From the NCBI RefSeq assembly GCF_000963965.1, contig NZ_BAMX01000014.1:186001-250000 (forward strand): a stretch of DNA of 64,000 nucleotides, given 5' to 3'. The stretch is from Acetobacter orientalis. GTDB lineage: Bacteria; Pseudomonadota; Alphaproteobacteria; Acetobacterales; Acetobacteraceae. A model generated the notes under the pieces. The model ran no database searches. It was not told where the DNA came from and saw nothing but the letters and a program-made list of their open reading frames with translations. This document shows, piece after piece, positions 1 through 64,000 of the stretch. A program made the position numbers and the translations under genes. How positions within the stretch are numbered: the first letter of the stretch is position 1; every line of letters starts with the position of its first letter.

Positions 1-276
1 GAATTTCACGGGCATCTCAGCATTGATGAGGTCGCTTCAGCCGTGGGGATTAGCCAATATCATCTCATGCGTAGTTTTCGTGCAGCAACCGGCCTGTCTG
101 TTCATCAATTCCTTACGCAAATCCGGCTCAATCACGCCAAGACACTGCTTGCCAAAGGTGTCAGTGCTGCGCAAACCGCTACAAGCGTTGGCTTTTATGA
201 CCAAAGCCACCTCATTAATCAGTTCCGCCGGTATTTCGGGGTTACGCCCAAACAGTATGCAACAACATCACGCTAG
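1..276 (+). CDS. AraC-family transcriptional regulator, C-terminal fragment (5' end outside window)
   Basis: The frame is open from base 1 to the TAG at 274–276 and gives about 91 residues. They form the two helix-turn-helix units of an AraC/XylS DNA-binding domain: the first around 'SIDEVASAVGIS', the second around 'ATSVGFYDQSHLINQFRR', ending in the typical 'FGVTPKQY'. The sensor domain lies upstream of the window, so the effector and targets cannot be inferred. A GTG at 43 is inside the first HTH and is not a credible start. It is convergent with metR. Confidence 0.9.
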   Translation, partial: EFHGHLSIDEVASAVGISQYHLMRSFRAATGLSVHQFLTQIRLNHAKTLLAKGVSAAQTATSVGFYDQSHLINQFRRYFGVTPKQYATTSR

Positions 277-433
277 GCTCGCCTTCAACATCTTTAGCTA
301 CCATTGCAGATGCTCTTGTTGAATAATAAGGCATTATTGCTCAATAAATGGCTTTTTAGGCCATATTAGCGAGACTTCGGATGCATTTTTGAATGAGAGA
401 AAGCGGCCGTTTTTACTGGCAGCAAATCATGCC

Positions 434-1327
434 CTATTTTCCAGATTGCGAAGCAAACATGATAAAATCTTCAAGATATTTAATGTCTTCATCCGTTTCT
501 CGATGACCAAGAAATATCTGTTTCGCAATGCCTTTTTTACCTAACCTCACCGGATAAAGTTCAAAACGTGAGGCATATTCTTCTACAAGCCAGCGCGGAA
601 GGGCTGCAATGCCCCGTCCATGGGTCACCATGACCACCATAATATCTGTTGTTTCAATCTGCTTTTGCTGGCGCGGCCCAATGCCTGCAGGTTGTAAAAA
701 TTGCGTATAAATATCAAGCCGTTCAGACGGCACGGGGTAGGTAATTAATGTTTCATCTGCCAGTTGCTCCGGCAAGACAAACTTTGCATTCCGAAGGGGG
801 TGTTCCGGGCCGACAGCCAACACCAGTTCATAATCGAATACGGGCGTAAATTTTAGGCCCGGTTTATAAAGTGGGTCAGGGGTAACCAGAATATCAATTT
901 CATTACTAAAGAGTGCGCCAATACCACCAAACTGGAATTTCTGCCGTACATCCACATCGACCTTCGGCCATCTTTCCAGATAAGGTGAAACGACTTTCAA
1001 AAGCCACTGGTAACAAGGGTGACACTCCATGCCAATACGCAGTGTACCGCGCCCGCCATTGGCAAATTGTTCAAGTCGGCTTTCCGCCAGTTCAAATTGC
1101 GGTAGCAGGCGGTTTGCCAAAGACAAAAGCCATTCACCAGCCTGGGTAAGGACAAGAGATCGTCCCTCCCGCCGCCATATTTTAACACCCAGCTGCTGTT
1201 CAATCTTGCGAATAGAATGGCTCAGCGCTGGCTGGGTCAGGTTTAGGCGTACCCCCGCAGCCGTGAGCGAGCCTTCTCGCGCAACTTCCCTAATAATCGT
1301 TAAATGACTGCGTTCCAGAATATCCAT
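434..1327 (-). CDS. metR: LysR-family regulator, MetR-like
   Basis: This 297-residue LysR-type regulator has an N-terminal winged HTH (residues about 1–60, 'SLTAAGVRLNLTQPALSHS') and a periplasmic-binding-like effector domain. The effector domain carries features I recognise from MetR: 'GMECHPCYQW' near residue 100 (E. coli has IECHSCIQWL), 'FDYELVLAVGPEHPL', 'YPVPSERLDIYTQFLQPAG' and 'GIAALPRW'. MetR uses homocysteine as co-effector and activates methionine genes. It is transcribed away from metF across a 212-base gap, the usual divergent LysR layout, and mesX–mesD lie 2.5 kb further on. The MetR assignment is strong by motif and context; its control of mesXD is inferred. Confidence 0.88.
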   Translation of the reverse strand: MDILERSHLTIIREVAREGSLTAAGVRLNLTQPALSHSIRKIEQQLGVKIWRREGRSLVLTQAGEWLLSLANRLLPQFELAESRLEQFANGGRGTLRIGMECHPCYQWLLKVVSPYLERWPKVDVDVRQKFQFGGIGALFSNEIDILVTPDPLYKPGLKFTPVFDYELVLAVGPEHPLRNAKFVLPEQLADETLITYPVPSERLDIYTQFLQPAGIGPRQQKQIETTDIMVVMVTHGRGIAALPRWLVEEYASRFELYPVRLGKKGIAKQIFLGHRETDEDIKYLEDFIMFASQSGK

Positions 1328-1362
1328 CTCTTGTCCAATAAATGCACAAAATTTATAGAGGC

Positions 1363-1393
1363 ATAAAAATATATCATTTCAGTTCATTTTTAT
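1363..1393. promoter_or_regulatory. Candidate LysR/MetR operator in the metR–metF gap
   Basis: An 8-bp perfect inverted repeat (ATAAAAAT at 1363–1370, ATTTTTAT at 1386–1393) has a 15-base spacer and lies just upstream of metR. Inside it, ATCATTTCAG (1373–1382) resembles the ATTATTTCAT arms found upstream of mesX. Position and symmetry suit a LysR-type site, but A/T-rich sequence makes such repeats common. Confidence 0.4.
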
Positions 1394-1437
1394 AAACGTC
1401 TATTATGAGAAACCAATCATTCCTGCGGACGCAGCCC

Positions 1438-1533
1438 ATGGCTTCAACGACATTCACGACTGTTTTCACTGTGGACTGCAATGTGGTGTCAATCTTTCTC
1501 CCGAGACTTTTAAGGAAAAATCTGACGCTGTGA
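1438..1533 (+). other. Short upstream reading frame preceding metF
   Basis: An ATG at 1438 opens a 31-codon frame ending at TGA 1531–1533. It is in the same frame as metF and ends 6 bases before the metF GTG. It could be a leader peptide coupled to metF or simply chance. The peptide is not methionine-rich and I recognise nothing in it. Confidence 0.2.
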
Positions 1534-1539
1534 GCGTTT

Positions 1540-2592
1540 GTGACTGACATGACAGGCATTCTGAGCAACTGGCTGTCGGAAATGCATATCGACGGACTGT
1601 TGTCGCGTAATTCCGAAGCCCCAATCCTATCCTTCGAGTTTGTTCCACCCCGAACTGATGCAATGGAACAGCGGCTCTGGCACTGCATCCGGCATCTAGC
1701 ACCGCTTGCGCCCCGCTTTGTCTCGGTCACCTATGGTGCTGGTGGAACCACGCAGACCGGCACTCTCTCCACGGTGTTGCGTCTGAAGCGGGAGACAGAC
1801 CTCATCCCCGCCGCCCACCTGACCTGTGTCGGTGCGACCCGCGAGGAGGTAGATGGCCTTGCCCGTTGCTATCGGGATGCTGGTGTGAATCATATCGTGG
1901 CTCTGCGTGGTGATCCTTGTGCAGGTTATAGTCCGCGACCGGGTGGCTATGCCTATGCCAGTGATCTTGTCGCCGGTCTGCGTCGTATCGCGGATTTCGA
2001 TATTTCGGTCGTCGCTTATCCCGAAACCCATCCTACAGCGTCAAGTCCGGACGCTGATCTGGATAATCTCAAGCGCAAGCTCGATGTGGGGGCCACCCGG
2101 GCCATCACGCAGTATTTCTTTGATAGTGAAATCTATCTGCGTTTTCTGGACCGATGTCTGGCGGCCGGAATTACTGCCCCTATTATTCCTGGTATTATGC
2201 CGGTTTCGAATTACGAGCAGATCGTGCGCTTCTCGGCTGTGTGTGGGGTAACGGTCCCGGCATGGCTGAGGCATCTGTTCGATGGGACTGCGAAGAATCC
2301 TGAACTTCGTCGTATCATCGCCTGTATGGTGGCGGTGGAACAGATCCGTACCTTGCAGACCTATGGACTGAACGAGTTTCATGTCTCCACCTTGAACCGC
2401 TCTGACCTGACTTACGCGATTGCCCATGTCCTTGGGGTGCGTCCAACGGAGACAAACGCATCTCATAATCTGACAGGCCTTTTGGAAACAACGGAAATCC
2501 CCCATGACCGAGAAACCCCGGCAGATTTTGACCCCACCGAAGGGACACAGGAAGGTGCTCCTCCATTCATGCTGCGCACCCTGTTCGGGTGA
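1540..2592 (+). CDS. metF: 5,10-methylenetetrahydrofolate reductase
   Basis: This is a FAD-dependent TIM-barrel enzyme that reduces 5,10-methylene-THF to 5-methyl-THF, the methyl donor for folate-dependent methionine synthases. Family motifs are present: 'SFEFVPP' at residues 31–37, where Glu33 matches the catalytic Glu28 of E. coli MetF, then '[11 protein letters not shown]', '[11 protein letters not shown]', 'ALRGDP', 'ITQYFFD' and 'PGIMPV'. The start is a GTG, with an alternative ATG at 1549; the ribosome-binding site is weak. At 350 residues it is about 45–50 longer than usual. The extra C-terminal tail is encoded by the 89 bases that overlap queH. The divergent neighbour is metR. Confidence 0.92.
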
Positions 2593-3163
2593 GGTGATGG
2601 AGGCCATGACCGCATCGGGTATCGACTATACGATCTTCTTCTACAATCCGAACATCCATCCTGAGCGGGAATATCTTCTCCGTAAGGACGAAAACATCCG
2701 GTTTGCCGATAAACATGGTATCCCCTTCGTCGATGCCGATTATGACAGAGACAACTGGTTCGCTCGTGCGAAAGGCATGGAATGGGAGCCGGAACGCGGT
2801 GTGCGTTGCACCATGTGCTTCGATATGCGCTTCGAACGTACAGCACTTTACGCTCATGAACATGGCTTCCCTGTGATGACCAGCTCACTCGGCATTTCAC
2901 GATGGAAGAACATGGCGCAGATCAATGACTGCGGCCAACGCGCCGTATCTCCTTATGAAGGACTCTCCTACTGGGATTTCAACTGGCGCAAAGGAGGTGG
3001 GTCCACGCGAATGATCGAGATCAGCAAACAGGAGAAGTTCTACCAGCAGGAATATTGCGGCTGCGCCTATTCCCTGCGTGATACCAATGCTCACCGCCGC
3101 AGTCAGGGGCGTTCGCCGATTGAGCTTGGCAAGCTCTATTATGGACCTGATGATGAGACCTAA
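2504..3163 (+). CDS. queH: Epoxyqueuosine reductase QueH
   Basis: QueH (DUF208) is the Fe-S enzyme that reduces epoxyqueuosine to queuosine in tRNA, a non-homologous alternative to QueG. Its cysteine motifs are intact: HSCCAPC (Cys23, Cys24, Cys27), CTMC (Cys102, Cys105) and CGC near residue 184. 'FYNPNIHP', '[10 protein letters not shown]' and 'INDCG' are also typical. It is 219 residues long. The first cysteine motif lies only 20 residues in, so the start must be at or very near the ATG at 2504, inside the 3' end of metF. Close similarity to Acinetobacter-type QueH is my recollection. It is probably co-transcribed with metF. Confidence 0.92.
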
Positions 3164-3356
3164 TCACACACAAGATGACGGAGCGTGTTCGTTCGGCGAA
3201 GTTCCACCCACCACCAGTGATAATAAACCACAGCACAAACCAGTTTTGAGATGTGATGAGCCGGAGGACTGCGTTCCAGATGAGGAAAGCCAGTTCGGTT
3301 GTCCGTGTTGTGTAAACCCGTGGTTCCGTTGATCCGGACAGAATACTGTTTGAACG

Positions 3357-3848
3357 GTGAAACGACCCATACATCATGCCCTTGTCAGAGATATTCTGCA
3401 TTATCTTCAGGCACCTGAACGTCTGCCTCTTTCAAAGGGCGAACGTCTGACGCGATTTGTGGATTTTCTTTCAGATCGTCACAAGACTATTGACTATCGA
3501 AAGCAGGAATGTCGGAAACGACTGCGTCGGTTCGAATATGTGCTAGACATGACTTGCCCTACGCAAAATAAGATGCGCGATATTGAAAAACTGATAACAA
3601 CGGCGGAAGAAATCTGCACGCGTCCTTTCACGCCAGCCACTGTTCAGGATGCACTGGGAATTTCCAGTCGGGAACGTATCCGGTGGACGCGTGACGGCAA
3701 GCTCAGGCCGATTGGAACGAAAATGATAAGGGATCGTGGGTGTTTCTCGCTGACTTTATACAGCGCGGAAGACGTAGCAAGACTGCTGATGTCTCCGGGA
3801 ATTATGGCATTGTGGAGAGCGAGACCTGCGTCCTGCCCTCCACAATGA
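3357..3848 (+). CDS. Hypothetical protein with a MerR-like HTH near the C-terminus
   Basis: This 163-residue protein starts at GTG 3357, 193 bases after queH. The N-terminal half is basic and helical and I do not recognise it. Residues about 90–140 ('TVQDALGISSRERIRWTRDG', then 'LYSAEDVARLL') look like the helix-turn-helix plus wing of MerR/excisionase-type DNA-binding proteins. It is convergent with mesD, only 19 bases apart. Function is unknown; a small DNA-binding protein is the best reading. Confidence 0.55.
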   Translation: MKRPIHHALVRDILHYLQAPERLPLSKGERLTRFVDFLSDRHKTIDYRKQECRKRLRRFEYVLDMTCPTQNKMRDIEKLITTAEEICTRPFTPATVQDALGISSRERIRWTRDGKLRPIGTKMIRDRGCFSLTLYSAEDVARLLMSPGIMALWRARPASCPPQ

Positions 3849-3867
3849 ACACCCGGCAAGCTGGCTA

Positions 3868-4896
3868 TTAGGCCGAAAGTTCTTTCCGAACGATTTCTGC
3901 CCCAGCACCTAAAGCATTCAGTTTGCCCCGCGCTACATCACGCGGCAACGGTGCCATGCCGCAATTGGTGCAGGGGTACAGCTTGTCGGCATCAACAAAC
4001 TGAAGCGCTTTTCGTAAAATATCGGCAACTTTCTCTGGTGTCTCTATGGTTTTAGTGGCCACATCAATGGCACCGACCATAACCTTTTTCCCACGAATGA
4101 GTTCTATTAAATCCATCGGAACGCGGGAGTTCTGACACTCCAGTGAAATCAGATCGATATTGGATTTTTGCAGTTTTGGAAAAATCTCTTCATACTGACG
4201 CCACTCTTCCCCAAGGGCATTTTTCCAGTCGATATTGGCTTTGATGCCATAACCATAACAGATATGAACTGCGGTTTCGCACTTTAGCCCTTCAATGGCC
4301 CGCTCCAGCGTGGCAATGCCCCAGTCATTGACCTCATCAAAGAAGACATTGAATGCGGGTTCATCGAACTGGATGATGTCGATACCGGCCGCTTCCAGTT
4401 CTTTCGCTTCCTGGTTGAGAATTTTGGCAAATTCCCAGGCGAGTTTTTCGCGGCTTTTGTAGTGACCATCATGGAGTGTGTCGATCATCGTCATGGGGCC
4501 GGGGAGCGCCCATTTGATAGGTTTCTTCGTCAGTGTGCGTAAAAACTTCGCGTCCTCGACAAAAACCGGTTTTTCGCGTGCTACAGCACCCACAACGGAC
4601 GGCACGCTCGCATCGTAGCGGTTGCGAATTTTAACCGTTTGACGGTTTTCGAAGTCGACACCACTGAGGTGCTCAATAAAGGTCGTGACGAAATGCTGGC
4701 GCGTTTGTTCACCATCGCTGACAATATCAATGCCAGCACGGTATTGATCGTCCAGTGTCAGGCGAAGGGCATCCTGTTTGCCCTCGACCAGTTCTTCCCC
4801 TTGCAATTTCCAAGGTGACCAGAGTGTCTCAGGCTGAGCAAGCCATGAGGGTTTGGGCAGACTACCTGCCGTTGAGGTAGGGAGCAGTGTTTTCAT
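3868..4896 (-). CDS. mesD: Folate-independent methionine synthase, MesD-like (MetE catalytic-domain protein)
   Basis: This 342-residue protein corresponds to the C-terminal catalytic half of cobalamin-independent MetE and lacks the folate-binding N-terminal half. The zinc ligands of MetE are all present: His211 and Cys213 ('VHICYGYG'), Glu253 ('ISLECQNS') and Cys312 ('CTNCGMAPL'). The 'FDEPAF' active-site segment is at about 177–182. The adjacent gene is MesX (DUF1852), 27 bases upstream on the same strand. That pairing defines the MesD family, shown genetically in Acinetobacter baylyi to make methionine without folate, needing MesX and oxygen, with the methyl donor unresolved. Zn site and pairing are seen; the exact subfamily is inferred. 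Confidence 0.85.
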   Translation of the reverse strand: MKTLLPTSTAGSLPKPSWLAQPETLWSPWKLQGEELVEGKQDALRLTLDDQYRAGIDIVSDGEQTRQHFVTTFIEHLSGVDFENRQTVKIRNRYDASVPSVVGAVAREKPVFVEDAKFLRTLTKKPIKWALPGPMTMIDTLHDGHYKSREKLAWEFAKILNQEAKELEAAGIDIIQFDEPAFNVFFDEVNDWGIATLERAIEGLKCETAVHICYGYGIKANIDWKNALGEEWRQYEEIFPKLQKSNIDLISLECQNSRVPMDLIELIRGKKVMVGAIDVATKTIETPEKVADILRKALQFVDADKLYPCTNCGMAPLPRDVARGKLNALGAGAEIVRKELSA

Positions 4897-4923
4897 AAGA
4901 AATAACCTTGTCTTTCTGAGAAC

Positions 4924-5922
4924 TTAAGCGGTGTAGCCGGCAGACCATTTTTCGAGAATATCATGGTAAGGCTTGATAAAATGCTCTTCCGTATAGTGCC
5001 CCTGTGAGGTCGCGAGTTGTGTACGTTCCTCACGGTCGTAGACAATGCGGGTATTGGAGTAATCCTGATGTTTCAAGCTCGGCTGGTAGCAGTCAGCCGC
5101 AGCAGCGTTGGCATTGTAAATTTCAGGACGGTAAACCTTCTGAAAAGACTCCATCACGCTGATGGTGCTGATCAGCTCAAGAGCAGAATAGTCAGACAAC
5201 AGGTCACCAAAAAAATAGAAAGCCAATGGTGCGGCACTATTACGCGGCATAAAATAACGAACCTGCATTCCCATTTTTTTAAAATACTGGTCTGTCAAAG
5301 AAAATTCACGCTGCTCATATTCAACGCCCAACACTGGGTGCTGATTTTCCGTCCGATGATATGTACGGTTGGTCGAGACACTCAGGCAAATAACAGGCAT
5401 TTTTTTGAAATTTTGCTTGTAATCTGTCGAGTTCAAAACACTTTTAAAGAGATTTCCATGTAGGTCTCCATAATTATGGGGCACACTGAATTCGGATTTC
5501 TCTTTATTGTAGTTGGGCAATAATACGCTAAAGTCGTAATCCCGCACATACGAGGAAAAACTGTTCCCTGCGAGGCCCGCTATGCGTTTGTTGGTGTTTT
5601 TATCAATAATTGTTGTGTAGAGAACTTCGATCAGAGGAAAGCTACCACTTTTGCCAGCAAAGGTGAGATCCATCTCGACAGAAACGATCTCAAGTTCAAG
5701 AGTGTAGCGATCTCCATTGGCATTATCCCAATGCGCTAAATCATTGAACCGATTGTCGATCATCCGCAAGACATTACGCAGGTTCTCCTGACGACTTTCC
5801 CCTCTCGCCAGATTGGCAAAATTGGTCGTAAGGCGGGTTCTGTCGGAAGGGTGATAGTTTTCATCGAAACGAAAGCGTTTTATTTTAAATATATTTTCCT
5901 TGATCATTGAAGCCTTCATCAT
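4924..5922 (-). CDS. mesX: MesX-like methionine synthase partner (DUF1852)
   Basis: This 332-residue protein is recognisable as DUF1852, the obligate partner of MesD. Recognisable stretches include 'FRFDENYHPSDRTRLTTNFA', 'NFANLARG', 'NDLAHWDNANGDRYTLELEI', 'HRTENQHPVLGVEY' and 'MGMQVRYFMPR'. Two possible starts exist: ATG 5922, or the internal ATG at 5907 (MIKENIFK). It is cytosolic with no signal peptide. Its biochemical role is not established; it is thought to supply or generate the methyl group or to activate MesD. It is markedly A/T-rich compared with most of the window. It leads the mesX–mesD operon, behind a 490-base upstream region with candidate operators. Confidence 0.85.
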   Translation of the reverse strand: MMKASMIKENIFKIKRFRFDENYHPSDRTRLTTNFANLARGESRQENLRNVLRMIDNRFNDLAHWDNANGDRYTLELEIVSVEMDLTFAGKSGSFPLIEVLYTTIIDKNTNKRIAGLAGNSFSSYVRDYDFSVLLPNYNKEKSEFSVPHNYGDLHGNLFKSVLNSTDYKQNFKKMPVICLSVSTNRTYHRTENQHPVLGVEYEQREFSLTDQYFKKMGMQVRYFMPRNSAAPLAFYFFGDLLSDYSALELISTISVMESFQKVYRPEIYNANAAAADCYQPSLKHQDYSNTRIVYDREERTQLATSQGHYTEEHFIKPYHDILEKWSAGYTA

Positions 5923-6414
5923 GTTTGCTGTTAAGAGCTATGCTTGGTATATGCCCGAGTGTTGGTTTGCAGAAAAATGATATTATTTCATTAATGCATA
6001 AATATAATTCATGGATTGGTGTGTTCAAAATTATATGAAATAATTGGGAAAGTTGATTTCAAAGAAAGATATAATGCAACATACATATAATTGATGTTGC
6101 CCTCTATTCTCTGATTGTATTTGGTCATAAGTTTTGAATATGTTTTGCGGCATTAAAGGCTTGGATGTATGGGGTGATAGTTAATAGGGTCGTTATCACG
6201 CTCCTGATAAATGAGGGCCCAAAGTAGTGTTGCAGTTTGGTCTCACACTTGCAGGGGAGGGGCGGTTACTGGGGCATGTATTGAGGGTAGGTCGTTGTTT
6301 TCATATAAGATGTATAGGTTTGAATTAGTCGGCCATTATTGCTGAGGTTGGAATGCTGCCATCACTCAGATATCAACTAGCAAGTAGGGCGATCGAAGGT
6401 AGAGGCGGGCAATA
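5923..6414. promoter_or_regulatory. A/T-rich intergenic control region upstream of mesX
   Basis: This gap of about 490 bases lies between divergent genes and contains no credible gene. It carries two 10-bp arms in inverted orientation, ATTATTTCAT at 5982–5991 and ATGAAATAAT at 6035–6044. The second sits inside a local palindrome (AATTAT, 5 bases, ATAATT at 6029–6045). This arrangement suits a LysR-type regulator. I looked for and did not see a recognisable SAM or cobalamin riboswitch core. Confidence 0.4.
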
Positions 6415-7488
6415 GTGCAGAAAAAATTGGTTAGCCTACAGGTAGCTCGTGGGTTGGCGGCCATGATGGTTTTTGTCATGCATCTTTTTAACATGGCAGC
6501 GGCAACCACGGCGTCTACATGGGCGGCAAAAATTGCGCAGGCTTTGCACTATGTTGGCCATATTGGCGTAGATATTTTTTTTGTTCTTAGTGGCGTTGTT
6601 ATGTGTTTGGTGCTGTCCCGCGCTGTTGCTTATGAGCAAACGGGCCGAGGGCGTATTGCTGTGGCGGCAGATTTTCTTGCGCGTAGAGCGGTGCGTATTT
6701 ATCCGTTGTATTGGATAACGCTTATAGCTTGTTTGCTTCTGCCTCCTATCCCAGGGGCGGATAATGCGCTTGGAACGCTTCTGCATCATCCGGCTTCGTT
6801 TTTCCTTTTTTCTAAACCGGCGGCGCATCCTGTTGCATGGACGCTCGTGTATGAGGTGCAATTTTATTGCGTGGCAGCGTTACTGCTTTTATTCGGTCAT
6901 TTTGCAAAAAAAGCTTTTTTAATTTGGTCGGTTTTGCAAATTTTTCTTGTTGTATGGTCTTGTGTTGGACTATTGCCGCACTGGCCTATTTTTGATCCGT
7001 TATCGCTTGAGTTTTCATTAGGTATTTTTGTGGGGTTGGTTAGCAAAATAAATTTTTATCGTATGGAATGCGTTGGTATGGCCGTGGCAATAGGTGCGGC
7101 TTGCTCAGCAAGTTTGTGGTGGGGGGGAGATGCAATAGCCGCCCACTCATACCTAAGAGTTATATTTTGGGGGCTGCCTGCAGCAGTGTTTATTGCCAGT
7201 CTTATGGCCTATGAGCGTACGCACACTTTGCAATACTCTTTTATGGCGCGGTTGGGTGACCTTTCTTATTCACTTTATATGTGGCACCCGATTGCCTTAC
7301 TTGTTCCGTTAGTGTTGTTGCAGCCATGGAATAAAGGAGGGAGTATAAAAATTACGCTCATTTATTGTATGCTAAGCATAGCACTGACTTTTATATTAAG
7401 TATTATAAGTTATCGTTATATTGAGAAACCGCTCAATGGATTATTTAAACATGTTCGAGATAGAAAGAGAATTTCCTCTCATCTGTAA
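6415..7488 (+). CDS. Acyltransferase family 3 membrane protein (OafA/YrhL-like)
   Basis: This 357-residue multi-pass inner-membrane protein belongs to the acyltransferase-3 family, whose members transfer acyl groups to sugars of O-antigen, exopolysaccharide or similar acceptors. Family signs are 'QVARGLAAMMVFVMH' with the conserved His at residue 22, 'GVDIFFVLSG', 'FLARRAVRIYPLYW' and the late 'YSLYMWHP'. About ten hydrophobic segments are visible. It ends in a basic tail without an SGNH domain. It starts at GTG 6415. It is A/T-rich and stands alone, so substrate and acceptor cannot be named. Foreign origin is possible. Confidence 0.85.
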   Translation: MQKKLVSLQVARGLAAMMVFVMHLFNMAAATTASTWAAKIAQALHYVGHIGVDIFFVLSGVVMCLVLSRAVAYEQTGRGRIAVAADFLARRAVRIYPLYWITLIACLLLPPIPGADNALGTLLHHPASFFLFSKPAAHPVAWTLVYEVQFYCVAALLLLFGHFAKKAFLIWSVLQIFLVVWSCVGLLPHWPIFDPLSLEFSLGIFVGLVSKINFYRMECVGMAVAIGAACSASLWWGGDAIAAHSYLRVIFWGLPAAVFIASLMAYERTHTLQYSFMARLGDLSYSLYMWHPIALLVPLVLLQPWNKGGSIKITLIYCMLSIALTFILSIISYRYIEKPLNGLFKHVRDRKRISSHL

Positions 7489-7552
7489 CCAATAGGCACG
7501 ATTGTATTGAGAACTAACTGTAGAAGGCTGACAACGGGTAAGCTGATGGATT

Positions 7553-8701
7553 TCATGCGGTTTTGGTCGGCGTGAAGCGTTTACCCCAATAGAGAACAAC
7601 AAGAGCAAGAAGGCCTAAGGCGCTACTCATTATAGGGAGAGAGTGTACCCCTATGGTAGAAAGAGCTGTACCGCCAAGCAAAGCCCCTGCGCCAACACCT
7701 GCATTAAAACCCGTGACACTGAATGAGCATGCAGCCTCACGCTCGCTTGGGGCAAGCTCCATGGCATAGCTTTGTGGTGCCATATTCAGTGCCGAGGCAG
7801 CCATACCCCACAGCACCATATTAACCCATACCATAACGGTAGAGTGCCCACATAAGAGCAGAAGGGTGTAGGTGGCAAGCAAACCCCAAACCGCAATCAT
7901 AATAACGCGAGACGCTCCCCACGGAGCACGCCCACTTAACCAGTTGCCTGCAATACCAGCGATACCGTACACCAATAGGAGAGAGGGAATAAGGGTTTGC
8001 GGACTATGCGTGACTTCTAGCAACAGAGGCACAACGTAAGTATAGGCCGTGAAATGCGCCATAACCAACACCATGGTAAGGCCTGCAATATAAAGAAATT
8101 TAGGCTCTTTAAGTAAAGGCCGAAGATCAAAATGCCTGCGTTGTGAGGGAAGGGACGGCAGCATAACGACCAAACCTGCACACACTAAAAGTGCAGCCAT
8201 ACCACAAAAAGCAAAGGCCATACGCCAGCCAAACCACTGCCCTATGGCGGAAATGAGGGGCACCCCAATAGCAAACCCCATAGCGACGCCCGTAAAAACC
8301 CAAGCTGCCGCTTTTGCAACTGGCATGTGTGGTGCCAGACGCACAGCAACACCAGCAACGGTTGACCAAAAAAGGCCGTGGCCAAAAGCTAGAGTAATAC
8401 GTAACAGTGCCATAACGGTAAAGTTACTTACAAAGGCAGAAAGAATATCAACCACACCAGCAAGCGCTAAGAGGCCGGCAATCATAATCCGCCTATCTAT
8501 GCCAGAGGTAAGGGCTGTGAGAGGAATAGCCGTAAGGGCAACAAGCCATGCATAGCCAGTAACCAATAGTCCAGCTTGCCCAGATGAGACACCTAAACCC
8601 TGTGCTATATCAGTCAGCAAACCAATAGGCATAACTTCTGTTACAAGCCAAATAAAGGAACCAATAGAAAGCATGGCAAGGCGCAGCATGGTCGGACTCA
8701 T
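7553..8701 (-). CDS. MFS transporter, SotB/DHA1-like efflux protein
   Basis: This 382-residue major facilitator has about 12 transmembrane segments. The pattern matches the DHA1 sugar or drug exporters related to E. coli SotB/AraJ: 'SFIWLVTEVMPIGLLTDIA' at the start, 'GYAWLVALTAIPLT', 'ALTSGIDRR' in loop 2–3, and 'GFNAGVGAGALLGG' near the C-terminus. These proteins export sugars or small compounds by proton antiport. It is a single gene convergent with the acyltransferase gene, and no adjacent regulator hints at the substrate. Confidence 0.85.
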   Translation of the reverse strand: MSPTMLRLAMLSIGSFIWLVTEVMPIGLLTDIAQGLGVSSGQAGLLVTGYAWLVALTAIPLTALTSGIDRRIMIAGLLALAGVVDILSAFVSNFTVMALLRITLAFGHGLFWSTVAGVAVRLAPHMPVAKAAAWVFTGVAMGFAIGVPLISAIGQWFGWRMAFAFCGMAALLVCAGLVVMLPSLPSQRRHFDLRPLLKEPKFLYIAGLTMVLVMAHFTAYTYVVPLLLEVTHSPQTLIPSLLLVYGIAGIAGNWLSGRAPWGASRVIMIAVWGLLATYTLLLLCGHSTVMVWVNMVLWGMAASALNMAPQSYAMELAPSEREAACSFSVTGFNAGVGAGALLGGTALSTIGVHSLPIMSSALGLLALVVLYWGKRFTPTKTA

Positions 8702-9016
8702 GATGGGGTGGGGTAAAATAAAAGCGTTTTAGAAACTTTTGCAGGCTGTAGCCTTACTGTGCAACGCAGGGAAGAGGGAATGAAAGCAGGAGTGAAGATT
8801 TTTGGGGGGTAAACACCATTAAAGATAAAGAGACTGTTACTACCTAGCTGGTTTTAGCGCCTGAGTGTGCGCTTATATACGTAAGAGGGGTAGGTTAAGC
8901 TGTGCTTTTGGTGCAAGGTCTATTTACCAAAGCTTTTCTTGGGTTAGTCTCTTTCTCTAAAATAGATGTTTCATTCCTGCAAAAGCTTATTGTAAGAGTA
9001 TTCTATAAAATTTGAT
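8702..9016. other. Intergenic region, no gene seen
   Basis: About 315 bases between the divergent MFS and lipoprotein genes. It is A/T-rich and must hold both promoters. I see no convincing RNA, repeat or short gene in it. Confidence 0.5.
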
Positions 9017-9028
9017 ATGAGGATATCG

Positions 9029-9595
9029 ATGAAAATAAATACGCACTCAGTCATTGGCATGGCCGCTCTTTTGTCTTTGGCGGCGTGTGCTGAAACGCCT
9101 ATGGGCCCTTCAGTGCAGATTTTACCGCCTCCGGGTAAAAATTATACCGTTTTTCAGCAAGAGCAGCAGTTCTGTCAGTCTCAGGCAGCGCAGGCGGTTA
9201 ATGGTCAAGCTGAACACCAAAACCACAAAGCTATTTACGGTGCGTTGGCGGCAACAGCTCTTGGGGCTGGGTTAGGTGCAGCCGCTGGTGGTGGTGCCGG
9301 TGCTGGCATTGGTGCTGCGGCTGGGGCATTAGGCGGTGGTGCTGGTGGGTCTTATTACTCACAAAGCCAGCAAGGCGGGCTTCAGACACAGTATGATAAT
9401 GCCTATGTGCAGTGCATGGTTGCGTACCATAACGTTTTGCCCGGTTATAATAACCCGGTGGCGCAAAGTGCTAGCCAGTCTGGTGTAAGGCATAAGGTGG
9501 TACACCGTGCCAACAAGGCGCAACCTCATACTGAAGCGGCACAGCCGGCGGCAACAACAGAGAAAAAGAGTGCAGCACCTATTGAGCTGGATTAA
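9029..9595 (+). CDS. Glycine-zipper lipoprotein
   Basis: This putative outer-membrane lipoprotein of 188 residues has a lipobox 'LSLAAC' with Cys about 20 residues in. A long Gly/Ala-rich glycine-zipper segment follows in the middle ('AGLGAAAGGGAGAGIGAAAG'), as in OmpA-like or SlyB-type envelope proteins. The tail is Ala/Gln-rich and probably disordered. The start at 9029 is preferred because GAGGA at 9019–9023 is well spaced; an in-frame ATG at 9017 lies inside that ribosome-binding site. A strong hairpin terminator follows. No specific function can be assigned; a role in envelope stability is typical of the class. Confidence 0.75.
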   Translation: MKINTHSVIGMAALLSLAACAETPMGPSVQILPPPGKNYTVFQQEQQFCQSQAAQAVNGQAEHQNHKAIYGALAATALGAGLGAAAGGGAGAGIGAAAGALGGGAGGSYYSQSQQGGLQTQYDNAYVQCMVAYHNVLPGYNNPVAQSASQSGVRHKVVHRANKAQPHTEAAQPAATTEKKSAAPIELD

Positions 9596-9618
9596 GCTTG
9601 GTGATCAGTGTGTAAAAT

Positions 9619-9651
9619 AAAAAACTGGCCGGTAAAGCGGCCAGTTTTTTT
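9619..9651. terminator. Bidirectional rho-independent terminator
   Basis: A hairpin CTGGCCG / CGGCCAG with a 6-base loop (9625–9644) is flanked by an A-run on the left and a T-run on the right. It can stop transcription both from the lipoprotein gene (+) and from the convergent gene ending at 9656 (-). Confidence 0.88.
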
Positions 9652-9655
9652 ATGG

Positions 9656-10906
9656 TTAGTTAGCCGTTACGCGAGCATCTGTGGCGGCGATAAAGCTGTT
9701 TAGGTCAAACAATGCTGGGCTAAGTGCAGGGTAACCAGCAAAGCCAGTATGCATAAGCGGTATAGGCTGTTGTGCCGTTATGCTTAAAGTGCCGCCTTGC
9801 TGCTCCCAACGGTTAAGAGGCGGCGCGTCTTTTGGAGCGACGGTGTCTACTTGCGGAAATGCTGTATCGGGCACAGCTTTTGCGCGTTTTACCAAACCTG
9901 CATTATCGAGCGTTAAAGAGGCTTTTTGTAACTCTACAGCATTGAGTTGGCTGCCTGTTTGCAACAGCATCATAATATTTTGTTCTGTAAAGCCGGTAGC
10001 AAGGGCCGCTAAGCTGGCTAAGGCTTGGGGGGGCACATGGTTAAGTGTAAAAGCCATGTTCCAGCCACCCATTTGGGTAAAATCAGAGCTTGATTTTACG
10101 CTTATACGGTCACCAGAGGTTTTATAAGAAAGCGCAATATCCCCCACGACAGAGGTGTAGCCTAGGCTTTGTAGTGCTAAGCCATTTATTGCGCCACCAG
10201 TGAAAGTAGAAACGTTATTAAGCGGGCAGTCTATACCCTGTGCGTCTATGCTCAAAGCCGGAGGAAGTGCTGTAGTAGACGATAGTCCATTGACTGAGAG
10301 CGAGGCAATTTTAAGAGAGGGTGTTGTCGTGCGAGAGAGAAAAACACGCACATCATGCAATGTGACAGACCCAAACGGAGAGGCACTAACAGAGTTGTAT
10401 TTGATATAAGAACTCAGCCCCGCCTGCCGTAATGCAGTTTGAATTTTATCATCTGCAATTTTGCTGGCTTCATAGTCTATAACGGCCCAGCCTAGCCCAA
10501 TAAACAAGACAACACCTGCGCCGCCTGCAAGAATAAGTTTGCGGTAGCGGCCCCACAGGCCTGCACGTTTAGCGGGGTCTGCCATGCTGGCTTTTACATC
10601 GCTCAGGGCATCTTCCCCATGATGTAAAACGGTGTTGGCGAGTTTACCAAATTGCTCTGCTGCGGCTTTGCTTGAGTCTTTCAAGCGTGGCCCATGCTCA
10701 GCCCATAAGGTGCCTGCTTGCTCCATAATATGTGCAACGCTTGCATCTGTTTGAGGGCTAAATGGCGTGCCTGTACTGGTAGCGGTGCTGGCGGTAGGGC
10801 CACCCCCTATGCCAGAAGGCGTTAACGTAGAAAGCGGAGGAAGCAGCAGGTTAGGATCCGGCTTCCCTTGCGCTAAAGGCGCTGTGTTATACGTGCCAGA
10901 CTGCAT
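9656..10906 (-). CDS. Unknown one-transmembrane envelope protein
   Basis: This 416-residue protein has a cytoplasmic-looking N-terminal 125 residues that are Pro/Thr/Ser-rich and then helical. One strong membrane segment follows near residues 129–150 ('LILAGGAGVVLFIGLGWAVI'). The remaining domain of about 265 residues has AsmA/DUF945-like character ('SPFGSVTLHDVRVF', 'GLVKRAKAVP'). I do not recognise a named family with certainty. It is the last gene of a leftward three-gene set, 12 bases after the DUF4282 gene, and ends at a strong bidirectional terminator. A role in the cell envelope is inferred only from topology. Confidence 0.7.
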   Translation of the reverse strand: MQSGTYNTAPLAQGKPDPNLLLPPLSTLTPSGIGGGPTASTATSTGTPFSPQTDASVAHIMEQAGTLWAEHGPRLKDSSKAAAEQFGKLANTVLHHGEDALSDVKASMADPAKRAGLWGRYRKLILAGGAGVVLFIGLGWAVIDYEASKIADDKIQTALRQAGLSSYIKYNSVSASPFGSVTLHDVRVFLSRTTTPSLKIASLSVNGLSSTTALPPALSIDAQGIDCPLNNVSTFTGGAINGLALQSLGYTSVVGDIALSYKTSGDRISVKSSSDFTQMGGWNMAFTLNHVPPQALASLAALATGFTEQNIMMLLQTGSQLNAVELQKASLTLDNAGLVKRAKAVPDTAFPQVDTVAPKDAPPLNRWEQQGGTLSITAQQPIPLMHTGFAGYPALSPALFDLNSFIAATDARVTAN

Positions 10907-10918
10907 GAGCCGAACCCT

Positions 10919-11254
10919 TTAGGATGCGGAAGAGGAAGATTTGGTTGCGTTTTCGCGCTGCCAAGCCAACTCATCACGGATCATGAACACAACAAGTGTG
11001 AGTTCGCTAGAAACGCGAGCTAGTACAATACCAACCAAGGTAACAATTAGTCCCACAATAAGGCCAAGGATAAGCCCACCAATGGCTCCAAGCGCTGAAG
11101 AGCTGCCTGAGGCTTGGGCAGCGGTAATGCAGCTTAGCAAAATGGAGAGGAAGGTGCCAAAACCGCTCAAAAAGCAGAAAAACACGCCGACATAGAAAAA
11201 GAATTTGATGAATTTTGGAGTAATGAGCGTGTCAAATGTCAGAAGAGATTTCAT
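10919..11254 (-). CDS. DUF4282 membrane protein
   Basis: A 111-residue protein with two membrane segments separated by a Gly-rich turn. It fits the DUF4282 family: 'LTFDTLITPKFIKFFFYVG' at the start, 'GLILGLIVGLIVTLVGIVLAR' in the middle, then 'RVSSELTLVVFMIRDELAW'. The start at 11254 (MKSLLTF) is chosen over an in-frame ATG at 11311 because the family begins there and an AGGA ribosome-binding site precedes it. DUF4282 function is unknown. It sits between two envelope genes on the same strand. Confidence 0.8.
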   Translation of the reverse strand: MKSLLTFDTLITPKFIKFFFYVGVFFCFLSGFGTFLSILLSCITAAQASGSSSALGAIGGLILGLIVGLIVTLVGIVLARVSSELTLVVFMIRDELAWQRENATKSSSSAS

Positions 11255-11338
11255 GAGTTTTATCCTGAACAAAAGAAGCGTTACGAGAACAAAGCCCTTC
11301 TGCACCAACACTGTTTGTGGCGCAGAAGAAAGTGAGGG

Positions 11339-12949
11339 TTAGTGCGTTGTTTGTGCTTGCAGTGCTGTGGCGAGTGCCTGCGGGTCTTCGGCATCTTTGC
11401 ATTGGTCTTGGGTGCAGGCATGTAAGGTTTGCACGGCCATTAAGGCGTCAGGGAAGTCTCCCTTACTAGGAACGCTCACTTGGCCTTGCACAATATACCA
11501 TGTGCCACTGGACAAAGCTGGCTGATCTTGTGGCACAGTGAGGGTGAGCTTGCCCGGCCATTTTGTTTCTACTTGTTTGCGGCCGCTACTGTCGGTTTGT
11601 ACAAGTAAAATGGCTGGTACTGGTTGATTGCGCAGGCTGGCGCTTGTGCGTACAGAGCGCATGGTATCCAAGCTGGGAAGGCCGTAGCCGTTATGGTCTT
11701 GGCCAACCCACATGGCGAGTTTTTCTGAGCGGTTTGCGCTTTGCACTCTTTCGCTCATCATACGGAGGTTTTCTGCGCGTTTCTGAGCAGCTTCCTTCGC
11801 TAGATGTGCGGCCTGTGCATCTGCTTGAGCTTTGCGCATGCCAGCAAGTGTTTCTGAACCAATGGTGCCGAGCAGCTCTTTACGGGCGTTGTCGTTGTAA
11901 ATTTTTACGCTGGTTAGCTCTGCTGGCACGATGTGAAAATCAGGCGTGTTGAGTTTAGCAAGCTCTGGCTCAGCTACGCTGAAAAACAGAGTAACCGGCA
12001 TATCACGGTTGATATAACCGTAGCGCGTGCGTTGCTTTAGAAATTGCTCGGCTTGTGCGCTGGGCATAGGGAGGGGGAATGAAAAATTATCCTCGCCTAG
12101 TTTAAACGAAACTTGGTTGGGGAGTTGGGCAGCCGAGAGATCACAGTTGCTAGAAAGGCTTAGCACACTGCCATCAAGCACAACGGGGAATGAGGACGTG
12201 TTAAAATCGTACTGACCCAAATTGAGCGTTAGGTCGGCGCGTAATTGGCCAGAGGCACTCTGGTGGCTTACGCGCTCAAGGTCTAGTTTGGCTTTATTGG
12301 CAACTTCGTGCTGACGGAAGTCATTACCGCGAGCATTGATATAATCTTGCTCAAAAAAATGTCTGGCCCAGCAGGTTTGTACGGCTTCATTACCAAGCAA
12401 TGCTGGGTTTTTCTGCACTAATAAAGCCAGTAGGCCCATATAACCATCAGGAATAGCTGGTGGTGGGGCTTCTGGCTGCGGTATTGGTGCCGCGCTTGGA
12501 GTGGTCGTGCTCTCTTGTGTAGGCACTTCTTGTGCTGCGTTGGTGGCAGGTGCGGCTTCTACAAACTTCCAGTTGTCCGAGCGCGTTGCGTGTAAACTAT
12601 GGGTTTGTGTCCCATTTTGCATAACGGCAAGGTCTACAGATTGAACATTGTTACAGCTGCTATCTGTTGAGAGTTTGCTGCCAAGGGCGTTAGCCAGATG
12701 GAGCTGCTGCTCTAGCGTATCAATTTCCTGACTCTGGGGCGTAATCTGCATTGTTAGGCGCAGGGTGGATGCCGCACATGCAGTGGTGGGGTCGGCAAAA
12801 TTGATCTCAACATTATGATGCTTGGAATGCGCAAACGTAGCAGTTTGGGCTATTGCTAAGGTGCTAACAACAGGCAAGAGCGCAATACTGGCGACACTGG
12901 CAAAAGCAAAACGACGCCACATTGGGGCAGAGTGCATGGTAAGTGGCAT
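11339..12949 (-). CDS. Exported protein of unknown function
   Basis: This 536-residue protein has a clear signal peptide (basic start 'MWRR', hydrophobic core, cleavage likely after 'LAIAQ'). A Pro/Ala/Thr-rich linker lies around residues 140–165. A globular region ends in a helical Ala/Glu-rich segment ('AHLAKEAAQKRAENLRMM', about 385–410), and a C-terminal domain holds a Cys pair ('HACTQDQC'). AGGAG precedes the ATG. I do not recognise the family securely. It leads the three-gene envelope operon; the gap to the DUF4282 gene is 84 bases. Confidence 0.7.
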   Translation of the reverse strand: MPLTMHSAPMWRRFAFASVASIALLPVVSTLAIAQTATFAHSKHHNVEINFADPTTACAASTLRLTMQITPQSQEIDTLEQQLHLANALGSKLSTDSSCNNVQSVDLAVMQNGTQTHSLHATRSDNWKFVEAAPATNAAQEVPTQESTTTPSAAPIPQPEAPPPAIPDGYMGLLALLVQKNPALLGNEAVQTCWARHFFEQDYINARGNDFRQHEVANKAKLDLERVSHQSASGQLRADLTLNLGQYDFNTSSFPVVLDGSVLSLSSNCDLSAAQLPNQVSFKLGEDNFSFPLPMPSAQAEQFLKQRTRYGYINRDMPVTLFFSVAEPELAKLNTPDFHIVPAELTSVKIYNDNARKELLGTIGSETLAGMRKAQADAQAAHLAKEAAQKRAENLRMMSERVQSANRSEKLAMWVGQDHNGYGLPSLDTMRSVRTSASLRNQPVPAILLVQTDSSGRKQVETKWPGKLTLTVPQDQPALSSGTWYIVQGQVSVPSKGDFPDALMAVQTLHACTQDQCKDAEDPQALATALQAQTTH

Positions 12950-13194
12950 CTATTACTCCTAATACTTTGTCTGTATTGTGTTAAAATAACCTAAAGGTGA
13001 GAAACGGTAGTAGCCTAATAAAATAATACACAAAATAAACTTGTTTCCTTCCATAACGCAGAAAATTTTCTCAGACAATATCCAAATGAATATCCTGTTG
13101 CAAAATTTTGAGTAAAGAGAAATAACAGGGTGCGTAAATTTTAGCACCCAAAGTGAGTAGTGGTATTTTTGTTGTTATATAAAAACGGAATGTT

Positions 13195-13974
13195 ATGAAT
13201 AAAGAAGTAAATGTAAATTTGAGCAGTTGTTTTTCCTTTAACGTAAATGGTATTGCTCAATGCCCTGTGTGCCGTAAAATAAAGGCACATTTCTTTTTTG
13301 AAAAAGAAGGCTACCCTATTTATAAGTGCCAAGGGTGTGATTTTCTTTTTACGCATCCATACCCAGATGATGCTACTTTAGCGCATCATTATGCCCATAA
13401 TTACCGGGGTGCCACAGCAGAATTCTACCCTAAAGCGGCAGACCGGCGGTGGCGTGGTTTTTGGCGTAGCTTGCCGTTTGCTCATTATGTAGCCCGTAAA
13501 GACGTGTTGGATATGGGGTGTGGTGGTGGCTTTATGGTAGAGGCTTTTGCACGCTTAGGGGCACGCGCGAGCGGTTTGGATATTAGTGAAAACAGTATTT
13601 CTTATGCACGTACCCGCTGGCCCCACTATAATTTTTATTGCGAAGATCCGGCTGCATTTAGAAAACGGAAGTTAACATTTGATTTCGTTTTTAGCTCTGA
13701 GGTGCTGGAGCATGTACCCGGCCCAGATGAATTTATGAAGACGCTGGCCGCTGTTACAAGACCCGGTGGCTTTGTTTATATTTCAGCACCAGATGCAGGG
13801 CACCCTGCTGTGCCACAAGACTGTGCTATGTGGCAGGACATTTGCCCACCAGAGCACCTGCAATGGTTTAACCATAATAATTTAGAGCTCTTGTTTGCGC
13901 AGTATGGTTTTAAGGTGCACCGTAAATATAAAAGTAAAAGTCCTGCACATTCAGTTATTTTCCAAAAAATATAA
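13195..13974 (+). CDS. SAM-dependent class I methyltransferase with N-terminal zinc-ribbon-like motif
   Basis: This 259-residue protein begins with two CxxC pairs, 'CPVCRK' (about 23–28) and 'CQGCDF' (about 45–50). This is the arrangement seen in methyltransferases encoded in sugar or surface-polysaccharide clusters. The Rossmann core follows: motif I 'VLDMGCGGGFMVEAF', 'GLDISENSISYAR', 'FVFSSEVLEHVP' and 'RPGGFVYISAPD'. The substrate is unknown. The surrounding DNA is A/T-rich and the gene stands alone between divergent and convergent neighbours. Confidence 0.85.
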   Translation: MNKEVNVNLSSCFSFNVNGIAQCPVCRKIKAHFFFEKEGYPIYKCQGCDFLFTHPYPDDATLAHHYAHNYRGATAEFYPKAADRRWRGFWRSLPFAHYVARKDVLDMGCGGGFMVEAFARLGARASGLDISENSISYARTRWPHYNFYCEDPAAFRKRKLTFDFVFSSEVLEHVPGPDEFMKTLAAVTRPGGFVYISAPDAGHPAVPQDCAMWQDICPPEHLQWFNHNNLELLFAQYGFKVHRKYKSKSPAHSVIFQKI

Positions 13975-14220
13975 CTCTGTGTGAGGGTGGAAGCAGTTAA
14001 AATTCATTTCGAAAATTTGGTCTGAAGTAAGGCTGAGCAGACATTGCTACAGTTATAGGGGCAGTATGTAGTATTTTTGAAGGAGATACGCTGTTAAAAA
14101 TGGTAATTAGATCCAGACAGCGATTTTTGAGCAGCCTCAAGGCTGAAAAGCGGTGGTTGGAGTGACCCATAATACGATAGGGTGAAATGTTAGGAGTTTT
14201 TTGAAATAGGTATTGTGATT

Positions 14221-15180
14221 TTAAGTATAGAAAACAACTTTGTTGGCACTTTTCTGGACTTTACAATCCAGTAGTTGAGAAACAGCACTTATAAAATCAT
14301 CTAATTTCATAAGGCTAAAGCTGCCAGAGATGCGGTGCTGGCCTAGTGCTGTATCTGCAATTTGGCATTCAATGTTAGAATAATGATTAAACTCGTCTAC
14401 GGCGGCTTGAAGCGGTGTATTGCTTAAGATGATCTGCCCATTGCGCCATGCTTGTTGTGTGAGCGCGTTATCTGGCGTTAATTTTTGTTTGGCAATAATT
14501 TGAGGCCCATTTGAGGGTGTGTTCGAAAATGTCAGCAGCGAGGGGGAGTGAAGGTGCAGGTCTTGGTCATGACCGTGCCAATTGAGCGTGCCTGAATAAA
14601 GAGCCAGTGTAACGTTTGTTCCGTGTAGAGTAAGGTCAAAATTGGCTGCTTTGCTGCCAAACCGTAAACCACCAATAGAAACCGATACAGGCTTTTTTTG
14701 CACATGTAGCCCTATACGGCCATTAATGACCTGTAACAGGGGGCGTGTATGGTCAAGTAAGAAGTAAGCGCTTGAGCTGGCATCTACTGTAACGTGGTTG
14801 CCGTGCCAGTTATAATGCGCAGGCGCTTGCTTGCTACGGTATCTTAGTGAGAAAAAGTTATCTCTTATGGCGTCTGGTCTTAGAATGCCGGCAAGACCAG
14901 CGGCGCAGGCTGTGGCAAAAAAGCGTCTACGTTCTAAACGGGGTTTTGGTTTTTCTAATGGGGGTGGGGGTTCAATAGCGTGTGTGGCATTTTTATAATT
15001 TAGTGCTGCATAAGTACTTTTCAATTGTACGTAAGTGCCAAGATTGCGGGTATCTGCTTTAAGCCACGCTGTGAAGTGTTGTTCTTCTGTGGCAGACAGA
15101 GTTTGAGAGTCTGTGCGTGCGACCCAGTCAGCGGCTTCTTGCTGGCGTTTTTTTCCATCTGTGAGCGTAGATGAGGGCAC
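14221..15180 (-). CDS. FecR-family anti-sigma / transmembrane sensor
   Basis: This 319-residue FecR homologue has an N-terminal DUF4880 cytoplasmic domain (residues about 10–55, 'ADWVARTDSQTLSATEEQHF', 'FTAWLKADTRNLGTY') and a basic-hydrophobic stretch near 88–102. A FecR periplasmic domain follows, then a C-terminal segment like the DUF4974/STN region ('PLQAAVDEFNHYSNI', 'ISGSFSLMKLDDFISAV'). Such proteins relay TonB-receptor occupancy to an ECF sigma factor. The sigma gene lies 104 bases upstream on the same strand and a receptor gene is divergent. Confidence 0.9.
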   Translation of the reverse strand: MPSSTLTDGKKRQQEAADWVARTDSQTLSATEEQHFTAWLKADTRNLGTYVQLKSTYAALNYKNATHAIEPPPPLEKPKPRLERRRFFATACAAGLAGILRPDAIRDNFFSLRYRSKQAPAHYNWHGNHVTVDASSSAYFLLDHTRPLLQVINGRIGLHVQKKPVSVSIGGLRFGSKAANFDLTLHGTNVTLALYSGTLNWHGHDQDLHLHSPSLLTFSNTPSNGPQIIAKQKLTPDNALTQQAWRNGQIILSNTPLQAAVDEFNHYSNIECQIADTALGQHRISGSFSLMKLDDFISAVSQLLDCKVQKSANKVVFYT

Positions 15181-15284
15181 AAAAATCTCAGTTCTCTGTC
15201 AAAAGGGTAGTGTATACTGTAAGGAGGTATTCTTTGTAAAAGAAATAAAAGCACTCAAATTGAATATTCTTGATATTTTAAAAA

Positions 15285-15890
15285 CTACTCATTTTTGTTG
15301 CCTGCTTCAATAAGTTTTTGCAAACCACGGCTTATGTGTCGTTCTACTGCACGCTGCGAAATGCCGAGGGTTTGTGCAATATAAGCATGGCTATAATTAT
15401 AGATTTTTCTGAGAATAAAGACGTCTTTGCAGGGGCTTGGTAGGGTCATCATTTGCTCTTTAAGCCAGTCAAGTTGCTGGCGGGCAGCAAGGTTTTGCTC
15501 GGGGTCTGGCCTATTATCTGCCACATTATAGGCTTCTAGGCCTAAGTCTGTGTTTAAAAAGGTAATTTTAGACCGCCTAGCATATTCTATAACGAGATTG
15601 CGGGCGCATGAGAAAAAGAAAGCGCGCCCATTTTCAATATTTTGGTAAGAGGCAGCGCAAAAGCGGGCGTAACATTCCTGAATAATATCATCAGGGGTAA
15701 AGCCGGGTAAGGGTGTTTTATTAAGCCACCGGCGTACAGCGGCTTCGTGCGGCATAACGTCTTGTGCAATCCACTGTAAAAGCGTGTCGTCTGGTACACT
15801 AAGCTCAGTTGCTTGAGCGGTGGGTTCCTGCTCCTGCCTTTGTGCGCACTGCTGTAAAGAGGGATCCGTAAGCATGGGGTCGCATTTCAC
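15285..15890 (-). CDS. ECF RNA polymerase sigma factor, FecI-like
   Basis: A 201-residue sigma-70 family ECF factor. Region 2 is visible around 'GFTPDDIIQECYARFC' and 'ARNLVIEYARRS', and region 4 around 'PSPCKDVFILRKIYNYSHAY', 'IAQTLGISQRAVERHISRGL'. Length and the adjacent FecR gene fit the FecI group that turns on TonB-dependent receptor genes. The N-terminal 35 residues precede the sigma domain; a later start is possible. The likely target is the divergent receptor gene. Confidence 0.9.
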   Translation of the reverse strand: MKCDPMLTDPSLQQCAQRQEQEPTAQATELSVPDDTLLQWIAQDVMPHEAAVRRWLNKTPLPGFTPDDIIQECYARFCAASYQNIENGRAFFFSCARNLVIEYARRSKITFLNTDLGLEAYNVADNRPDPEQNLAARQQLDWLKEQMMTLPSPCKDVFILRKIYNYSHAYIAQTLGISQRAVERHISRGLQKLIEAGNKNE

Positions 15891-16140
15891 ATTTCGTGGA
15901 AAAGGTGGGTGCGAGGAGAGATTTATACTGCCCTATGGGGCAGAGGCAAGTGACGCGGCGCTGAAGGAGGGCTTGTTGTAACAATATGTTTTGAAAAGAT
16001 ATTTATAGCTGTCAGCTGAAATTTATTTCTTTGAAACAAAACCTTAACATCTTTTTTGCGCATTTTATGGGGGGAAATTGCACGGAGCTTCATCTTAGGG
16101 GGTGAATTCTGCACCGTGTCCGAAAAGTGAAGTTCTTCCC

Positions 16141-19020
16141 ATGCCCTCAGTTAAGACAATAAGTACGTTCACGCTACTTTCTACCACTGTGATGTGGAAT
16201 ATGGCGTATGGTGCCACGCATATGTTCTCTATTCCTGCGGGTACGGTGCCTGAAGCGCTTTCGGCTTTTCAGAAGCAATCTGGCGTAGGGGTTGTTGCAA
16301 AGGGGCGCGATTTTCAGAATGTTAGGGTTTCTGCCATTCATGGCATGATGGACGACCGAGAGGCCCTGCAAAAACTGCTTGCAGGCACGCCTTTACAAGT
16401 AAAAGCACCGGGTAATGGTTCTACCCTTATTGTGAGCAAGAAGCCGGACGCAAAGCTTGTGCAGCAAGGGGTAAACGACGTTGAAGGGCTTTTTGTAACG
16501 GGCCACCGTAGAAGCCAGTCAGAAAAGCGTAATTCTAATATTATTATGGATACGGTTGCGTATGACCCCTTTGAAAACCTTGGTGGTGTGTCATCAGTTG
16601 CGCAATCTCTCATTCAGCTACCCGGTGTTACGGGCATTACCGATGGTGATGAGCCACGTTATGTGAGTATTAGGGGTATTAGCCCAGAATTGAACCACAC
16701 AACGATGGACGGCATTACAATGGCCACCGTTGGGGAAAATGGTGGGTCTGGCTCGCGTAAGGTTAACCTTCAAAATGTACCGTCAGAAATGACATCTCGT
16801 ACCAATATTTATAAAAGCTTTACCGCCGAGCAAGAGGGAGATGCGATTGGTGGTGACATTGATATGGTGCCAATGAGCGCTTTTGACCATAAAGGGCTTT
16901 ATAAATTTATTGATGCGTATGGTATTTGGTCTAGCAAGCGTGGCGGCGTAGGCGCTAACGGCCTTAAAGGGTATGACCCGCATATGGGGCAGGGTGCTAA
17001 AGGGACTTTTTCTGATACTTTTGGTAAAAATAAGCAGTTTGGTATCGTTCTTTCTATGCGTTACCAGCACAGGGTGCGAAACACCACCAAGCAGTGGCAA
17101 AACTATACCTATCAAGGGGCAAACGGGAAATATGCCACAACCCCAGATGATAGTTGGAACGGAAATATTAAGCCCAACCAGTTTTCTGCAGGTGAGTATG
17201 CGAACGCGGTTACAAATTTAGGTGGTTCAGGGCGCTTAGAATGGAAGCCAAGCCATAACCTTTACGCATCGCTCATGGGGTGGTCTTACACCCGGTGGGA
17301 ACATTCTGTTATGGATAAACAGGATTATAACCTTAAAAACGCAACACCCGGTGTAATGGGTGACGATAACACATTACAAGTTAATAGCATTTACGTAAGA
17401 CGCCGGCAAAATGAATGGCACCGACAAAATAGCGGTATTATTGGCCATTTAGACTGGCATTCTGGCAAGCATCATTTGCTGGCACGTGCTGGTTATACAA
17501 TGGAATCTTATAATGATTACCAGCCATATATTGCAGCCAGAACATACCCAACCAAAAAACTGACAGCAGGTTATTCAGGTTATCCGAACAGTGATGATAT
17601 GTATAATATGAATTATCTTTCTGATCCTAATGTTGCGCAAAATTCGCAGTGGGATCTTTATAGCGGCGGAAATTACCAGATTTGGGATAAGTCATGGCAG
17701 CATGTTCCGACAGCACGGTTGGATTATGATTGGAATACGGGTGAACATGACCGTGGGTTTGGGGTGGCTGCCGGGTTTGAATGGCGTGAAATGTCTATGT
17801 CTTATCAAAGAGAGCGCATAGATTATGGTGACCCAAACTCGAAAACAACGGGCGATTATAATAATAGTATGTTGTTTTCTAACCATACACCGTGGCTCAG
17901 CTCTTTTCCTGAAACGTTTATTGGCGATAACGGCTATAATTTCCCTTGGTCGAGTTTGCCTGTTAATGCGGCTACTTCGGCCTATAATAGTCGCGCAGCA
18001 GACTATAAATACCGTGAAGATATTTATGATGGTTACTTGTCTTTACACTATGCCCTAAAGCATACAGTTTTTATTGCAGGTGTGCGTGTGGATGGCACCA
18101 ATTACATGGGCTGGACACCTGTTATTAACGGGGCAACCAAAAGCGTTTCTCCGGGGTATGCCAAAAACCCCGGGGGCTATACGCGGCCCTTACCCTCTTT
18201 TGATGTTGTGCATCATTTTGCGCAGGGCTTTAATTTGCATGGGTCTTTTAGCCAGACCATTGGGCGTGCGGCACCCGGCCAGTTAGCGCAGGCACGTAAT
18301 GAAAATTGTAGTGGTGATGGAGATGGTAGCGCAACAGACTGCACTGTGAGCGTTGGGAATCCTAACCTAAAGCCACGCCAATCTAACAATTTTGATGTGT
18401 CTTTAGATAAATGGTTTAACCATGGTAACGGGCTTTTTAGCGTAGCCTTTTTTAGTAAGTGGATAAAGAACGACATTTTGACGAGCCGTTCTATTTATGT
18501 GCAAGACGGTTTAAGTTACGAAGTAACCCAACCTATGAACTCCAAAGCTGCCGGAGTAAAAGGGGTTGAGGTTAATATGCTTAACCGTAACATGCACCTT
18601 TTTAGCCAGATTATTGATGCGCAAGCCAACGTAACGTGGATGCAGGGGCATGAAAGCTACTCGAACGGTTCAACAACCTATAAATATCATAAAATGATGT
18701 ACCAGCCCCAGTTTATCGCAAATGGTATGTTAACGTGGCATATCCCGCAAATTAAGGGGGCTTTGCGGGCAACGGTTAATTATTCGGGCAAATATTATAC
18801 GTCTTTTGGGTCTACACCGGGTGCTTCAAGTGGGTTCGATAAGTTTCTTACTTTCAATATGGGCTTTTGGCATGAAGTGTACCCCGGTATTACCTTGAAA
18901 TACGAGGTTATGAACCTTGCAAACTACCAGCCTACATACTTGACAGGTGACCACCTGCAATTTGCAGATGAGCGCGACAATTATGGGCGCGCAGTCTACT
19001 TCCATGTTATTTTTCATTAA
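16141..19020 (+). CDS. TonB-dependent outer-membrane receptor with N-terminal signalling (STN) domain
   Basis: This receptor of about 959 residues has a signal peptide ending near 'MAYGA' and an STN domain (about 27–95, 'FSIPAGTVPEALSAFQKQSG', 'LLAGTPLQVK'). A plug domain follows ('VSSVAQSLIQLPGVT', 'RYVSIRGISPELNHTTMDGI'), then a long 22-strand-type barrel rich in aromatic residues, ending 'GRAVYFHVIFH' with the usual terminal aromatic/hydrophobic pattern. The ATG at 16141 is chosen over a GTG at 16102 because it directly starts the signal peptide. The STN domain and adjacent FecI/FecR indicate surface signalling. The ligand is unknown; the next gene is a PhoD-like phosphatase. Confidence 0.92.
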   Translation: MPSVKTISTFTLLSTTVMWNMAYGATHMFSIPAGTVPEALSAFQKQSGVGVVAKGRDFQNVRVSAIHGMMDDREALQKLLAGTPLQVKAPGNGSTLIVSKKPDAKLVQQGVNDVEGLFVTGHRRSQSEKRNSNIIMDTVAYDPFENLGGVSSVAQSLIQLPGVTGITDGDEPRYVSIRGISPELNHTTMDGITMATVGENGGSGSRKVNLQNVPSEMTSRTNIYKSFTAEQEGDAIGGDIDMVPMSAFDHKGLYKFIDAYGIWSSKRGGVGANGLKGYDPHMGQGAKGTFSDTFGKNKQFGIVLSMRYQHRVRNTTKQWQNYTYQGANGKYATTPDDSWNGNIKPNQFSAGEYANAVTNLGGSGRLEWKPSHNLYASLMGWSYTRWEHSVMDKQDYNLKNATPGVMGDDNTLQVNSIYVRRRQNEWHRQNSGIIGHLDWHSGKHHLLARAGYTMESYNDYQPYIAARTYPTKKLTAGYSGYPNSDDMYNMNYLSDPNVAQNSQWDLYSGGNYQIWDKSWQHVPTARLDYDWNTGEHDRGFGVAAGFEWREMSMSYQRERIDYGDPNSKTTGDYNNSMLFSNHTPWLSSFPETFIGDNGYNFPWSSLPVNAATSAYNSRAADYKYREDIYDGYLSLHYALKHTVFIAGVRVDGTNYMGWTPVINGATKSVSPGYAKNPGGYTRPLPSFDVVHHFAQGFNLHGSFSQTIGRAAPGQLAQARNENCSGDGDGSATDCTVSVGNPNLKPRQSNNFDVSLDKWFNHGNGLFSVAFFSKWIKNDILTSRSIYVQDGLSYEVTQPMNSKAAGVKGVEVNMLNRNMHLFSQIIDAQANVTWMQGHESYSNGSTTYKYHKMMYQPQFIANGMLTWHIPQIKGALRATVNYSGKYYTSFGSTPGASSGFDKFLTFNMGFWHEVYPGITLKYEVMNLANYQPTYLTGDHLQFADERDNYGRAVYFHVIFH

Positions 19021-19054
19021 AGTTTAACAACCGGCTGTTCAGAGAGGTGGCTTT

Positions 19055-20689
19055 ATGCCGTCTCTCTTGTTTTGGGGTTTTGTTATGGTTTCTTTTGGTC
19101 GGCGTGGGTTTGTTTCTGGCTTGGTAGCTGGGGGTGTTGGTAGTAGCTTTTTACTTGAGCGGGCGTTTGCTGCGCAAAAAGACCCCAGAAACCTTGATAA
19201 AAACCCTAAATTTATTGCTTCGCCTTTTACATTAGGCGTTGCCTCTGGCGACCCAGAGCCAGATGGTTTTGTTATTTGGACACGTCTTGCCCCCACGCCA
19301 TTAGATGAAGCAGGCGGTATGCCGCTTAAGCCCATGTATGTGGTGTGGGAAGTGGCGGAAGATGAAAAATTAACCCGTGTTGTAGCCCGTGGGCAAGAAC
19401 TGGCACACCCTGAGCTTGCGCATTCTGTGCATGTTGAGGTGGCCGGGCTTAAAACAGATAGACCGTATTGGTACCGCTTTCGGGTTGGGGGGTATGAAAG
19501 CCCGATAGGCCGTGGGCAAACATTGCCTGCACCGGGCGCGCAAATTGACCGTGTACGTTTTGCCGCAGCAGGCTGCCAGCACTACGAGGAAGGCTACTAT
19601 ACGGCATGGCGCGCAATTGCGCAGGAGCCGGTTGATTTTGTGTTCCATTATGGAGACTATATTTACGAAGGTAAGGATAGTGGGCCCGGCATGAAACAAA
19701 TGAATGGCCGCCCCTTTAAGGTCTTACGCCGCCATGTAGGGCCGGAGTGTTATTCTTTAGATGAATACCGCCGCCGTTATGCCCAGTATAAAACAGATGA
19801 AGACCTGCAAGCAGCCCATGCGGCAACATCATGGTTTGTGAGCTTTGATGACCACGAGGTTGATAATAATTGGGCGGGCGATACAGACCAAGATGGCACG
19901 CCGCCTGAAGTCTTTTTATTCCGTCGTGCCGTGGCGATGCAGGCCTATTATGAGCATATGCCGCTCCGTCGCCGCTCTTTGCCTAACGGCAGCCACATGC
20001 AAATGTACCGCAGTGCCCGTTACGGTAATTTGCTGAACGTGTTTGTGCTAGATACCCGGCAGTACCGGAGCGACCAAGCCTATGGTGATAAAGACGTAGC
20101 GCAAGGCAAAGATGTTTGGTCGCCCCAACGCACCATGATGGGGGAGCAGCAAGAGCAATGGCTGTTTAACGGGCTTGCACAGTCTGATACGCGGTGGAAC
20201 TTGCTTGCGCATCAGGTCATGATGTTAAACTTGGCGCAACGGCATTCTGCCCAGTCAGAGCTGACTTATAGCATGGATCAGTGGTCGGGTTATTTGTATA
20301 GCCGCAAGCGGTTGCTGGATTTTGTGCAACAGAACTGCCCCGGCAATGTTGTGAATATAACAGGCGATGCCCACCGCCATTTTGCCGGAGACCTGCTTGT
20401 AAATAGTGATGATAAAAAGCCGGTTTCTGTCGAGTTTTTGGCAACATCCATTACATCTGGCTCTGATGGTGTGGGTGATAATGACCATTTTAGCCAGTCT
20501 GTAAGGCAAGAAAACCCGTGGCTAAAAGCCACAACAGATAAACGCGGTTACGTATTATGTGACATAGACCGTGACCACTGGCGTGGAGACCTGAAAATTA
20601 TTGATAAGGTGATGGAGCAAAACGGCACACTATCAACTTATGCCAGCTTTGTGACAGAGCGCGGTAACCCCGGTTTACAGCGTGCTTAA
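19055..20689 (+). CDS. PhoD-like alkaline phosphatase/phosphodiesterase, Tat-exported
   Basis: This 544-residue enzyme has a twin-arginine signal ('FGRRGFVSG' then a hydrophobic stretch to 'ERAFAAQ'). The N-terminal PhoD domain is 'FTLGVASGDPEPDGFVIWTR'. The metallophosphatase core has 'FHYGDYIYEG', 'VSFDDHEVDNNW' and 'NITGDAHRHFAGD', which supply the metal ligands. PhoD enzymes hydrolyse phosphodiesters and phosphomonoesters outside the cytoplasm. AGAGG is well placed before ATG 19055; ATG 19085 is an alternative. It follows the receptor gene by 34 bases, so the two are probably co-transcribed and the receptor may import a phosphate-containing ligand. Confidence 0.92.
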   Translation: MPSLLFWGFVMVSFGRRGFVSGLVAGGVGSSFLLERAFAAQKDPRNLDKNPKFIASPFTLGVASGDPEPDGFVIWTRLAPTPLDEAGGMPLKPMYVVWEVAEDEKLTRVVARGQELAHPELAHSVHVEVAGLKTDRPYWYRFRVGGYESPIGRGQTLPAPGAQIDRVRFAAAGCQHYEEGYYTAWRAIAQEPVDFVFHYGDYIYEGKDSGPGMKQMNGRPFKVLRRHVGPECYSLDEYRRRYAQYKTDEDLQAAHAATSWFVSFDDHEVDNNWAGDTDQDGTPPEVFLFRRAVAMQAYYEHMPLRRRSLPNGSHMQMYRSARYGNLLNVFVLDTRQYRSDQAYGDKDVAQGKDVWSPQRTMMGEQQEQWLFNGLAQSDTRWNLLAHQVMMLNLAQRHSAQSELTYSMDQWSGYLYSRKRLLDFVQQNCPGNVVNITGDAHRHFAGDLLVNSDDKKPVSVEFLATSITSGSDGVGDNDHFSQSVRQENPWLKATTDKRGYVLCDIDRDHWRGDLKIIDKVMEQNGTLSTYASFVTERGNPGLQRA

Positions 20690-20818
20690 CTTTTTAAGGT
20701 GGGGGTGAGGTATCGTATTGCTCTGAGTTTTTTCTGGCTATTTGGTTAAGCTGTTGCCTAAAGTGGCAGGTATTTGCAGCTAAGTAAGACCTTGCTGTGC
20801 CAAATTATTGAGAAAACA

Positions 20819-22753
20819 ATGGTATTGATACGCAAACGCTACCTGACCCTAACTGCCAGCACACACATAATGCTTATGCTTGGTTTATGTGTGCTGGTGC
20901 AGGCTCCTTTAGCTTTTGCGGGCCATGCGCAAAGCTATACTGTACCCCCTTTAGCCCATGCAGCTTTAGAGAATAAATCTAGTGCCCAGGTTGCAGCACA
21001 AGGCGTAACGGCACGCGTTGTTATTGAAACCTCGCACCGTTGCGGGGGGCCTATGGTGTGGCAGTCTGGGGATGCGCAACCCCCTGCCACCTGCAAAGTG
21101 GCCAAGCTTGTTATTAAAGAAACAACTGGTAGCCAACCGCAAAGCGCGAGTTTTTTGCTTTCGCCTTACGGGGCAGATGCCGGTATGTCTTACCTACAAA
21201 TGGGGCTGTATAAGCTAGATGCTACGTCTCCCACGCCACAGGTTATGGTGGCGGCGTACACTGGCGGGGCACATTGTTGTGAGGTGGCGTCGCTTTTTGG
21301 CCGTATGCCAGATGGAACATGGCACGAAACCTCTTTGGGCCAGAATGATGGAGACGGCCTGCCACCTGTAGTAGACGCAGCCCAAAATGGCGCAGCCCAG
21401 TTACAACTGCTCGACCAGTCTTTTCTCTATACGTTTTCTTCTTACGCTGGGTCTTACGCGCCGCTTATTTTATACCGCTACCAAGCTGGTGCCTTGGCAA
21501 ATGTTACGCGTGATGTTGCCTACAGGCCGTATTTGGCGGCACGGTTAAAAGAGGCTCAGCAAAACTGGGTTAAATATGGCCGGTCTGAACCCAATGGCTT
21601 TTTGGCGTATTATGTAGCGACCAAAGCCAATATGGGACAATTTGCAGAAGGTTGGCGGTATATGCTGGCCCATAAAGATAACCAGCCCGACACGATGTTT
21701 GGCATTTCTCCGTGTGATTTAAAGTCGGGCAACACCCGCAACTGCTCTAAAGCCGAGCAAAAGCCGCTACCTTTCCCTAAAGGGTTGGCGCTCTTTCTTG
21801 CTAAAAATGGGTATATTACGGCCCAGCAAGCGCAAGATGCTTTAAGTGGCCGTACACAGCCTGTGCCGCCTGTGGCGCAAGAAGGGGCGGGACACTACAA
21901 GCCTGATTTTTCTTGTGAGCCACCACCGGAAAATAATGGTGTAGCACAGATGCTTTGCCAAAATAGTGACGCCGCAAAGCAAGAGCTGCGGTTTGACCAA
22001 GTCTATTACGCACTGCGCTACCTTGTGGGGCAGGACGGCTGGAAAGACCTAAAACAGCAGGTCATTTTAGATGAAAATGCCGCAAACCAACGCTGTGGCT
22101 TGCCTATACCGGGGGCCGTAGACCAAACGGTGCCAGACGGTGCCGCCGCCTGTTATAGCGCAGAAATGGACCGCCTGACCGAAGCCTACCGTGCCCGCCT
22201 ACAAGGCGCGCCCGCAGCAGAGCAAGAAGCTGCGCGCGATATAGACCAGCACATTGCCCTGCAACAAAAGCTGATAGAGCTTGGCTATTTACCCGCTGGC
22301 ACCGTGGCGGATGGCGTGTATGGAGAAGGCACACGTGCAGCCATTACAACATGGCAGCGCGTAGCGCAGCGGCCAGAAATTACGGGTTTTCTCTCACAAG
22401 CTGATGCCCAAGCCCTTATACCCGCCGTAAGTGCTGCTGTTACAGCCCCGCCAGCACGGCTACCGGGCGAGAGTGCAACGCCAGCAGCGCAATCCCCCGC
22501 ACCCGTGCCCGATAATGCCGTGCCACCAACCCAAAATACGCCAAGAAGCATTTGGAGCCTTTGGCTGGTATGTATGCTTAGTGTGGTGGGGCTTGCTGTT
22601 TATGTGTTTCCGGCAGTGCTGGCCTACGTGCGTAATGCCCCCAAAAAAGGGTTGGTGGTAGCGCTTAACCTGTTACTTGGCTGGACTTTGATAGGGTGGG
22701 GCGCTGCCTTGGTGTTAGCGCTTGCCCCTGTTGGCAAGCGGCAAGGGGAGTAA
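20819..22753 (+). CDS. Multidomain envelope protein: LprI-like, peptidoglycan-binding and superinfection-immunity-like segments
   Basis: This 644-residue protein starts with a signal peptide (about 1–33, ending 'PLAFAGHA'). Residues about 35–320 form an unknown domain. Residues about 363–462 resemble the LprI/DUF1311 lysozyme-inhibitor type, with 'FSCEPPPENNGVAQMLCQN' and paired cysteines. Residues about 474–533 are a PG_binding_1 domain ('LQQKLIELGYLPAGTVADG', 'VYGEGTRAAI'). A Pro/Ala linker follows, then two membrane segments (about 577–603 and 611–636). Their 'FPAVLAYVRN' and 'NLLLGWTLIGWGAAL' match superinfection-immunity proteins (Imm_superinfect). A TTG at 20774 is in frame, but ATG 20819 suits the signal peptide better. 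Function is unknown. Confidence 0.75.
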   Translation: MVLIRKRYLTLTASTHIMLMLGLCVLVQAPLAFAGHAQSYTVPPLAHAALENKSSAQVAAQGVTARVVIETSHRCGGPMVWQSGDAQPPATCKVAKLVIKETTGSQPQSASFLLSPYGADAGMSYLQMGLYKLDATSPTPQVMVAAYTGGAHCCEVASLFGRMPDGTWHETSLGQNDGDGLPPVVDAAQNGAAQLQLLDQSFLYTFSSYAGSYAPLILYRYQAGALANVTRDVAYRPYLAARLKEAQQNWVKYGRSEPNGFLAYYVATKANMGQFAEGWRYMLAHKDNQPDTMFGISPCDLKSGNTRNCSKAEQKPLPFPKGLALFLAKNGYITAQQAQDALSGRTQPVPPVAQEGAGHYKPDFSCEPPPENNGVAQMLCQNSDAAKQELRFDQVYYALRYLVGQDGWKDLKQQVILDENAANQRCGLPIPGAVDQTVPDGAAACYSAEMDRLTEAYRARLQGAPAAEQEAARDIDQHIALQQKLIELGYLPAGTVADGVYGEGTRAAITTWQRVAQRPEITGFLSQADAQALIPAVSAAVTAPPARLPGESATPAAQSPAPVPDNAVPPTQNTPRSIWSLWLVCMLSVVGLAVYVFPAVLAYVRNAPKKGLVVALNLLLGWTLIGWGAALVLALAPVGKRQGE

Positions 22754-22764
22754 GCAAATACGCA

Positions 22765-22798
22765 GTGTTAAAAGGGGTTGTAACACTCCTTTTAACAC
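22765..22798. terminator. Hairpin between convergent genes
   Basis: An 11-bp perfect inverted repeat (GTGTTAAAAGG at 22765–22775, CCTTTTAACAC at 22788–22798) has a 12-base loop and lies between convergent genes. There is no long T-run, so it is a likely but not classical terminator. Confidence 0.55.
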
Positions 22799-22833
22799 CG
22801 TCTCTGTTGCTTAGGCCGCATTTGCTACGCGCG

Positions 22834-23280
22834 TTATGGTGTGCTGGTTTTGTTTGGGGTGGGCAGCACAATAGGGGGTGCGGGTAAGCCTGTTTGTGCC
22901 TGTTTTTGCATAACGGCAGATTCCTCTTCCTCCCTAATTAACCCTATCTCGCTTTTATATTGGTCGGGTGTGAAGAGGCCTTCTCGTAAATGTTTGGCGG
23001 CATCTACGCTTTCGGCAGCACCTTTTTCGTAAATGGGTTCGTAAGCGCCGTATGTTTCGGGACCGTATTTTTGCGTTACTTTAGCAAAACACGTCATGAG
23101 GTTCGTCATGTTGCGTTTTGGTACTAGCCCTTGCTGTGTTTGATAGGCTGACAGGCAGGCCTGCTTAGCATGGAGCAGCTTTGTTTGAGCTTGTGGCGTT
23201 TCTGGCGAGAGTGGCGCAGAGGAACAAGCGGAAAGTGCCAACAAGCAGAACAGACTGGTGCTAAAAAACGCGTGTTGCAT
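22834..23280 (-). CDS. Small lipoprotein, unknown function
   Basis: A 148-residue protein with a lipoprotein signal ('FCLLALSACSS'). The rest is mostly helical, with 'KQACLSAYQTQQG', 'NLMTCFAKV' and a 'LREGLFTPDQYKSEIGLIRE' segment. The tail is Pro-rich. An in-frame ATG four codons upstream (23292) is possible. No family is recognised. It is convergent with the multidomain envelope gene and separated by a hairpin. Confidence 0.65.
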   Translation of the reverse strand: MQHAFFSTSLFCLLALSACSSAPLSPETPQAQTKLLHAKQACLSAYQTQQGLVPKRNMTNLMTCFAKVTQKYGPETYGAYEPIYEKGAAESVDAAKHLREGLFTPDQYKSEIGLIREEEESAVMQKQAQTGLPAPPIVLPTPNKTSTP

Positions 23281-23500
23281 ACAAGCCAGCATAAATGCAG
23301 CATTTATTTACGCAATATATGTTTGGCTTTGTGCATAGGTGCCAACATTACGCATAGGGTTTACGTGCTTAAATTTGAATTATGTGTTTTTGCGTACCGC
23401 AGGAGAGCTATCTCTTGCCGGTAGAGCATGACCTAACGGGTACAAGCACTTTACCTATAGTAAGGTGTAAGTCTTTTTATTTTCTGAGGAAAAACAACAA

Positions 23501-23586
23501 TGGTGGAGGGAGTTGGATTCGAACCAACGTAGGCGTACGCCAGCGGATTTACAGTCCGCCCCCTTTAGCCACTCGGGCATCCCTCC
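23501..23586 (-). tRNA. tRNA-Tyr (anticodon GTA)
   Basis: Read on the minus strand, this 86-base sequence has a 7-bp acceptor stem (GGAGGGA / TCCCTCC), an encoded CCA, and the D-arm 'GAGTGGCTAAAG'. The anticodon loop is 'CTGTAAA', giving GTA. A long class II variable arm and 'GGTTCGAATCC' T-arm follow. The class II shape with GTA identifies tyrosine. Queuosine would be placed at the G of this anticodon, which links it to queH at the other end of the window. Confidence 0.96.
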
Positions 23587-23753
23587 GGGTTGTTGAAGGC
23601 TGAATTATAGGGCAGGGGCGCTGTTGTCAACGGGGCAATAGCGCTCTTGTGCATTTTTCATGGAAAAAACTTTTGTTTATGATGGGGCTGGACAGCGCCA
23701 GGGCAGCAGCAGAAGGTGCCGGGCAATAGCTAAGATCATCAGGAGAAGAGTTT

Positions 23754-24572
23754 TTGAGCAAACAAGTTGTCGCCAAACGGCATACGCCGCGTTCTCTGGC
23801 TCTGCTGGATGCTCCCGTTGTGTCGCTCACGGCATACACAGCCCCTATGGCGAAGTTGATGGACCCCCATTGCGACCTTTTGCTGGTGGGGGATTCGTTG
23901 GGCATGGTGGTGTACGGTATGGACTCAACTCTGGCTGTTACGACAGAGATGATGATAGCCCACGGCCAAGCCGTGGTGCGTGGCAGCCAAAAAGCATGCG
24001 TTGCCATAGACCTGCCTTTTGGTAGCTACCAAAAAAGCCCACAGCAGGCTTTTGAAACAGCGGCGGAGGTTATGGCCCGCACCGGTGCTGGCTGTGTGAA
24101 GCTGGAAGGCGGCATAGAAATGGCCGAAACCATTCAGTTTTTAACCCAGCGTGGTATTCCGGTTATTGGGCATATTGGCTTAAAGCCGCAGGCGGTGCAT
24201 GCACATGGCGGCTTTCGTATGCTGGGGCGCGGTACTGAAGCTGAGCAAATAATGGCAGATGCCAAAGCTGTGGCGGATGCTGGTGCATTTGCTGTGGTGA
24301 TTGAAAGCACCCTAGAGCCAGTTGCCCGCGCCATTACGGAAGCGCTGCCCATTATTACCATTGGTATTGGGGCCTCTCCCGCATGTGGGGGGCAAGTGCT
24401 GGTGGGCGAAGATATGCTGGGCCTATTTACAGACTTTACGCCCCGTTTTGTAAAACGGTTTGGCAATTTGGCAGCAGAGGTAGACCGGGCTGTGGCAGAC
24501 TACGCCGCTGCTGTGCGTAGCCGCCAGTTTCCCGGTCCGGAGCAGTGTGTGGGGCTTGTTAAAAAAGACTAA
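23754..24572 (+). CDS. panB: 3-methyl-2-oxobutanoate hydroxymethyltransferase
   Basis: PanB transfers a hydroxymethyl group from 5,10-methylene-THF to 2-oxoisovalerate, the first committed step to pantothenate. The 272-residue protein has the family motifs '[14 protein letters not shown]', '[13 protein letters not shown]', '[15 protein letters not shown]', 'DLPFGSYQ', 'VKLEGG', 'GHIGLKPQ' and 'TIGIGAS'. The start is TTG 23754, supported by AGGAG at 23740–23744 and by the absence of a nearby ATG. It stands alone after tRNA-Tyr; no panC or panD is adjacent. Confidence 0.95.
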
Positions 24573-24592
24573 CAACAGGCCCCAGTTTTTTA
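24550..24592 (+). terminator. Rho-independent terminator of panB
   Basis: The stem TGGGGC-TTGTT pairs with AACAA-GCCCCA (three-base bulge) and is followed by GTTTTTT. The 5' arm lies within the last codons of panB. Confidence 0.65.
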
Positions 24593-24599
24593 TAGGCGC

Positions 24600-25691
24600 T
24601 TATTGGTAACGGTTAAGCCACCAGCCATAAGAAGGCGGCAGTATGGCCCCTGCCTCTTTTTTATGGAGCGCTTTGGCAGCCGCAAACGGCCAATGGGGGT
24701 TGGCAAGTAAGGGGCGGCCTATGGTTACCATATCTAACCCGCCAGTGCGGATAAGCGCATCTGCCTGCCTGCCTTCACTAATATACCAAGAAGTTGAAAC
24801 AGGTAGGCCGGTTTCTTCTGCCGTGCGGCGTGCCCATGGGCCCATAAACCCAGCGCTCCAGGGAATGGTAGCGGTGGGGGTTGAAAAACCTATGCTGACA
24901 TCAAGAAAATCTAGTCCTGCGCTCCGTAGTTTTTTGAGCAGAGAGACGGAATCTGCAAAGGTTTCTTCATCTCGGCCATCAAATTCAATAACGCCAAAAC
25001 GGGCGGTAAGGGGTAGGTTTTCAGGCCAGACAGCTTTTACGGCTTCTAGCGTTTCTATAAGAAAGCGTGCGCGGTTTTCGGCCGAGCCACCATATTGGTC
25101 TGTGCGCTGGTTGGAATGAGCCGAGAAAAAGCTTTGCGCCAGATAACCATGGGCAAAATGGAGCATAAGCCACTGGAACCCGGCATCTCGTGCGCGTTCG
25201 GTTGCTTTTACAAAGTCTGCTTTAACGCGGGCAATGTCATCCAATGTCATTTCTTGTGGGGTGCGGTTTAGGTCTCCGCCAAAAGCAAGGGGAGAGGGCG
25301 CAATGGGCTGCCAGCTTTTGGGGGCACCTGCGGGAATATGGTCATCGCCTTCCCATGGTATGTTGGCACTGGCTTTGCGGCCTGCATGCGCAAGCTGAAT
25401 ACCGGGGACTGCCCCTGCTTTACGAATGGAAGCCACAATGGGGGTTAAAGCTTGGGCCTGTTGGTCGTTCCAGAGGCCAAGGCAGTTTGGGGTAATACGC
25501 CCTTCAGGAGAAACGGCGGTGGCTTCAACCACCACCAAGGCGGAACCACCACGCGCTAAAGACGTATAATGCACGGAGTGCCAGTCGTTTGCTAAGCCAT
25601 CTTGGGCTTGGTACTGGCACATGGGGCCAACCATAATACGGTTGCGTAGTGTAACATCTTTAAGGGTATAGCTATCGAAAAGACCAGCCAT
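24600..25691 (-). CDS. NADH:flavin oxidoreductase, old yellow enzyme (YqjM-like)
   Basis: This 363-residue FMN-dependent ene-reductase reduces activated C=C bonds of enones and similar electrophiles. It resembles the YqjM subgroup: 'RNRIMVGPMCQYQA' with the redox-tuning Cys near residue 26, 'VVVEATAVSPEGR', 'IQLAHAGRKAS', 'HFAHGYLAQSFFS' and 'DMVTIGRPLLANP'. It is divergent from an ArsR-family gene with a perfect palindrome between them, so it is probably repressed by that regulator. Electrophile or quinone stress is a likely signal by family knowledge. Confidence 0.93.
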   Translation of the reverse strand: MAGLFDSYTLKDVTLRNRIMVGPMCQYQAQDGLANDWHSVHYTSLARGGSALVVVEATAVSPEGRITPNCLGLWNDQQAQALTPIVASIRKAGAVPGIQLAHAGRKASANIPWEGDDHIPAGAPKSWQPIAPSPLAFGGDLNRTPQEMTLDDIARVKADFVKATERARDAGFQWLMLHFAHGYLAQSFFSAHSNQRTDQYGGSAENRARFLIETLEAVKAVWPENLPLTARFGVIEFDGRDEETFADSVSLLKKLRSAGLDFLDVSIGFSTPTATIPWSAGFMGPWARRTAEETGLPVSTSWYISEGRQADALIRTGGLDMVTIGRPLLANPHWPFAAAKALHKKEAGAILPPSYGWWLNRYQ

Positions 25692-25738
25692 GATAAAAAC
25701 CTTTTTAAACCGGAACGTATTTTACCCTATGGATGGGG

Positions 25739-25766
25739 CAATAGTTCGAATATAATCGAACTATTG
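25739..25766. promoter_or_regulatory. 11-bp perfect palindrome, probable ArsR-family operator
   Basis: The arms CAATAGTTCGA and TCGAACTATTG are exact inverted repeats with a 6-base spacer (ATATAA). They lie centrally between the divergent old yellow enzyme and ArsR-type genes, 47 bases from the oxidoreductase start and 34 from the regulator start. This is the expected place for a shared operator. Confidence 0.75.
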
Positions 25767-25799
25767 AGTAAATCAACCCCTTGTGGTTAACACCAAGCC

Positions 25800-26111
25800 A
25801 TGAAGCATTATGAGCACCCCGCGGCTGAGACGTTTGAACTGACAGCCATTTTGCATGCGCTCTCAGACCCCTACCGGTTATGGATTGTGCAGACCCTTGC
25901 GCAAACCCAGCCTTTGGCGTGTGCTCCGTTGCAGGGGGGGCGGCCTAAATCTTCTGTTTCGCACCATTTTAGCGTGTTGCGCCGTGCGGGCCTTGTCTGG
26001 ACAGAGGTGGTGGGCACAACGCATATGAACAGCCTGCGGACAGAAGAATTAGAACACCTGTTTCCGGGCTTATTGGCCGCCGTGCTGCGTGCTGCGGAAA
26101 GGGCGCAATAG
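25800..26111 (+). CDS. ArsR/HxlR-like winged-helix transcriptional regulator
   Basis: A 103-residue winged-helix protein: 'ILHALSDPYRLWIVQTLAQT' at the start and 'SSVSHHFSVLRRAGLVWTEVVG' as recognition helix and wing match the ArsR fold. No ArsR-type Cys metal pair is evident in the recognition helix; the single Cys is in 'PLACAPLQGG', so this is probably not a classical metal sensor. It is divergent from the ene-reductase, with a palindrome between them. Autoregulation and repression of the reductase are inferred. Confidence 0.85.
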   Translation: MKHYEHPAAETFELTAILHALSDPYRLWIVQTLAQTQPLACAPLQGGRPKSSVSHHFSVLRRAGLVWTEVVGTTHMNSLRTEELEHLFPGLLAAVLRAAERAQ

Positions 26112-26130
26112 AGCGGAAAAAGTATGCAGA

Positions 26131-26420
26131 CTACTTTGCGCGCACGATAACACGCAGTGGGGAAAGCTCCCTGAATACTCTGCGTGCATGGTGTGAAGCA
26201 CTCTTCTTGTGCACCAGAAAATGCCCCATTGTAGGACGCTGAAATTTTGCTGAGGGTGCGGTTAAGGCCTTTGGGAATATGAGATATGGTGCAGCCAAAG
26301 TACCGCTTTTGACGGGTGTGATACGGGCGGGTAATTGCAGGGTGTGCCAAGCCGCCGCATAAAAATTTTGTGGCGTTATTTTGAAAATACCGTTGATGTA
26401 TTGAGTAATGTTGAAAGTCC
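26131..26420 (-). pseudogene. Possible frameshifted C-terminal continuation of the trypsin-like gene
   Basis: Shifting frame just after 'NGAGG' gives about 95 further residues beginning 'FNITQYINGIF', passing 'LQLPARITPVKSGTLAAPYL', and ending 'SPLRVIVRAK' at 26131. Codon choice looks protein-like, and the extension would fill a 264-base gap, leaving 19 bases to the convergent ArsR-type gene. A sequencing error or a true mutation could explain it. Without homologue alignment this remains tentative. Confidence 0.4.
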
Positions 26421-27287
26421 TCCGGCTCCGTTGCGTGCGGCAAGGGTTTGTATGCCAATGGCCTGCCAACCTTGAGGGGTAGCGTATAAAAGGGGGCCAC
26501 CGCTGCTACCATGTGTGCCAGCGCAAGTATGGGCCAGTAAAAAATGCCCAGTTTGGTCTTGCTGCATGCCAGTAAGAGTACAGTGTTGGTCTGCCGTTAG
26601 GGTATCTGGTTGGTTTTGTTCGTACCCACCAAGCATAACAGGGGTACCGGCGTGCACGGTCATGGCTGTGGTGGGGGCATGGAGTGTGGTTTCTGGTGGG
26701 GCAATGGGGTTTTCTAGCACAAGGGTTGCGCGGTCTAGCCCGGCTGTGTTGGCTGAGCCAGCCTTGTAGCCCGGAGGGATAATAAAGCGCTGCACGCGGC
26801 CATGGGCACTATAATGCCCAGCCTGATAGGCCAGTAAAAAATGCACGCTATGGGCTTGTACAAACTGTTTGGTAGTCGCTTGCCACAGGCAATGGGCTGC
26901 GGTTTCAACTAAAATAGGGCTGAGTAAAAAGCCGGTGCAACGTGTGCCAAGTTCAGTTTGTACGCGGCCTATAGCAGCCCAAGGCATGTGTGTGGGGTCA
27001 ACGCGTTTTCTGGGGTCATGCGCGCCAATACCTGCCAGATGGTTGCGATAAAGGGGGCCTTTTGCCCATGCTGAGCCAGAGAATGTGATACTAAGAATAT
27101 TACAAAAAGCGCATATGATAACAAAAGATATACGTATTGTGCACGCAAAAGCAAAGCTGTTGGGTTTTAGGGCGGCGTGTAGGGCAAAGACGTGCTTTAA
27201 ACTATGCCGCTTGTTGCTGTGTTTATAAAAAACCTGGCAACAAGCGGGTAGTTTTATGGAATGTGAAAATTTAGCTGCTATAGCCAT
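26376..27287 (-). CDS. Trypsin-like serine protease (S1), exported; C-terminus may be frameshifted
   Basis: The trypsin triad is visible: His in 'VETAAHCLW', Asp in 'GLDRATLVLE', Ser in 'GTHGSSGGPLL', with Cys pairs around them. A hydrophobic export segment precedes the domain ('FVIICAFCNILSITFSGSAWA'). The ATG at 27287 overlaps the 3' end of galE by 17 bases and leaves an unusually long N-terminal stretch of about 50 residues before the signal core. The frame stops at 26376. An alternative frame continues with coding-like sequence to a TAG at 26131, so a frameshift near the C-terminus is possible. The substrate is unknown. Confidence 0.75.
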   Translation of the reverse strand: MAIAAKFSHSIKLPACCQVFYKHSNKRHSLKHVFALHAALKPNSFAFACTIRISFVIICAFCNILSITFSGSAWAKGPLYRNHLAGIGAHDPRKRVDPTHMPWAAIGRVQTELGTRCTGFLLSPILVETAAHCLWQATTKQFVQAHSVHFLLAYQAGHYSAHGRVQRFIIPPGYKAGSANTAGLDRATLVLENPIAPPETTLHAPTTAMTVHAGTPVMLGGYEQNQPDTLTADQHCTLTGMQQDQTGHFLLAHTCAGTHGSSGGPLLYATPQGWQAIGIQTLAARNGAGGLSTLLNTSTVFSK

Positions 27288-28257
27288 GTGGGTGTTGGTT
27301 GCGCCATGCAAAAACCGTTTCCACAATTTTGTCGATATGCGCAAATTCGGGTTGCCAGCCTGTTGCGGCCATAAGGCGTGCAGGGCTTGCGACTAAATAA
27401 GGGGGGTCTCCCGGGCGGCGTGGGCCTGCTGCCCATGGTACGTCTAGCCCTGTTACACGGGCAACGCTGTCTATAATTTCACGGTTGGAATGGCCACGGC
27501 CTGTGCCGATGTTAAAGGTTACACTGCGCTCATTTAACAGCGGCAAGACAGCAAGATGGGCGCGAGCAAGGTCGGAGACATGCACGTAATCACGCACGCA
27601 GGTGCCATCTGGGGTGGGGTAGTCTGTACCAAAAAGGGTTAGGGGTGGGCGGCGTTTAAGAGCTGCATCAATAACCAGCGGGATAAGGTGTGTTTCGGGC
27701 TGGTGGTCTTCTCCCGCGCGGCCCTGTGGGTCTGAGCCTGCGGCGTTGAAATACCGTAGGCAGGCGCTTTTTAAACCGTGAATACGGTCTGCCCAATAGA
27801 GCGCGCGCTCTACCATATATTTGCTCTCACCATAGGGGGAGGCCGGGTTTATGGGCGTATCTTCGTCTATGGGGGCAGAACCAGCAGTACCAAAGAGCGC
27901 AGCGGTGGACGAAAAAACAAAGCGTTTAATGCCATGTTTAATGCAGGCATCAATAAGGCCAAAGCCAATGCCTGCGTTAGCGGCCATGTATAGCATGGGG
28001 TCTTGCATGCTCTCACCTACGAGGGAGAGTGCCGCAAAGTGGTAAACACCGTCCCACGGGCCATTGGCTAGAATAGCGTTAAGGCTTTCTAGGTCGGCTA
28101 AGTCTGCCTGAATAAAAGTGGCTTGGGCCGGTACGGCGGCCCGGTGGCCAGTGCGCAAATTGTCTAGAACAACAACCTCGTGGCCGTCATCAAGGAGAGC
28201 CAGAACAATGTGGCTGCCAACATAACCAGCACCACCGGTAACAAGAAAACGCGCCAT
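27271..28257 (-). CDS. galE: UDP-glucose 4-epimerase
   Basis: GalE interconverts UDP-glucose and UDP-galactose using bound NAD for surface polysaccharide synthesis. The 328-residue protein has the NAD-binding 'VTGGAGYVGSHIVLALL', 'VVVLDNLRTGH', 'FSSTAALFG' with the catalytic Ser/Thr, 'YGESKYMVE' (YxxxK), 'LRYFNAAGSDP' and 'CVRDYVHVSDLA'. The 3' end overlaps the start proposed for the trypsin-like gene. Other UDP-sugar epimerases share these motifs, but GalE is the best fit. Confidence 0.93.
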   Translation of the reverse strand: MARFLVTGGAGYVGSHIVLALLDDGHEVVVLDNLRTGHRAAVPAQATFIQADLADLESLNAILANGPWDGVYHFAALSLVGESMQDPMLYMAANAGIGFGLIDACIKHGIKRFVFSSTAALFGTAGSAPIDEDTPINPASPYGESKYMVERALYWADRIHGLKSACLRYFNAAGSDPQGRAGEDHQPETHLIPLVIDAALKRRPPLTLFGTDYPTPDGTCVRDYVHVSDLARAHLAVLPLLNERSVTFNIGTGRGHSNREIIDSVARVTGLDVPWAAGPRRPGDPPYLVASPARLMAATGWQPEFAHIDKIVETVFAWRNQHPHGYSS

Positions 28258-28338
28258 AAAACTAAAAACTCATATTATGAAAACAAGTGCAGCCATCTTT
28301 AAAGGTATGAAGAAGGAATGAACAGAAAACTTTATAGT

Positions 28339-31128
28339 TTAGAAAGGCTTTAACAGACGGTCTAGATAATCAAGCTCTTGTTGTGGGCGGGTACGGTCTG
28401 AGTCGCGGCGGCGGAGTTCTTGTTCAATTTCACGCGCTCTTTGGCGGGCAACAGACTCTGGCACGTGGGTGCTGTCATCTGGGGCGTGGTCGCTCCCTTC
28501 GCCCAGTTTGCGGCCTAGGGGGTCGCGTTTGCCCTGCTGTTGGTCTTGGTCATCTGTGTCATCAGCATCGTCTGTGGGGGTGTTGCCGCCATCACCTGCG
28601 TTAGACTGTCCGCTTTGGCCAGTGTTGCTCTCGCTACTGCTGCCCCCAAAGGCTGGCAGAAAGCTGGGGCTTTGGTGTTTACCATCGCCTTTCATGGCGT
28701 CTTGCATTTGTTGTCGGCCTTTGCGCAGGGCTTCTAGGGCTTTTTCCTGTGCTGTGGCCGCTGCGGCATCCTCCCCATTTCCAAGAGCTTTACGGGCGTC
28801 TTGCATGCTTTTTTGGGCATCAGCAAAGGCTGGGGGTGTTTTGCCCGTAAGTTCCTTGAACTCGTCTTTTAGTTCATCAAGTGCGTGGTCTAGGGCGCGT
28901 TGGCTTGCGCGGTCGGTGCGGCGTAGGGCAGCTTGCTCTTCTGCTTTGGCGGGGGGCAGGGGGGCTGGCTCTGCTGTGTGCGTGTTGGGTTGGGGTGTGG
29001 CATCAGCGCCCGGTGGAACAGGGAGGCCCAAGCGGCGTAAGAGCTCTGATGTGGGAAGGGAGCCATAGGCTTGCTCGCCATCGCCGCCATCATCTTCTAG
29101 GGCGCTGTTTTGGTTGCTTTGTGCCTTAAGTACTTCATCTAGCCGGGATTGCGCGTGGTCTAAGAGCTTGGCCTGTTGTGCTGTGAGGTCGCGCAGGGCG
29201 GCGGTTTGTTCGCGTGCTTTGGCTTGTGCCACCATTTGTTGGGCCATTGCGGCCATATCTTGCGGGGTGGCGTTACGCATGCGCTCGGTGGCATCTTCCA
29301 TTTGTTGCAGGCGCTCTAGGGCGTCTCCATCGTGGCCGTTTGTGGCATCGCGCTGGAGTTGCTGCATGAGTTTGGAAAACGCTTTATCGCCCGCGCGGGA
29401 GAAGCCTTGCAGGTCTGGAATAGCGGTGTGGTCGCGCATGGCTTGCGCGGCCAAGGCCTGCATTTTACGGGCAATGGCATCTTTTAAGGTATTAAGCCGG
29501 GCCTCAAGTTCTTCTTTAGCTTGCTGGCTTTGGTTGCCGTCTTCACGCATGTGGCGGAGTTGTTGGGCCACAGCGGCTTGTGCCGCCCGTACATCGAGCG
29601 AGGCAAGGGCTGAGGCATCATCGCCTTTCCGGCGGTCTTCAATATCTAGCGCTAGGTCCCAGAGCATATTGACGGCCCCGGTGCGGGCTTCACTGTCTTG
29701 AATGCGGGGGTTGTCCAGCATGGCGACAATACTGGTCAGGTTTAAAAACATGCCGGTGTGGTCGTAAATGGGGCCGGGTGTTTCACCTAGTGCAGCAAGG
29801 TCTATGGCTGTTGCGTGGCGGCGCTCGCGGCCAAGGGCGTAACGTTTGCGCAGGTCAAGCACGGCGCGGGCGACGGGGGAATGAAATGTGCGTGCGCCAA
29901 GCTGGAAGGTTGCCGGAGCACTTTTACCATTTTGCCCGCTAACAGATGTGGCAAGCACTTGGCCGGTAACGCTCTCTCCGGCCCAAGGGTCTTCAGATAA
30001 ATCTGGTGTAATAGCCCCTTTGGCTGTTTTGGGGTGGCCCGTAAGGGGCAAAGGTACTGAGAGTGTGCGGGCAGGGCCACGGCCGGGGTGCGTCAAATGC
30101 AGCTCTACACTCAAAGAGCTTAGGCCATAAGCGTGGCTGGCTTCAAAAGGCAGGCGTGTGCGCCAGTCCCCTTTACCAGCACCGGGTTTTGGCCCCCACT
30201 GCACATTGGGTTGAGCATCTGGCAACACGGTAATGGGCCAGTTGGCAAATGTGCGCCCCCGCCCAGCTAGCCTGACGTTACCAGTGTGGCTGAGGGTTAC
30301 GGTTATTTTCCAGCTTTTTGCGTCCAGCTTTTGGCGGGTAGCGTCTGTTAACACCATACCCTTAGCTGAGCGTAAAACCGGGTGGCTGCTTAAACCGGTG
30401 ACAATAACGGTGAGGCGGGCACCTTGGGGCACGGTAGGGGGTTGCGCGGTGTTGCCCAGAAAAACAGGGGCATTTGCGGTATAAGTTGGCGGGGTTATCC
30501 ATGCCTCAATATGGGGTAGGGGTACGTCTGGGTCGTCGCGGCCGGGAATAAAGGCAGCGGCAATGCGCCCCGGTGCCGCAGGGCCAGCAACAAGACAGCC
30601 AGCCGCTAAAGCAAAAAGCAATGCCCCCGCTGCAAGGCGCTGTTTAGGGGGGTGTGGTAACAGGCGCGGCCACCCGGCTTTAAGCGGGCCTAGCGTTGCA
30701 AGAACACGGTTTTGGTGTGCGTGCCAGAGGGTTTGGGTATGCGCCTCAGTGGTGGTGGGGAGTGTGTCTGTGAGTGTTGCGAGCGGGTGGTTATGCAGGC
30801 CAGAAGCGGTTTCTATTTGCTGGTCTATAGCCTGTGGGGTAGGGGCGCTGAGCCTGGAGAGGTCGCGGTGTAGCCGCCAGCCGCACAGGCTTAACCACCC
30901 CGCTACAGTAACAAGGCGCAGGCCGTCTGGTAGGTGTTGGGGCAGGCGCAAAAGCCCCGCCAAAGTGTAAAGACCCAAAAGGCCCAGTGTGGGCTGCACC
31001 GCTGGCCAAAGGTTTTGCGCATGCAGCACAAACCGCGCATTTTTGCGGGCTGTGGCAAGGCGCGCTGCCAAAGAGCCATCTTGTGCGGTGCTTGCCGCCA
31101 GAGAGTTTTTCAGGTCGCTGCCTGTCAT
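28339..31128 (-). CDS. TIGR02302/DUF4175 family membrane protein
   Basis: This 929-residue protein fits the alphaproteobacterial TIGR02302 (DUF4175) family. There are two or three N-terminal membrane segments ('LGLLGLYTLAGLLRL', 'LAAGALLFALAAGCLVAG'), then 'IEAWITPPTYTANAPVFL' and a β-rich region. A long helical Gln/Ala/Asp-rich C-terminal half is probably coiled coil ('QQMEDATERMRNATPQDMAA'), with a low-complexity Gly/Asp/Gln tail. The start at ATG 31128 is fixed by an ATGA overlap with the lysA stop. An ATG 15 codons upstream would lie inside lysA. Function is unknown; the lysA linkage is conserved in this class as I recall. Confidence 0.88.
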   Translation of the reverse strand: MTGSDLKNSLAASTAQDGSLAARLATARKNARFVLHAQNLWPAVQPTLGLLGLYTLAGLLRLPQHLPDGLRLVTVAGWLSLCGWRLHRDLSRLSAPTPQAIDQQIETASGLHNHPLATLTDTLPTTTEAHTQTLWHAHQNRVLATLGPLKAGWPRLLPHPPKQRLAAGALLFALAAGCLVAGPAAPGRIAAAFIPGRDDPDVPLPHIEAWITPPTYTANAPVFLGNTAQPPTVPQGARLTVIVTGLSSHPVLRSAKGMVLTDATRQKLDAKSWKITVTLSHTGNVRLAGRGRTFANWPITVLPDAQPNVQWGPKPGAGKGDWRTRLPFEASHAYGLSSLSVELHLTHPGRGPARTLSVPLPLTGHPKTAKGAITPDLSEDPWAGESVTGQVLATSVSGQNGKSAPATFQLGARTFHSPVARAVLDLRKRYALGRERRHATAIDLAALGETPGPIYDHTGMFLNLTSIVAMLDNPRIQDSEARTGAVNMLWDLALDIEDRRKGDDASALASLDVRAAQAAVAQQLRHMREDGNQSQQAKEELEARLNTLKDAIARKMQALAAQAMRDHTAIPDLQGFSRAGDKAFSKLMQQLQRDATNGHDGDALERLQQMEDATERMRNATPQDMAAMAQQMVAQAKAREQTAALRDLTAQQAKLLDHAQSRLDEVLKAQSNQNSALEDDGGDGEQAYGSLPTSELLRRLGLPVPPGADATPQPNTHTAEPAPLPPAKAEEQAALRRTDRASQRALDHALDELKDEFKELTGKTPPAFADAQKSMQDARKALGNGEDAAAATAQEKALEALRKGRQQMQDAMKGDGKHQSPSFLPAFGGSSSESNTGQSGQSNAGDGGNTPTDDADDTDDQDQQQGKRDPLGRKLGEGSDHAPDDSTHVPESVARQRAREIEQELRRRDSDRTRPQQELDYLDRLLKPF

Positions 31129-32471
31129 GTGTTTCCGGCGGTAAGGTGGGCGGGCACAGTTTCGGTGTGCCACAGGGCGTCACGCTTTTGGCGTGGGCGA
31201 ATACTGTGCCATGTGCCGTTATCTATCAACACTTCTGCGGCCATAGGCCTGCTGTTGTAGGTTGAGCTCATAACAGCACCATAAGCCCCTGTGTCCAGAA
31301 TGGCTACGCGTGCGCCACGCTGTAAAGGGGGGAGCAGGCGGTCGCGGGCAAAGGTGTCTCCGCTTTCGCAGACAGGGCCAACAACATGGGCGGGTATGGC
31401 AGGTGTTGCGGCATCTTGCGCGCTAAGGGGTACAATACCGTGCCAGGCATCGTACATGCTGGGGCGCAGCAGGTCGTTCATGGCGGTGTCTAGCACATAG
31501 AAAGGGGCTTCGGCCCCGCGGGCTTTGTTTAAAATAACCTGCCCAAGCAAAACGCCTGCGGGGCCGATAGGCCAGCGGCCCGGCTCTATGGCCAGTTTTA
31601 AGCCTAAATGGCCCAGCTCTGCCTTCATGGCGCCAGCCAGTGCTTCTGGCTGCCCTTCAACCTCTGTGCGGTAAGAAATGCCTAGACCACCGCCGCAATC
31701 CATAACGGAAACGCTTAGGCCTTGGCTGCGTACAGACTGCACAAGCTCCGCCATGCGGGCATAGGCTGCGCGGTAAGGGGCAACAGAGAGAATTTGGCTG
31801 CCAATATGCGTTGCAAACCCCACCGCATTAATGCCCGGTAGTGTGCTGGCGCGGGCGTAGAGGCTTGCCGCCTCTTCATACGGAATGCCGAACTTGTTGG
31901 CGGCAAGCCCGGTGGTAATTTTAGCGTGGGTTTTGGCATCAACATCTGGGTTAATGCGCAGTGTAATTGTGGCTGTGCGACCAAGTTTTTGGGCAATGGC
32001 GGCAATAATATCGAGCTCTTCAGCACTTTCTACGTTTATTTGGCCAACACCGTGGGCAATGGCTTCTTGCAATTCTGCATCGCTTTTGCCAACGCCCGAA
32101 AACACAATTTTATTGGCCGCAATACCTGCTTTAAGCGCACGGGCCAGCTCGCCACCGCTTACAATATCTGCCCCAAACCCTTCTTTGCCGAGTAGGGAGA
32201 GTATGGCCAAGTGGTCGTTTGCTTTAACGGCATAATGAAGAGAGACATCCAGCCCCGCAGCTTGCATGGCGTTTTTTAGGCGGGCCATACGGGTGCGCAA
32301 CGTATCTGCGCTGATAACCCAAGTTGGGGTGCCCACAGCGTTCGCAATGGCGGTAAGAGATACGCCATCCATCATCAGGCCGCATACACCGTCCATTTTA
32401 AGGTTGGGGTGGGTTGCCAGTAGTTCTGTAACGGTTGGGTCTGCGTCTGTGTAGGGAAGGGCGTCGGCCAT
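31125..32471 (-). CDS. lysA: Diaminopimelate decarboxylase
   Basis: LysA is the PLP enzyme that converts meso-diaminopimelate to lysine. Motifs: 'LHYAVKANDHLAIL' with the Schiff-base Lys near residue 73, 'GFGADIVSGGELARAL', 'INVESAEELD', 'GFATHIGSQI', 'GGGLGISY', 'EPGRWPIGPAG' and 'GPVCESGDTFARD', whose Cys is at the dimer active site. ATG 32471 (MADALPY) is preferred; an in-frame ATG at 32525 would add 18 unconserved residues. It overlaps the TIGR02302 gene by four bases and follows the small lipoprotein gene and argH. Confidence 0.95.
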   Translation of the reverse strand: MADALPYTDADPTVTELLATHPNLKMDGVCGLMMDGVSLTAIANAVGTPTWVISADTLRTRMARLKNAMQAAGLDVSLHYAVKANDHLAILSLLGKEGFGADIVSGGELARALKAGIAANKIVFSGVGKSDAELQEAIAHGVGQINVESAEELDIIAAIAQKLGRTATITLRINPDVDAKTHAKITTGLAANKFGIPYEEAASLYARASTLPGINAVGFATHIGSQILSVAPYRAAYARMAELVQSVRSQGLSVSVMDCGGGLGISYRTEVEGQPEALAGAMKAELGHLGLKLAIEPGRWPIGPAGVLLGQVILNKARGAEAPFYVLDTAMNDLLRPSMYDAWHGIVPLSAQDAATPAIPAHVVGPVCESGDTFARDRLLPPLQRGARVAILDTGAYGAVMSSTYNSRPMAAEVLIDNGTWHSIRPRQKRDALWHTETVPAHLTAGNT

Positions 32472-32629
32472 TGGGTGTCTGAAACCTTGGAAGTCTGAGG
32501 TCGAAATACAGAGTGTAGAAAGCACCAGCCTTTATGCTGGTTGGGGTAGAGGTGTTTTACCGGGGCACGCACAGAAAGGCCAGCAGGGTCTGGCCCTTTG
32601 TAAAAAGCACCAGCCTGTGGCGCGTGCGC

Positions 32630-32770
32630 TTAGTCTTCTGCTGGGTAAGTGCGTGGGTACGTAATTTTTTCTTTAGGGCCGGGTGGGTTGGGGGAGCCAA
32701 CTTTACCGCATGCACTCAAAGGGAGTGCCAGCAAAAGCAGTGCCAGAAAGCCAAGAGTGGTGCGTGTCAT
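32630..32770 (-). CDS. Small LptM/YifL-like lipoprotein
   Basis: A 46-residue gene lies in the argH–lysA gap. It begins 'MTRTTLGFLALLLLALPLSA', followed by the lipobox Cys21 and 'GKVGSPNPPGPKE', and ends 'YPRTYPAED'. A 20-residue signal peptide, 'LSACG' lipobox and short G/P-rich mature peptide ('CGxxGP/SP') match the LptM (YifL) family, small lipoproteins that help the LPS translocon LptD mature in E. coli. Family homologues sit between argH and lysA in many alphaproteobacteria as I recall. The ATG lies 21 bases downstream of argH and is preceded by AAGGAGCTA. Confidence 0.85.
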   Translation of the reverse strand: MTRTTLGFLALLLLALPLSACGKVGSPNPPGPKEKITYPRTYPAED

Positions 32771-32790
32771 AAAATTAGCTCCTTAAACCC

Positions 32791-34245
32791 TTATTGTGCA
32801 GCAGTGTTGCCCGGTACTGTTTGCTCAAGCGCGTTCAGCCATTTGCGGGCCTGCTGCGCAACATTATTACCTGCGGTGCCGCCAAAACTGGTGCGCGAGG
32901 CAATAGAGGCCTCTACCGTAAGCACGGAGTAAATATCTTGCGTAATGCCGGGTTCCTCTTCCTGCATTTCTGCAAGAGTTAGGTCTGCCAGATCAACGCC
33001 TTTGGCCTCGGCTTTGGCAACAAGGCGGCCTGTTACGTGGTGGGCGGTACGGAAAGGGGTTTTGAGCACGCGCACCAGCCAGTCTGCTATGTCTGTTGCA
33101 GTTGAGTAGCCAGAACCAGCCAGCTTACGCATTTGCGCGGTGTTGGCGGCCATGTCCCGCACCATGCCATCGCACGCGGCAAGGGACAGGGCTGCGGCAT
33201 CGGTTGCGGCAAAAACGGGTTCTTTATCTTCCTGCATGTCTTTGGCGTAGGCCAAGGGCAGGCCTTTCATGACGGTAAGCAGGCTGACAAGGCTGCCGGT
33301 CATGCGGCCTGTTTTGGCGCGTACCAGCTCGGCGGCATCGGGGTTGCGCTTTTGCGGCATAATGGAAGAGCCGGTGGTAAACGCATCTGATAGCCGAATG
33401 AACGAGAATGGTGAGGAGCACCAGATCACAATTTCTTCGGCCAGACGGGAGAGGTGCATGGCCATGATAGACAGGGCAGAGAGATATTCCAGAGCGAAGT
33501 CACGGTCAGAGACGGAATCGAGCGAATTGGCGGTGGGGCGGTCAAAGCCCAGCAGGCCCGCGGTCATGGTACGGTCGATGGGGAAAGACGTGCCAGCCAG
33601 TGCGGCAGAGCCAAGCGGGCACTCGTTTAAGCGTTTGCGCGTGTCTGCCAAGCGGCCGCGGTCGCGGGCCAACATTTCAACATAGGCCATAAGGTGGTGG
33701 CCAAAGGTTACGGGCTGGGCGGTTTGCAGGTGGGTAAAGCCCGGCATGGGGTCGTGGGCGTGTTGTTCTGCCCGGCGAGCAAGAGCGCGCATGAGAGAGG
33801 CCACTTGCTGGTCGAGCCCGTCAATGGCGTCTCGCACCCATAGGCGGAAGTCTGTTGCTACTTGGTCGTTGCGGGAGCGGGCGGTGTGCAGGCGTTTGCC
33901 AGCCTCACCTACACGTTCAGACAGGCGGGCTTCGATATTCATGTGAATATCTTCTAGCGCTTCAGAAAATTCAAAGCGGCCTGCTTCAATTTCCTGCCCA
34001 ATACCAACAAGGCCGCTTTGAATGGCGGTTTCATCTTCTTTAGAGATAATACCAACATGGGCCAGCATGGTTGCGTGTGCCAGCGAGCCTTTAATGTCTT
34101 GCTGCCACAGGGCTTTATCAAACCCGATAGAGGCATTGATGGCCTGCATGATTTGTGAGGGGCCGCCTGCAAACCGGCCGCCCCACTGCATGTTGGCGTT
34201 CGCTTGTGTTGGTGTTTCTGTTGTGTTGTTGCTGCCCGCAGCCAT
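32791..34245 (-). CDS. argH: Argininosuccinate lyase
   Basis: ArgH splits argininosuccinate into arginine and fumarate. The 484-residue protein carries '[10 protein letters not shown]' at the start, '[15 protein letters not shown]', '[17 protein letters not shown]', '[17 protein letters not shown]', the fumarase-superfamily signature '[12 protein letters not shown]', and '[15 protein letters not shown]'. The ATG at 34245 (MAAGSNN) is preferred; an ATG 11 codons upstream is possible. It leads a leftward argH–lptM-like–lysA–TIGR02302 operon. Confidence 0.96.
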
Positions 34246-34456
34246 ATCCAGACCTACTCGTAACCTTGAAAACCACATAAGAAGCCCGCACCCTACTGAT
34301 GCGAGGCTTTCTGCGCAAACGCTAGGTACAGGCGCTAGGCGTAAAGCCCCCTGTTTTTGCAGCGGGGCAGCCCTGTTGTGCAGGCAGGTTTTGGCCTAGC
34401 CGCGCAGCTAGTATCCTGACACAGTAGAGTAATTCAGTATTTCAGGAGTGTGTTTT

Positions 34457-34774
34457 ATGACTGCCGCCAACAAGCTGAAAGCATTTGGTGTGATTGACCC
34501 CGGCCCCAACGTGCTGCTGGAAGTTTTGCGCGCCACCACAGCCAGTGAGGCTGTACGCCACCTTGAAGAAAAAATGCGCGGTGCAGAGTATGTGCAAGGC
34601 CGCACCTATACCCAAGGCGGTGAAGACTCTCTTGATGGGCAAGACCCCGCCTATTTGGTGTACGACTTAACCGACTCCGGCTTAGATGAAGAAGGTCTGA
34701 GCGGTGACGATGCCGGGCAGGTGCGTGCACAAGCTGAAGAAGTGGGCGTGTTTGTGTCTGCTCCTAAAAAATAA
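34457..34774 (+). CDS. Hypothetical small acidic protein
   Basis: A 105-residue acidic cytosolic protein. A well-spaced AGGAG at 34443–34447 precedes ATG 34457. The N-terminal half has 'KAFGVIDPGPNVLLEVLRAT' and a helical 'SEAVRHLEEKMRG'. The C-terminal half is acidic ('LTDSGLDEEGLSGDDAGQ'). No family is recognised. It is divergent from argH and followed by a strong hairpin. Codon use matches its neighbours, so it is probably a real gene. Confidence 0.7.
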   Translation: MTAANKLKAFGVIDPGPNVLLEVLRATTASEAVRHLEEKMRGAEYVQGRTYTQGGEDSLDGQDPAYLVYDLTDSGLDEEGLSGDDAGQVRAQAEEVGVFVSAPKK

Positions 34775-34781
34775 GGGGTGG

Positions 34782-34813
34782 GGTTAGGGCCGGTCTTTGG
34801 CGCGGCCCTAACC
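34782..34813 (+). terminator. Hairpin terminator after the small acidic protein gene
   Basis: A perfect 10-bp stem (GGTTAGGGCC at 34782–34791, GGCCCTAACC at 34804–34813) has a 12-base loop and only a short TTT tail. It lies eight bases after the stop codon. Confidence 0.6.
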
Positions 34814-35096
34814 TTTAACGCGGTCAGCGTTTTACGTGCGTGGAGTGTAGAGCAAAGACTGTTTCAAAAATTTTGTAGGCAGGCGGGCAGATGAGAGGCT
34901 CTCTACCAGTGTGGTATGCCGTAGTGGGGGCCGATTGGGGCTAGGGCACACCAGATAAGTGCCAGTTCTGTTTTGCAGGATTTTTGAAAAAGCCTTTGTC
35001 GTTTATGCCGTACTGGCTATGGCGGCAGATAAAGCAAAAACCTTACGGTTACGGGCCGTAGGGCCAACGATGGTTTGACGGAGTTAGGCAGAAAAA
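34814..35096. other. Intergenic region, no gene seen
   Basis: With the hairpin, this makes a gap of about 320 bases before the N-formylglutamate amidohydrolase gene. It should contain that operon's promoter. I see no RNA gene or repeat in it. Confidence 0.5.
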
Positions 35097-35912
35097 ATGG
35101 TTGAAGCAGCACCCCATGCGGCCCCATGCGTTGCAGTTTTTGGCACGGATGGGGGTAGCCCGTTTGTGCTGGTGAGCGACCACGCCGGGCAAGCTATCCC
35201 GCCAGATTTGGGAGATTTAGGGTTAAGTGCCGCAGAGCGCGCCCGCCACATTGGGTGGGACATTGGGATAGACGGCGTAGGCCGTGCTTTAAGCCAAAAA
35301 TTGCAGTGCGTGCTGATAGAGCAGGTTTATTCTCGGCTTGTTATTGATAGCAACCGCGCACCGGGGCACCCCACGTCTATTGTCGAGCAAAGCGATGGTA
35401 CGGTTGTGCCTGCCAACACAGGGCTGAGTGCGGCCCAGCGTGCCCAGCGTGAAAACACCATTTTGCACCCCTACCACGCCCGTATTACCCAAGAGCTAGA
35501 CCAGCGGCTGCAAGCCCGGCGGCCTACGGTAGTGGTGGCCTTGCACAGTTTTACCCCACAAATGAAAGGGGTGGCGCGCCCATGGCATGTTGGACTTTTG
35601 CATAACCATGATGACCGGCTGGCGCGTATTTTAATAGATTTACTGCGGCAAGAAGGGCTGTGTGTAGGCGATAACGAGCCATATGCTCTAACCAATACGT
35701 CTGACTACACTATTCCCAAACATGGTGAGCAGCGTGGCCTGCCGCATGTAGAAATTGAAATACGCCAAGATCTGATAACCCAGCCCGCAGGGCAGCAAGA
35801 ATGGGCAGACCGTCTGGCCCGCTTGTTGCCACTGGCATGGGCTGAATTTTGCCGCCAGCATGGGGGCGCGCCGTCTTCTCCTTCTACTTGCCAAACAGAG
35901 GCCGCATTATGA
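35097..35912 (+). CDS. N-formylglutamate amidohydrolase family protein
   Basis: This 271-residue protein matches the FGase family: 'FVLVSDHAGQAIPPDL', 'HIGWDIGIDGVGRALS', 'YSRLVIDSNRAPG', 'VVALHSFTPQM', 'GLLHNHDDRLA' and 'HVEIEIRQDLI'. The family removes formyl groups from N-formylglutamate in histidine breakdown, but stand-alone homologues with other N-formyl substrates are common. No hut genes are nearby, so the actual substrate is uncertain. It heads an aroE–coaE–dnaQ run and overlaps aroE by ATGA. Confidence 0.88.
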   Translation: MVEAAPHAAPCVAVFGTDGGSPFVLVSDHAGQAIPPDLGDLGLSAAERARHIGWDIGIDGVGRALSQKLQCVLIEQVYSRLVIDSNRAPGHPTSIVEQSDGTVVPANTGLSAAQRAQRENTILHPYHARITQELDQRLQARRPTVVVALHSFTPQMKGVARPWHVGLLHNHDDRLARILIDLLRQEGLCVGDNEPYALTNTSDYTIPKHGEQRGLPHVEIEIRQDLITQPAGQQEWADRLARLLPLAWAEFCRQHGGAPSSPSTCQTEAAL

Positions 35913-36778
35913 GTGATATGACCCCCCAAGCCCTGCTGCCGCGGCAAATTATAACAGGTAAAGCGCGGTTAGCGGGTGTGTTGGGGTGGCCTGTTTCGCA
36001 TTCGCGCTCACCGCTTTTGCATAATTATTGGCTGGCACGGTACGGCATAGATGGTGCGTATGTGCCACTACCCGTAGCCCCTGCACAGTTTGCTGAGGCT
36101 GTGCACGGCTTGCAAGCAGCCGGGTTTAGGGGCGCAAACGTAACCATACCGCATAAAGAGGCGGCTTACGCGCTTGCCACAGAGCTAGACCACACCGCCC
36201 AGCGGGCAGGGGCCGTTAATACTCTTATTTTTGAAGCGAACGGCGCTATTCGGGGGCTTTCAACCGATGGGGATGGTTTTGTGGCCAGCATGGAAAGCGC
36301 TGGCCATAAACCACAGGGTAAAGCCCTGCTGCTTGGGGCCGGAGGGGCGGCCCGCTCTGTTGCGGCTGCCTTGCAAGATAGGGGTTTGCATGTTGCGGTA
36401 ACCAACCGCACAGACGCCCGTGCTCATGCTTTGGCTGAGGCCTTGCCGGGCCTAGATGTAGTGCCGTGGGCCATGTGGGAGCAACAGCTTGGCGCTTATA
36501 GCTTGCTGGTTAATACCACGTCTTTGGGTATGGAAGGCGGGCCAGACCCTATGTTCCGCCCCTCATTGCACCATGCAGCCCCGCATTTGGTGGTAGCCGA
36601 TATTGTGTATGTACCCCGCATAACCCCCTTATTGGCCGAAGCCGAGCAAAAAGGGCTTAAAACAGTGGAGGGGCTTGGCATGTTGCTGCACCAAGCCCGT
36701 TTGGGTTTTAGAGAGTGGTTTGGCCAAGACCCAGAGGTTGATGCTGGGCTTGAGGCTTATGTACGGGCCAGCCTGTAA
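35909..36778 (+). CDS. aroE: Shikimate dehydrogenase
   Basis: AroE reduces 3-dehydroshikimate to shikimate with NADPH. The 289-residue protein shows 'GWPVSHSRSPLLHNYWL', 'GANVTIPHKEAAY' with the catalytic Lys, 'AVNTLIF', 'STDGDGFVASM', 'LLLGAGGAARSVAAAL', 'VTNRTDARA' and 'LVNTTSLGM'. ATG 35909 overlaps the preceding stop as ATGA, indicating translational coupling; an upstream in-frame GTG/ATG would run inside the previous gene. Confidence 0.95.
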   Translation: MSDMTPQALLPRQIITGKARLAGVLGWPVSHSRSPLLHNYWLARYGIDGAYVPLPVAPAQFAEAVHGLQAAGFRGANVTIPHKEAAYALATELDHTAQRAGAVNTLIFEANGAIRGLSTDGDGFVASMESAGHKPQGKALLLGAGGAARSVAAALQDRGLHVAVTNRTDARAHALAEALPGLDVVPWAMWEQQLGAYSLLVNTTSLGMEGGPDPMFRPSLHHAAPHLVVADIVYVPRITPLLAEAEQKGLKTVEGLGMLLHQARLGFREWFGQDPEVDAGLEAYVRASL

Positions 36779-36833
36779 CCTGCCCCGCAGCTATACGGCA
36801 TGCTAGGGTAACATACGTTTGGGGAGAGCCATA

Positions 36834-37472
36834 ATGTGCACCACGCAAAGGGGTGTAAGCCCTTTACCCCCAGCCCGTGGTGGTATGCGCATTTTGGGTT
36901 TAACCGGGGGTATGGGCATGGGCAAAAGCACGGTAGCGGCCATGTTGGCCCGTGCGGGCCTGCCTGTGTTTGATGCCGATGCCACCGTACGCAGCTTACA
37001 GGCCGAGAACGGTGCTGCTTTGCCCGCCATTGCACGTTTGGTGCCCAGTGCTGTGCATAATGGCCACCTAGACCGTGCTGTTTTACGGCAGGCCGTGGTC
37101 ACGCAGCCGGGTGTGTTGCGGCAGCTTGAGCGTATTATGCACCCCATGGTATGGGCTGCGCGTAACCGTTTTTTAGCCCATTACCGGCACATTGGTACGC
37201 CGTGGGTGGTGCTGGATGTGCCGTTACTGTTTGAAGCCGGGGGCAACAGGCTGTGCGATTATGTGATGGTTGTTTCTGCCCCACCGTGGGTGCAGGCTGC
37301 CCGTGTGGCAAAACGGCGCAACGTGCCCGTGGCAGAGGCCCGTAAACTGATAGCGCGGCAAATGCCAGATGCCCGCAAGCGGCTGTTGGCGGATATAGTA
37401 ATTGAAACAGGTGTACCATTTGCCCAAACGCAGCGGCAGGTGCGCACCTTACTCAGGGTTTTAAAGGCATGA
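36834..37472 (+). CDS. coaE: Dephospho-CoA kinase
   Basis: CoaE phosphorylates dephospho-CoA, the last step of coenzyme A synthesis. The P-loop is 'LTGGMGMGKSTVAAML', followed by 'VFDADATVRSL', 'HPMVWAARN', 'VVLDVPLLFEAGGN' and 'AAGRVAKR'-like lid sequence. GGGGAGAG at 36821–36828 is well spaced from ATG 36834, giving 212 residues. ATG 36885 (MRILGLTGG) gives the conserved core directly but has a weaker site. The next gene, dnaQ, overlaps it by ATGA. Confidence 0.93.
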   Translation: MCTTQRGVSPLPPARGGMRILGLTGGMGMGKSTVAAMLARAGLPVFDADATVRSLQAENGAALPAIARLVPSAVHNGHLDRAVLRQAVVTQPGVLRQLERIMHPMVWAARNRFLAHYRHIGTPWVVLDVPLLFEAGGNRLCDYVMVVSAPPWVQAARVAKRRNVPVAEARKLIARQMPDARKRLLADIVIETGVPFAQTQRQVRTLLRVLKA

Positions 37473-38143
37473 AACGCTCTATTCTGTTTGATACGGAAAC
37501 CACCGGCCTTGACCCAGCCACCGGGGATAGGGTGATTGAAATTGCAGCCCTTGAACTGATAGGCGACCTGCCAACAGGTAATAATTTTCATGTGTTGATA
37601 GACCCTGAGCGCGATATTCCGGAAGAAGCAACACGCGTACATGGCTTTACGCTGGCAGACCTTGAAGGTAAGCCGAAGTTTGCCGAGGTGGCCAGCGCGT
37701 TTTTAGCGTTTATTGGCGATGATGAACTGATTGCCCATAACGCCCGCTTTGACTTTGGCTTTGTGAATGCCGAGCTAAAACGGGCAGGCCATAAGCCATT
37801 AGATATGGCCCGCATGGTAGATACGCTGGATATGGCGCGTGAGCGCTTTCCGGGCATGCCAAATAGTTTGGACGCGCTGTGCCGCCGCTTTGGGGTCGAT
37901 CTATCTGCCCGTACAACCCACAACGCTTTGCTAGACTGTAAATTGCTGGCCGATGTGTATGTGGAGCTTATGGGGGGCCGCCAGCACGGCCTTGGTTTGG
38001 TGGCAGAAGGCGGGCAGGCCCCTAGTGTTGTCTACCAAGGCCCAAGCCAGCGCCGTGTTGTGCGGGTTGTGCCAACCCCGGCCGAACTGGCAGCGCATAC
38101 CGCCTTTGTTGATAAGCTGAGCGACCCTGTGTGGAAAGCGTAA
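37469..38143 (+). CDS. dnaQ: DNA polymerase III subunit epsilon (proofreading exonuclease)
   Basis: DnaQ is the 3'-5' DEDDh exonuclease of the replicative polymerase. The 224-residue protein has Exo I 'LFDTETTGLDP' with Asp/Glu, Exo II 'LIAHNARFDFGFVN', and Exo III 'TTHNALLDCKLLADVY' with His and Asp. After residue 185 comes a C-terminal tail that would bind the polymerase α subunit. It overlaps coaE by four bases. The coaE–dnaQ pairing is common in alphaproteobacteria. Confidence 0.95.
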   Translation: MKRSILFDTETTGLDPATGDRVIEIAALELIGDLPTGNNFHVLIDPERDIPEEATRVHGFTLADLEGKPKFAEVASAFLAFIGDDELIAHNARFDFGFVNAELKRAGHKPLDMARMVDTLDMARERFPGMPNSLDALCRRFGVDLSARTTHNALLDCKLLADVYVELMGGRQHGLGLVAEGGQAPSVVYQGPSQRRVVRVVPTPAELAAHTAFVDKLSDPVWKA

Positions 38144-38298
38144 CGGTTCCCTTAAGTACTATTTTTTGTGCTAAGCGATATTTGTGAGAACTGTCGTGTT
38201 TCTTCTTTGTGCAAAACATGTCACAAGTGTCAGATAGAGTTATTGACCGTTTATGGAATGGCAACATTCTGTCTTAGTGTAACGTAAGGAGCCTTTTG

Positions 38299-38823
38299 AT
38301 GCGTTCTGCATCTGTTCGCGTTTTTGCTGCCGTGGCGCTGGGTAGCATTTGGTCCCTTACTGCCTGCGCTCAGTCTCCCCTTGGGCCGGTAACGGGTGAG
38401 GTCTCTTTCCACACCCATTCGGCAGACCTTGGGGTTGGTTATACCTGGGGGCAGGGTACACTTACATATGGTGGTCGTTCTTACCCCTTTACTATCAAAG
38501 GGGCAGCGGCAGCGGCCATTGGCTATTCCAGCGGTGTTAGCGTTGGCAAAGTTTACAACTTGCAGCGCGTAGAAGACTTTGCTGGCACGTTCTGGGCTTT
38601 AACGGGTGAGGCAACAGTGGGCCGTGGCGTAAGCGGCGTCTTGATGGAAAACGATAACGGTGTGCGTATTCGCCTAGATTACACCCGTAGCGGGGCACGC
38701 TTTGCGGCATCGCCAGAGCGTTTGACGATCAAGCTTGACCAAACCGCGTCAAAACCCTTGCCTGCTGCTTCTAAAACGAGCGTAACGCAAAAAACGTCCG
38801 TACCAGCGCCGCAAAAGCTGTAA
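38299..38823 (+). CDS. Exported or lipoprotein-like hypothetical protein
   Basis: A 174-residue protein with a signal peptide ending in a lipobox-like 'WSLTACAQ'. The mature part is β-rich: 'GEVSFHTHSADLGVGYTWGQ', 'TLTYGGRSYPFTIKG', 'LTGEATVGRGVSGVLMEND', 'VRIRLDYTRSG'. The tail is Lys/Ser/Thr-rich. AAGGAG at 38286–38291 supports ATG 38299. The family is not recognised with certainty. It is monocistronic and ends at a terminator. Confidence 0.7.
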   Translation: MRSASVRVFAAVALGSIWSLTACAQSPLGPVTGEVSFHTHSADLGVGYTWGQGTLTYGGRSYPFTIKGAAAAAIGYSSGVSVGKVYNLQRVEDFAGTFWALTGEATVGRGVSGVLMENDNGVRIRLDYTRSGARFAASPERLTIKLDQTASKPLPAASKTSVTQKTSVPAPQKL

Positions 38824-38833
38824 TTGCTAAAAA

Positions 38834-38880
38834 GAGGGGCTGTGTTGCCCCTCACGGCTTGCTGTTTTTACACAAGCCGT
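38834..38880. terminator. Tandem hairpins between convergent genes
   Basis: GAGGGGC/GCCCCTC (38834–38853, 6-base loop) is directly followed by ACGGCTTG/CAAGCCGT (38854–38880) with a T-rich loop. Both lie between the stop codons of convergent genes. Confidence 0.6.
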
Positions 38881-40049
38881 TAGCTACGGTGTGCCGGACT
38901 GTGCACGCGGTTGGTTTTTTGGGCTTGGCCCAAAAGTAGCCTAACGGTTTTATTGAGCACGTTTTCTTCTTCAAATAATTCTAACGCTCTTTTGCGCCCC
39001 GCAGCCCCCATGCGCCTGCGTAAGGCTGGGTTAAGCGTAAGGGTACGCAGGGCAGCGGCCAACGGGGCCACTGTGTTTGCGGGCACGAGCAAGCCAGTTT
39101 GGTTATGCACGACTTGCTCACGCGGGCCGCGTATTTCTGTGCTGACAACAGGCAGTTCTGTCAGCATGGCTTCAATAATAGACATGGGCAGCCCTTCAAA
39201 ATGGCTGGGTAGTGTAAAAATATCGGCTGCGGCCAGTAGGGCTGGAATGTCGCTGCGGTAGCCAAGGCATTTTAGCCGAGAGCCAAGGGCTGCACGCGCT
39301 TTATGAAAACAGGCATCAAGCGAACTCCCGTGGTCGGATTGTAGGCGCTCGCCTACAATCCAAAGTTCAGCTTGGGGCACGCTTTCCATGGCCGCGAGCA
39401 GCTCTGGGTAGCCTTTATGCCGCACTAAACGAGAGACGGCGATAATAACAGGCGTTGTTTCTTCTGTGTCTAACTCGGCCCGTATGCGCGCGCGGGTTGC
39501 GGCATCTGGTTTAAAAAGGGTGCTACTGCGGCCATTACCTATGGCTACCGGGTGGGGGTGAATATGCAGGCGGCGGGCGTCTTCTGCTTCTTCTTGCGAC
39601 ACGGTAAGGTACAGGTTTGTTAAGTGGCCGCAGAGCTTCTCAAGTATAAGAGAAAGACGTTGCCGGGCTTTAGAGCTGGGTTGGTTAAACAAAAAGCCGT
39701 GGCACGTATAAGCAATGCACGGCACGCCACAGAGTTTGGCCGCAACACGTGCCAAAATGCCAGAAATGGGCATGTGAGCGTGTACCATATCGGGCTTTTC
39801 GCGCTTTATAAGGCGCAGGAGCGCCCAAAACGCTTTTGCCTGCCCAAGGGGGGCGTAAGAACGCACAAACGGTACAGTTTCTACCCGAAAGCCTTCGGCG
39901 CGGGTTTGGGCCACCAGTGGGCCATCGGCACAAACACCCACAACCTCGTGCCCTTGGGCGCGGAGGGCACGCATAAGCGGCAAGACAAAATGTGTCAGTG
40001 AAAAATCGACATTGGTGATTTCAAGAATTTTCACCTTTGCCTCATTCAC
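38880..40049 (-). CDS. Glycosyltransferase, GT4 family
   Basis: This 389-residue GT-B glycosyltransferase has an N-terminal acceptor domain ('FVLPLMRALRAQGHEVVGVC', 'DMVHAHMPISGILAR', 'CHGFLFNQ') and a C-terminal Glycos_transf_1 domain. The latter has 'IIAVSRLVRHKGYPELLAAM', 'LGYRSDIPALLAAADIF', 'PSHFEGLPMSIIEAM' (the E-x7-E donor motif) and 'GLLVPANTVAPLAAAL'. It probably transfers a sugar from a nucleotide donor in polysaccharide assembly. It overlaps the heparinase-like gene by eight bases, indicating one operon. Confidence 0.9.
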   Translation of the reverse strand: MNEAKVKILEITNVDFSLTHFVLPLMRALRAQGHEVVGVCADGPLVAQTRAEGFRVETVPFVRSYAPLGQAKAFWALLRLIKREKPDMVHAHMPISGILARVAAKLCGVPCIAYTCHGFLFNQPSSKARQRLSLILEKLCGHLTNLYLTVSQEEAEDARRLHIHPHPVAIGNGRSSTLFKPDAATRARIRAELDTEETTPVIIAVSRLVRHKGYPELLAAMESVPQAELWIVGERLQSDHGSSLDACFHKARAALGSRLKCLGYRSDIPALLAAADIFTLPSHFEGLPMSIIEAMLTELPVVSTEIRGPREQVVHNQTGLLVPANTVAPLAAALRTLTLNPALRRRMGAAGRKRALELFEEENVLNKTVRLLLGQAQKTNRVHSPAHRS

Positions 40050-42168
40050 TCACAAGGGACAGGGCCCAGCGCACAGGGGGGCAGGGCATGGGTTGGTTGG
40101 CGAGTTGTTGCGCTAATGGCAGGGGGGAGGACACTTCTTCTGCTGCCGCTGCACGGGCTTCTTCTACGCGGCGGGCTTGGCGGGCTGCGGCTTCTTCTGC
40201 GCGGGCTTGTTCTGCAAACAGAGTGTCTGTTGTACCGGGGTTTGTGCGCTCAGCGGTATAGTGCAGGTGCACAACCCCACCTAGCAGGGTGGGTACGCTA
40301 TCTGCCGGGGGAGGGTCACGCGGTATGGGTGCGTAGTCATCTTCTTCCACCATAGGGGCAGGCTCTGCGGTGTAATGCTCTTCTTGCAGTTGGGTGTGGG
40401 AGAGGTCTGCTTCTTCGTAGGTTTCGGGCTGTGTATAGGTGGTGTAGCTTTCAGCCTCGGGTGCGGAGTAGAATTCTGGGGTGTGCTCTGCTTGCAGGTT
40501 ATCTTCGGGCGTTGTGCTCAGTTGCTGCTCTTCCACCAGATAGGCAGCTTGCTCAGTACCATCTGCTGTAAGGTCAGCCTCGCCGGGTTCGTGCTCTGTG
40601 TGCTCTGTGTCTTCGGTGATTGGGCTGGGTTGTGGCACAATGGGAGTGAGCACAATCTGGCGGGTAGGGGCACGGTGTGGGCCGCCCAGATACACGCTTT
40701 CTTCTATGGTTGCGTGGGCATCGGACTGGAAAAGCCAGCTTTCTTCTTCGGTATAAAGTAAAAAGCCGTTTTCGGTCTGCTCTATAGTAACATCGGGGTG
40801 GAGGTGAAAGCGCACGCAAAAATCTGTACGGGTGCCGCCGGGCAAGGTTTCTTCACCGCGCAGGGTTTGCCCGTCTGGGCCAAGATAGAGCTGGCGCATA
40901 TAGGTGCCGCCGCCGTGCTGGGCGTAGCCGTCGTGCGTCATATGGAGCCAGTGCGCACCATCTTGTGTGGTGTGGTGGCGGGTTACTTGGGGGCGGCGGG
41001 TTACGTGGCCCGCTTTATTAAGATCTATGGGCGAGAGGTCTTTAAATTCCAGTACCGAATGGGCCGCGGCTTGCCTAAGGGCCTCTGCCCAGCCGCGTTG
41101 TATGCTGGAGCCACAATTAACGATAATGCGCTGCTTGCCAGATGAAAACTCGAAAGACAGCATGCCCGCATGGGCGGTGCTGTCAAACCCCGTTGGGGCA
41201 ACGCTGCCAGCATCTGCCAAAAGCAGGGTACGGCCACTGGCAAGGCGCATATAGCCGCTATCTGCAATGCTTGCAGCGATAACATTACTACGTGAGGCAC
41301 GGCTGATAATATGAGCCACCCAAGGGGCTTCTCGGGCCATGCTACCGTTAAAAATCATCAGTCCGCCATCATTATGCCGCATGGCGCGCAACACCAGTGT
41401 TGCCCGGTTGCAAACGCTCATGAGCGAACTGGGAAGCGGTAGATGTGCAATTTGCAGAATACTGGTAATTTCTGCCATTTCTCGCACGGCCTGAAACTGG
41501 TTTTCAGGGTTGCGGGTTTTATGGCTGCCATCTGGTAAAAACTGATTATTTATTGTCTCATCAATCAGCTTTAAAAAACGGCTTAAAAAATCTGGTTGGT
41601 CTGGAATAGCAACAGCAACGCTGAGCAGCCCCTTAAGGGCTGTAAGGGCGCGCCACCCTTCTGCCCCTTCTGGCATAAGGGCAATAATGGAACGCCCTTC
41701 CATAATAAGGGCGGCCATAAGGGTTTGGCGGAAGTGGTCATCTGCCGTGGCGGCAAAAAAGTCGTAGTAAGACAGCCACGCGGCAAGGCGCGCACCAGTA
41801 ATGGCCGGGTCTGACACAGGCCGTTCTGAGGCGGGAATGCTAATCCATGTTGCCACCAGACTACGGGCTTTAACGCGGGCAGATTCTGCCCCGAGTTCCC
41901 GCAGGTCGCGCAGCCAGCCAAAACCTTGCAGCCACTCCCGGTAGGGTTGTGGCCAGTTTGGGCTGTCCCACTGGCCGTGGTGCAGTGGGTGTGCCACCCC
42001 TTCAAAAAAAGCCTGATTACGCACAAGGCGCTCACCGACTGCCGGGTTGCCAGGCCAAGGGTCTCGTAATGTTTGTGCCGGAGCAGTTGGCACACGCCCA
42101 AAACCCCCTAAGGGGTTGCGCATAGCAAAGGTAAGGCGGGCTTCACGGGTCCAGCGGCGCAGTGACAT
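40042..42168 (-). CDS. Heparinase II/III family protein with long acidic tail
   Basis: A 708-residue protein. Residues about 1–500 have the heparinase II/III layout: an α-toroid ('WLQGFGWLRDLRELG', 'LPDGSHKTRNPENQF', 'HNDGGLMIFNGS') and a β-domain ('LLADAGSVAPTGFDSTAHAG', 'MLSFEFSSGKQRIIVNCG'). The family cleaves uronate-containing polysaccharides, though in this rsmB–rpe–heparinase context the substrate is unknown. Residues about 510–690 are a Glu/Thr/Tyr/Pro-rich tail unlike a folded domain, ending with an Arg/Ala/Glu helix. No signal peptide is evident. The tail looks lineage-specific. Confidence 0.88.
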   Translation of the reverse strand: MSLRRWTREARLTFAMRNPLGGFGRVPTAPAQTLRDPWPGNPAVGERLVRNQAFFEGVAHPLHHGQWDSPNWPQPYREWLQGFGWLRDLRELGAESARVKARSLVATWISIPASERPVSDPAITGARLAAWLSYYDFFAATADDHFRQTLMAALIMEGRSIIALMPEGAEGWRALTALKGLLSVAVAIPDQPDFLSRFLKLIDETINNQFLPDGSHKTRNPENQFQAVREMAEITSILQIAHLPLPSSLMSVCNRATLVLRAMRHNDGGLMIFNGSMAREAPWVAHIISRASRSNVIAASIADSGYMRLASGRTLLLADAGSVAPTGFDSTAHAGMLSFEFSSGKQRIIVNCGSSIQRGWAEALRQAAAHSVLEFKDLSPIDLNKAGHVTRRPQVTRHHTTQDGAHWLHMTHDGYAQHGGGTYMRQLYLGPDGQTLRGEETLPGGTRTDFCVRFHLHPDVTIEQTENGFLLYTEEESWLFQSDAHATIEESVYLGGPHRAPTRQIVLTPIVPQPSPITEDTEHTEHEPGEADLTADGTEQAAYLVEEQQLSTTPEDNLQAEHTPEFYSAPEAESYTTYTQPETYEEADLSHTQLQEEHYTAEPAPMVEEDDYAPIPRDPPPADSVPTLLGGVVHLHYTAERTNPGTTDTLFAEQARAEEAAARQARRVEEARAAAAEEVSSPLPLAQQLANQPMPCPPVRWALSLVSE

Positions 42169-42259
42169 TAGGCAGTATTGGCTCCGGGGCTAGAGGGTGG
42201 CAGGGCGTTGGGTGCTGTAAGGAAACACCTTTGTAAAATGGTGGGCAAAGTGCAAGCGT

Positions 42260-42931
42260 TTAGGGGGTGTTTTCCGGTCTAAGGGCTGCTATGGCGGCTT
42301 TATAGTCGGGTTTTGCGTAAATAGCGCTGCCTGCAATAAGCACATCTGCCCCGGCTTTGGTGGCAAGGGGGGCGGTTGTGGCATCTATGCCGCCATCAAC
42401 GGCCAGCCGGATATCGCGCCCGGTTTGTGTAATCATATCACGCAGGCGGCTGATTTTGGGCAGTTGGCTATGTAAGAATTTTTGCCCCCCAAAGCCGGGG
42501 TTAACGCTCATAACCAGAATAACATCAACTAAATCAAGTATTTCACTAATGGCTTCTGGCGGGGTGGCGGGGCACAGCACAATGCCCGGCTTGGCCCCAA
42601 GTGCGCGAATATGCTGCAAAGAGCGGTGGGCGTGTGGGCCTGCCTCAATATGAATAAGAATATTATCGGCCCCGGCTTTGGCGAAGGCTTCAAGGTATGG
42701 GTCTGCTGGTTCAATCATCAGGTGTACGTCAAAAGGCAACTGCGTATGGGGGCGCAGGGCCTTAACAACCTGTGGGCCAAACGAAATGTTGGGCACAAAA
42801 TGGCCGTCCATAACGTCTAGGTGAATCCAGTCTGCGCCAGCGTTGGCAACGGCCTGCACCTCTTCACCCAAGCGGGCAAAGTCTGCGGCCAAGATACTGG
42901 GGGCAATGAGGGGGCGTGCTGCGGATGTCAT
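42260..42931 (-). CDS. rpe: Ribulose-phosphate 3-epimerase
   Basis: Rpe interconverts ribulose 5-phosphate and xylulose 5-phosphate in the pentose phosphate pathway, a major carbon route in acetic acid bacteria. The 223-residue TIM barrel has '[17 protein letters not shown]', '[18 protein letters not shown]', '[13 protein letters not shown]', '[13 protein letters not shown]', 'LAVDGGI' and '[13 protein letters not shown]'. ATG 42931 (MTSAARPLI) is preferred over a start 12 codons upstream. Confidence 0.95.
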
Positions 42932-42988
42932 GAGAGTGTTTATCCGCAATCCCGCAGCACGGCGCAACTGATGTTTATAGAAAAACGC

Positions 42989-44320
42989 TCAGTCTTTTGG
43001 ACGAATAAAGCGTGCAGCAAAAAAGCCGTCCATGCTGCCTTTGTCTGCCCACATACCGGGGTGGGTGCGCAACCAGCCCTCTGGGGTTAGGGCTTCGGGC
43101 AGTACGGCCAGCTCTTCTGGGGTGAAAGGGGCAGGCTGCCAGCCCATAGCCTGTGCCGCACGGGCACGGGCAGGGCCTTCTTCTTCCTGCAAGGAGCACA
43201 CGGCATAAATAAGCCGCCCGCCGGGTTTAACCATACCCATAGCGGCTTTGAGCATTTGGTCTTGCCCAGCGGTAAGGGTGTTGAGGTCTCGGGGGCGTTT
43301 AACCCACAGCACATCGGGGTGGCGGCGGGCTGTGCCGGTGGCAGAGCAGGGGGCGTCAAGCAAAATGGCGTCTTGCAGGGTGTCTGGCACCCAGCTTGTG
43401 GCATCGGCCTGCACAATTTCAACGGGGTAGGCCAGACGCTCCATATTTTCGCGCAGGCGGGTTAGGCGGTTTGGGTTTTGTTCAACAGCCGTTACGGTAG
43501 CCCCGGCTGCGGCAAGCTGTGCTGTTTTGCCGCCGGGGGCAGCGCAAAGGTCTGTCACTTTTTCGCCGGGTTGGGCATTAAGCAACCGCGCAGGCAGGGT
43601 TGCTGCGGCATCTTGTACCCAAAAAGCCCCTTCCTCATAACCTGGTAGTTCTGCCACGCGTGTGCCTGCTGGCATACGGATAGAGCCGTTGGGCAGTACA
43701 ACGCCGCCCTCTGGTGCGGTGGCGCCGGGGCGTAGGGTAAGGTCAAGCGGGGCTTCGTGGCTAATGCCACGGGCAATAGCGCGGGGTACGCCACGGCCAA
43801 GTTGGTTCCATGCTGTCCATAACCATGCGGGAATATCCAGACGGTTCTGGTCTAGCCCTTCTAGCAGGGTTGCCCCTTGGTCTGCCACTTTGCGCAATAC
43901 AGCGTTGGCCAGCCCGGTAAAGGGGGCCAGCTTACGGCGGCGCAAAAGAGATACCGTGGTGCCAACGGCAGCATGGGGTGGTGTTTCAAGAAACAAAAGC
44001 TGTGCGCAGCCCATCATCAGCGCCACGCGTACTGGCTCTGGGGGTTCTTTGCGTAAAAAAGGTTCTAGCAAAGCGCGCAGGGTGCCCATGTGCCGCAGCG
44101 TTGTGGCGGCTAGGCGGTGCGCTGCTGCGCGGTCTCTGGGGGGGGCGTTGTGGGCCGTAGCTGAGCGTGTCAGGCTATTTTCAAGCATGCGGCGGTTTTC
44201 AACCACACCGCACAGAATATCAAAGGCCACATCCCGCGTGGGGTCAGCAGGCTGGGGAGCATTTCCCTGACGGGACGTGCTGCGCTGTCTGGGTTTGCGG
44301 GGGCGGGGTTCTGCTGTCAT
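42989..44320 (-). CDS. rsmB: 16S rRNA m5C967 methyltransferase RsmB
   Basis: A 443-residue protein. The N-terminal half is a NusB-like RNA-binding domain ('DVAFDILCGVVENRRMLENS', 'AAAHRLAATTLRHMGTL'). The C-terminal half is an m5C methyltransferase: SAM-binding 'DLCAAPGGKTAQLAAAG', 'ILLDAPCSATGTARRHPDVLW' and 'LIYAVCSLQEEEGP', providing the two catalytic Cys. The start codon is ATG 44320, with a TTG just before it in frame. It lies 57 bases upstream of rpe on the same strand, the usual alphaproteobacterial order. Confidence 0.94.
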   Translation of the reverse strand: MTAEPRPRKPRQRSTSRQGNAPQPADPTRDVAFDILCGVVENRRMLENSLTRSATAHNAPPRDRAAAHRLAATTLRHMGTLRALLEPFLRKEPPEPVRVALMMGCAQLLFLETPPHAAVGTTVSLLRRRKLAPFTGLANAVLRKVADQGATLLEGLDQNRLDIPAWLWTAWNQLGRGVPRAIARGISHEAPLDLTLRPGATAPEGGVVLPNGSIRMPAGTRVAELPGYEEGAFWVQDAAATLPARLLNAQPGEKVTDLCAAPGGKTAQLAAAGATVTAVEQNPNRLTRLRENMERLAYPVEIVQADATSWVPDTLQDAILLDAPCSATGTARRHPDVLWVKRPRDLNTLTAGQDQMLKAAMGMVKPGGRLIYAVCSLQEEEGPARARAAQAMGWQPAPFTPEELAVLPEALTPEGWLRTHPGMWADKGSMDGFFAARFIRPKD

Positions 44321-44373
44321 CAACTCACTATCGGGTCTGGCAAAAATGCTACACTATTAAAGGCGCTGGTGGG

Positions 44374-45009
44374 TTAACCCACCAGCAATGCCGCTTGGGC
44401 TTGGCAGGAAGCGGGCGTTTTGTCCAGAAAATGCCGCAACACTGTTGGGTAAAGCTTGTGTTCTTGCTCAAGCACGCGGGCGCCAAGCTGGTCTGGCGTG
44501 TCACCTGACAGCACAGGCACGGCGGCTTGCCCCAGAATAGGCCCTTCGTCCATGCCTTCAGTCACCAAATGCACGGTGCAGCCATGTAGGCGCACGCCAG
44601 CGTCTATTGCGCGCTCATGCGTGTGCAAGCCGGGGAAGGAGGGCAGAAGGCTGGGGTGAATATTCAGCATTTTGCCAGCCCAAGCCTGTGTGAGGTAAGG
44701 GGTAAGCAGGCGCATATAGCCAGCAAGGCAAACGGCTTCGGCCCCCGCTTCTTTTAAGCAGGCATCGAGTGCTTGCTCGTGGGCAGCGCGGTCTTTTTTG
44801 TAAGGCCGGTGGTCTATCGCTTTAACGCTTAAGCCTGCTTTACGCGCCATTTCCAAGCCCGGTGCATCGGGGTTGTTGCTTATAACAACGCAAATCCGTG
44901 CGGGAAAAGCAGGGTCTTCACACGCGCGGATAAGTGCTGTGGCATTGCTGCCACGGCCACTGAGCAGAATGGCAACCGGTGTTTTATGCGTACCCATACT
45001 CAGGCTCAT
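44374..45009 (-). CDS. purN: Phosphoribosylglycinamide formyltransferase
   Basis: PurN formylates GAR using 10-formyl-THF in purine synthesis. The 211-residue protein has '[16 protein letters not shown]', '[15 protein letters not shown]', '[15 protein letters not shown]', '[19 protein letters not shown]' with the catalytic His, and '[17 protein letters not shown]' with the catalytic Asp. Its ATG overlaps the purM stop; a second ATG four codons in (44997) is also possible. Confidence 0.95.
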
Positions 45010-46088
45010 GCTGCGTGAAAGTCTGGGCAGGCTTTAATGCGCAGGTCTGGTTTGGCTGTTGGGTTTGCGGCCTTGGCAATGTGGCCAATAAGGGTTGCTG
45101 GCTCGCCCATTTCTTTTAACATGGCCAGTACGTCATCGGGTTTGGGGGTAACAAGTACCATGCCCACGCCACAGTTAAAGACGCGCAGCATTTCTTCGTT
45201 AGCGACATTGCCCGTGCGGGCAAGCCACTTAAAGACCGGCGGCACGGGCCACTGGGCGGTAAGAACTGCGTCTAGCCCGTTAGGCAGTACGCGGGGCAGG
45301 TTGCCCGGCAGACCACCACCCGTAATGTGGGCCGCAGCATGTAGCAGGCCTGCACGGTGCAGGGCGAGCACAGGTTTTACATACAGTTTGGTGGGGGTTA
45401 GCAGTGCCTCACCCAATGTTTGGTTGGGGGCAAAGGCTGCGGGGTCTGTCCAGGCTAGGTGGGCATCGCTTACAATACGGCGCACCAGAGAATAGCCGTT
45501 GGAATGCACACCAGAAGAAGGCAGGGCAATAAGGGCGTCGCCTTCTGCAATGCTGCCGGGCAGTAAGCTGTCACGTTCTGCCGCACCAACCGAAAAGCCT
45601 GCAAGGTCGTAGTGGCCATCGGCGTACATGCCGGGCATTTCGGCGGTTTCACCGCCTACCAGAGCGCAGCCAGAGTCTTTGCAGCCCTGTGCAATGCCGC
45701 GCACAACTTTGGCGGCACTTTCTACAGACAAGCGGCCTGTTGCAAAATAATCGAGGAAGAACAGCGGTTCTGCACCCTGCACAATAAGGTCGTTCACGCA
45801 CATGGCCACAAGGTCTATGCCTACGGTTTCGTGCAGGTCTGTTTCAATGGCAAGGTTTAGCTTGGTGCCAACGCCATCTGTGCAAGAAACCAGTACAGGG
45901 TCTTTAAAGCCTGCTGCTTTAAGGTCAAACAGCGCACCAAACCCGCCAAGGCCGCCCATTGTGCCGGGGCGGTCTGTTGCTTTTGCTGCTGGGCGGATAG
46001 CATCTATTAGGGCTTCTCCCGCTTCAATATCCACGCCAGAGTCACGGTAGGTCAGGCTGGAAGACGGGGTAGCAGGAGAAGAGGTCAT
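45006..46088 (-). CDS. purM: Phosphoribosylformylglycinamidine cyclo-ligase
   Basis: PurM makes AIR from FGAM using ATP. The 360-residue protein starts 'MTSSPAT' at 46088, directly ahead of the conserved '[20 protein letters not shown]'; a much longer open frame upstream is not conserved. Further motifs are '[16 protein letters not shown]', '[19 protein letters not shown]', '[13 protein letters not shown]' and '[17 protein letters not shown]'. It is translationally coupled to purN and divergent from the HdaA-type gene. Confidence 0.95.
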
Positions 46089-46190
46089 GGCGGCACTCTT
46101 GAAATTATTAAAGGGTCGATGCAACGGACTTGGTAGGGTAGATTCCCTGCGGGTAGTCTTTACGGCAGGTGAAGCGACACGCAAAGCGGC

Positions 46191-47039
46191 ATGACACAGA
46201 ATACAGGAACAAAAGGGGCAAAAGGCCCTGTAAAGCCGGTTTTTGAGCAGGAAAATGCCCTCCCTGCACCTACCGCATGTGCCCAGCAGGCGTCTTTTTT
46301 GCCCATGCAAGCTCCGGCATCGGGCCGAGTGGGGGGCATTAAAGCGGCACAAATTGCGCTGCCCTTTGCTTACCGCCCCCGATTCGGGCGGTCAGATTTT
46401 GTGGCGGCCCCTTCTAACGCAGCAGCGCGTGCATGGGTGCTCGATGCCGAAGCCCAGTGGCGCTGGCCTGAAGGCCGCATGGTTTTATGGGGCGATGAAG
46501 GAACCGGCAAAACCCACATGCTCTCTGTTTGGGCCGCACGGCATGGTGCGCCCGTGGTTGAGGGAAGCCTGTTGAACGCGCAGGACGTGGCAAACCTGTT
46601 TGAAGAGGGCGGCTTTAGGGCGCTGGCACTTGATAATGCCGACCGTGTACAGAACGAGCGCGACCTACTGCACCTTATTAACCTTGTACGTGAGCGGCGT
46701 ATGGTGCTGCTTATGGCTGCCCGCACTGCCCCTACGCGCTGGCCCATAGCACTGCCAGATCTAGCAAGCCGCGTGCGAGCGACCTCTTCTGTGCCGCTTG
46801 GGCAGGCAGAAGAAAGCCTTTTGCGGCGTTTGTTTTTACGCCTGCTGGCAGAGCGGCAAATTGTAGTGGCTCAACCGGTAACCGAGTGGCTGCTGCGCCG
46901 CCTGCCACGCAACGCCAGTGCCATACGCACTATGGCCGCCCGGCTAGACCAAGCAGCCTTGGCCGCAGGTGGCAAGGTAACACGGGCGCTTGCGCAGAGT
47001 GTTATGGAGGACATGCAAACGGAGAAAGGGGAGCGATAG
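46191..47039 (+). CDS. hdaA: DnaA-related regulatory ATPase, HdaA-like
   Basis: This 282-residue AAA+ protein is related to the DnaA ATPase core and lacks DnaA's DNA-binding domain IV. The Walker A is '[11 protein letters not shown]' (about residues 99–109), the Walker B-like segment is 'LALDNADR' (about 146–153), and the sensor/arginine region is '[14 protein letters not shown]'. '[20 protein letters not shown]' matches the Hda-type clamp-binding start. Hda/HdaA promotes ATP hydrolysis by DnaA with the sliding clamp to limit re-initiation. Its position opposite purM is typical of alphaproteobacteria. The N-terminal 45 residues are unconserved. Confidence 0.88.
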
Positions 47040-47142
47040 TAGGGGGTATAGAGAAAACCGTATGCGGAAAATGTATTTATATAGAAATGTATTTTTGGAA
47101 TTAAGTTTAAAATTTGGAATACTTTTATTTTGGCGTGCAATG

Positions 47143-47172
47143 TTGGTTCCGTTAATGTTGAATTGCTATAGT
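47143..47172 (+). promoter_or_regulatory. Candidate sigma-70 promoter for the S46 peptidase gene
   Basis: TTGGTT (47143–47148) and TATAGT (47167–47172) have an 18-base spacer and sit 33 bases before the ATG at 47205, in an A/T-rich gap. Confidence 0.4.
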
Positions 47173-47204
47173 ATAACGTTTTTAACCTGAAAGTGCGTGT
47201 AAAC

Positions 47205-49295
47205 ATGGCAAAAAGAACAACCCGGACTTTGGTGGCTGTGGCGGTGCTGGCGTGTGCGCCTGTAATGGGCGGGTCTGCTCACGCTGATGAAGGCATGTGG
47301 ACAATGGACGCATTGCCGCTCAAGCAAATGGCCGAGCGTTACCATTTTACGCCAGATAAAGCGTGGGTGGAGCGCGTTACCAAAGCCTCGGCACGGTTGG
47401 CCCTTGGGTGTTCGGCGTCTTTTGTCTCGGCTGATGGTTTGGTCATGACGAACCACCATTGCGCCAATGAGTGTTTGCAGCAGCTTTCAGATAAAGAGCA
47501 CAATTATTTTCAAGATGGGTATGCGGCTAAAGCCGTAGCAGAAGAACAACGCTGCCCGGCTATGGAGCTCAACCAGCTTGATACAATAACAGACGTAACA
47601 GAGCGCGTACAAAATGCGCTTAAAGGCAAGCAGGGTGAGGCTTATACCAAAGCCCGCCAAGCGATAGAAAGTAGTATAGAAAAAGAATGCGCAGGCGCAG
47701 ATGCCAAAACATGGCGCTGTGATATTATAAGTTTGTACCACGGTGGGCGCGTGGCGTTGTATAAATACCGCCGCTACCAAGATGTACGCTTGGTTATGGC
47801 CCCAGATCAAAGCGCTGCCTTTTTTGGTGGCGACCCAGATAATTTCAACTTCCCGCGTTATGATCTGGATATGGCGTTTTTGCGTGTGTACGAAAACGGT
47901 AAACCAGCCAAGGTCTCTGCTTATTTGCCGTTTGATGGGGCAGGCCCCAAAGCAGGCCAGCTTGTGTTTACATCAGGCAACCCCGGGTCTACCGAGCGAG
48001 AAGTGCCTTTGGCTGAGCTTGAGTTTTCACGCAATGTAACCGTACCGTTCGTGATTGATATGTATTCAGCCCTTGATGGGGTTTTGTGGCAGTATAGCCG
48101 CGAGAGCGCAGCCCACCATCAGGAAGCGCAGGAACTTGTTTTTGGTATTGAAAACAGCCTGAAAGTGTATCGGGGCCGTGTGCCTGTTTTGGCTGATACC
48201 AAGCTGCTTGCCGCCAAAGCTAAAAGTGAAGCCGAACTGCGCGCATGGATTAATGCAGAAGAAGAGCGCAAGAAAACCTATGGTGACCCATGGGCGAAAA
48301 ACGCGCAGGCTCTTGCGGTTAAGCAGCGTATATTTAAGCCCTATGTTATGCTTGAAGCCGGTATGGGGTTGCGGGGTGAGTTGTTTGGCTACGCCAAAGT
48401 GTTGGTGCGGGCCGCAAGCGAGCAGCAAAAGCCAGATGCAGAGCGTTTGAGTGCATTTCATGATGCACGACTACCCGCGCTTGAAGCCGAGCTTGGCTCA
48501 ACCGCGCCGATTTACCCAGAGCTGGAGACAACACAGCTTGCTTTCTCTCTGACCCAGTTGCGCCAAATTTTGGGCACGGACGATGCCGCCGTTAAACTGG
48601 TGTTAGGCAAAGCTGCCCCAGATGAGGTAGCCGAGCAGCTCGTAAAAGGCACAAAACTGGCAGACCCCAAAGTACGCTTGGCTCTCTTTAAAGGGGGCGC
48701 GCAGGCCATTGCTGCCTCTCAAGACCCTATGATTGTGCTGGCCCGTAAACTAGAGCCGCAAGCACGTGCCCTAAGAAAACAGATGGACGACCAAGTGGCA
48801 GCCCCCACACGGCAAGCGACAGAAGCCATGGCTAAAGCCCGTTTTGCCCGCAACGGTATGGCGTCTTACCCGGATGCGACATTTACGCAGCGCCTCTCTT
48901 TTGGGCAGGTTAAAGGCTGGAATGAAAACGGTGCTGAGGTGCCGCCCTTTACAAATTTTGCAGGTTTGTATGAGCGTGCAACCGGTTCTGACCCCTTTAA
49001 GCTCAGCCAGCCTTGGCTTGCGGCAAAACCACGTTTAAACCTGAAAACACCGTTCGATTTTGTCTCTACCAACGACATTATTGGCGGTAATTCAGGCTCT
49101 CCGGTTATCGATGCGCAGGGCCATGCGGTGGGGCTTATTTTTGATGGAAACATCCACTCGCTTGGTGGAGATTTTTACTATGATGAAAGCACCAACCGGG
49201 CCGTGGCAGTAGATAGCGCGGCCATTTTGGAAGCGTTGAAAGTGGTTTATAAAAACCAGTCTTTGGCCGATGAGTTGTTGAAAGGCCATTTGTAA
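47205..49295 (+). CDS. S46-family dipeptidyl peptidase (DPP7/DPP11-like)
   Basis: This 696-residue periplasmic serine peptidase has a signal peptide (start basic 'MAKRTTR', cleavage near 'GSAHA'). S46 motifs are 'GCSASFVSADGLVMTNHHC' with the catalytic His at 84–85, 'DPDNFNFPRYDLDMAFLRVY' with the Asp, and 'STNDIIGGNSGSPVID' with catalytic Ser632. The family releases dipeptides from oligopeptide N-termini. Whether its P1 preference is hydrophobic (DPP7) or acidic (DPP11) cannot be decided here. ATG 47205 fits the signal peptide better than GTG 47193. It is followed by a terminator. Confidence 0.92.
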   Translation: MAKRTTRTLVAVAVLACAPVMGGSAHADEGMWTMDALPLKQMAERYHFTPDKAWVERVTKASARLALGCSASFVSADGLVMTNHHCANECLQQLSDKEHNYFQDGYAAKAVAEEQRCPAMELNQLDTITDVTERVQNALKGKQGEAYTKARQAIESSIEKECAGADAKTWRCDIISLYHGGRVALYKYRRYQDVRLVMAPDQSAAFFGGDPDNFNFPRYDLDMAFLRVYENGKPAKVSAYLPFDGAGPKAGQLVFTSGNPGSTEREVPLAELEFSRNVTVPFVIDMYSALDGVLWQYSRESAAHHQEAQELVFGIENSLKVYRGRVPVLADTKLLAAKAKSEAELRAWINAEEERKKTYGDPWAKNAQALAVKQRIFKPYVMLEAGMGLRGELFGYAKVLVRAASEQQKPDAERLSAFHDARLPALEAELGSTAPIYPELETTQLAFSLTQLRQILGTDDAAVKLVLGKAAPDEVAEQLVKGTKLADPKVRLALFKGGAQAIAASQDPMIVLARKLEPQARALRKQMDDQVAAPTRQATEAMAKARFARNGMASYPDATFTQRLSFGQVKGWNENGAEVPPFTNFAGLYERATGSDPFKLSQPWLAAKPRLNLKTPFDFVSTNDIIGGNSGSPVIDAQGHAVGLIFDGNIHSLGGDFYYDESTNRAVAVDSAAILEALKVVYKNQSLADELLKGHL

Positions 49296-49367
49296 AGAGA
49301 GCCTTGCCCCCCCTTATGGGGTAGGTCTGGGGCTTTGTAGCCTCTGGTTTTGCGCTGTTTACACCCT

Positions 49368-49403
49368 AAAGCTGCCCAAGAGTGTCTCTGGGCGGCTTTA
49401 TTT
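49368..49403 (+). terminator. Rho-independent terminator after the S46 peptidase gene
   Basis: The stem AAAGCTGCCCA / TGGGCGGCTTT has a single mismatch and a short loop, followed by ATTTAT. It lies about 70 bases after the stop codon. Confidence 0.65.
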
Positions 49404-49547
49404 ATAGAGGGCTGACACAAAAGCGTAATCTTTACCGTGCTTTTCCTGTGCAAACTGTTTGCGTTATGCTTTGCTAAGAGACTTAAAATAAGCTGCTAAA
49501 GTCTAAAGAGCAGCTCTGCACAGTTATAGCGTAAGGGAGAGAAGACA

Positions 49548-51812
49548 GTGACGGCACAGGGTAGAAGAACGAGAAAGCCCGCCACTGCCAAAGCAACACC
49601 GCGCAAACGGCGCACAACCACGCGTGCTGTAACGCCGCGTAAGGTTGCTCCCCCCAAATATACGCTAGAAACACCCAACCGTTTTATAAACCGCGAGCTT
49701 TCATGGTTGGACTTTAACCAACGGGTGGTGGAAGAGGCCGACAACGCCCGCAACCCACTGCTAGAGCGGCTGCGGTTTTTGTCGATTAGTGCCAGCAATC
49801 TGGATGAATTTTACTCTGTGCGTGTGGCCGGTCTGGTTGGGCAGGTGCGCGAAGGGCTTGTTGCGTTTTCCCCCGATGGTCTGACCCCCGCAGAGCAGCT
49901 TGAAGCCGTGCGCGAGCGGTGCGTAACCCTGCTGCGTGAGCAGCAACGCATATGGACAGAATTGCGTGGCCTGTTGGCAGCCGATGGTATTGTATTGTGC
50001 GACCCAGCAGACCTAGGCGAGGCCGACCATACATGGCTTGAGACCTGTTTTATGGATCGGGTTTTTCCGGTTTTAACGCCGTTGGCGGTAGACCCGGCAC
50101 ACCCGCTGCCCTTTATTCCCAACATGGGGCTGGCGCTTGGTTTGCGCCTGCTGGTGGCAGAAAACGGTGCGTTTGCCATGAACGCCCTTATTTTGCTGCC
50201 AGCACAAGTTGAACGGTTTATTCGCCTGCCCACTCAAGCAGGGGAGGATGGGCGCACGGCCCGGTTTATCCGGCTGGAAGACCTGATTACTTTGTGTGTT
50301 GATAAGCTTTTCCCCGGCCTGACGGTGGGGGAAAGTGGTATGATGCGCGTTGTGCGCGATACGGACGTCGAGTTTGAAGACGAGGCCGAAGACCTTGTGC
50401 GCTCTTACGAAACCGCATTAAAGCGCCGCCGCCGTGGTGTGGTTATTCATTTGGACATGGAAACCCGCGTGCCAGATGAACTGGCAGAGGCCATAGCCAG
50501 CGGCCTTGACCTGCCGCCCGAAGAAATTGCCGTACATTCTGGCATGATAGGGGTGGTGGACTTAAAACAAATGATTGTGGACGACCGGCCAGACCTGTTG
50601 TTCCCGCCCTATACGCCGCGTTTTCCTGAACGGATTTTGGATTTTAATGGCGACTGCTTTGCGGCCATTCGGGCCAAAGACCTTTTGGTACACCACCCGT
50701 TTGAGAGCTTTGATGTGGTGGTGCAGTTTTTGCGCCAAGCGGCCATAGACCCTAACGTTATTGCCATTAAGCAAACGCTGTATCGTACCTCTCGCGATTC
50801 CCCCATTGTTAAGGCGCTGATTGAGGCAGCAGAAGCCGGTAAGTCTGTGACAGCCATGGTGGAACTGCGCGCCCGCTTTGATGAAGAGGCCAATATTCGC
50901 CTAGCGCGTGCCCTAGAGGCGGCTGGGGTGCAGGTGGTATTTGGGTTTGCCGACCTAAAAACCCATGCCAAGCTAAGCCTTGTGGTACGGCGCGAGGGCA
51001 ACCAAGTGCGCTCATACGCACATTTTGGTACGGGTAACTACCACCCCATAACCGCTAAAATTTATACAGACCTCTCTTTCTTTACCTGTAAGCCAGAACT
51101 GGCGCGTGATTCTGCGCGCTTGTTCAATTACGTAACCGGTTACGCTATGCCTGCGGAAATGGAGGCGATTTCTTTCTCGCCCATTACCATTCGTAAAACG
51201 CTGGTAGAGTTGATTGAAGAAGAAATGGCCCATGCCAAGGCGGGGCGTCCGGCGAGTATCTGGCTTAAAATGAACTCGTTGGTTGACCCAAGCCTGATAG
51301 ACCATTTGTACCGGGCGTCGTGTGCTGGGGTGAAAATTGCGGCAGTGGTGCGTGGTATTTGCTGCTTGCGGCCCGGTGTGCCCGGTTTGTCTGAAAATAT
51401 TCGCGTTAAGTCTATTGTTGGGCGGTTTTTGGAGCATTCGCGTATTTTTGCGTTTGGTAATGGGCACAGGCTGCCCTCTCGCTCAGCAAAAATTTACCTG
51501 TCTTCTGCCGATTGGATGACACGCAACATGGACTGGCGCGTAGAAAGCATGGTGCCGGTTACCAACGAGACCGTGCATGCCCAAATGCTAAACCAGATTA
51601 TGGTGTCTAACTTAAAAGATAACCTGCAATCTTGGGTGCTAGAGCAAAATGGTGTGTGGCGTAGGCTCTCTCCGGGGGCGCGGCCATTTTCTGCGCATGA
51701 GTGGTTTATGACGCACCCGTCTTTGTCTGGGCGGGGTTCTGCTGCGCATGAAACCCCCATACGGGCCCCTGCATCTTTGCCCGCGTCCAAAGGGTTGATG
51801 TTCGAGGATTAA
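49548..51812 (+). CDS. ppk: Polyphosphate kinase 1
   Basis: Ppk1 reversibly polymerises the ATP γ-phosphate into polyphosphate. After a basic Arg/Thr/Lys-rich N-terminal extension of about 45 residues, the 754-residue protein shows '[19 protein letters not shown]', '[20 protein letters not shown]', '[14 protein letters not shown]' and '[18 protein letters not shown]', in which His492 matches the phosphorylated His of E. coli PPK. A second conserved His is near 630 ('[10 protein letters not shown]'). The start is GTG 49548 after GGGAGAGAAG. It is followed by ppx, 66 bases on. Confidence 0.95.
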
Positions 51813-51878
51813 AGAAAACGACCTGGGGTGTAAGGGGCAGGGTTTTCCCTGCGCCTTTTCCAGAGTAGAAGGCGATTT

Positions 51879-53375
51879 ATGCAGACTGAAATGCCTCGCC
51901 GCTCGGCCGTTGTAGATTTGGGGTCAAACTCGGTACGCCTTGTGGTGTTCGAAGGGGTTTCCCGCAATCCTGTTCCCATCTTCAATGAAAAAGCCGTGCT
52001 GCGCCTTGGCCGCGGGCTGACCACAACAGGCCGCCTCAATGAGGAAGGGCTGAGCATGGCTATGGAAGTGCTCAACCGCTTTCATGCCATTGCGCGGGGT
52101 ATGGGGGCAGACCCGTTTGAAATTTTGGCTACGGCTGCTGTGCGTGACGCCTCTAACGGCCCAGAATTTGTGGCGGCCTTGCGGGCTAATATGCCGGGTG
52201 TGCCCATACGCATTTTATCGGGTGAGGAAGAAGCAGACCATTCTGCCATAGGGGTTATGTGCGGTATTCCCGGCGCGTCTGGTTTGGTGGCAGATGTTGG
52301 CGGCGGCTCGCTTGAGTTAATTCGCTTAACGCGTGATGGCAGGCATGATGCCAATACCCTGCCGCTTGGTGTTATTCGCTTAGGTGATCGAGCCAAGGGA
52401 GACTTGGCTGCGGCCAAAAACTTGGCTGATGCCGATATTAACGCTGTCTCGTGGTTGTCTAAAGTTAAGGGAGACACGCTGTATTTGGTGGGCGGCGCGT
52501 TTCGCGCTCTGGCGCGGCTCCATATAGCACGCATGCAATACCCGCTTAATATTGTGCATTATTACACGCTGGAAGCCGAAGAAGCCCGCGAGATGACTGG
52601 CTGGTTGCTACATGCCCCACGGCGTAGTTTGGAGCGCCTGCCCGGAGCCCCTAAAAAACGGCTGGACGATGTACCCTTTGCCGCCACCGTACTGCGCCGC
52701 CTGTTGCGTAAAGTACAGCCCAGCAAGGTTGTGTTTTGCGTCGATGGCCTGCGCGAGGGGTGGTACATGCTCAATGTTGCCCCAGATTGCCTGCCACAAG
52801 ACCCCATGGAAGTGGTGGCCCAAGACATGTGCGCCCGCTTGGGGCGCAGCAACAAGGTGCCTGAGGCACTCTTTAAATGGACAAACCCTCTGTTTTTAAA
52901 AGAGGGGCGGCGGGCTAAGCATTTGCGCCGTATTGCCTGTTGGCTTTCTGATGTTGGTAGCCACGACCACCCGGAATACCGCGCCGAGCAAACCTATTGG
53001 CGTATTTTGCGGGTGCAAGGCGTTGGCTTTGACCACGAGGCCAGAGCTTGGTTAGCCCTAGCCCTAGCGGTGCGTTATGCGGCCGATACAACGGCAGATT
53101 TTTTAGCAACATCACGCGCTTTGCTAGACGAAAGCGCATGGCGGCAGGCGGTGTCTTTGGGGCAGGCGCTGCGGCTTGGTTACTCTGTTTCTGGCGGCAC
53201 TGCTGTGCTGTTAGAGGGTACGCAACTGGCGTGGCAGGGTAAGGAGTTAGTGCTGGAGCTTGCCTCGTCTCGTGTGGCAGTAAAGGGCGAGAGTGTAGGG
53301 CGTAGCTTGAGCCGCCTTGGCCAAACGCTTGACGTGGCAACCTGCCTGATTGAGGCCGCACCAAACGTTAAATAA
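51879..53375 (+). CDS. ppx: Exopolyphosphatase (Ppx/GppA family)
   Basis: Ppx releases phosphate from polyphosphate ends or hydrolyses pppGpp. The 498-residue protein has the actin-like phosphate motifs 'AVVDLGSNSVRLVVFEG', 'ILATAAVRDASNGPEF', 'ILSGEEEADHSAIGVM' and 'LVADVGGGSLELIRL'. A C-terminal helical region follows. It directly follows ppk, so synthesis and breakdown of polyphosphate are co-encoded. Assignment to Ppx rather than GppA rests mainly on this neighbourhood. Confidence 0.92.
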   Translation: MQTEMPRRSAVVDLGSNSVRLVVFEGVSRNPVPIFNEKAVLRLGRGLTTTGRLNEEGLSMAMEVLNRFHAIARGMGADPFEILATAAVRDASNGPEFVAALRANMPGVPIRILSGEEEADHSAIGVMCGIPGASGLVADVGGGSLELIRLTRDGRHDANTLPLGVIRLGDRAKGDLAAAKNLADADINAVSWLSKVKGDTLYLVGGAFRALARLHIARMQYPLNIVHYYTLEAEEAREMTGWLLHAPRRSLERLPGAPKKRLDDVPFAATVLRRLLRKVQPSKVVFCVDGLREGWYMLNVAPDCLPQDPMEVVAQDMCARLGRSNKVPEALFKWTNPLFLKEGRRAKHLRRIACWLSDVGSHDHPEYRAEQTYWRILRVQGVGFDHEARAWLALALAVRYAADTTADFLATSRALLDESAWRQAVSLGQALRLGYSVSGGTAVLLEGTQLAWQGKELVLELASSRVAVKGESVGRSLSRLGQTLDVATCLIEAAPNVK

Positions 53376-53586
53376 AGTTTGTCGTGTGGGGTGGGCCGTA
53401 AGGTTTTGCCCCACAAAGCTGGTGTGCAGCGCACAAACAGCCTTTTTGGTGGACAAATTTGGCCATTATGGGCAACCTTACCAAATAGACACCTGTTTGC
53501 GACCTGAGCATGCTAGGCGTGGAAACAGGCCATAACTGCCTGCGGAAAGGGGAGACCAGTGGCTAAAAGTCGGTGGAAAGCAGCTC

Positions 53587-55923
53587 GTGTCTTCTGAAGA
53601 AATTGTTGACCCAACCCTTCAGCACGATGTGTCGGTGCGTCGTGTTCTGATCCATCTGGTCTTGCCGCTCTTTGCCCTTATTTTGGGTATTTTGGCGGTG
53701 GCGTTTATTGGCCTTCATTCTTACCGCACGACACGGGCTGGCGTTAAAGCGCTTACGCACGAGCTATTGGGCGCTGTGCAGCATTACATTGCCCAAGAAG
53801 TTTCAGATTACATTATGCCCGCCGCCGCAGGGAATATTGTTGCCTCTGGCATGATAGAGCATGTGCCTGTGGCAGTGCAGGATAAGGTTTTTTATTCTTA
53901 CGGCGCCGCTATGCTGCGGAGCGTGCCGCAGTTACAGTCTTTTTATCTGGCTGATGATAGCGGGCATTTTACCCTTATTACCCGTGGTAAAGATGGTAAA
54001 AACCAAGAGCGCACCACCTTGCAGGAGCGCGGTGGGCACAAAGTATTCCATCATGATTATTTTACAGATGATGGCGTAAAAATTGGCGAAGCTGATGATG
54101 ATGCCAAAGACTACGACCCCCGCAACCGCCCTTGGTATAAAAACACAGAAAACAGCACAGATATAAAGTGGACACAGCCCTACCTGTTTGCGACATCGCA
54201 CCAGTTTGTCATGACCAGTTCGCTACGGTTTAAGGGAATAGATGGGCATACACTGGTTTTTGCAACCAACATTTCTTTGAATGAGCTGAGCGCGTTTCTT
54301 GACCATATTAAGGTTGGTAAAAGCGGCAACGCTATTATTTTAGACAGCAAGGGCCGCGTTATGGCGGGCCGCCACCTTATGCAGCAGGCCGAAGCTGCCG
54401 GGTGGGACCCCAATAAAATGATCATTAACCCCAAGACCCACCCGGTCTTTGCGCGGGGTTTTGACCATTACCGCGTGCATAACTTTGGCCCAGCCAGTTT
54501 TGAATTAAACAACAAACGCTACGTGACCATAGCATCGCCCTTACCAAATTCATCTGAAGATTGGGTTTTGCTCCTTTCAGCCCCAGAGAGCGATTTTGCC
54601 GGGTTTGCTAAGCAAAGCAGCCAGCAGAGCTTGCAGTTTGCGGGTGTTATTATTGTGTTCTCGCTTGTGTTAGCGGCTTTGCTCATTAGGCAGGTGCGGC
54701 GTTCGGAGCGGAGCGACCGTAAACTGCGCGCGCAAGCAAGCCAAATTACGCGCGAGACCGCTGCCGTGCAGCAGGTAGCCGCAACGCCGCACTTGTTTGA
54801 CCCTGCCAATGATTCGTTGGTGTTAACAGAGCAGCTTGCCCATCTTGCCTCGGCGCATAGGGCGAGTGTGTGGCGTTTTCTGCATGATGGCTCTGCCATT
54901 ATTTGTGAAGATTCTTATGACCAGAAGCAGGACACACATTCTGGCGGCTTTGAAATGTCGCGTTCTGAAATGGAAGACTTCTTTAAAGCTGTAGAGGAAG
55001 GAGAAGCCTTTACCGCCCAGAATGCCGCAGCAGATACCCGTACGGCCCAGTTTGAGCGCTTGGTAATGCGCGAGGTTGGTACGCACGGCGTTGCTGTATA
55101 CCCTGTGCATGGCGCTAATGGGGTTATTGGCACCCTTGTGCTGGAAGATGCGGCCATGGCCCCGCATTTGCTTTACTTTGTTGACCTGATTGCCTCTGTT
55201 GCTGGTATGCGGCTTGCCTCTTTGTACGGGGCGCATACAGACACGCCAGAAGGGGCAAGCATAAGCACGGCAGACAAACTGCATGAGGCTTTGCAACAGG
55301 CGGCATCTTTGCCTGCAACAAAGTTTGACAACATGCTTATGCGTGCGCCCCAAACGGGTGCTGTGCAGTCTTCTGGTATTTACCCAGCTGTGGCTGTGTT
55401 GGTCATTACCTTTAGCGACCCGGTGGTAGATGGCGGCACAGAAACGCAAGGCGTGCTTGACCTTATTAACCGCATTGCCACAGAGGTGCAGCGTATTGCC
55501 ATTGAAAGCCACCTGTTTGCGGTAGAGGTTGCAGGCCATAGGCTTATTTGTATGGCAGGCTGCACCGAGCACGAAGACCCAACAGCCCTGATACGTGTTG
55601 CAGAAGCCGCCCTAACCATGCGCGAAACCTGCATGGGCATTCTGGCCGCGGCTAACCTAGAGCCTGTCTTTACCATGGGGCTAGATTACGGGGCGGCCTT
55701 TGGTGGCGCAGTGGGGGCAGAGCCACAAGTGTTTAATTTGTGGGGGCAAACCGTTTCTGTGGCTGAACTTATGGCCCAAGGGGCGGCAGATGCAGGTACC
55801 ATTCAGGTAACAGAGCGGGTTTATTCTGTTTTGCGTGACCGTTACCTGTTCCGTAGCCGTGGGGCATTTTTTGCACCTCACTTAGGGTTAGGCCGGGCGT
55901 ATGTGTTGGCTGCACGCCGATGA
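53587..55923 (+). CDS. Cache/GAF membrane sensor with degenerate nucleotidyl-cyclase domain
   Basis: A 778-residue protein. TM1 is about 19–46, a periplasmic Cache-type sensor is about 47–345 ('DPRNRPWYKNTENSTDIKW' is characteristic), and TM2 is about 348–371. A GAF-like region is about 410–550. The class III cyclase-like domain is about 598–775. The metal-binding Asp expected in the 'xxFADI' strand is absent ('VLVITFSDP'). The second Asp site reads 'VAGHRLICMA', and the usual W-G-x-x-V-N-x-A-x-R appears as 'LWGQTVSVAELM' without Asn or Arg. Enzymatic activity is therefore unlikely. It starts at GTG and overlaps the MlaE-like gene by ATGA. Confidence 0.85.
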   Translation: MSSEEIVDPTLQHDVSVRRVLIHLVLPLFALILGILAVAFIGLHSYRTTRAGVKALTHELLGAVQHYIAQEVSDYIMPAAAGNIVASGMIEHVPVAVQDKVFYSYGAAMLRSVPQLQSFYLADDSGHFTLITRGKDGKNQERTTLQERGGHKVFHHDYFTDDGVKIGEADDDAKDYDPRNRPWYKNTENSTDIKWTQPYLFATSHQFVMTSSLRFKGIDGHTLVFATNISLNELSAFLDHIKVGKSGNAIILDSKGRVMAGRHLMQQAEAAGWDPNKMIINPKTHPVFARGFDHYRVHNFGPASFELNNKRYVTIASPLPNSSEDWVLLLSAPESDFAGFAKQSSQQSLQFAGVIIVFSLVLAALLIRQVRRSERSDRKLRAQASQITRETAAVQQVAATPHLFDPANDSLVLTEQLAHLASAHRASVWRFLHDGSAIICEDSYDQKQDTHSGGFEMSRSEMEDFFKAVEEGEAFTAQNAAADTRTAQFERLVMREVGTHGVAVYPVHGANGVIGTLVLEDAAMAPHLLYFVDLIASVAGMRLASLYGAHTDTPEGASISTADKLHEALQQAASLPATKFDNMLMRAPQTGAVQSSGIYPAVAVLVITFSDPVVDGGTETQGVLDLINRIATEVQRIAIESHLFAVEVAGHRLICMAGCTEHEDPTALIRVAEAALTMRETCMGILAAANLEPVFTMGLDYGAAFGGAVGAEPQVFNLWGQTVSVAELMAQGAADAGTIQVTERVYSVLRDRYLFRSRGAFFAPHLGLGRAYVLAARR

Positions 55924-56813
55924 GTGAAACAAATACAAACCAACGCGAGCCGGGTAGTGACCGCGACCCCATTTTGGAGGCAGAAAACCACCAGCAGGCG
56001 CAACGCGCACCGTTGAGCCTAAAAGTGCGCATTTTGCGCAGGCTTGCATGGTTGGGGCGGTTAACGCGGCACCAGCTCTGGTTTTTTCTTATTATGATGG
56101 GGGCGTGCTGGGGCGTCATTTTTGAGAGCTTTAGGGCACATTCTTGGCGCAGAACAGTGCGGTACGAATTTGGCGTAACCCTAAACAGCGTAATAGGGGG
56201 CGGCCTCATTGCCACCTTGTTTGCAGGTACGCTAACCGGTGTTGCTGCGGTTTCTCAAACCATTTACTGGCTGGGTTTTGCGGGCCTTGCCAAAATGACC
56301 GGTTCTATTTTGGTGAATGTGGTTGTGCGCGAAATTGCCCCTATTCTGGTTGGTATTTTGCTGCTGGGCCGTAATGGTATGCTGTCGGTTACCGAGCTTG
56401 GGCTGTTAACCACTGGGGGGCAGATCCGCTCGTTTCAGGCGCAGGGGCTAGACCCGTTTTTGCTGCTGGTTATGCCGCGTACGCTAGCCTTTACGGTTGG
56501 TGGGTTTACGCTTGGTATTCTGTTCTCGTTTGCGGCGTTGCTGACGGGGTATATTATCAGCCGTATTTCAGGGGTTATTACTAACCCGGTCTGGACGTTT
56601 TTTTACGATGTGGTTACGGCCATGTCTGGCGCGGATTATATTATTATACCGCTCAAATTTATTGTTGTTGGGTTTGTTGTGGGGGTAGGGGGCTGCCTGA
56701 CTGGGCTTACCGCCACAAACGAAGACAATTTGCGTACACTCCTGCCGCGCGGCTTTTCCAGAGGAATGTTGATTGTTATGGCGGTCAGCGTTCTGTTTAG
56801 TCTGGATTTTTAG
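55920..56813 (+). CDS. MlaE-like ABC lipid-transport permease
   Basis: A 297-residue MlaE/YrbE-family permease, the membrane subunit of MCE lipid transporters that move phospholipids between the membranes. The first 75 residues are a hydrophilic extension. The permease core follows: 'VGRNGMLSVTELGLLTTGGQ'-type signature seen as 'LLGRNGMLSVTELGLL', with 'VVREIAPILVGILL' before it and 'GLDPFLLLVMPRTLAF' after it. Five to six membrane segments are visible. It is coupled to the upstream sensor (ATGA) and three bases from the ATPase-like gene. Confidence 0.9.
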   Translation: MSETNTNQREPGSDRDPILEAENHQQAQRAPLSLKVRILRRLAWLGRLTRHQLWFFLIMMGACWGVIFESFRAHSWRRTVRYEFGVTLNSVIGGGLIATLFAGTLTGVAAVSQTIYWLGFAGLAKMTGSILVNVVVREIAPILVGILLLGRNGMLSVTELGLLTTGGQIRSFQAQGLDPFLLLVMPRTLAFTVGGFTLGILFSFAALLTGYIISRISGVITNPVWTFFYDVVTAMSGADYIIIPLKFIVVGFVVGVGGCLTGLTATNEDNLRTLLPRGFSRGMLIVMAVSVLFSLDF

Positions 56814-56816
56814 GGT

Positions 56817-57518
56817 ATGGAAACGCGCAATGTTGGGCCGGTTTTAGAGTTGAACAAGGCCATTCCCTCTTTTGAAGAAAGCGGCCTGCCGCCCGTGCCG
56901 TTTAGTATGCGGCTTATGCCCGGAGAGTGCGCCGTGGTTGAGGCGCGCGATGCCTCTCGCGCTACTATTTTTGCCGACCTATGCTCTGGGCTGGTGCCGT
57001 TAAACGATGGTGCCGTAAAATTTATGGGGCTAGACTGGACAGAACTACACGACCGCGAGGTGAATGCTCTGCGCGGGCGTATTGGGCGCATTACCCGCCG
57101 CCCAAGCTGGACAGACTTTTTAGGCACCCACATGGGTATTATGCTCCAGCAACTGCACCACACCACGCGCGATGTGAATGATGTGGTGGCTGAGGCTTCT
57201 CGTTTAAGTGAGCAGTTTGGCCTGCCGGGTCTGCCGGTTTTGCGCCCGGCTATGCTCTCTGATGCTGATTTATTGCGGGCGTCCTGCGTTAGGGCGTTTA
57301 TGGGCCGCCCGCACCTTTTGCTTCTGGAAGACCCGCTGGAAGCAAGTCCTGCTGATTTGGAAGACGCTTTTTTAAGCGCTATTACCACAGCACGGGACAA
57401 AGGGGCTGGGATTATCTGGCTGGTACGCAGTAATGCCGTAGGGCAAAGGTACTGGCAGGGTGTAACCAGCAGGTGGCGTCTTGCCGATGACGGGCTTGTA
57501 GCAGTACGGATGGGGTAA
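56817..57518 (+). CDS. ABC ATPase-like protein of the Mla-type operon, nucleotide-binding motifs lost
   Basis: A 233-residue protein in the place of MlaF. The fold outline is an ABC ATPase, but each motif is altered. Walker A (normally GxxGxGKT) reads 'EARDASRAT', with no Lys and no Gly. The Q-loop Gln is absent ('ITRRPSW'). The signature LSGG reads 'LSDA'. Walker B plus catalytic Glu, normally LLLLDEP, reads 'LLLLEDP'. The H-loop His is missing ('IIWLVRSNA'). It should not hydrolyse ATP. It is intact, in frame and coupled to both neighbours, so it is not a decaying pseudogene. It may be a structural partner of a separate ATPase. Confidence 0.85.
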   Translation: METRNVGPVLELNKAIPSFEESGLPPVPFSMRLMPGECAVVEARDASRATIFADLCSGLVPLNDGAVKFMGLDWTELHDREVNALRGRIGRITRRPSWTDFLGTHMGIMLQQLHHTTRDVNDVVAEASRLSEQFGLPGLPVLRPAMLSDADLLRASCVRAFMGRPHLLLLEDPLEASPADLEDAFLSAITTARDKGAGIIWLVRSNAVGQRYWQGVTSRWRLADDGLVAVRMG

Positions 57519-58468
57519 TGTTCCAGATCCGCTTACGACAAAAAGTAAAACCGCTAATCTCTCTTCGCTATGCTGATGAGTGGGTTGGCTTTCTTGTACT
57601 CCTTAGTCTGGTGCTGTTTGCTGGCGCCGTGATTGAGGCCGGTGTGCTGCGTGACTGGCTGACACCCCCTGCCAAACTAAGGGTTACACTGCCTTCTGGC
57701 GGTGTGGGCGGCCTAACCGTTGGGGGGGATGTGCAATTGCTTGGTGCACATGCAGGGACAATTCGCTCCATCAAGCTCAACCCATCGGGTGATATGTATG
57801 TGCTGGTTGACCTAGACCCGCAGGCCAAACCGTTTATCCGCAGAGACAGCACGGCGGTTATTCGTAAGCAGTTTATTGTGGCAGGCTCTGCTTACCTAGA
57901 CCTTAACCGGGGCCACGGTGACCCCATGGACTGGAGCTATGCAGTTATTAGCGCCACACCTGCGCCCAACCCGGCAGATATGATTACCGCAACCCTGAAT
58001 GATATTCAGGCAGAAATTATGCCAGCCTTGGGCAATGCACGGCACATGATGGCCCAGCTTGATGCGACCATTACAGACATGCACGCAGGCAAAGGCACCG
58101 TTGGGCAGCTTATGACCAATGATGAACTTATTCGCCAAGCGCAGTCTGCCGCTGTATCGCTTAATGCTGTAATAGACCGCCTAAAGCCGATAGAAGGCCA
58201 GATTGCGGCTATTATGAGCAAGACCGATGCGACCATGGGCAACATCAAGTCTGCATCGCATGACCTAAAAGGCGCCACACCGCACCTGCCTGCTATTGCC
58301 AGTAGCGTAGAAGCCAGCACGGCAGACCTGCCAGCCCTGTTGGCGCAGGCGCAAACAACCCTGTACGGGTTAGAAAAACTGACAGACCAGCTCAGGGGTA
58401 TGTGGTTATTGGGTGGCCAAAAAGTAGAAAAGAAAAACCGCTTGGCACCCCGGCAGGTGCGGCCATGA
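57518..58468 (+). CDS. MlaD-like MCE domain protein
   Basis: A 316-residue periplasmic substrate-binding subunit anchored by one N-terminal helix ('FLVLLSLVLFAGAVIEAGVL'). The MCE domain spans about 50–130 ('LRVTLPSGGVGGLTVGGDVQ', 'GAHAGTIRSIKL', 'FIVAGSAYLDLNRG'). A long helical C-terminal region (about 150–295) is rich in Ala/Ile and probably coiled coil, as in pore-forming MCE hexamers. It starts at ATG overlapping the previous stop (TAATG). Confidence 0.92.
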   Translation: MFQIRLRQKVKPLISLRYADEWVGFLVLLSLVLFAGAVIEAGVLRDWLTPPAKLRVTLPSGGVGGLTVGGDVQLLGAHAGTIRSIKLNPSGDMYVLVDLDPQAKPFIRRDSTAVIRKQFIVAGSAYLDLNRGHGDPMDWSYAVISATPAPNPADMITATLNDIQAEIMPALGNARHMMAQLDATITDMHAGKGTVGQLMTNDELIRQAQSAAVSLNAVIDRLKPIEGQIAAIMSKTDATMGNIKSASHDLKGATPHLPAIASSVEASTADLPALLAQAQTTLYGLEKLTDQLRGMWLLGGQKVEKKNRLAPRQVRP

Positions 58469-59400
58469 AAAAACACGCAAAGCTCTTATTACTGCTTGCC
58501 CCCTTAGCCTTGGCCGGGTGCGGCGGCGGGCAGGAGGCCCCCACTGCACGAGATGATGCGCAGTGGGACCAAGCCATGACAGCAGGCACGGACTCGTTTG
58601 ATCTTGGGCGGTATAGCGTTGCCATAAACCAGTACCGCCGGGCTGCAACCCTTGCTGTCTTGCGTGATGATGGGGCCGCGATAGCCGAAGCGGGCTATAA
58701 TTTAGCAGTAGCCCAACTGGCAGCAGACCAACCACAAGCTGCCCTGCAAACGCTACAGGCTGCGCGGCAGGCGGCAAGTGCTAGGGGCAATAGCCAGGCA
58801 ACCTCTTTCGACCTTGTGCAGGCTGCGGTGTTGTACCGCCTAAAGCAGCCACAGCAAGCAATACAGTATGCCCAACACGCCTTAGCCGACCCAAGTGCCG
58901 AGGCACAAGGCCGGGCTGCCCTTGTTATGGGCCTTGCGGCTGATGAAGCGGGCAACCAAGCGGCTCTGCAACAGGCCAACAGTATTTTGCAGGGGTTAAA
59001 CGGCAAGCTGTCACGCTCTTTACAGGCAGATAAAGCCGAAATTGCAGCGCGTTATGTGTTGGCCAGCAACCCTGCACAGGCTGCTACTCTGGCCGAGCAG
59101 GCCGCCACATTGCGGCGCGATGATGCAGCTTATAGCGATATGTCGCGTGCGTTGGCGTTGGCCGGTACAGCAGCCAGCCGCATGGGTGATAATAACCGCG
59201 CTACGGCCCTGTGGGCACGGGCAGCACAAAGTGCGGCAGTAGAGGCTGATAACGCAGCACAGGGCGATGCCGCAACACTAGCCCATGGTGCCTTAAGCCG
59301 TGGCAACACGCACACGGCGTCTGAAGATGCACAACAATGGGGCGCTCAAGCTGGTACGGGTTTAGTGCTTAGGCCGTTTGCAACACCCAAAACACCTTAA
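58465..59400 (+). CDS. TPR/helical-repeat lipoprotein of the MCE operon
   Basis: A 311-residue lipoprotein (signal 'LLLLLAPLALAGCGGGQ'). The mature part is a helical, Ala/Gln-rich array resembling tetratricopeptide repeats: 'FDLGRYSVAINQYRRAATLA', 'AEAGYNLAVAQLAADQPQAA', 'LKQPQQAIQYAQHALADPS'. The ATG overlaps the MCE gene stop as ATGA; an earlier in-frame start at 58402 would lie inside that gene. It occupies the position where MCE operons often encode an auxiliary outer-membrane lipoprotein (MlaA- or PqiC-like), but the sequence is neither. Confidence 0.82.
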   Translation: MKKHAKLLLLLAPLALAGCGGGQEAPTARDDAQWDQAMTAGTDSFDLGRYSVAINQYRRAATLAVLRDDGAAIAEAGYNLAVAQLAADQPQAALQTLQAARQAASARGNSQATSFDLVQAAVLYRLKQPQQAIQYAQHALADPSAEAQGRAALVMGLAADEAGNQAALQQANSILQGLNGKLSRSLQADKAEIAARYVLASNPAQAATLAEQAATLRRDDAAYSDMSRALALAGTAASRMGDNNRATALWARAAQSAAVEADNAAQGDAATLAHGALSRGNTHTASEDAQQWGAQAGTGLVLRPFATPKTP

Positions 59401-59832
59401 GAGGCGTTTAGCTGGTTGGTGTGCCCTGAGTGTTTTAGGGGACTGTGTGTGCAGTATGAAGTGGCGGCTATAAGGGTAAAAATGTCTGTCTATTTTGTGC
59501 CTTAACGGGCCTAGTGCGTGATTGAAAAGCTTTCTAGGTGGGGCGGTGTAGCCTCAGCGCTTGCATACGCTGTTTTTCGCTCATGCGCCTGTGTTGTGGC
59601 GGTAAGCGGCCTATTAAACTACAAAAATATCAGTGATTTTCAGTCTTGGAAGGGTGTTTTAGGCATTAAAAATGAGTAGCTGATTTTGTGTTTTTGTAAG
59701 TCAGTAAGTAAACAGCTTTGCTTCCCACAATACTGCTTTATCGGGGCACAGATGTGGGCCTTGCAGGTTTAAGGCAGTAGGTGGGGCTGGCCCGATAGGT
59801 TTTTAAAACAGTCTTTATAGAGTGTGCCATTT
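59401..59832. other. Intergenic region between convergent operons, no gene seen
   Basis: About 430 bases with no open frame I would defend and no tRNA or clear repeat. Both flanking operons end here, so it should hold terminators, but I see no strong hairpin with a T-run. Confidence 0.5.
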
Positions 59833-61299
59833 TTAGGGAGTGGCGGGGGGCTGTATTGGCCAGTCTGCGCGGGCCAAGGCGCGTGGGGCTGCCCATGCCA
59901 TGCAGGCTGCAAACGGTATGGCTGAGAGGGTAAGCGCATAAAACCACAAGGGTGGTTGGGTTTTACTGAGCATTATAAGAAATGCGCTTTGAAGCCCCAC
60001 AAAGGAGCCAAGTAAATTTAGGACTGTGATAAAAATAGTCTGGCTTTTTTTGAAGAGAAGAATGCCCAAGCTGGGTAAATAACTTACCCCTATTACGGTG
60101 CTAAAAAGACAAAGTGCCGTAAGAGGCAAGCGATGCCACGGTAAATTAGAGAGAAAAACACCTAAAGGGGCACAGGTGAGTGTTACCATGCACGCCAGTT
60201 GTACGGTGCGTTTAGCATGGGTGGTATAGAGTGCCACAGCAAAGTTATAACGGGTGCCGTAGCCAGCAAGGTTGAGCATAAAAGGCCAGTCTGCTCTGGC
60301 GAGTAACCATGTTGAAAGCCCACTACTAAAAATCATGCAGAGCATAACTGGGGCAGAGCGTAAGCCCATTTTTAAGTGTGGCCATGTGGGTAAGGCTCCT
60401 TGCGTAAAGATGCCCATAAAAACTGTCAGTATAATAAACCCAATAAGCAGAACAGCAGCGCTAAGTGCAAACCCAACAGGCCCCGGTGTGGCCATGGTGT
60501 TGGGCATGACAGGCTGACGCAGCCAAGCAAATTGCCACAAAAGCAAAGTGCTTATACGCGTGCTGGTGCTGGTGCTGGTGCTGGTGCTGGTGCTGGTGCT
60601 GGTATTGGTATTAGTGCGCTTGGCATACGGCAAAATTTTGGGGTTATCTTGCTTTACTGGTGTGTATGCACTTTGCGCAGTGGCTGGGGTGGCGGGCCTG
60701 TGGTGGAGTTCAATAAGTGTAAAAATTAGGCTTATACCAATTAAGCCGAGTGCAACATACCAAGGGGCAGAGAGTACAGCCTCTTGCGCGCCGGGAAACA
60801 TAAATGCTGCAAAAATAAAAAACATAAGCAGCACACGTAAAAGTCGCATGGGTTTGCGGAGTTGTTTGGGGCCAACCATGTCTCCATTTACGCTTAGGGC
60901 GGCACATAGGCTTTCTTGTGCCAGCACATTGAGTGGCGGGGCACCGATAAGCACTAATGGCAGGGCCAAGAGTAAAAGAGCACTGGCCAATACGTAATGC
61001 ACGGCGTGGTATTCAGCATCGATCATGCCAGCGGTCATGCTGGCAAGGGGGCTGCGTACCTGCCGCCAGTAATGGCAGGCAATACTTGTAAGCAGGGCCT
61101 GCAAACTGAGCCACCACCATACACCTAGCTGGGGTGGTAGTTTGAAAGGCCCAGCATGCTGGGCGGCTGGTGTGTGCTCAAAATAGGTGGCCAGAATGCA
61201 CACACCGACAAAGAGCAGACCCGTAAAAAAGGTAGGGTTTTCTCGTGTAAACACGGGAGAGGCGTATAGCCGTAAAGCGTGCAGGGTTTTACGGCTCAT
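59833..61299 (-). CDS. Integral membrane protein, probable ABC-2-type permease partner
   Basis: A 488-residue protein with about 10–12 hydrophobic segments. It overlaps the ATPase gene by four bases, so it is almost certainly the membrane partner of that exporter. I do not recognise the family beyond that. Near residues 229–246, in the loop after 'LIFTLIELHHRP', is a Thr-Asn/Thr-Ser repeat encoded by seven identical 6-base units (60561–60602). The number of units could vary between strains without breaking the frame. Substrate is unknown. Confidence 0.75.
   Translation of the reverse strand: MSRKTLHALRLYASPVFTRENPTFFTGLLFVGVCILATYFEHTPAAQHAGPFKLPPQLGVWWWLSLQALLTSIACHYWRQVRSPLASMTAGMIDAEYHAVHYVLASALLLLALPLVLIGAPPLNVLAQESLCAALSVNGDMVGPKQLRKPMRLLRVLLMFFIFAAFMFPGAQEAVLSAPWYVALGLIGISLIFTLIELHHRPATPATAQSAYTPVKQDNPKILPYAKRTNTNTSTSTSTSTSTSTSTRISTLLLWQFAWLRQPVMPNTMATPGPVGFALSAAVLLIGFIILTVFMGIFTQGALPTWPHLKMGLRSAPVMLCMIFSSGLSTWLLARADWPFMLNLAGYGTRYNFAVALYTTHAKRTVQLACMVTLTCAPLGVFLSNLPWHRLPLTALCLFSTVIGVSYLPSLGILLFKKSQTIFITVLNLLGSFVGLQSAFLIMLSKTQPPLWFYALTLSAIPFAACMAWAAPRALARADWPIQPPATP
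60561..60614 (+). repeat. Hexanucleotide tandem repeat (TGCTGG)n inside the membrane-protein gene
   Basis: Seven perfect TGCTGG copies run from 60561 to 60602, followed by two degenerate copies (TATTGG, TATTAG). On the coding strand they encode alternating Ser and Thr, then Asn-Thr. The unit is a multiple of three, so slippage changes length without frameshift. Confidence 0.95.
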
Positions 61300-62144
61300 T
61301 TTGACAGAGCCAGAAACAGGTTTTCAATATCTGGCATGCTGGCGGTTATGCCTGCTTGTGCCGCATTTTCTGTTAACGCAGTGTGCCAGCCAGATACCCA
61401 TATGCCGCCATTTAAGCCGGGAGCCAGAGGTATTAAGCCCCAGTCTGTGGGGGGGGCTGCAGAAAGTAGGCGAATATGCTCATGCAGCATGGTATGGGAG
61501 AGTGTAAGTTTAATATGCCCTTTTTGCATAATAATGAACTGGTCACATATTTTCTCAAGGTCGGAGATGATGTGTGACGAAATGAGCACCGTTGCCCCAT
61601 GTGCGCGGGCATAGTCTGGTAGCAGTTGCATAAAGTCGTAACGGGCTTGGGGGTCTAGGCTGGCCACGGGTTCGTCTAGCACAATAAGGTCTGGGCAAAA
61701 GCGCAGGGCCAGCACAATGGCAAGGCGTTGGCGCTCTCCACCAGAGAGAGATTTAACGCGGGCTTGGGGGTCTAGGTCTGCCCATTGTAGCCAGCGGTTA
61801 TCTTGTGGGGTGTTGGCCGCGCGGTAGCCTGCAAGGTAGGTGAGCAACTCACCCACTTTAAACCATGTTAGGCCTGTCATGGTTTGGGGCACAAAGCCAA
61901 TGCGGTTGCGGGTTTGGGGGGTAAGACTGTTTATGTCTTCACCAAAAAGGTGAATATGCCCTGTATCGGCTGAAAGAAAGCCTAATAGGCACCCAATAAG
62001 GGTTGTTTTGCCTGCACCATTGGGGCCAAGCAGGGCTGCAATTTCTCCGGCCTGTAAGGTAAGGCTAACAGCATTAAGCGCCTGTTTGGCACCATACTGT
62101 TTGACAAGCCCCTGAATGGTACAGGGGGGCACAGGCTCTACCAC
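61296..62144 (-). CDS. ABC transporter ATP-binding protein
   Basis: This 282-residue ATPase has all motifs: Walker A 'LLGPNGAGKTTLIGC', Q-loop 'IGFVPQTM', signature 'SLSGGERQRLAIVLAL', Walker B 'LIVLDEPVASLDP' and H-loop 'VLISSHIISDLE'. It resembles DrrA/CcmA-type subunits of ABC-2 exporters. It starts at GTG 62144. It is coupled to the downstream membrane gene by an ATGA overlap. The C-terminal 70 residues are a typical accessory region. Substrate is unknown. Confidence 0.93.
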   Translation of the reverse strand: MVEPVPPCTIQGLVKQYGAKQALNAVSLTLQAGEIAALLGPNGAGKTTLIGCLLGFLSADTGHIHLFGEDINSLTPQTRNRIGFVPQTMTGLTWFKVGELLTYLAGYRAANTPQDNRWLQWADLDPQARVKSLSGGERQRLAIVLALRFCPDLIVLDEPVASLDPQARYDFMQLLPDYARAHGATVLISSHIISDLEKICDQFIIMQKGHIKLTLSHTMLHEHIRLLSAAPPTDWGLIPLAPGLNGGIWVSGWHTALTENAAQAGITASMPDIENLFLALSK

Positions 62145-62320
62145 GCGTAGGCTCTCTTTCGTTTGTCAGTAAACGCTCAACATTTGCGTGTTAGACTATG
62201 CCCTTAAGAATGCAGCCGGGTAAACGCCCAAGATGGTGTTTTTTGCGGGCTTTAAGGGCTGGTTTTCTAATTGTGGCCTAATATAATAAGCACGTCATAA
62301 TCCTGTAATTTTTTAAGACT

Positions 62321-63676
62321 TTATAAGCCCTTGTGCGGCTGTTGGTATACGCAGTGGCCGTTAACCCATGTGGCTTCTATGCAGCGGTCGTCTCCCAAGA
62401 TCATGAGGGCAAACAGGGCGTCTGCAATGCTTTGGCTGCGCTGGGTACGCTGCGCCAAAAGCGGGGTGGCTTTTGGGTTGAGAACGCATAGATCGGCCTC
62501 CATACCAACGGCAAGCGTGCCTATTTTATGGCTGAGGTGCAAACTTTGTGCAGCCCCTGCGGTGGCAAGCCAAAAGGCCTGAAGAGCATGGAGCTTTGGC
62601 CCACCTGTTAGTGCAGAAACCTTGTAGGCCTCACCCATTGTGGCAAGGAGAGACAAACTGGTACCTGCCCCTACATCTGTGCCCAAACCAACATGCACGG
62701 GGCGGTGGGGGGCTTTGGCGTCAAACAGTTTAAACAGCCCACTACCTAAAAACAGGTTAGACGTAGGGCAATGGGCTAACATGCAGCCTGTTGTGTGGCA
62801 GTGTTGAAAGTCTTGTTCGTGTAAATGAATGCCGTGGCCAAAAAGTGCCCGTGGGCCAACGAGCCCCGCTTTGTCGTACACATCAAGGTAGGAACTGGCG
62901 TTAGGAAAAAGCCTTTTAACCTCTGCACATTCCTGCTGTGTTTCAGACAGGTGGGTTTGCATAAACAAGCCCGGTTGGCTGTTAAAGAGCGTACCTGCTA
63001 GTTCAAGTTGTTCTGGCGTGCTGGTAAGCGCAAAGCGTGGGGTTACAGCATAAAGTTGCCGCCCGTTACCGTGCCAGCGTGCAATAAGTGCGGCTGAATC
63101 AGCATAACCTTGCTGGGCTGTGTCTTGTAGGGCAGTTGGCGCGTTACGATCCATCAGCACTTTGCCTGCAATCATGCGGGTGCCAAGGCGGGCTGATTCT
63201 TCAAAAAAAGCATCAACGGAGTGTGAGTGTACGGTGCAATAGACAGCCGCCGTTGTGGTGCCGTTGTGCAAAAGCTCAGTTAAAAAGGCCTTAGCTGTGG
63301 CTGAGGCAAAGGTTTTATCTGCAAAGCGGCTTTCAGCGGGAAACACATAGTGTTGGAGCCACGCCAGTAACTCATCCCCCCATGAGGCAATAACGGGCAG
63401 TTGGGGGTAATGCACGTGGGTGTCTATAAAACCCGCGCTTATAAGGCTGTCTGGGTAGTGGGTTACAGGGCAGTTTGCGGGCAAAAACTGGTGCGTTTGT
63501 GTGTAGGGCCCACAGTGCGTAATTTTACCATTTTGCATGATAAGCAAACCATCTTCCTCAACCCACAGTGCTTCTTCTGGCGGGCAGGTGAAAGGGTTGC
63601 CCTTGAAAGAGAGAAGGCAACCACGGAGTGCTATTGTGGGGGGGGGTATGGGGCATAGGGGTGTCCGGTTAAGCAA
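62321..63676 (-). CDS. guaD: Guanine deaminase
   Basis: This 451-residue amidohydrolase converts guanine to xanthine and ammonia. Metal ligands and family motifs are 'GFIDTHVHYPQLPVIASWG', 'WLQHYVFPAESRF', 'FMQTHLSETQQE', 'FGHGIHLHEQD', 'LAHCPTSNLFLGSGLF' and 'VGLGTDVGAGTS'. 'SWGDELLAWLQHYVFP' is characteristic of guanine deaminase rather than other amidohydrolases. No xanthine dehydrogenase genes are adjacent; it appears to stand alone. Confidence 0.93.
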   Translation of the reverse strand: MLNRTPLCPIPPPTIALRGCLLSFKGNPFTCPPEEALWVEEDGLLIMQNGKITHCGPYTQTHQFLPANCPVTHYPDSLISAGFIDTHVHYPQLPVIASWGDELLAWLQHYVFPAESRFADKTFASATAKAFLTELLHNGTTTAAVYCTVHSHSVDAFFEESARLGTRMIAGKVLMDRNAPTALQDTAQQGYADSAALIARWHGNGRQLYAVTPRFALTSTPEQLELAGTLFNSQPGLFMQTHLSETQQECAEVKRLFPNASSYLDVYDKAGLVGPRALFGHGIHLHEQDFQHCHTTGCMLAHCPTSNLFLGSGLFKLFDAKAPHRPVHVGLGTDVGAGTSLSLLATMGEAYKVSALTGGPKLHALQAFWLATAGAAQSLHLSHKIGTLAVGMEADLCVLNPKATPLLAQRTQRSQSIADALFALMILGDDRCIEATWVNGHCVYQQPHKGL

Positions 63677-63838
63677 AAAGGCAAGAGGTATTCAGCCAAA
63701 TGTTACAGGGCTTTGCGCAACCGTTCCATGCAGGAATAAAGGCTTTGCAACACAAAAGAGCAGTGTATCAGCAAACAGGGTTAAAGGCTGGCAGGGGCAC
63801 AGAGGCTTTATGCGCCAGTAAGTAAAAGGGCAGGGCGT

Positions 63839-64000
63839 ATGAAAAGCTTATGGCAACGCATGAAGGAACAACGCACAGCCCGGCGCATTGCCAAATATAC
63901 TCCCTTGGGGGAGGAGCCACAGGCCCCCGACCAGCCTGCGCCTAAAAAGGCGGCTGGTGGTGCCCCCCCTAAAAGCCCCAACAAACTGCATTTAACCACT
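63839..64000 (+). CDS. Start of an unidentified gene running off the window
   Basis: An ATG at 63839, preceded by AAAGGGCAGGG, opens a frame that stays open for 54 codons to the window edge. The peptide is basic at first ('MKSLWQRMKEQRTARRIAKY'), then Pro/Ala/Lys-rich ('EEPQAPDQPAPKKAAGG'). Too little is present to name it. Confidence 0.5.
   Translation, partial: MKSLWQRMKEQRTARRIAKYTPLGEEPQAPDQPAPKKAAGGAPPKSPNKLHLTT

Follow-up and report, generated by a model that had tools for sequence, protein, structure and literature searches.

The mesX-mesD genes of Acetobacter orientalis lie in a gene block that is probably a detachable cobalamin-bypass island

The MesD/MesX methionine synthase raises the question of where its methyl group comes from, a point left open in the main text of the founding paper (PMC7857596) and to which the parts of the later literature consulted gave no answer. 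In the window, that is, the whole 64,000-nucleotide stretch of Acetobacter orientalis DNA analyzed here, a mesX-mesD pair lies beside genes resembling metR, metF and queH, and the original prediction offered these neighbors as context for the missing donor. Do they point to the methyl source, or does the block follow another logic?

The gene mesX (4924-5922, minus strand) is the first of the pair and encodes a 332-residue protein, while mesD (3868-4896, minus strand, 342 residues) follows it after a gap of 27 bp. MesX matched PF08908 ("Putative oxygenase MesX", formerly DUF1852) with 584.9 bits over positions 1-323 of 323, and was 60-92% identical to 73 homologues. MesD was assigned from family models. 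It scored 694.9 bits against the NCBIfam model NF006589 ("methionine synthase", cut-off 392), which was equated with MesD through the best solved structure for the window protein, 3RPD (660.6 bits), called a MesD protein in the main text of Price et al. 2021 (PMC7857596). The other eight NCBIfam models listed all remained under their cut-offs, NF003317 for instance at 230.3 bits against 406. PF01717 covered residues 5-328 of the 342, and no further Pfam family matched; therefore MesD has no folate domain. The zinc ligands His211, Cys213, Glu253 and Cys312 are all present. MesD thereby has the catalytic domain and the zinc site in common with MetE, but differs from it in the missing N-terminal folate domain and in its score against the MetE model (NF003556, 109.5 bits against a cut-off of 541). 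Chance is excluded for both identities because of these profile scores, and the presence in the window of the mesX-mesD pair of the Price et al. 2021 system is confirmed at the sequence level. The original prediction had described a MesD-MesX pair in an acetic-acid-type bacterium, composed of a MetE core with these four ligands and no folate domain and of a 332-residue DUF1852 protein, and this description was borne out in every part, with both reading frames in place.

Compared with the published system (PMC7857596, main text), the window pair is alike in the full-length matches of both proteins, in the adjacency of the genes and in the zinc ligands, and also in its co-occurrence with MetH, which was seen in 75% of the published cases. 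It differs in its queH-metF/metR block context, which was not found in that main text. The flavin reductase described there as an often neighboring gene of MesDX was not among the neighbors clustered from window positions 1-14000.

Beyond mesD, the plus strand carries orf163 (3357-3848), which the original prediction did not list and which matches no Pfam or NCBIfam family, queH (2504-3163), which encodes a cobalamin-independent epoxyqueuosine reductase (PF02677, 216.5 bits, positions 1-174 of 175), and metF (1540-2592), which encodes a canonical methylenetetrahydrofolate reductase (MTHFR; PF02219, 280.1 bits; TIGR00676, 305.2 bits, above cut-off). Divergent from metF is a LysR regulator gene (434-1327, minus strand). 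Its product found its best NCBIfam model in MetR (NF011950), at 207.7 bits under the cut-off of 382, hence the label "MetR-like"; with this reservation, metR, metF and queH had been correctly named. The gene metF shares 89 bp with queH, and an overlap of identical length occurs in L035, L036, L037, L039 and L041. The arrangement recurs in loci of Komagataeibacter, Acetobacter, Gluconobacter, Neokomagataea, Ameyamaea and Novacetimonas, and in three further genomes of the genus. The full block of mesXD, queH, metF and the LysR gene was found in L035, L036, L037, L039, L041, L046 and L047, and also in L144, L146 and L148, with orf163 present to a varying degree in the blocks of these relatives. 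Among the 21 acetic-acid-bacterial mesX loci (L034-L053 and L058), 15 have at least 4.9 kb of sequence after mesD. In this region the LysR gene was present in all 15, metF in eight (plus a broken copy in L038) and queH in seven. What stays with mesXD in acetic acid bacteria is thus the regulator, while metF and queH can come away.

Other features were also seen around these pairs. A divergent Rieske oxygenase gene lies about 2 kb upstream of mesX in L040, L041, L042, L045, L048, L149 and L151, the member from L048 having a VanA-type O-demethylase C-terminal domain. Moreover, mesX is split or fragmented in L058 (5992-6992), L145 and L033, with an intact mesD alongside in L058 and L033; the MesDX system is so being lost in places among acetic acid bacteria.

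The block is best explained as a detachable cobalamin-bypass island, a reading that we consider probable. MesD and MesX would together convert homocysteine to methionine without folate and without vitamin B12. In this process MesD would hold homocysteine on zinc as a thiolate, while MesX, in an oxygen-dependent step, would provide the methyl group. The published parts of this scheme, as far as the sources consulted extend, are the requirement for MesD, MesX and O2 and the dispensability of MetF. In the block mesX-mesD-orf163-queH-metF with its divergent metR-like gene, MesDX would stand in for the B12-dependent MetH and QueH for the B12-dependent QueG. The LysR/MetR-like protein would act on mesXD through conserved promoter dyads, and metF would be a separable passenger, more likely feeding MetH (or being the relic of a metE-type locus) than feeding MesD.

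QueG is cobalamin-dependent and QueH is its cobalamin-independent counterpart, according to the portion of PMC10378866 consulted. The window protein belongs with QueH by its PF02677 match, but its setting differs, as the gene overlaps metF in a methionine block and the same host genome also keeps queG, adjoining queA and tgt. Among 49 genomes of the genus, MesX was found in 31 and QueH in nine, all nine of them MesX-positive (Fisher test, p = 0.018, a value that partly reflects linkage and, like all Fisher tests here, ignores relatedness); queH lies about 1.9 kb from mesX in seven of the nine. The phylum was represented by 398 evenly sampled genomes, and QueH was counted in them above cut-off (one genome below it, G351, being left out); MesX occurred in 44 genomes, QueH in 32 and both in 16. 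QueH was thus present in 16 of the 44 genomes with MesX against 16 of the 354 without it (p = 5.6e-9, relatedness ignored), and only once did a QueH without MesX come from the same family (G365). In 14 of the 16 double-positive genomes the two genes were either separated by 43 kb or more or located on separate contigs, so linkage does not explain the co-occurrence across the phylum. With QueH the counterpart of the B12-dependent QueG as MesDX is of MetH, the presence of queH would be explained by B12 independence. Its product, put forward earlier as part of the donor context, is more readily understood as another substitute enzyme that needs no B12.

The same data bear on a simpler account, in which the locus is an ordinary neighborhood: a plain MesDX pair with no shared logic among its neighbors, the pattern reflecting common descent and the horizontal exchange of genes among acetic acid bacteria. 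The high identities within these bacteria agree with it, as do the Acetobacter plasmids that have mesXD without queH and the large share of MesX-positive genomes in which QueH is missing (22 of 31 in the genus, 28 of 44 in the phylum sample). That share, the plasmids lacking queH and the 16 genomes with QueH but no MesX also weigh against the bypass reading. We nevertheless consider the ordinary-neighborhood account unlikely, as most of the co-occurring pairs in the phylum sample are unlinked, queH is a near neighbor of mesXD in other lineages (two of three Acinetobacter loci, L057 and L059, and L104), and one genome of the genus, G041, keeps queH and the LysR gene while queG and metH were not found in it.

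This genome, apparently that of Acetobacter sp. AN02 (L026/L052), has MesX, MesD and QueH. It gave zero hits for MetH, the MetE N-domain, QueG, CbiC and MTHFR, at 99% completeness and in about 190 contigs. The absence of MTHFR is the weakest of these negatives because divergent MTHFRs score near the limit: the folD-linked type reaches about 18-28 bits, which makes "no MTHFR" a weaker statement than "no canonical MetF", and PF02219 gave no hit whatever in eight of the 49 genomes of the genus. In G041, queH and a LysR gene with 84% identity to that of the window are divergently arranged with no metF between them, and the queH-lysR gap (L142) keeps part of the metR-metF intergenic sequence. Such a gene set is what a bypass-reliant lineage would look like.

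The host of the window is different in its gene content. Its genome (2.9 Mb, 100% complete) has one MetE-type catalytic domain, which is the MesD described here, and the MetE folate domain (Meth_synt_1) had no match in it. A full-length MetH frame is present, the TAG inside the match being the terminal stop of MetH, and MesDX is therefore an additional, not the sole, methionine synthase of this bacterium. CbiC, a marker of B12 synthesis, was also detected, and the host seems able to make B12. With MetH, QueG and CbiC all present, a lack of B12 is therefore no obvious driver, which counts against the bypass reading. Kept beside MetH and QueG, the bypass may help when cobalt runs short or when B12 enzymes are inactivated, and not in B12 auxotrophy. 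According to the part of PMC13059711 consulted, inhibition by N2O appears to be evaded by two strains that carry MesD. A simple B12-lack hypothesis was also tried at the level of the genus and found no support: MesX was not enriched where CbiC is missing (5/31 MesX-positive versus 5/18 MesX-negative genomes, p = 0.46).

Turning to metF, the block could instead have arisen when mesXD took the place of metE in a methionine locus, next to an ancestral metF-metR pair, MetF making the one-carbon donor for MesD/MesX directly or indirectly and queH being incidental. This would agree with metF belonging to the block. MesX and MetE are indeed mutually exclusive in the genus (MetE in 0/31 genomes with MesX versus 4/18 without, p = 0.014), all four MetE-positive genomes have canonical MetF (p = 0.014), and in three of the four metF lies within about 2.5 kb of metE. 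Canonical MetF, however, was missing from 19 of the 31 MesX-positive genomes of the genus and showed no association with MesX (12/31 versus 6/18, p = 0.77), while it was present in eight of the nine QueH-positive genomes (p = 0.0007). MetF tracks QueH, not MesX; its gene thus travels with the block that contains queH and is no partner of MesX. The host has a second MTHFR, which is divergent (249 residues, PF02219 at 24.9 bits) and whose gene overlaps folD by four bases (L140:1857-3511). Similar weak PF02219 hits are widespread in the genus. This divergent folD-linked type may be the usual MTHFR of the genus, and it may serve many of the 19 MesX-positive genomes without canonical metF. Furthermore, metF is broken beside an intact mesXD in Gluconobacter wancherniae (L038), and published MesD/MesX genetics in E. 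coli and Sphingomonas, in the parts of these sources consulted, which include work with S. koreensis genes, had already found that MesD does not need metF. With metF dispensable in the published work, unassociated with MesX in the genus, broken in L038 and undetected in G041, a replacement of metE with MetF as the source of the donor is improbable. The suggestion that metR, metF and queH offer context for the donor was not sustained on these grounds.

The search for a donor enzyme was extended by clustering the neighbors of 70 mesXD loci and the window. The ORFs were thinned by overlap, which cost five of the 71 sources even their mesX ORF, so the neighbor counts given here are minimum values. 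The gene context of these loci brought no donor enzyme to the fore, and nothing in the block of the window points to the methyl donor. Flavin/FMN reductase clusters were seen near mesXD in at least five and at least three loci, and were not turned into a donor candidate. Outside the acetic acid bacteria, a TauE/SafE-type exporter gene (PF01925, as determined by a scan of the L135 member) lies within 4 kb of mesX in at least 16 of 49 loci, of which L060 and L135 are from the same organism (L054, L055, L056, L057, L059, L060, L099, L102, L103, L106, L111, L118, L127, L129, L130 and L135). Its side and strand vary relative to mesX. No mention of this neighbor was found when the main text of PMC7857596 (Price et al.) was consulted, and it may hint at an anionic by-product. 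As for the block itself, the neighboring metF and queH should not be taken for donor clues.

Alignment of the mesX upstream regions revealed the conserved dyads CATGAA..ATG and ATGAAATAATATCAT (5975-6013, minus strand), a predicted LysR/MetR-type operator upstream of mesX. The 15-mer ATGAAWTNAWATCAT was found without mismatch in 19 of the 21 acetic-acid-bacterial loci (L034-L053, L058), the exceptions being AN02 with one mismatch and L058, where mesX is split, with four. Of further acetic-acid-bacterial loci, L143, L144, L146 and L148 had zero mismatches, L031 two and L145, with its mesX fragment, six; in other families the 15-mer occurred with at most one mismatch in eight of 49 loci, two of which are from the same organism. 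These dyad scores leave out L004-L025, L027-L030, L032, L033 and L061-L090. The 39-base dyad pattern, which was read off an alignment that included the window, was found once in the window and in 0 of 100 shuffles (at most two mismatches). A related core, TGAACTGAAATGATAT, is conserved in the divergent metR-metF intergenic region (1328-1539); it was exact in 10 of 12 such regions and had one difference in the other two. The MetR consensus TGAA-N5-TTCA had no perfect match in either promoter, with one-mismatch sites at 1444, 5978 and 5999, and it was not enriched in the window (21 matches with at most one mismatch versus 20.2 expected). No riboswitch was detected, as Rfam gave no match up to E 1 in window positions 1-12000. 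The constant LysR neighbor and the conserved dyads suggest MetR-type control, with the LysR/MetR-like protein probably acting on mesXD at these predicted sites. According to the portion of PMC12892962 consulted, repression by B12 lowers mesX expression in Acinetobacter baumannii by about 8 log2 units, which fits the view of a MetR-type, bypass regulation.

As regards MesX itself, its oxygenase activity, flavin use and methyl delivery are predictions put forward by Price et al. (PMC7857596, main text), and the word "oxygenase" is a prediction from genetics. The AlphaFold model of the window protein had a mean pLDDT of 83.6 and a pTM of 0.84. Foldseek found no match of this model in the PDB at E <= 0.001 (423 at E <= 10). 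When it was compared with 994 chains by VIA-align, the best Z was 3.7 (137 residues, 4.9 Å), and the best 50 of the 994 were largely acetyltransferase, SMC-head and MHC chains. Sequence search found no MesX relatives in the PDB either (best E 0.15). His195 is present in all of 74 MesX sequences and His155 in 73 of them; a metal site formed by these two residues is possible.

Mobility of the genes was observed at several levels. The arrangement in L104 (4594-12467) resembles a composite transposon. There a LysR gene, mesX, a gene for an FMN reductase, mesD and a shortened queH are flanked on both sides by DDE transposase genes; these two are oppositely oriented and are identical to each other over 933 bp. 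None of the 37 matched plasmid records had most of the block of the window. Three Acetobacter plasmids (L149, L150 and L151) carry mesXD with a LysR gene, and neither queH nor metF within 9 kb; many transposase genes lie near mesX on them. Overall, mesX was seen on 209 plasmid records (Pantoea 71, Acetobacter 15, Acinetobacter 28, and others). QueH is also common on plasmids for its own part, with 248 records that are mainly from other groups, Klebsiella and Escherichia being the most frequent. Both this spread of QueH and the lack of a plasmid record with most of the block weigh against the bypass reading. QueH proteins up to about 80% identical to that of the window are frequent on Klebsiella plasmids (99 of the 248 records; hits H51-H90).

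The mesX-mesD cassette itself is known, and its gene context is the new part. This context suggests a reserve set of genes for B12-free operation, not a pointer to the methyl source. The locus supplies a rule for the presence of queH, namely B12 independence, and predicts a regulator together with its site. More tentatively, a mobile, MetR-type-regulated module might exist in which substitutes for two unrelated B12 enzymes, one of methionine synthesis and one of tRNA queuosine formation, are co-inherited and at times co-transferred (L104), and through which some bacteria, such as the AN02-like genome, could have given up the B12-dependent enzymes, the making of B12 and perhaps that of 5-methyl-THF. 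If this is true, such bacteria would be natural hosts for finding the methyl donor of MesX, and G041, with no detected MetH, MetE, QueG, CbiC or MTHFR, is a clean test organism for it.
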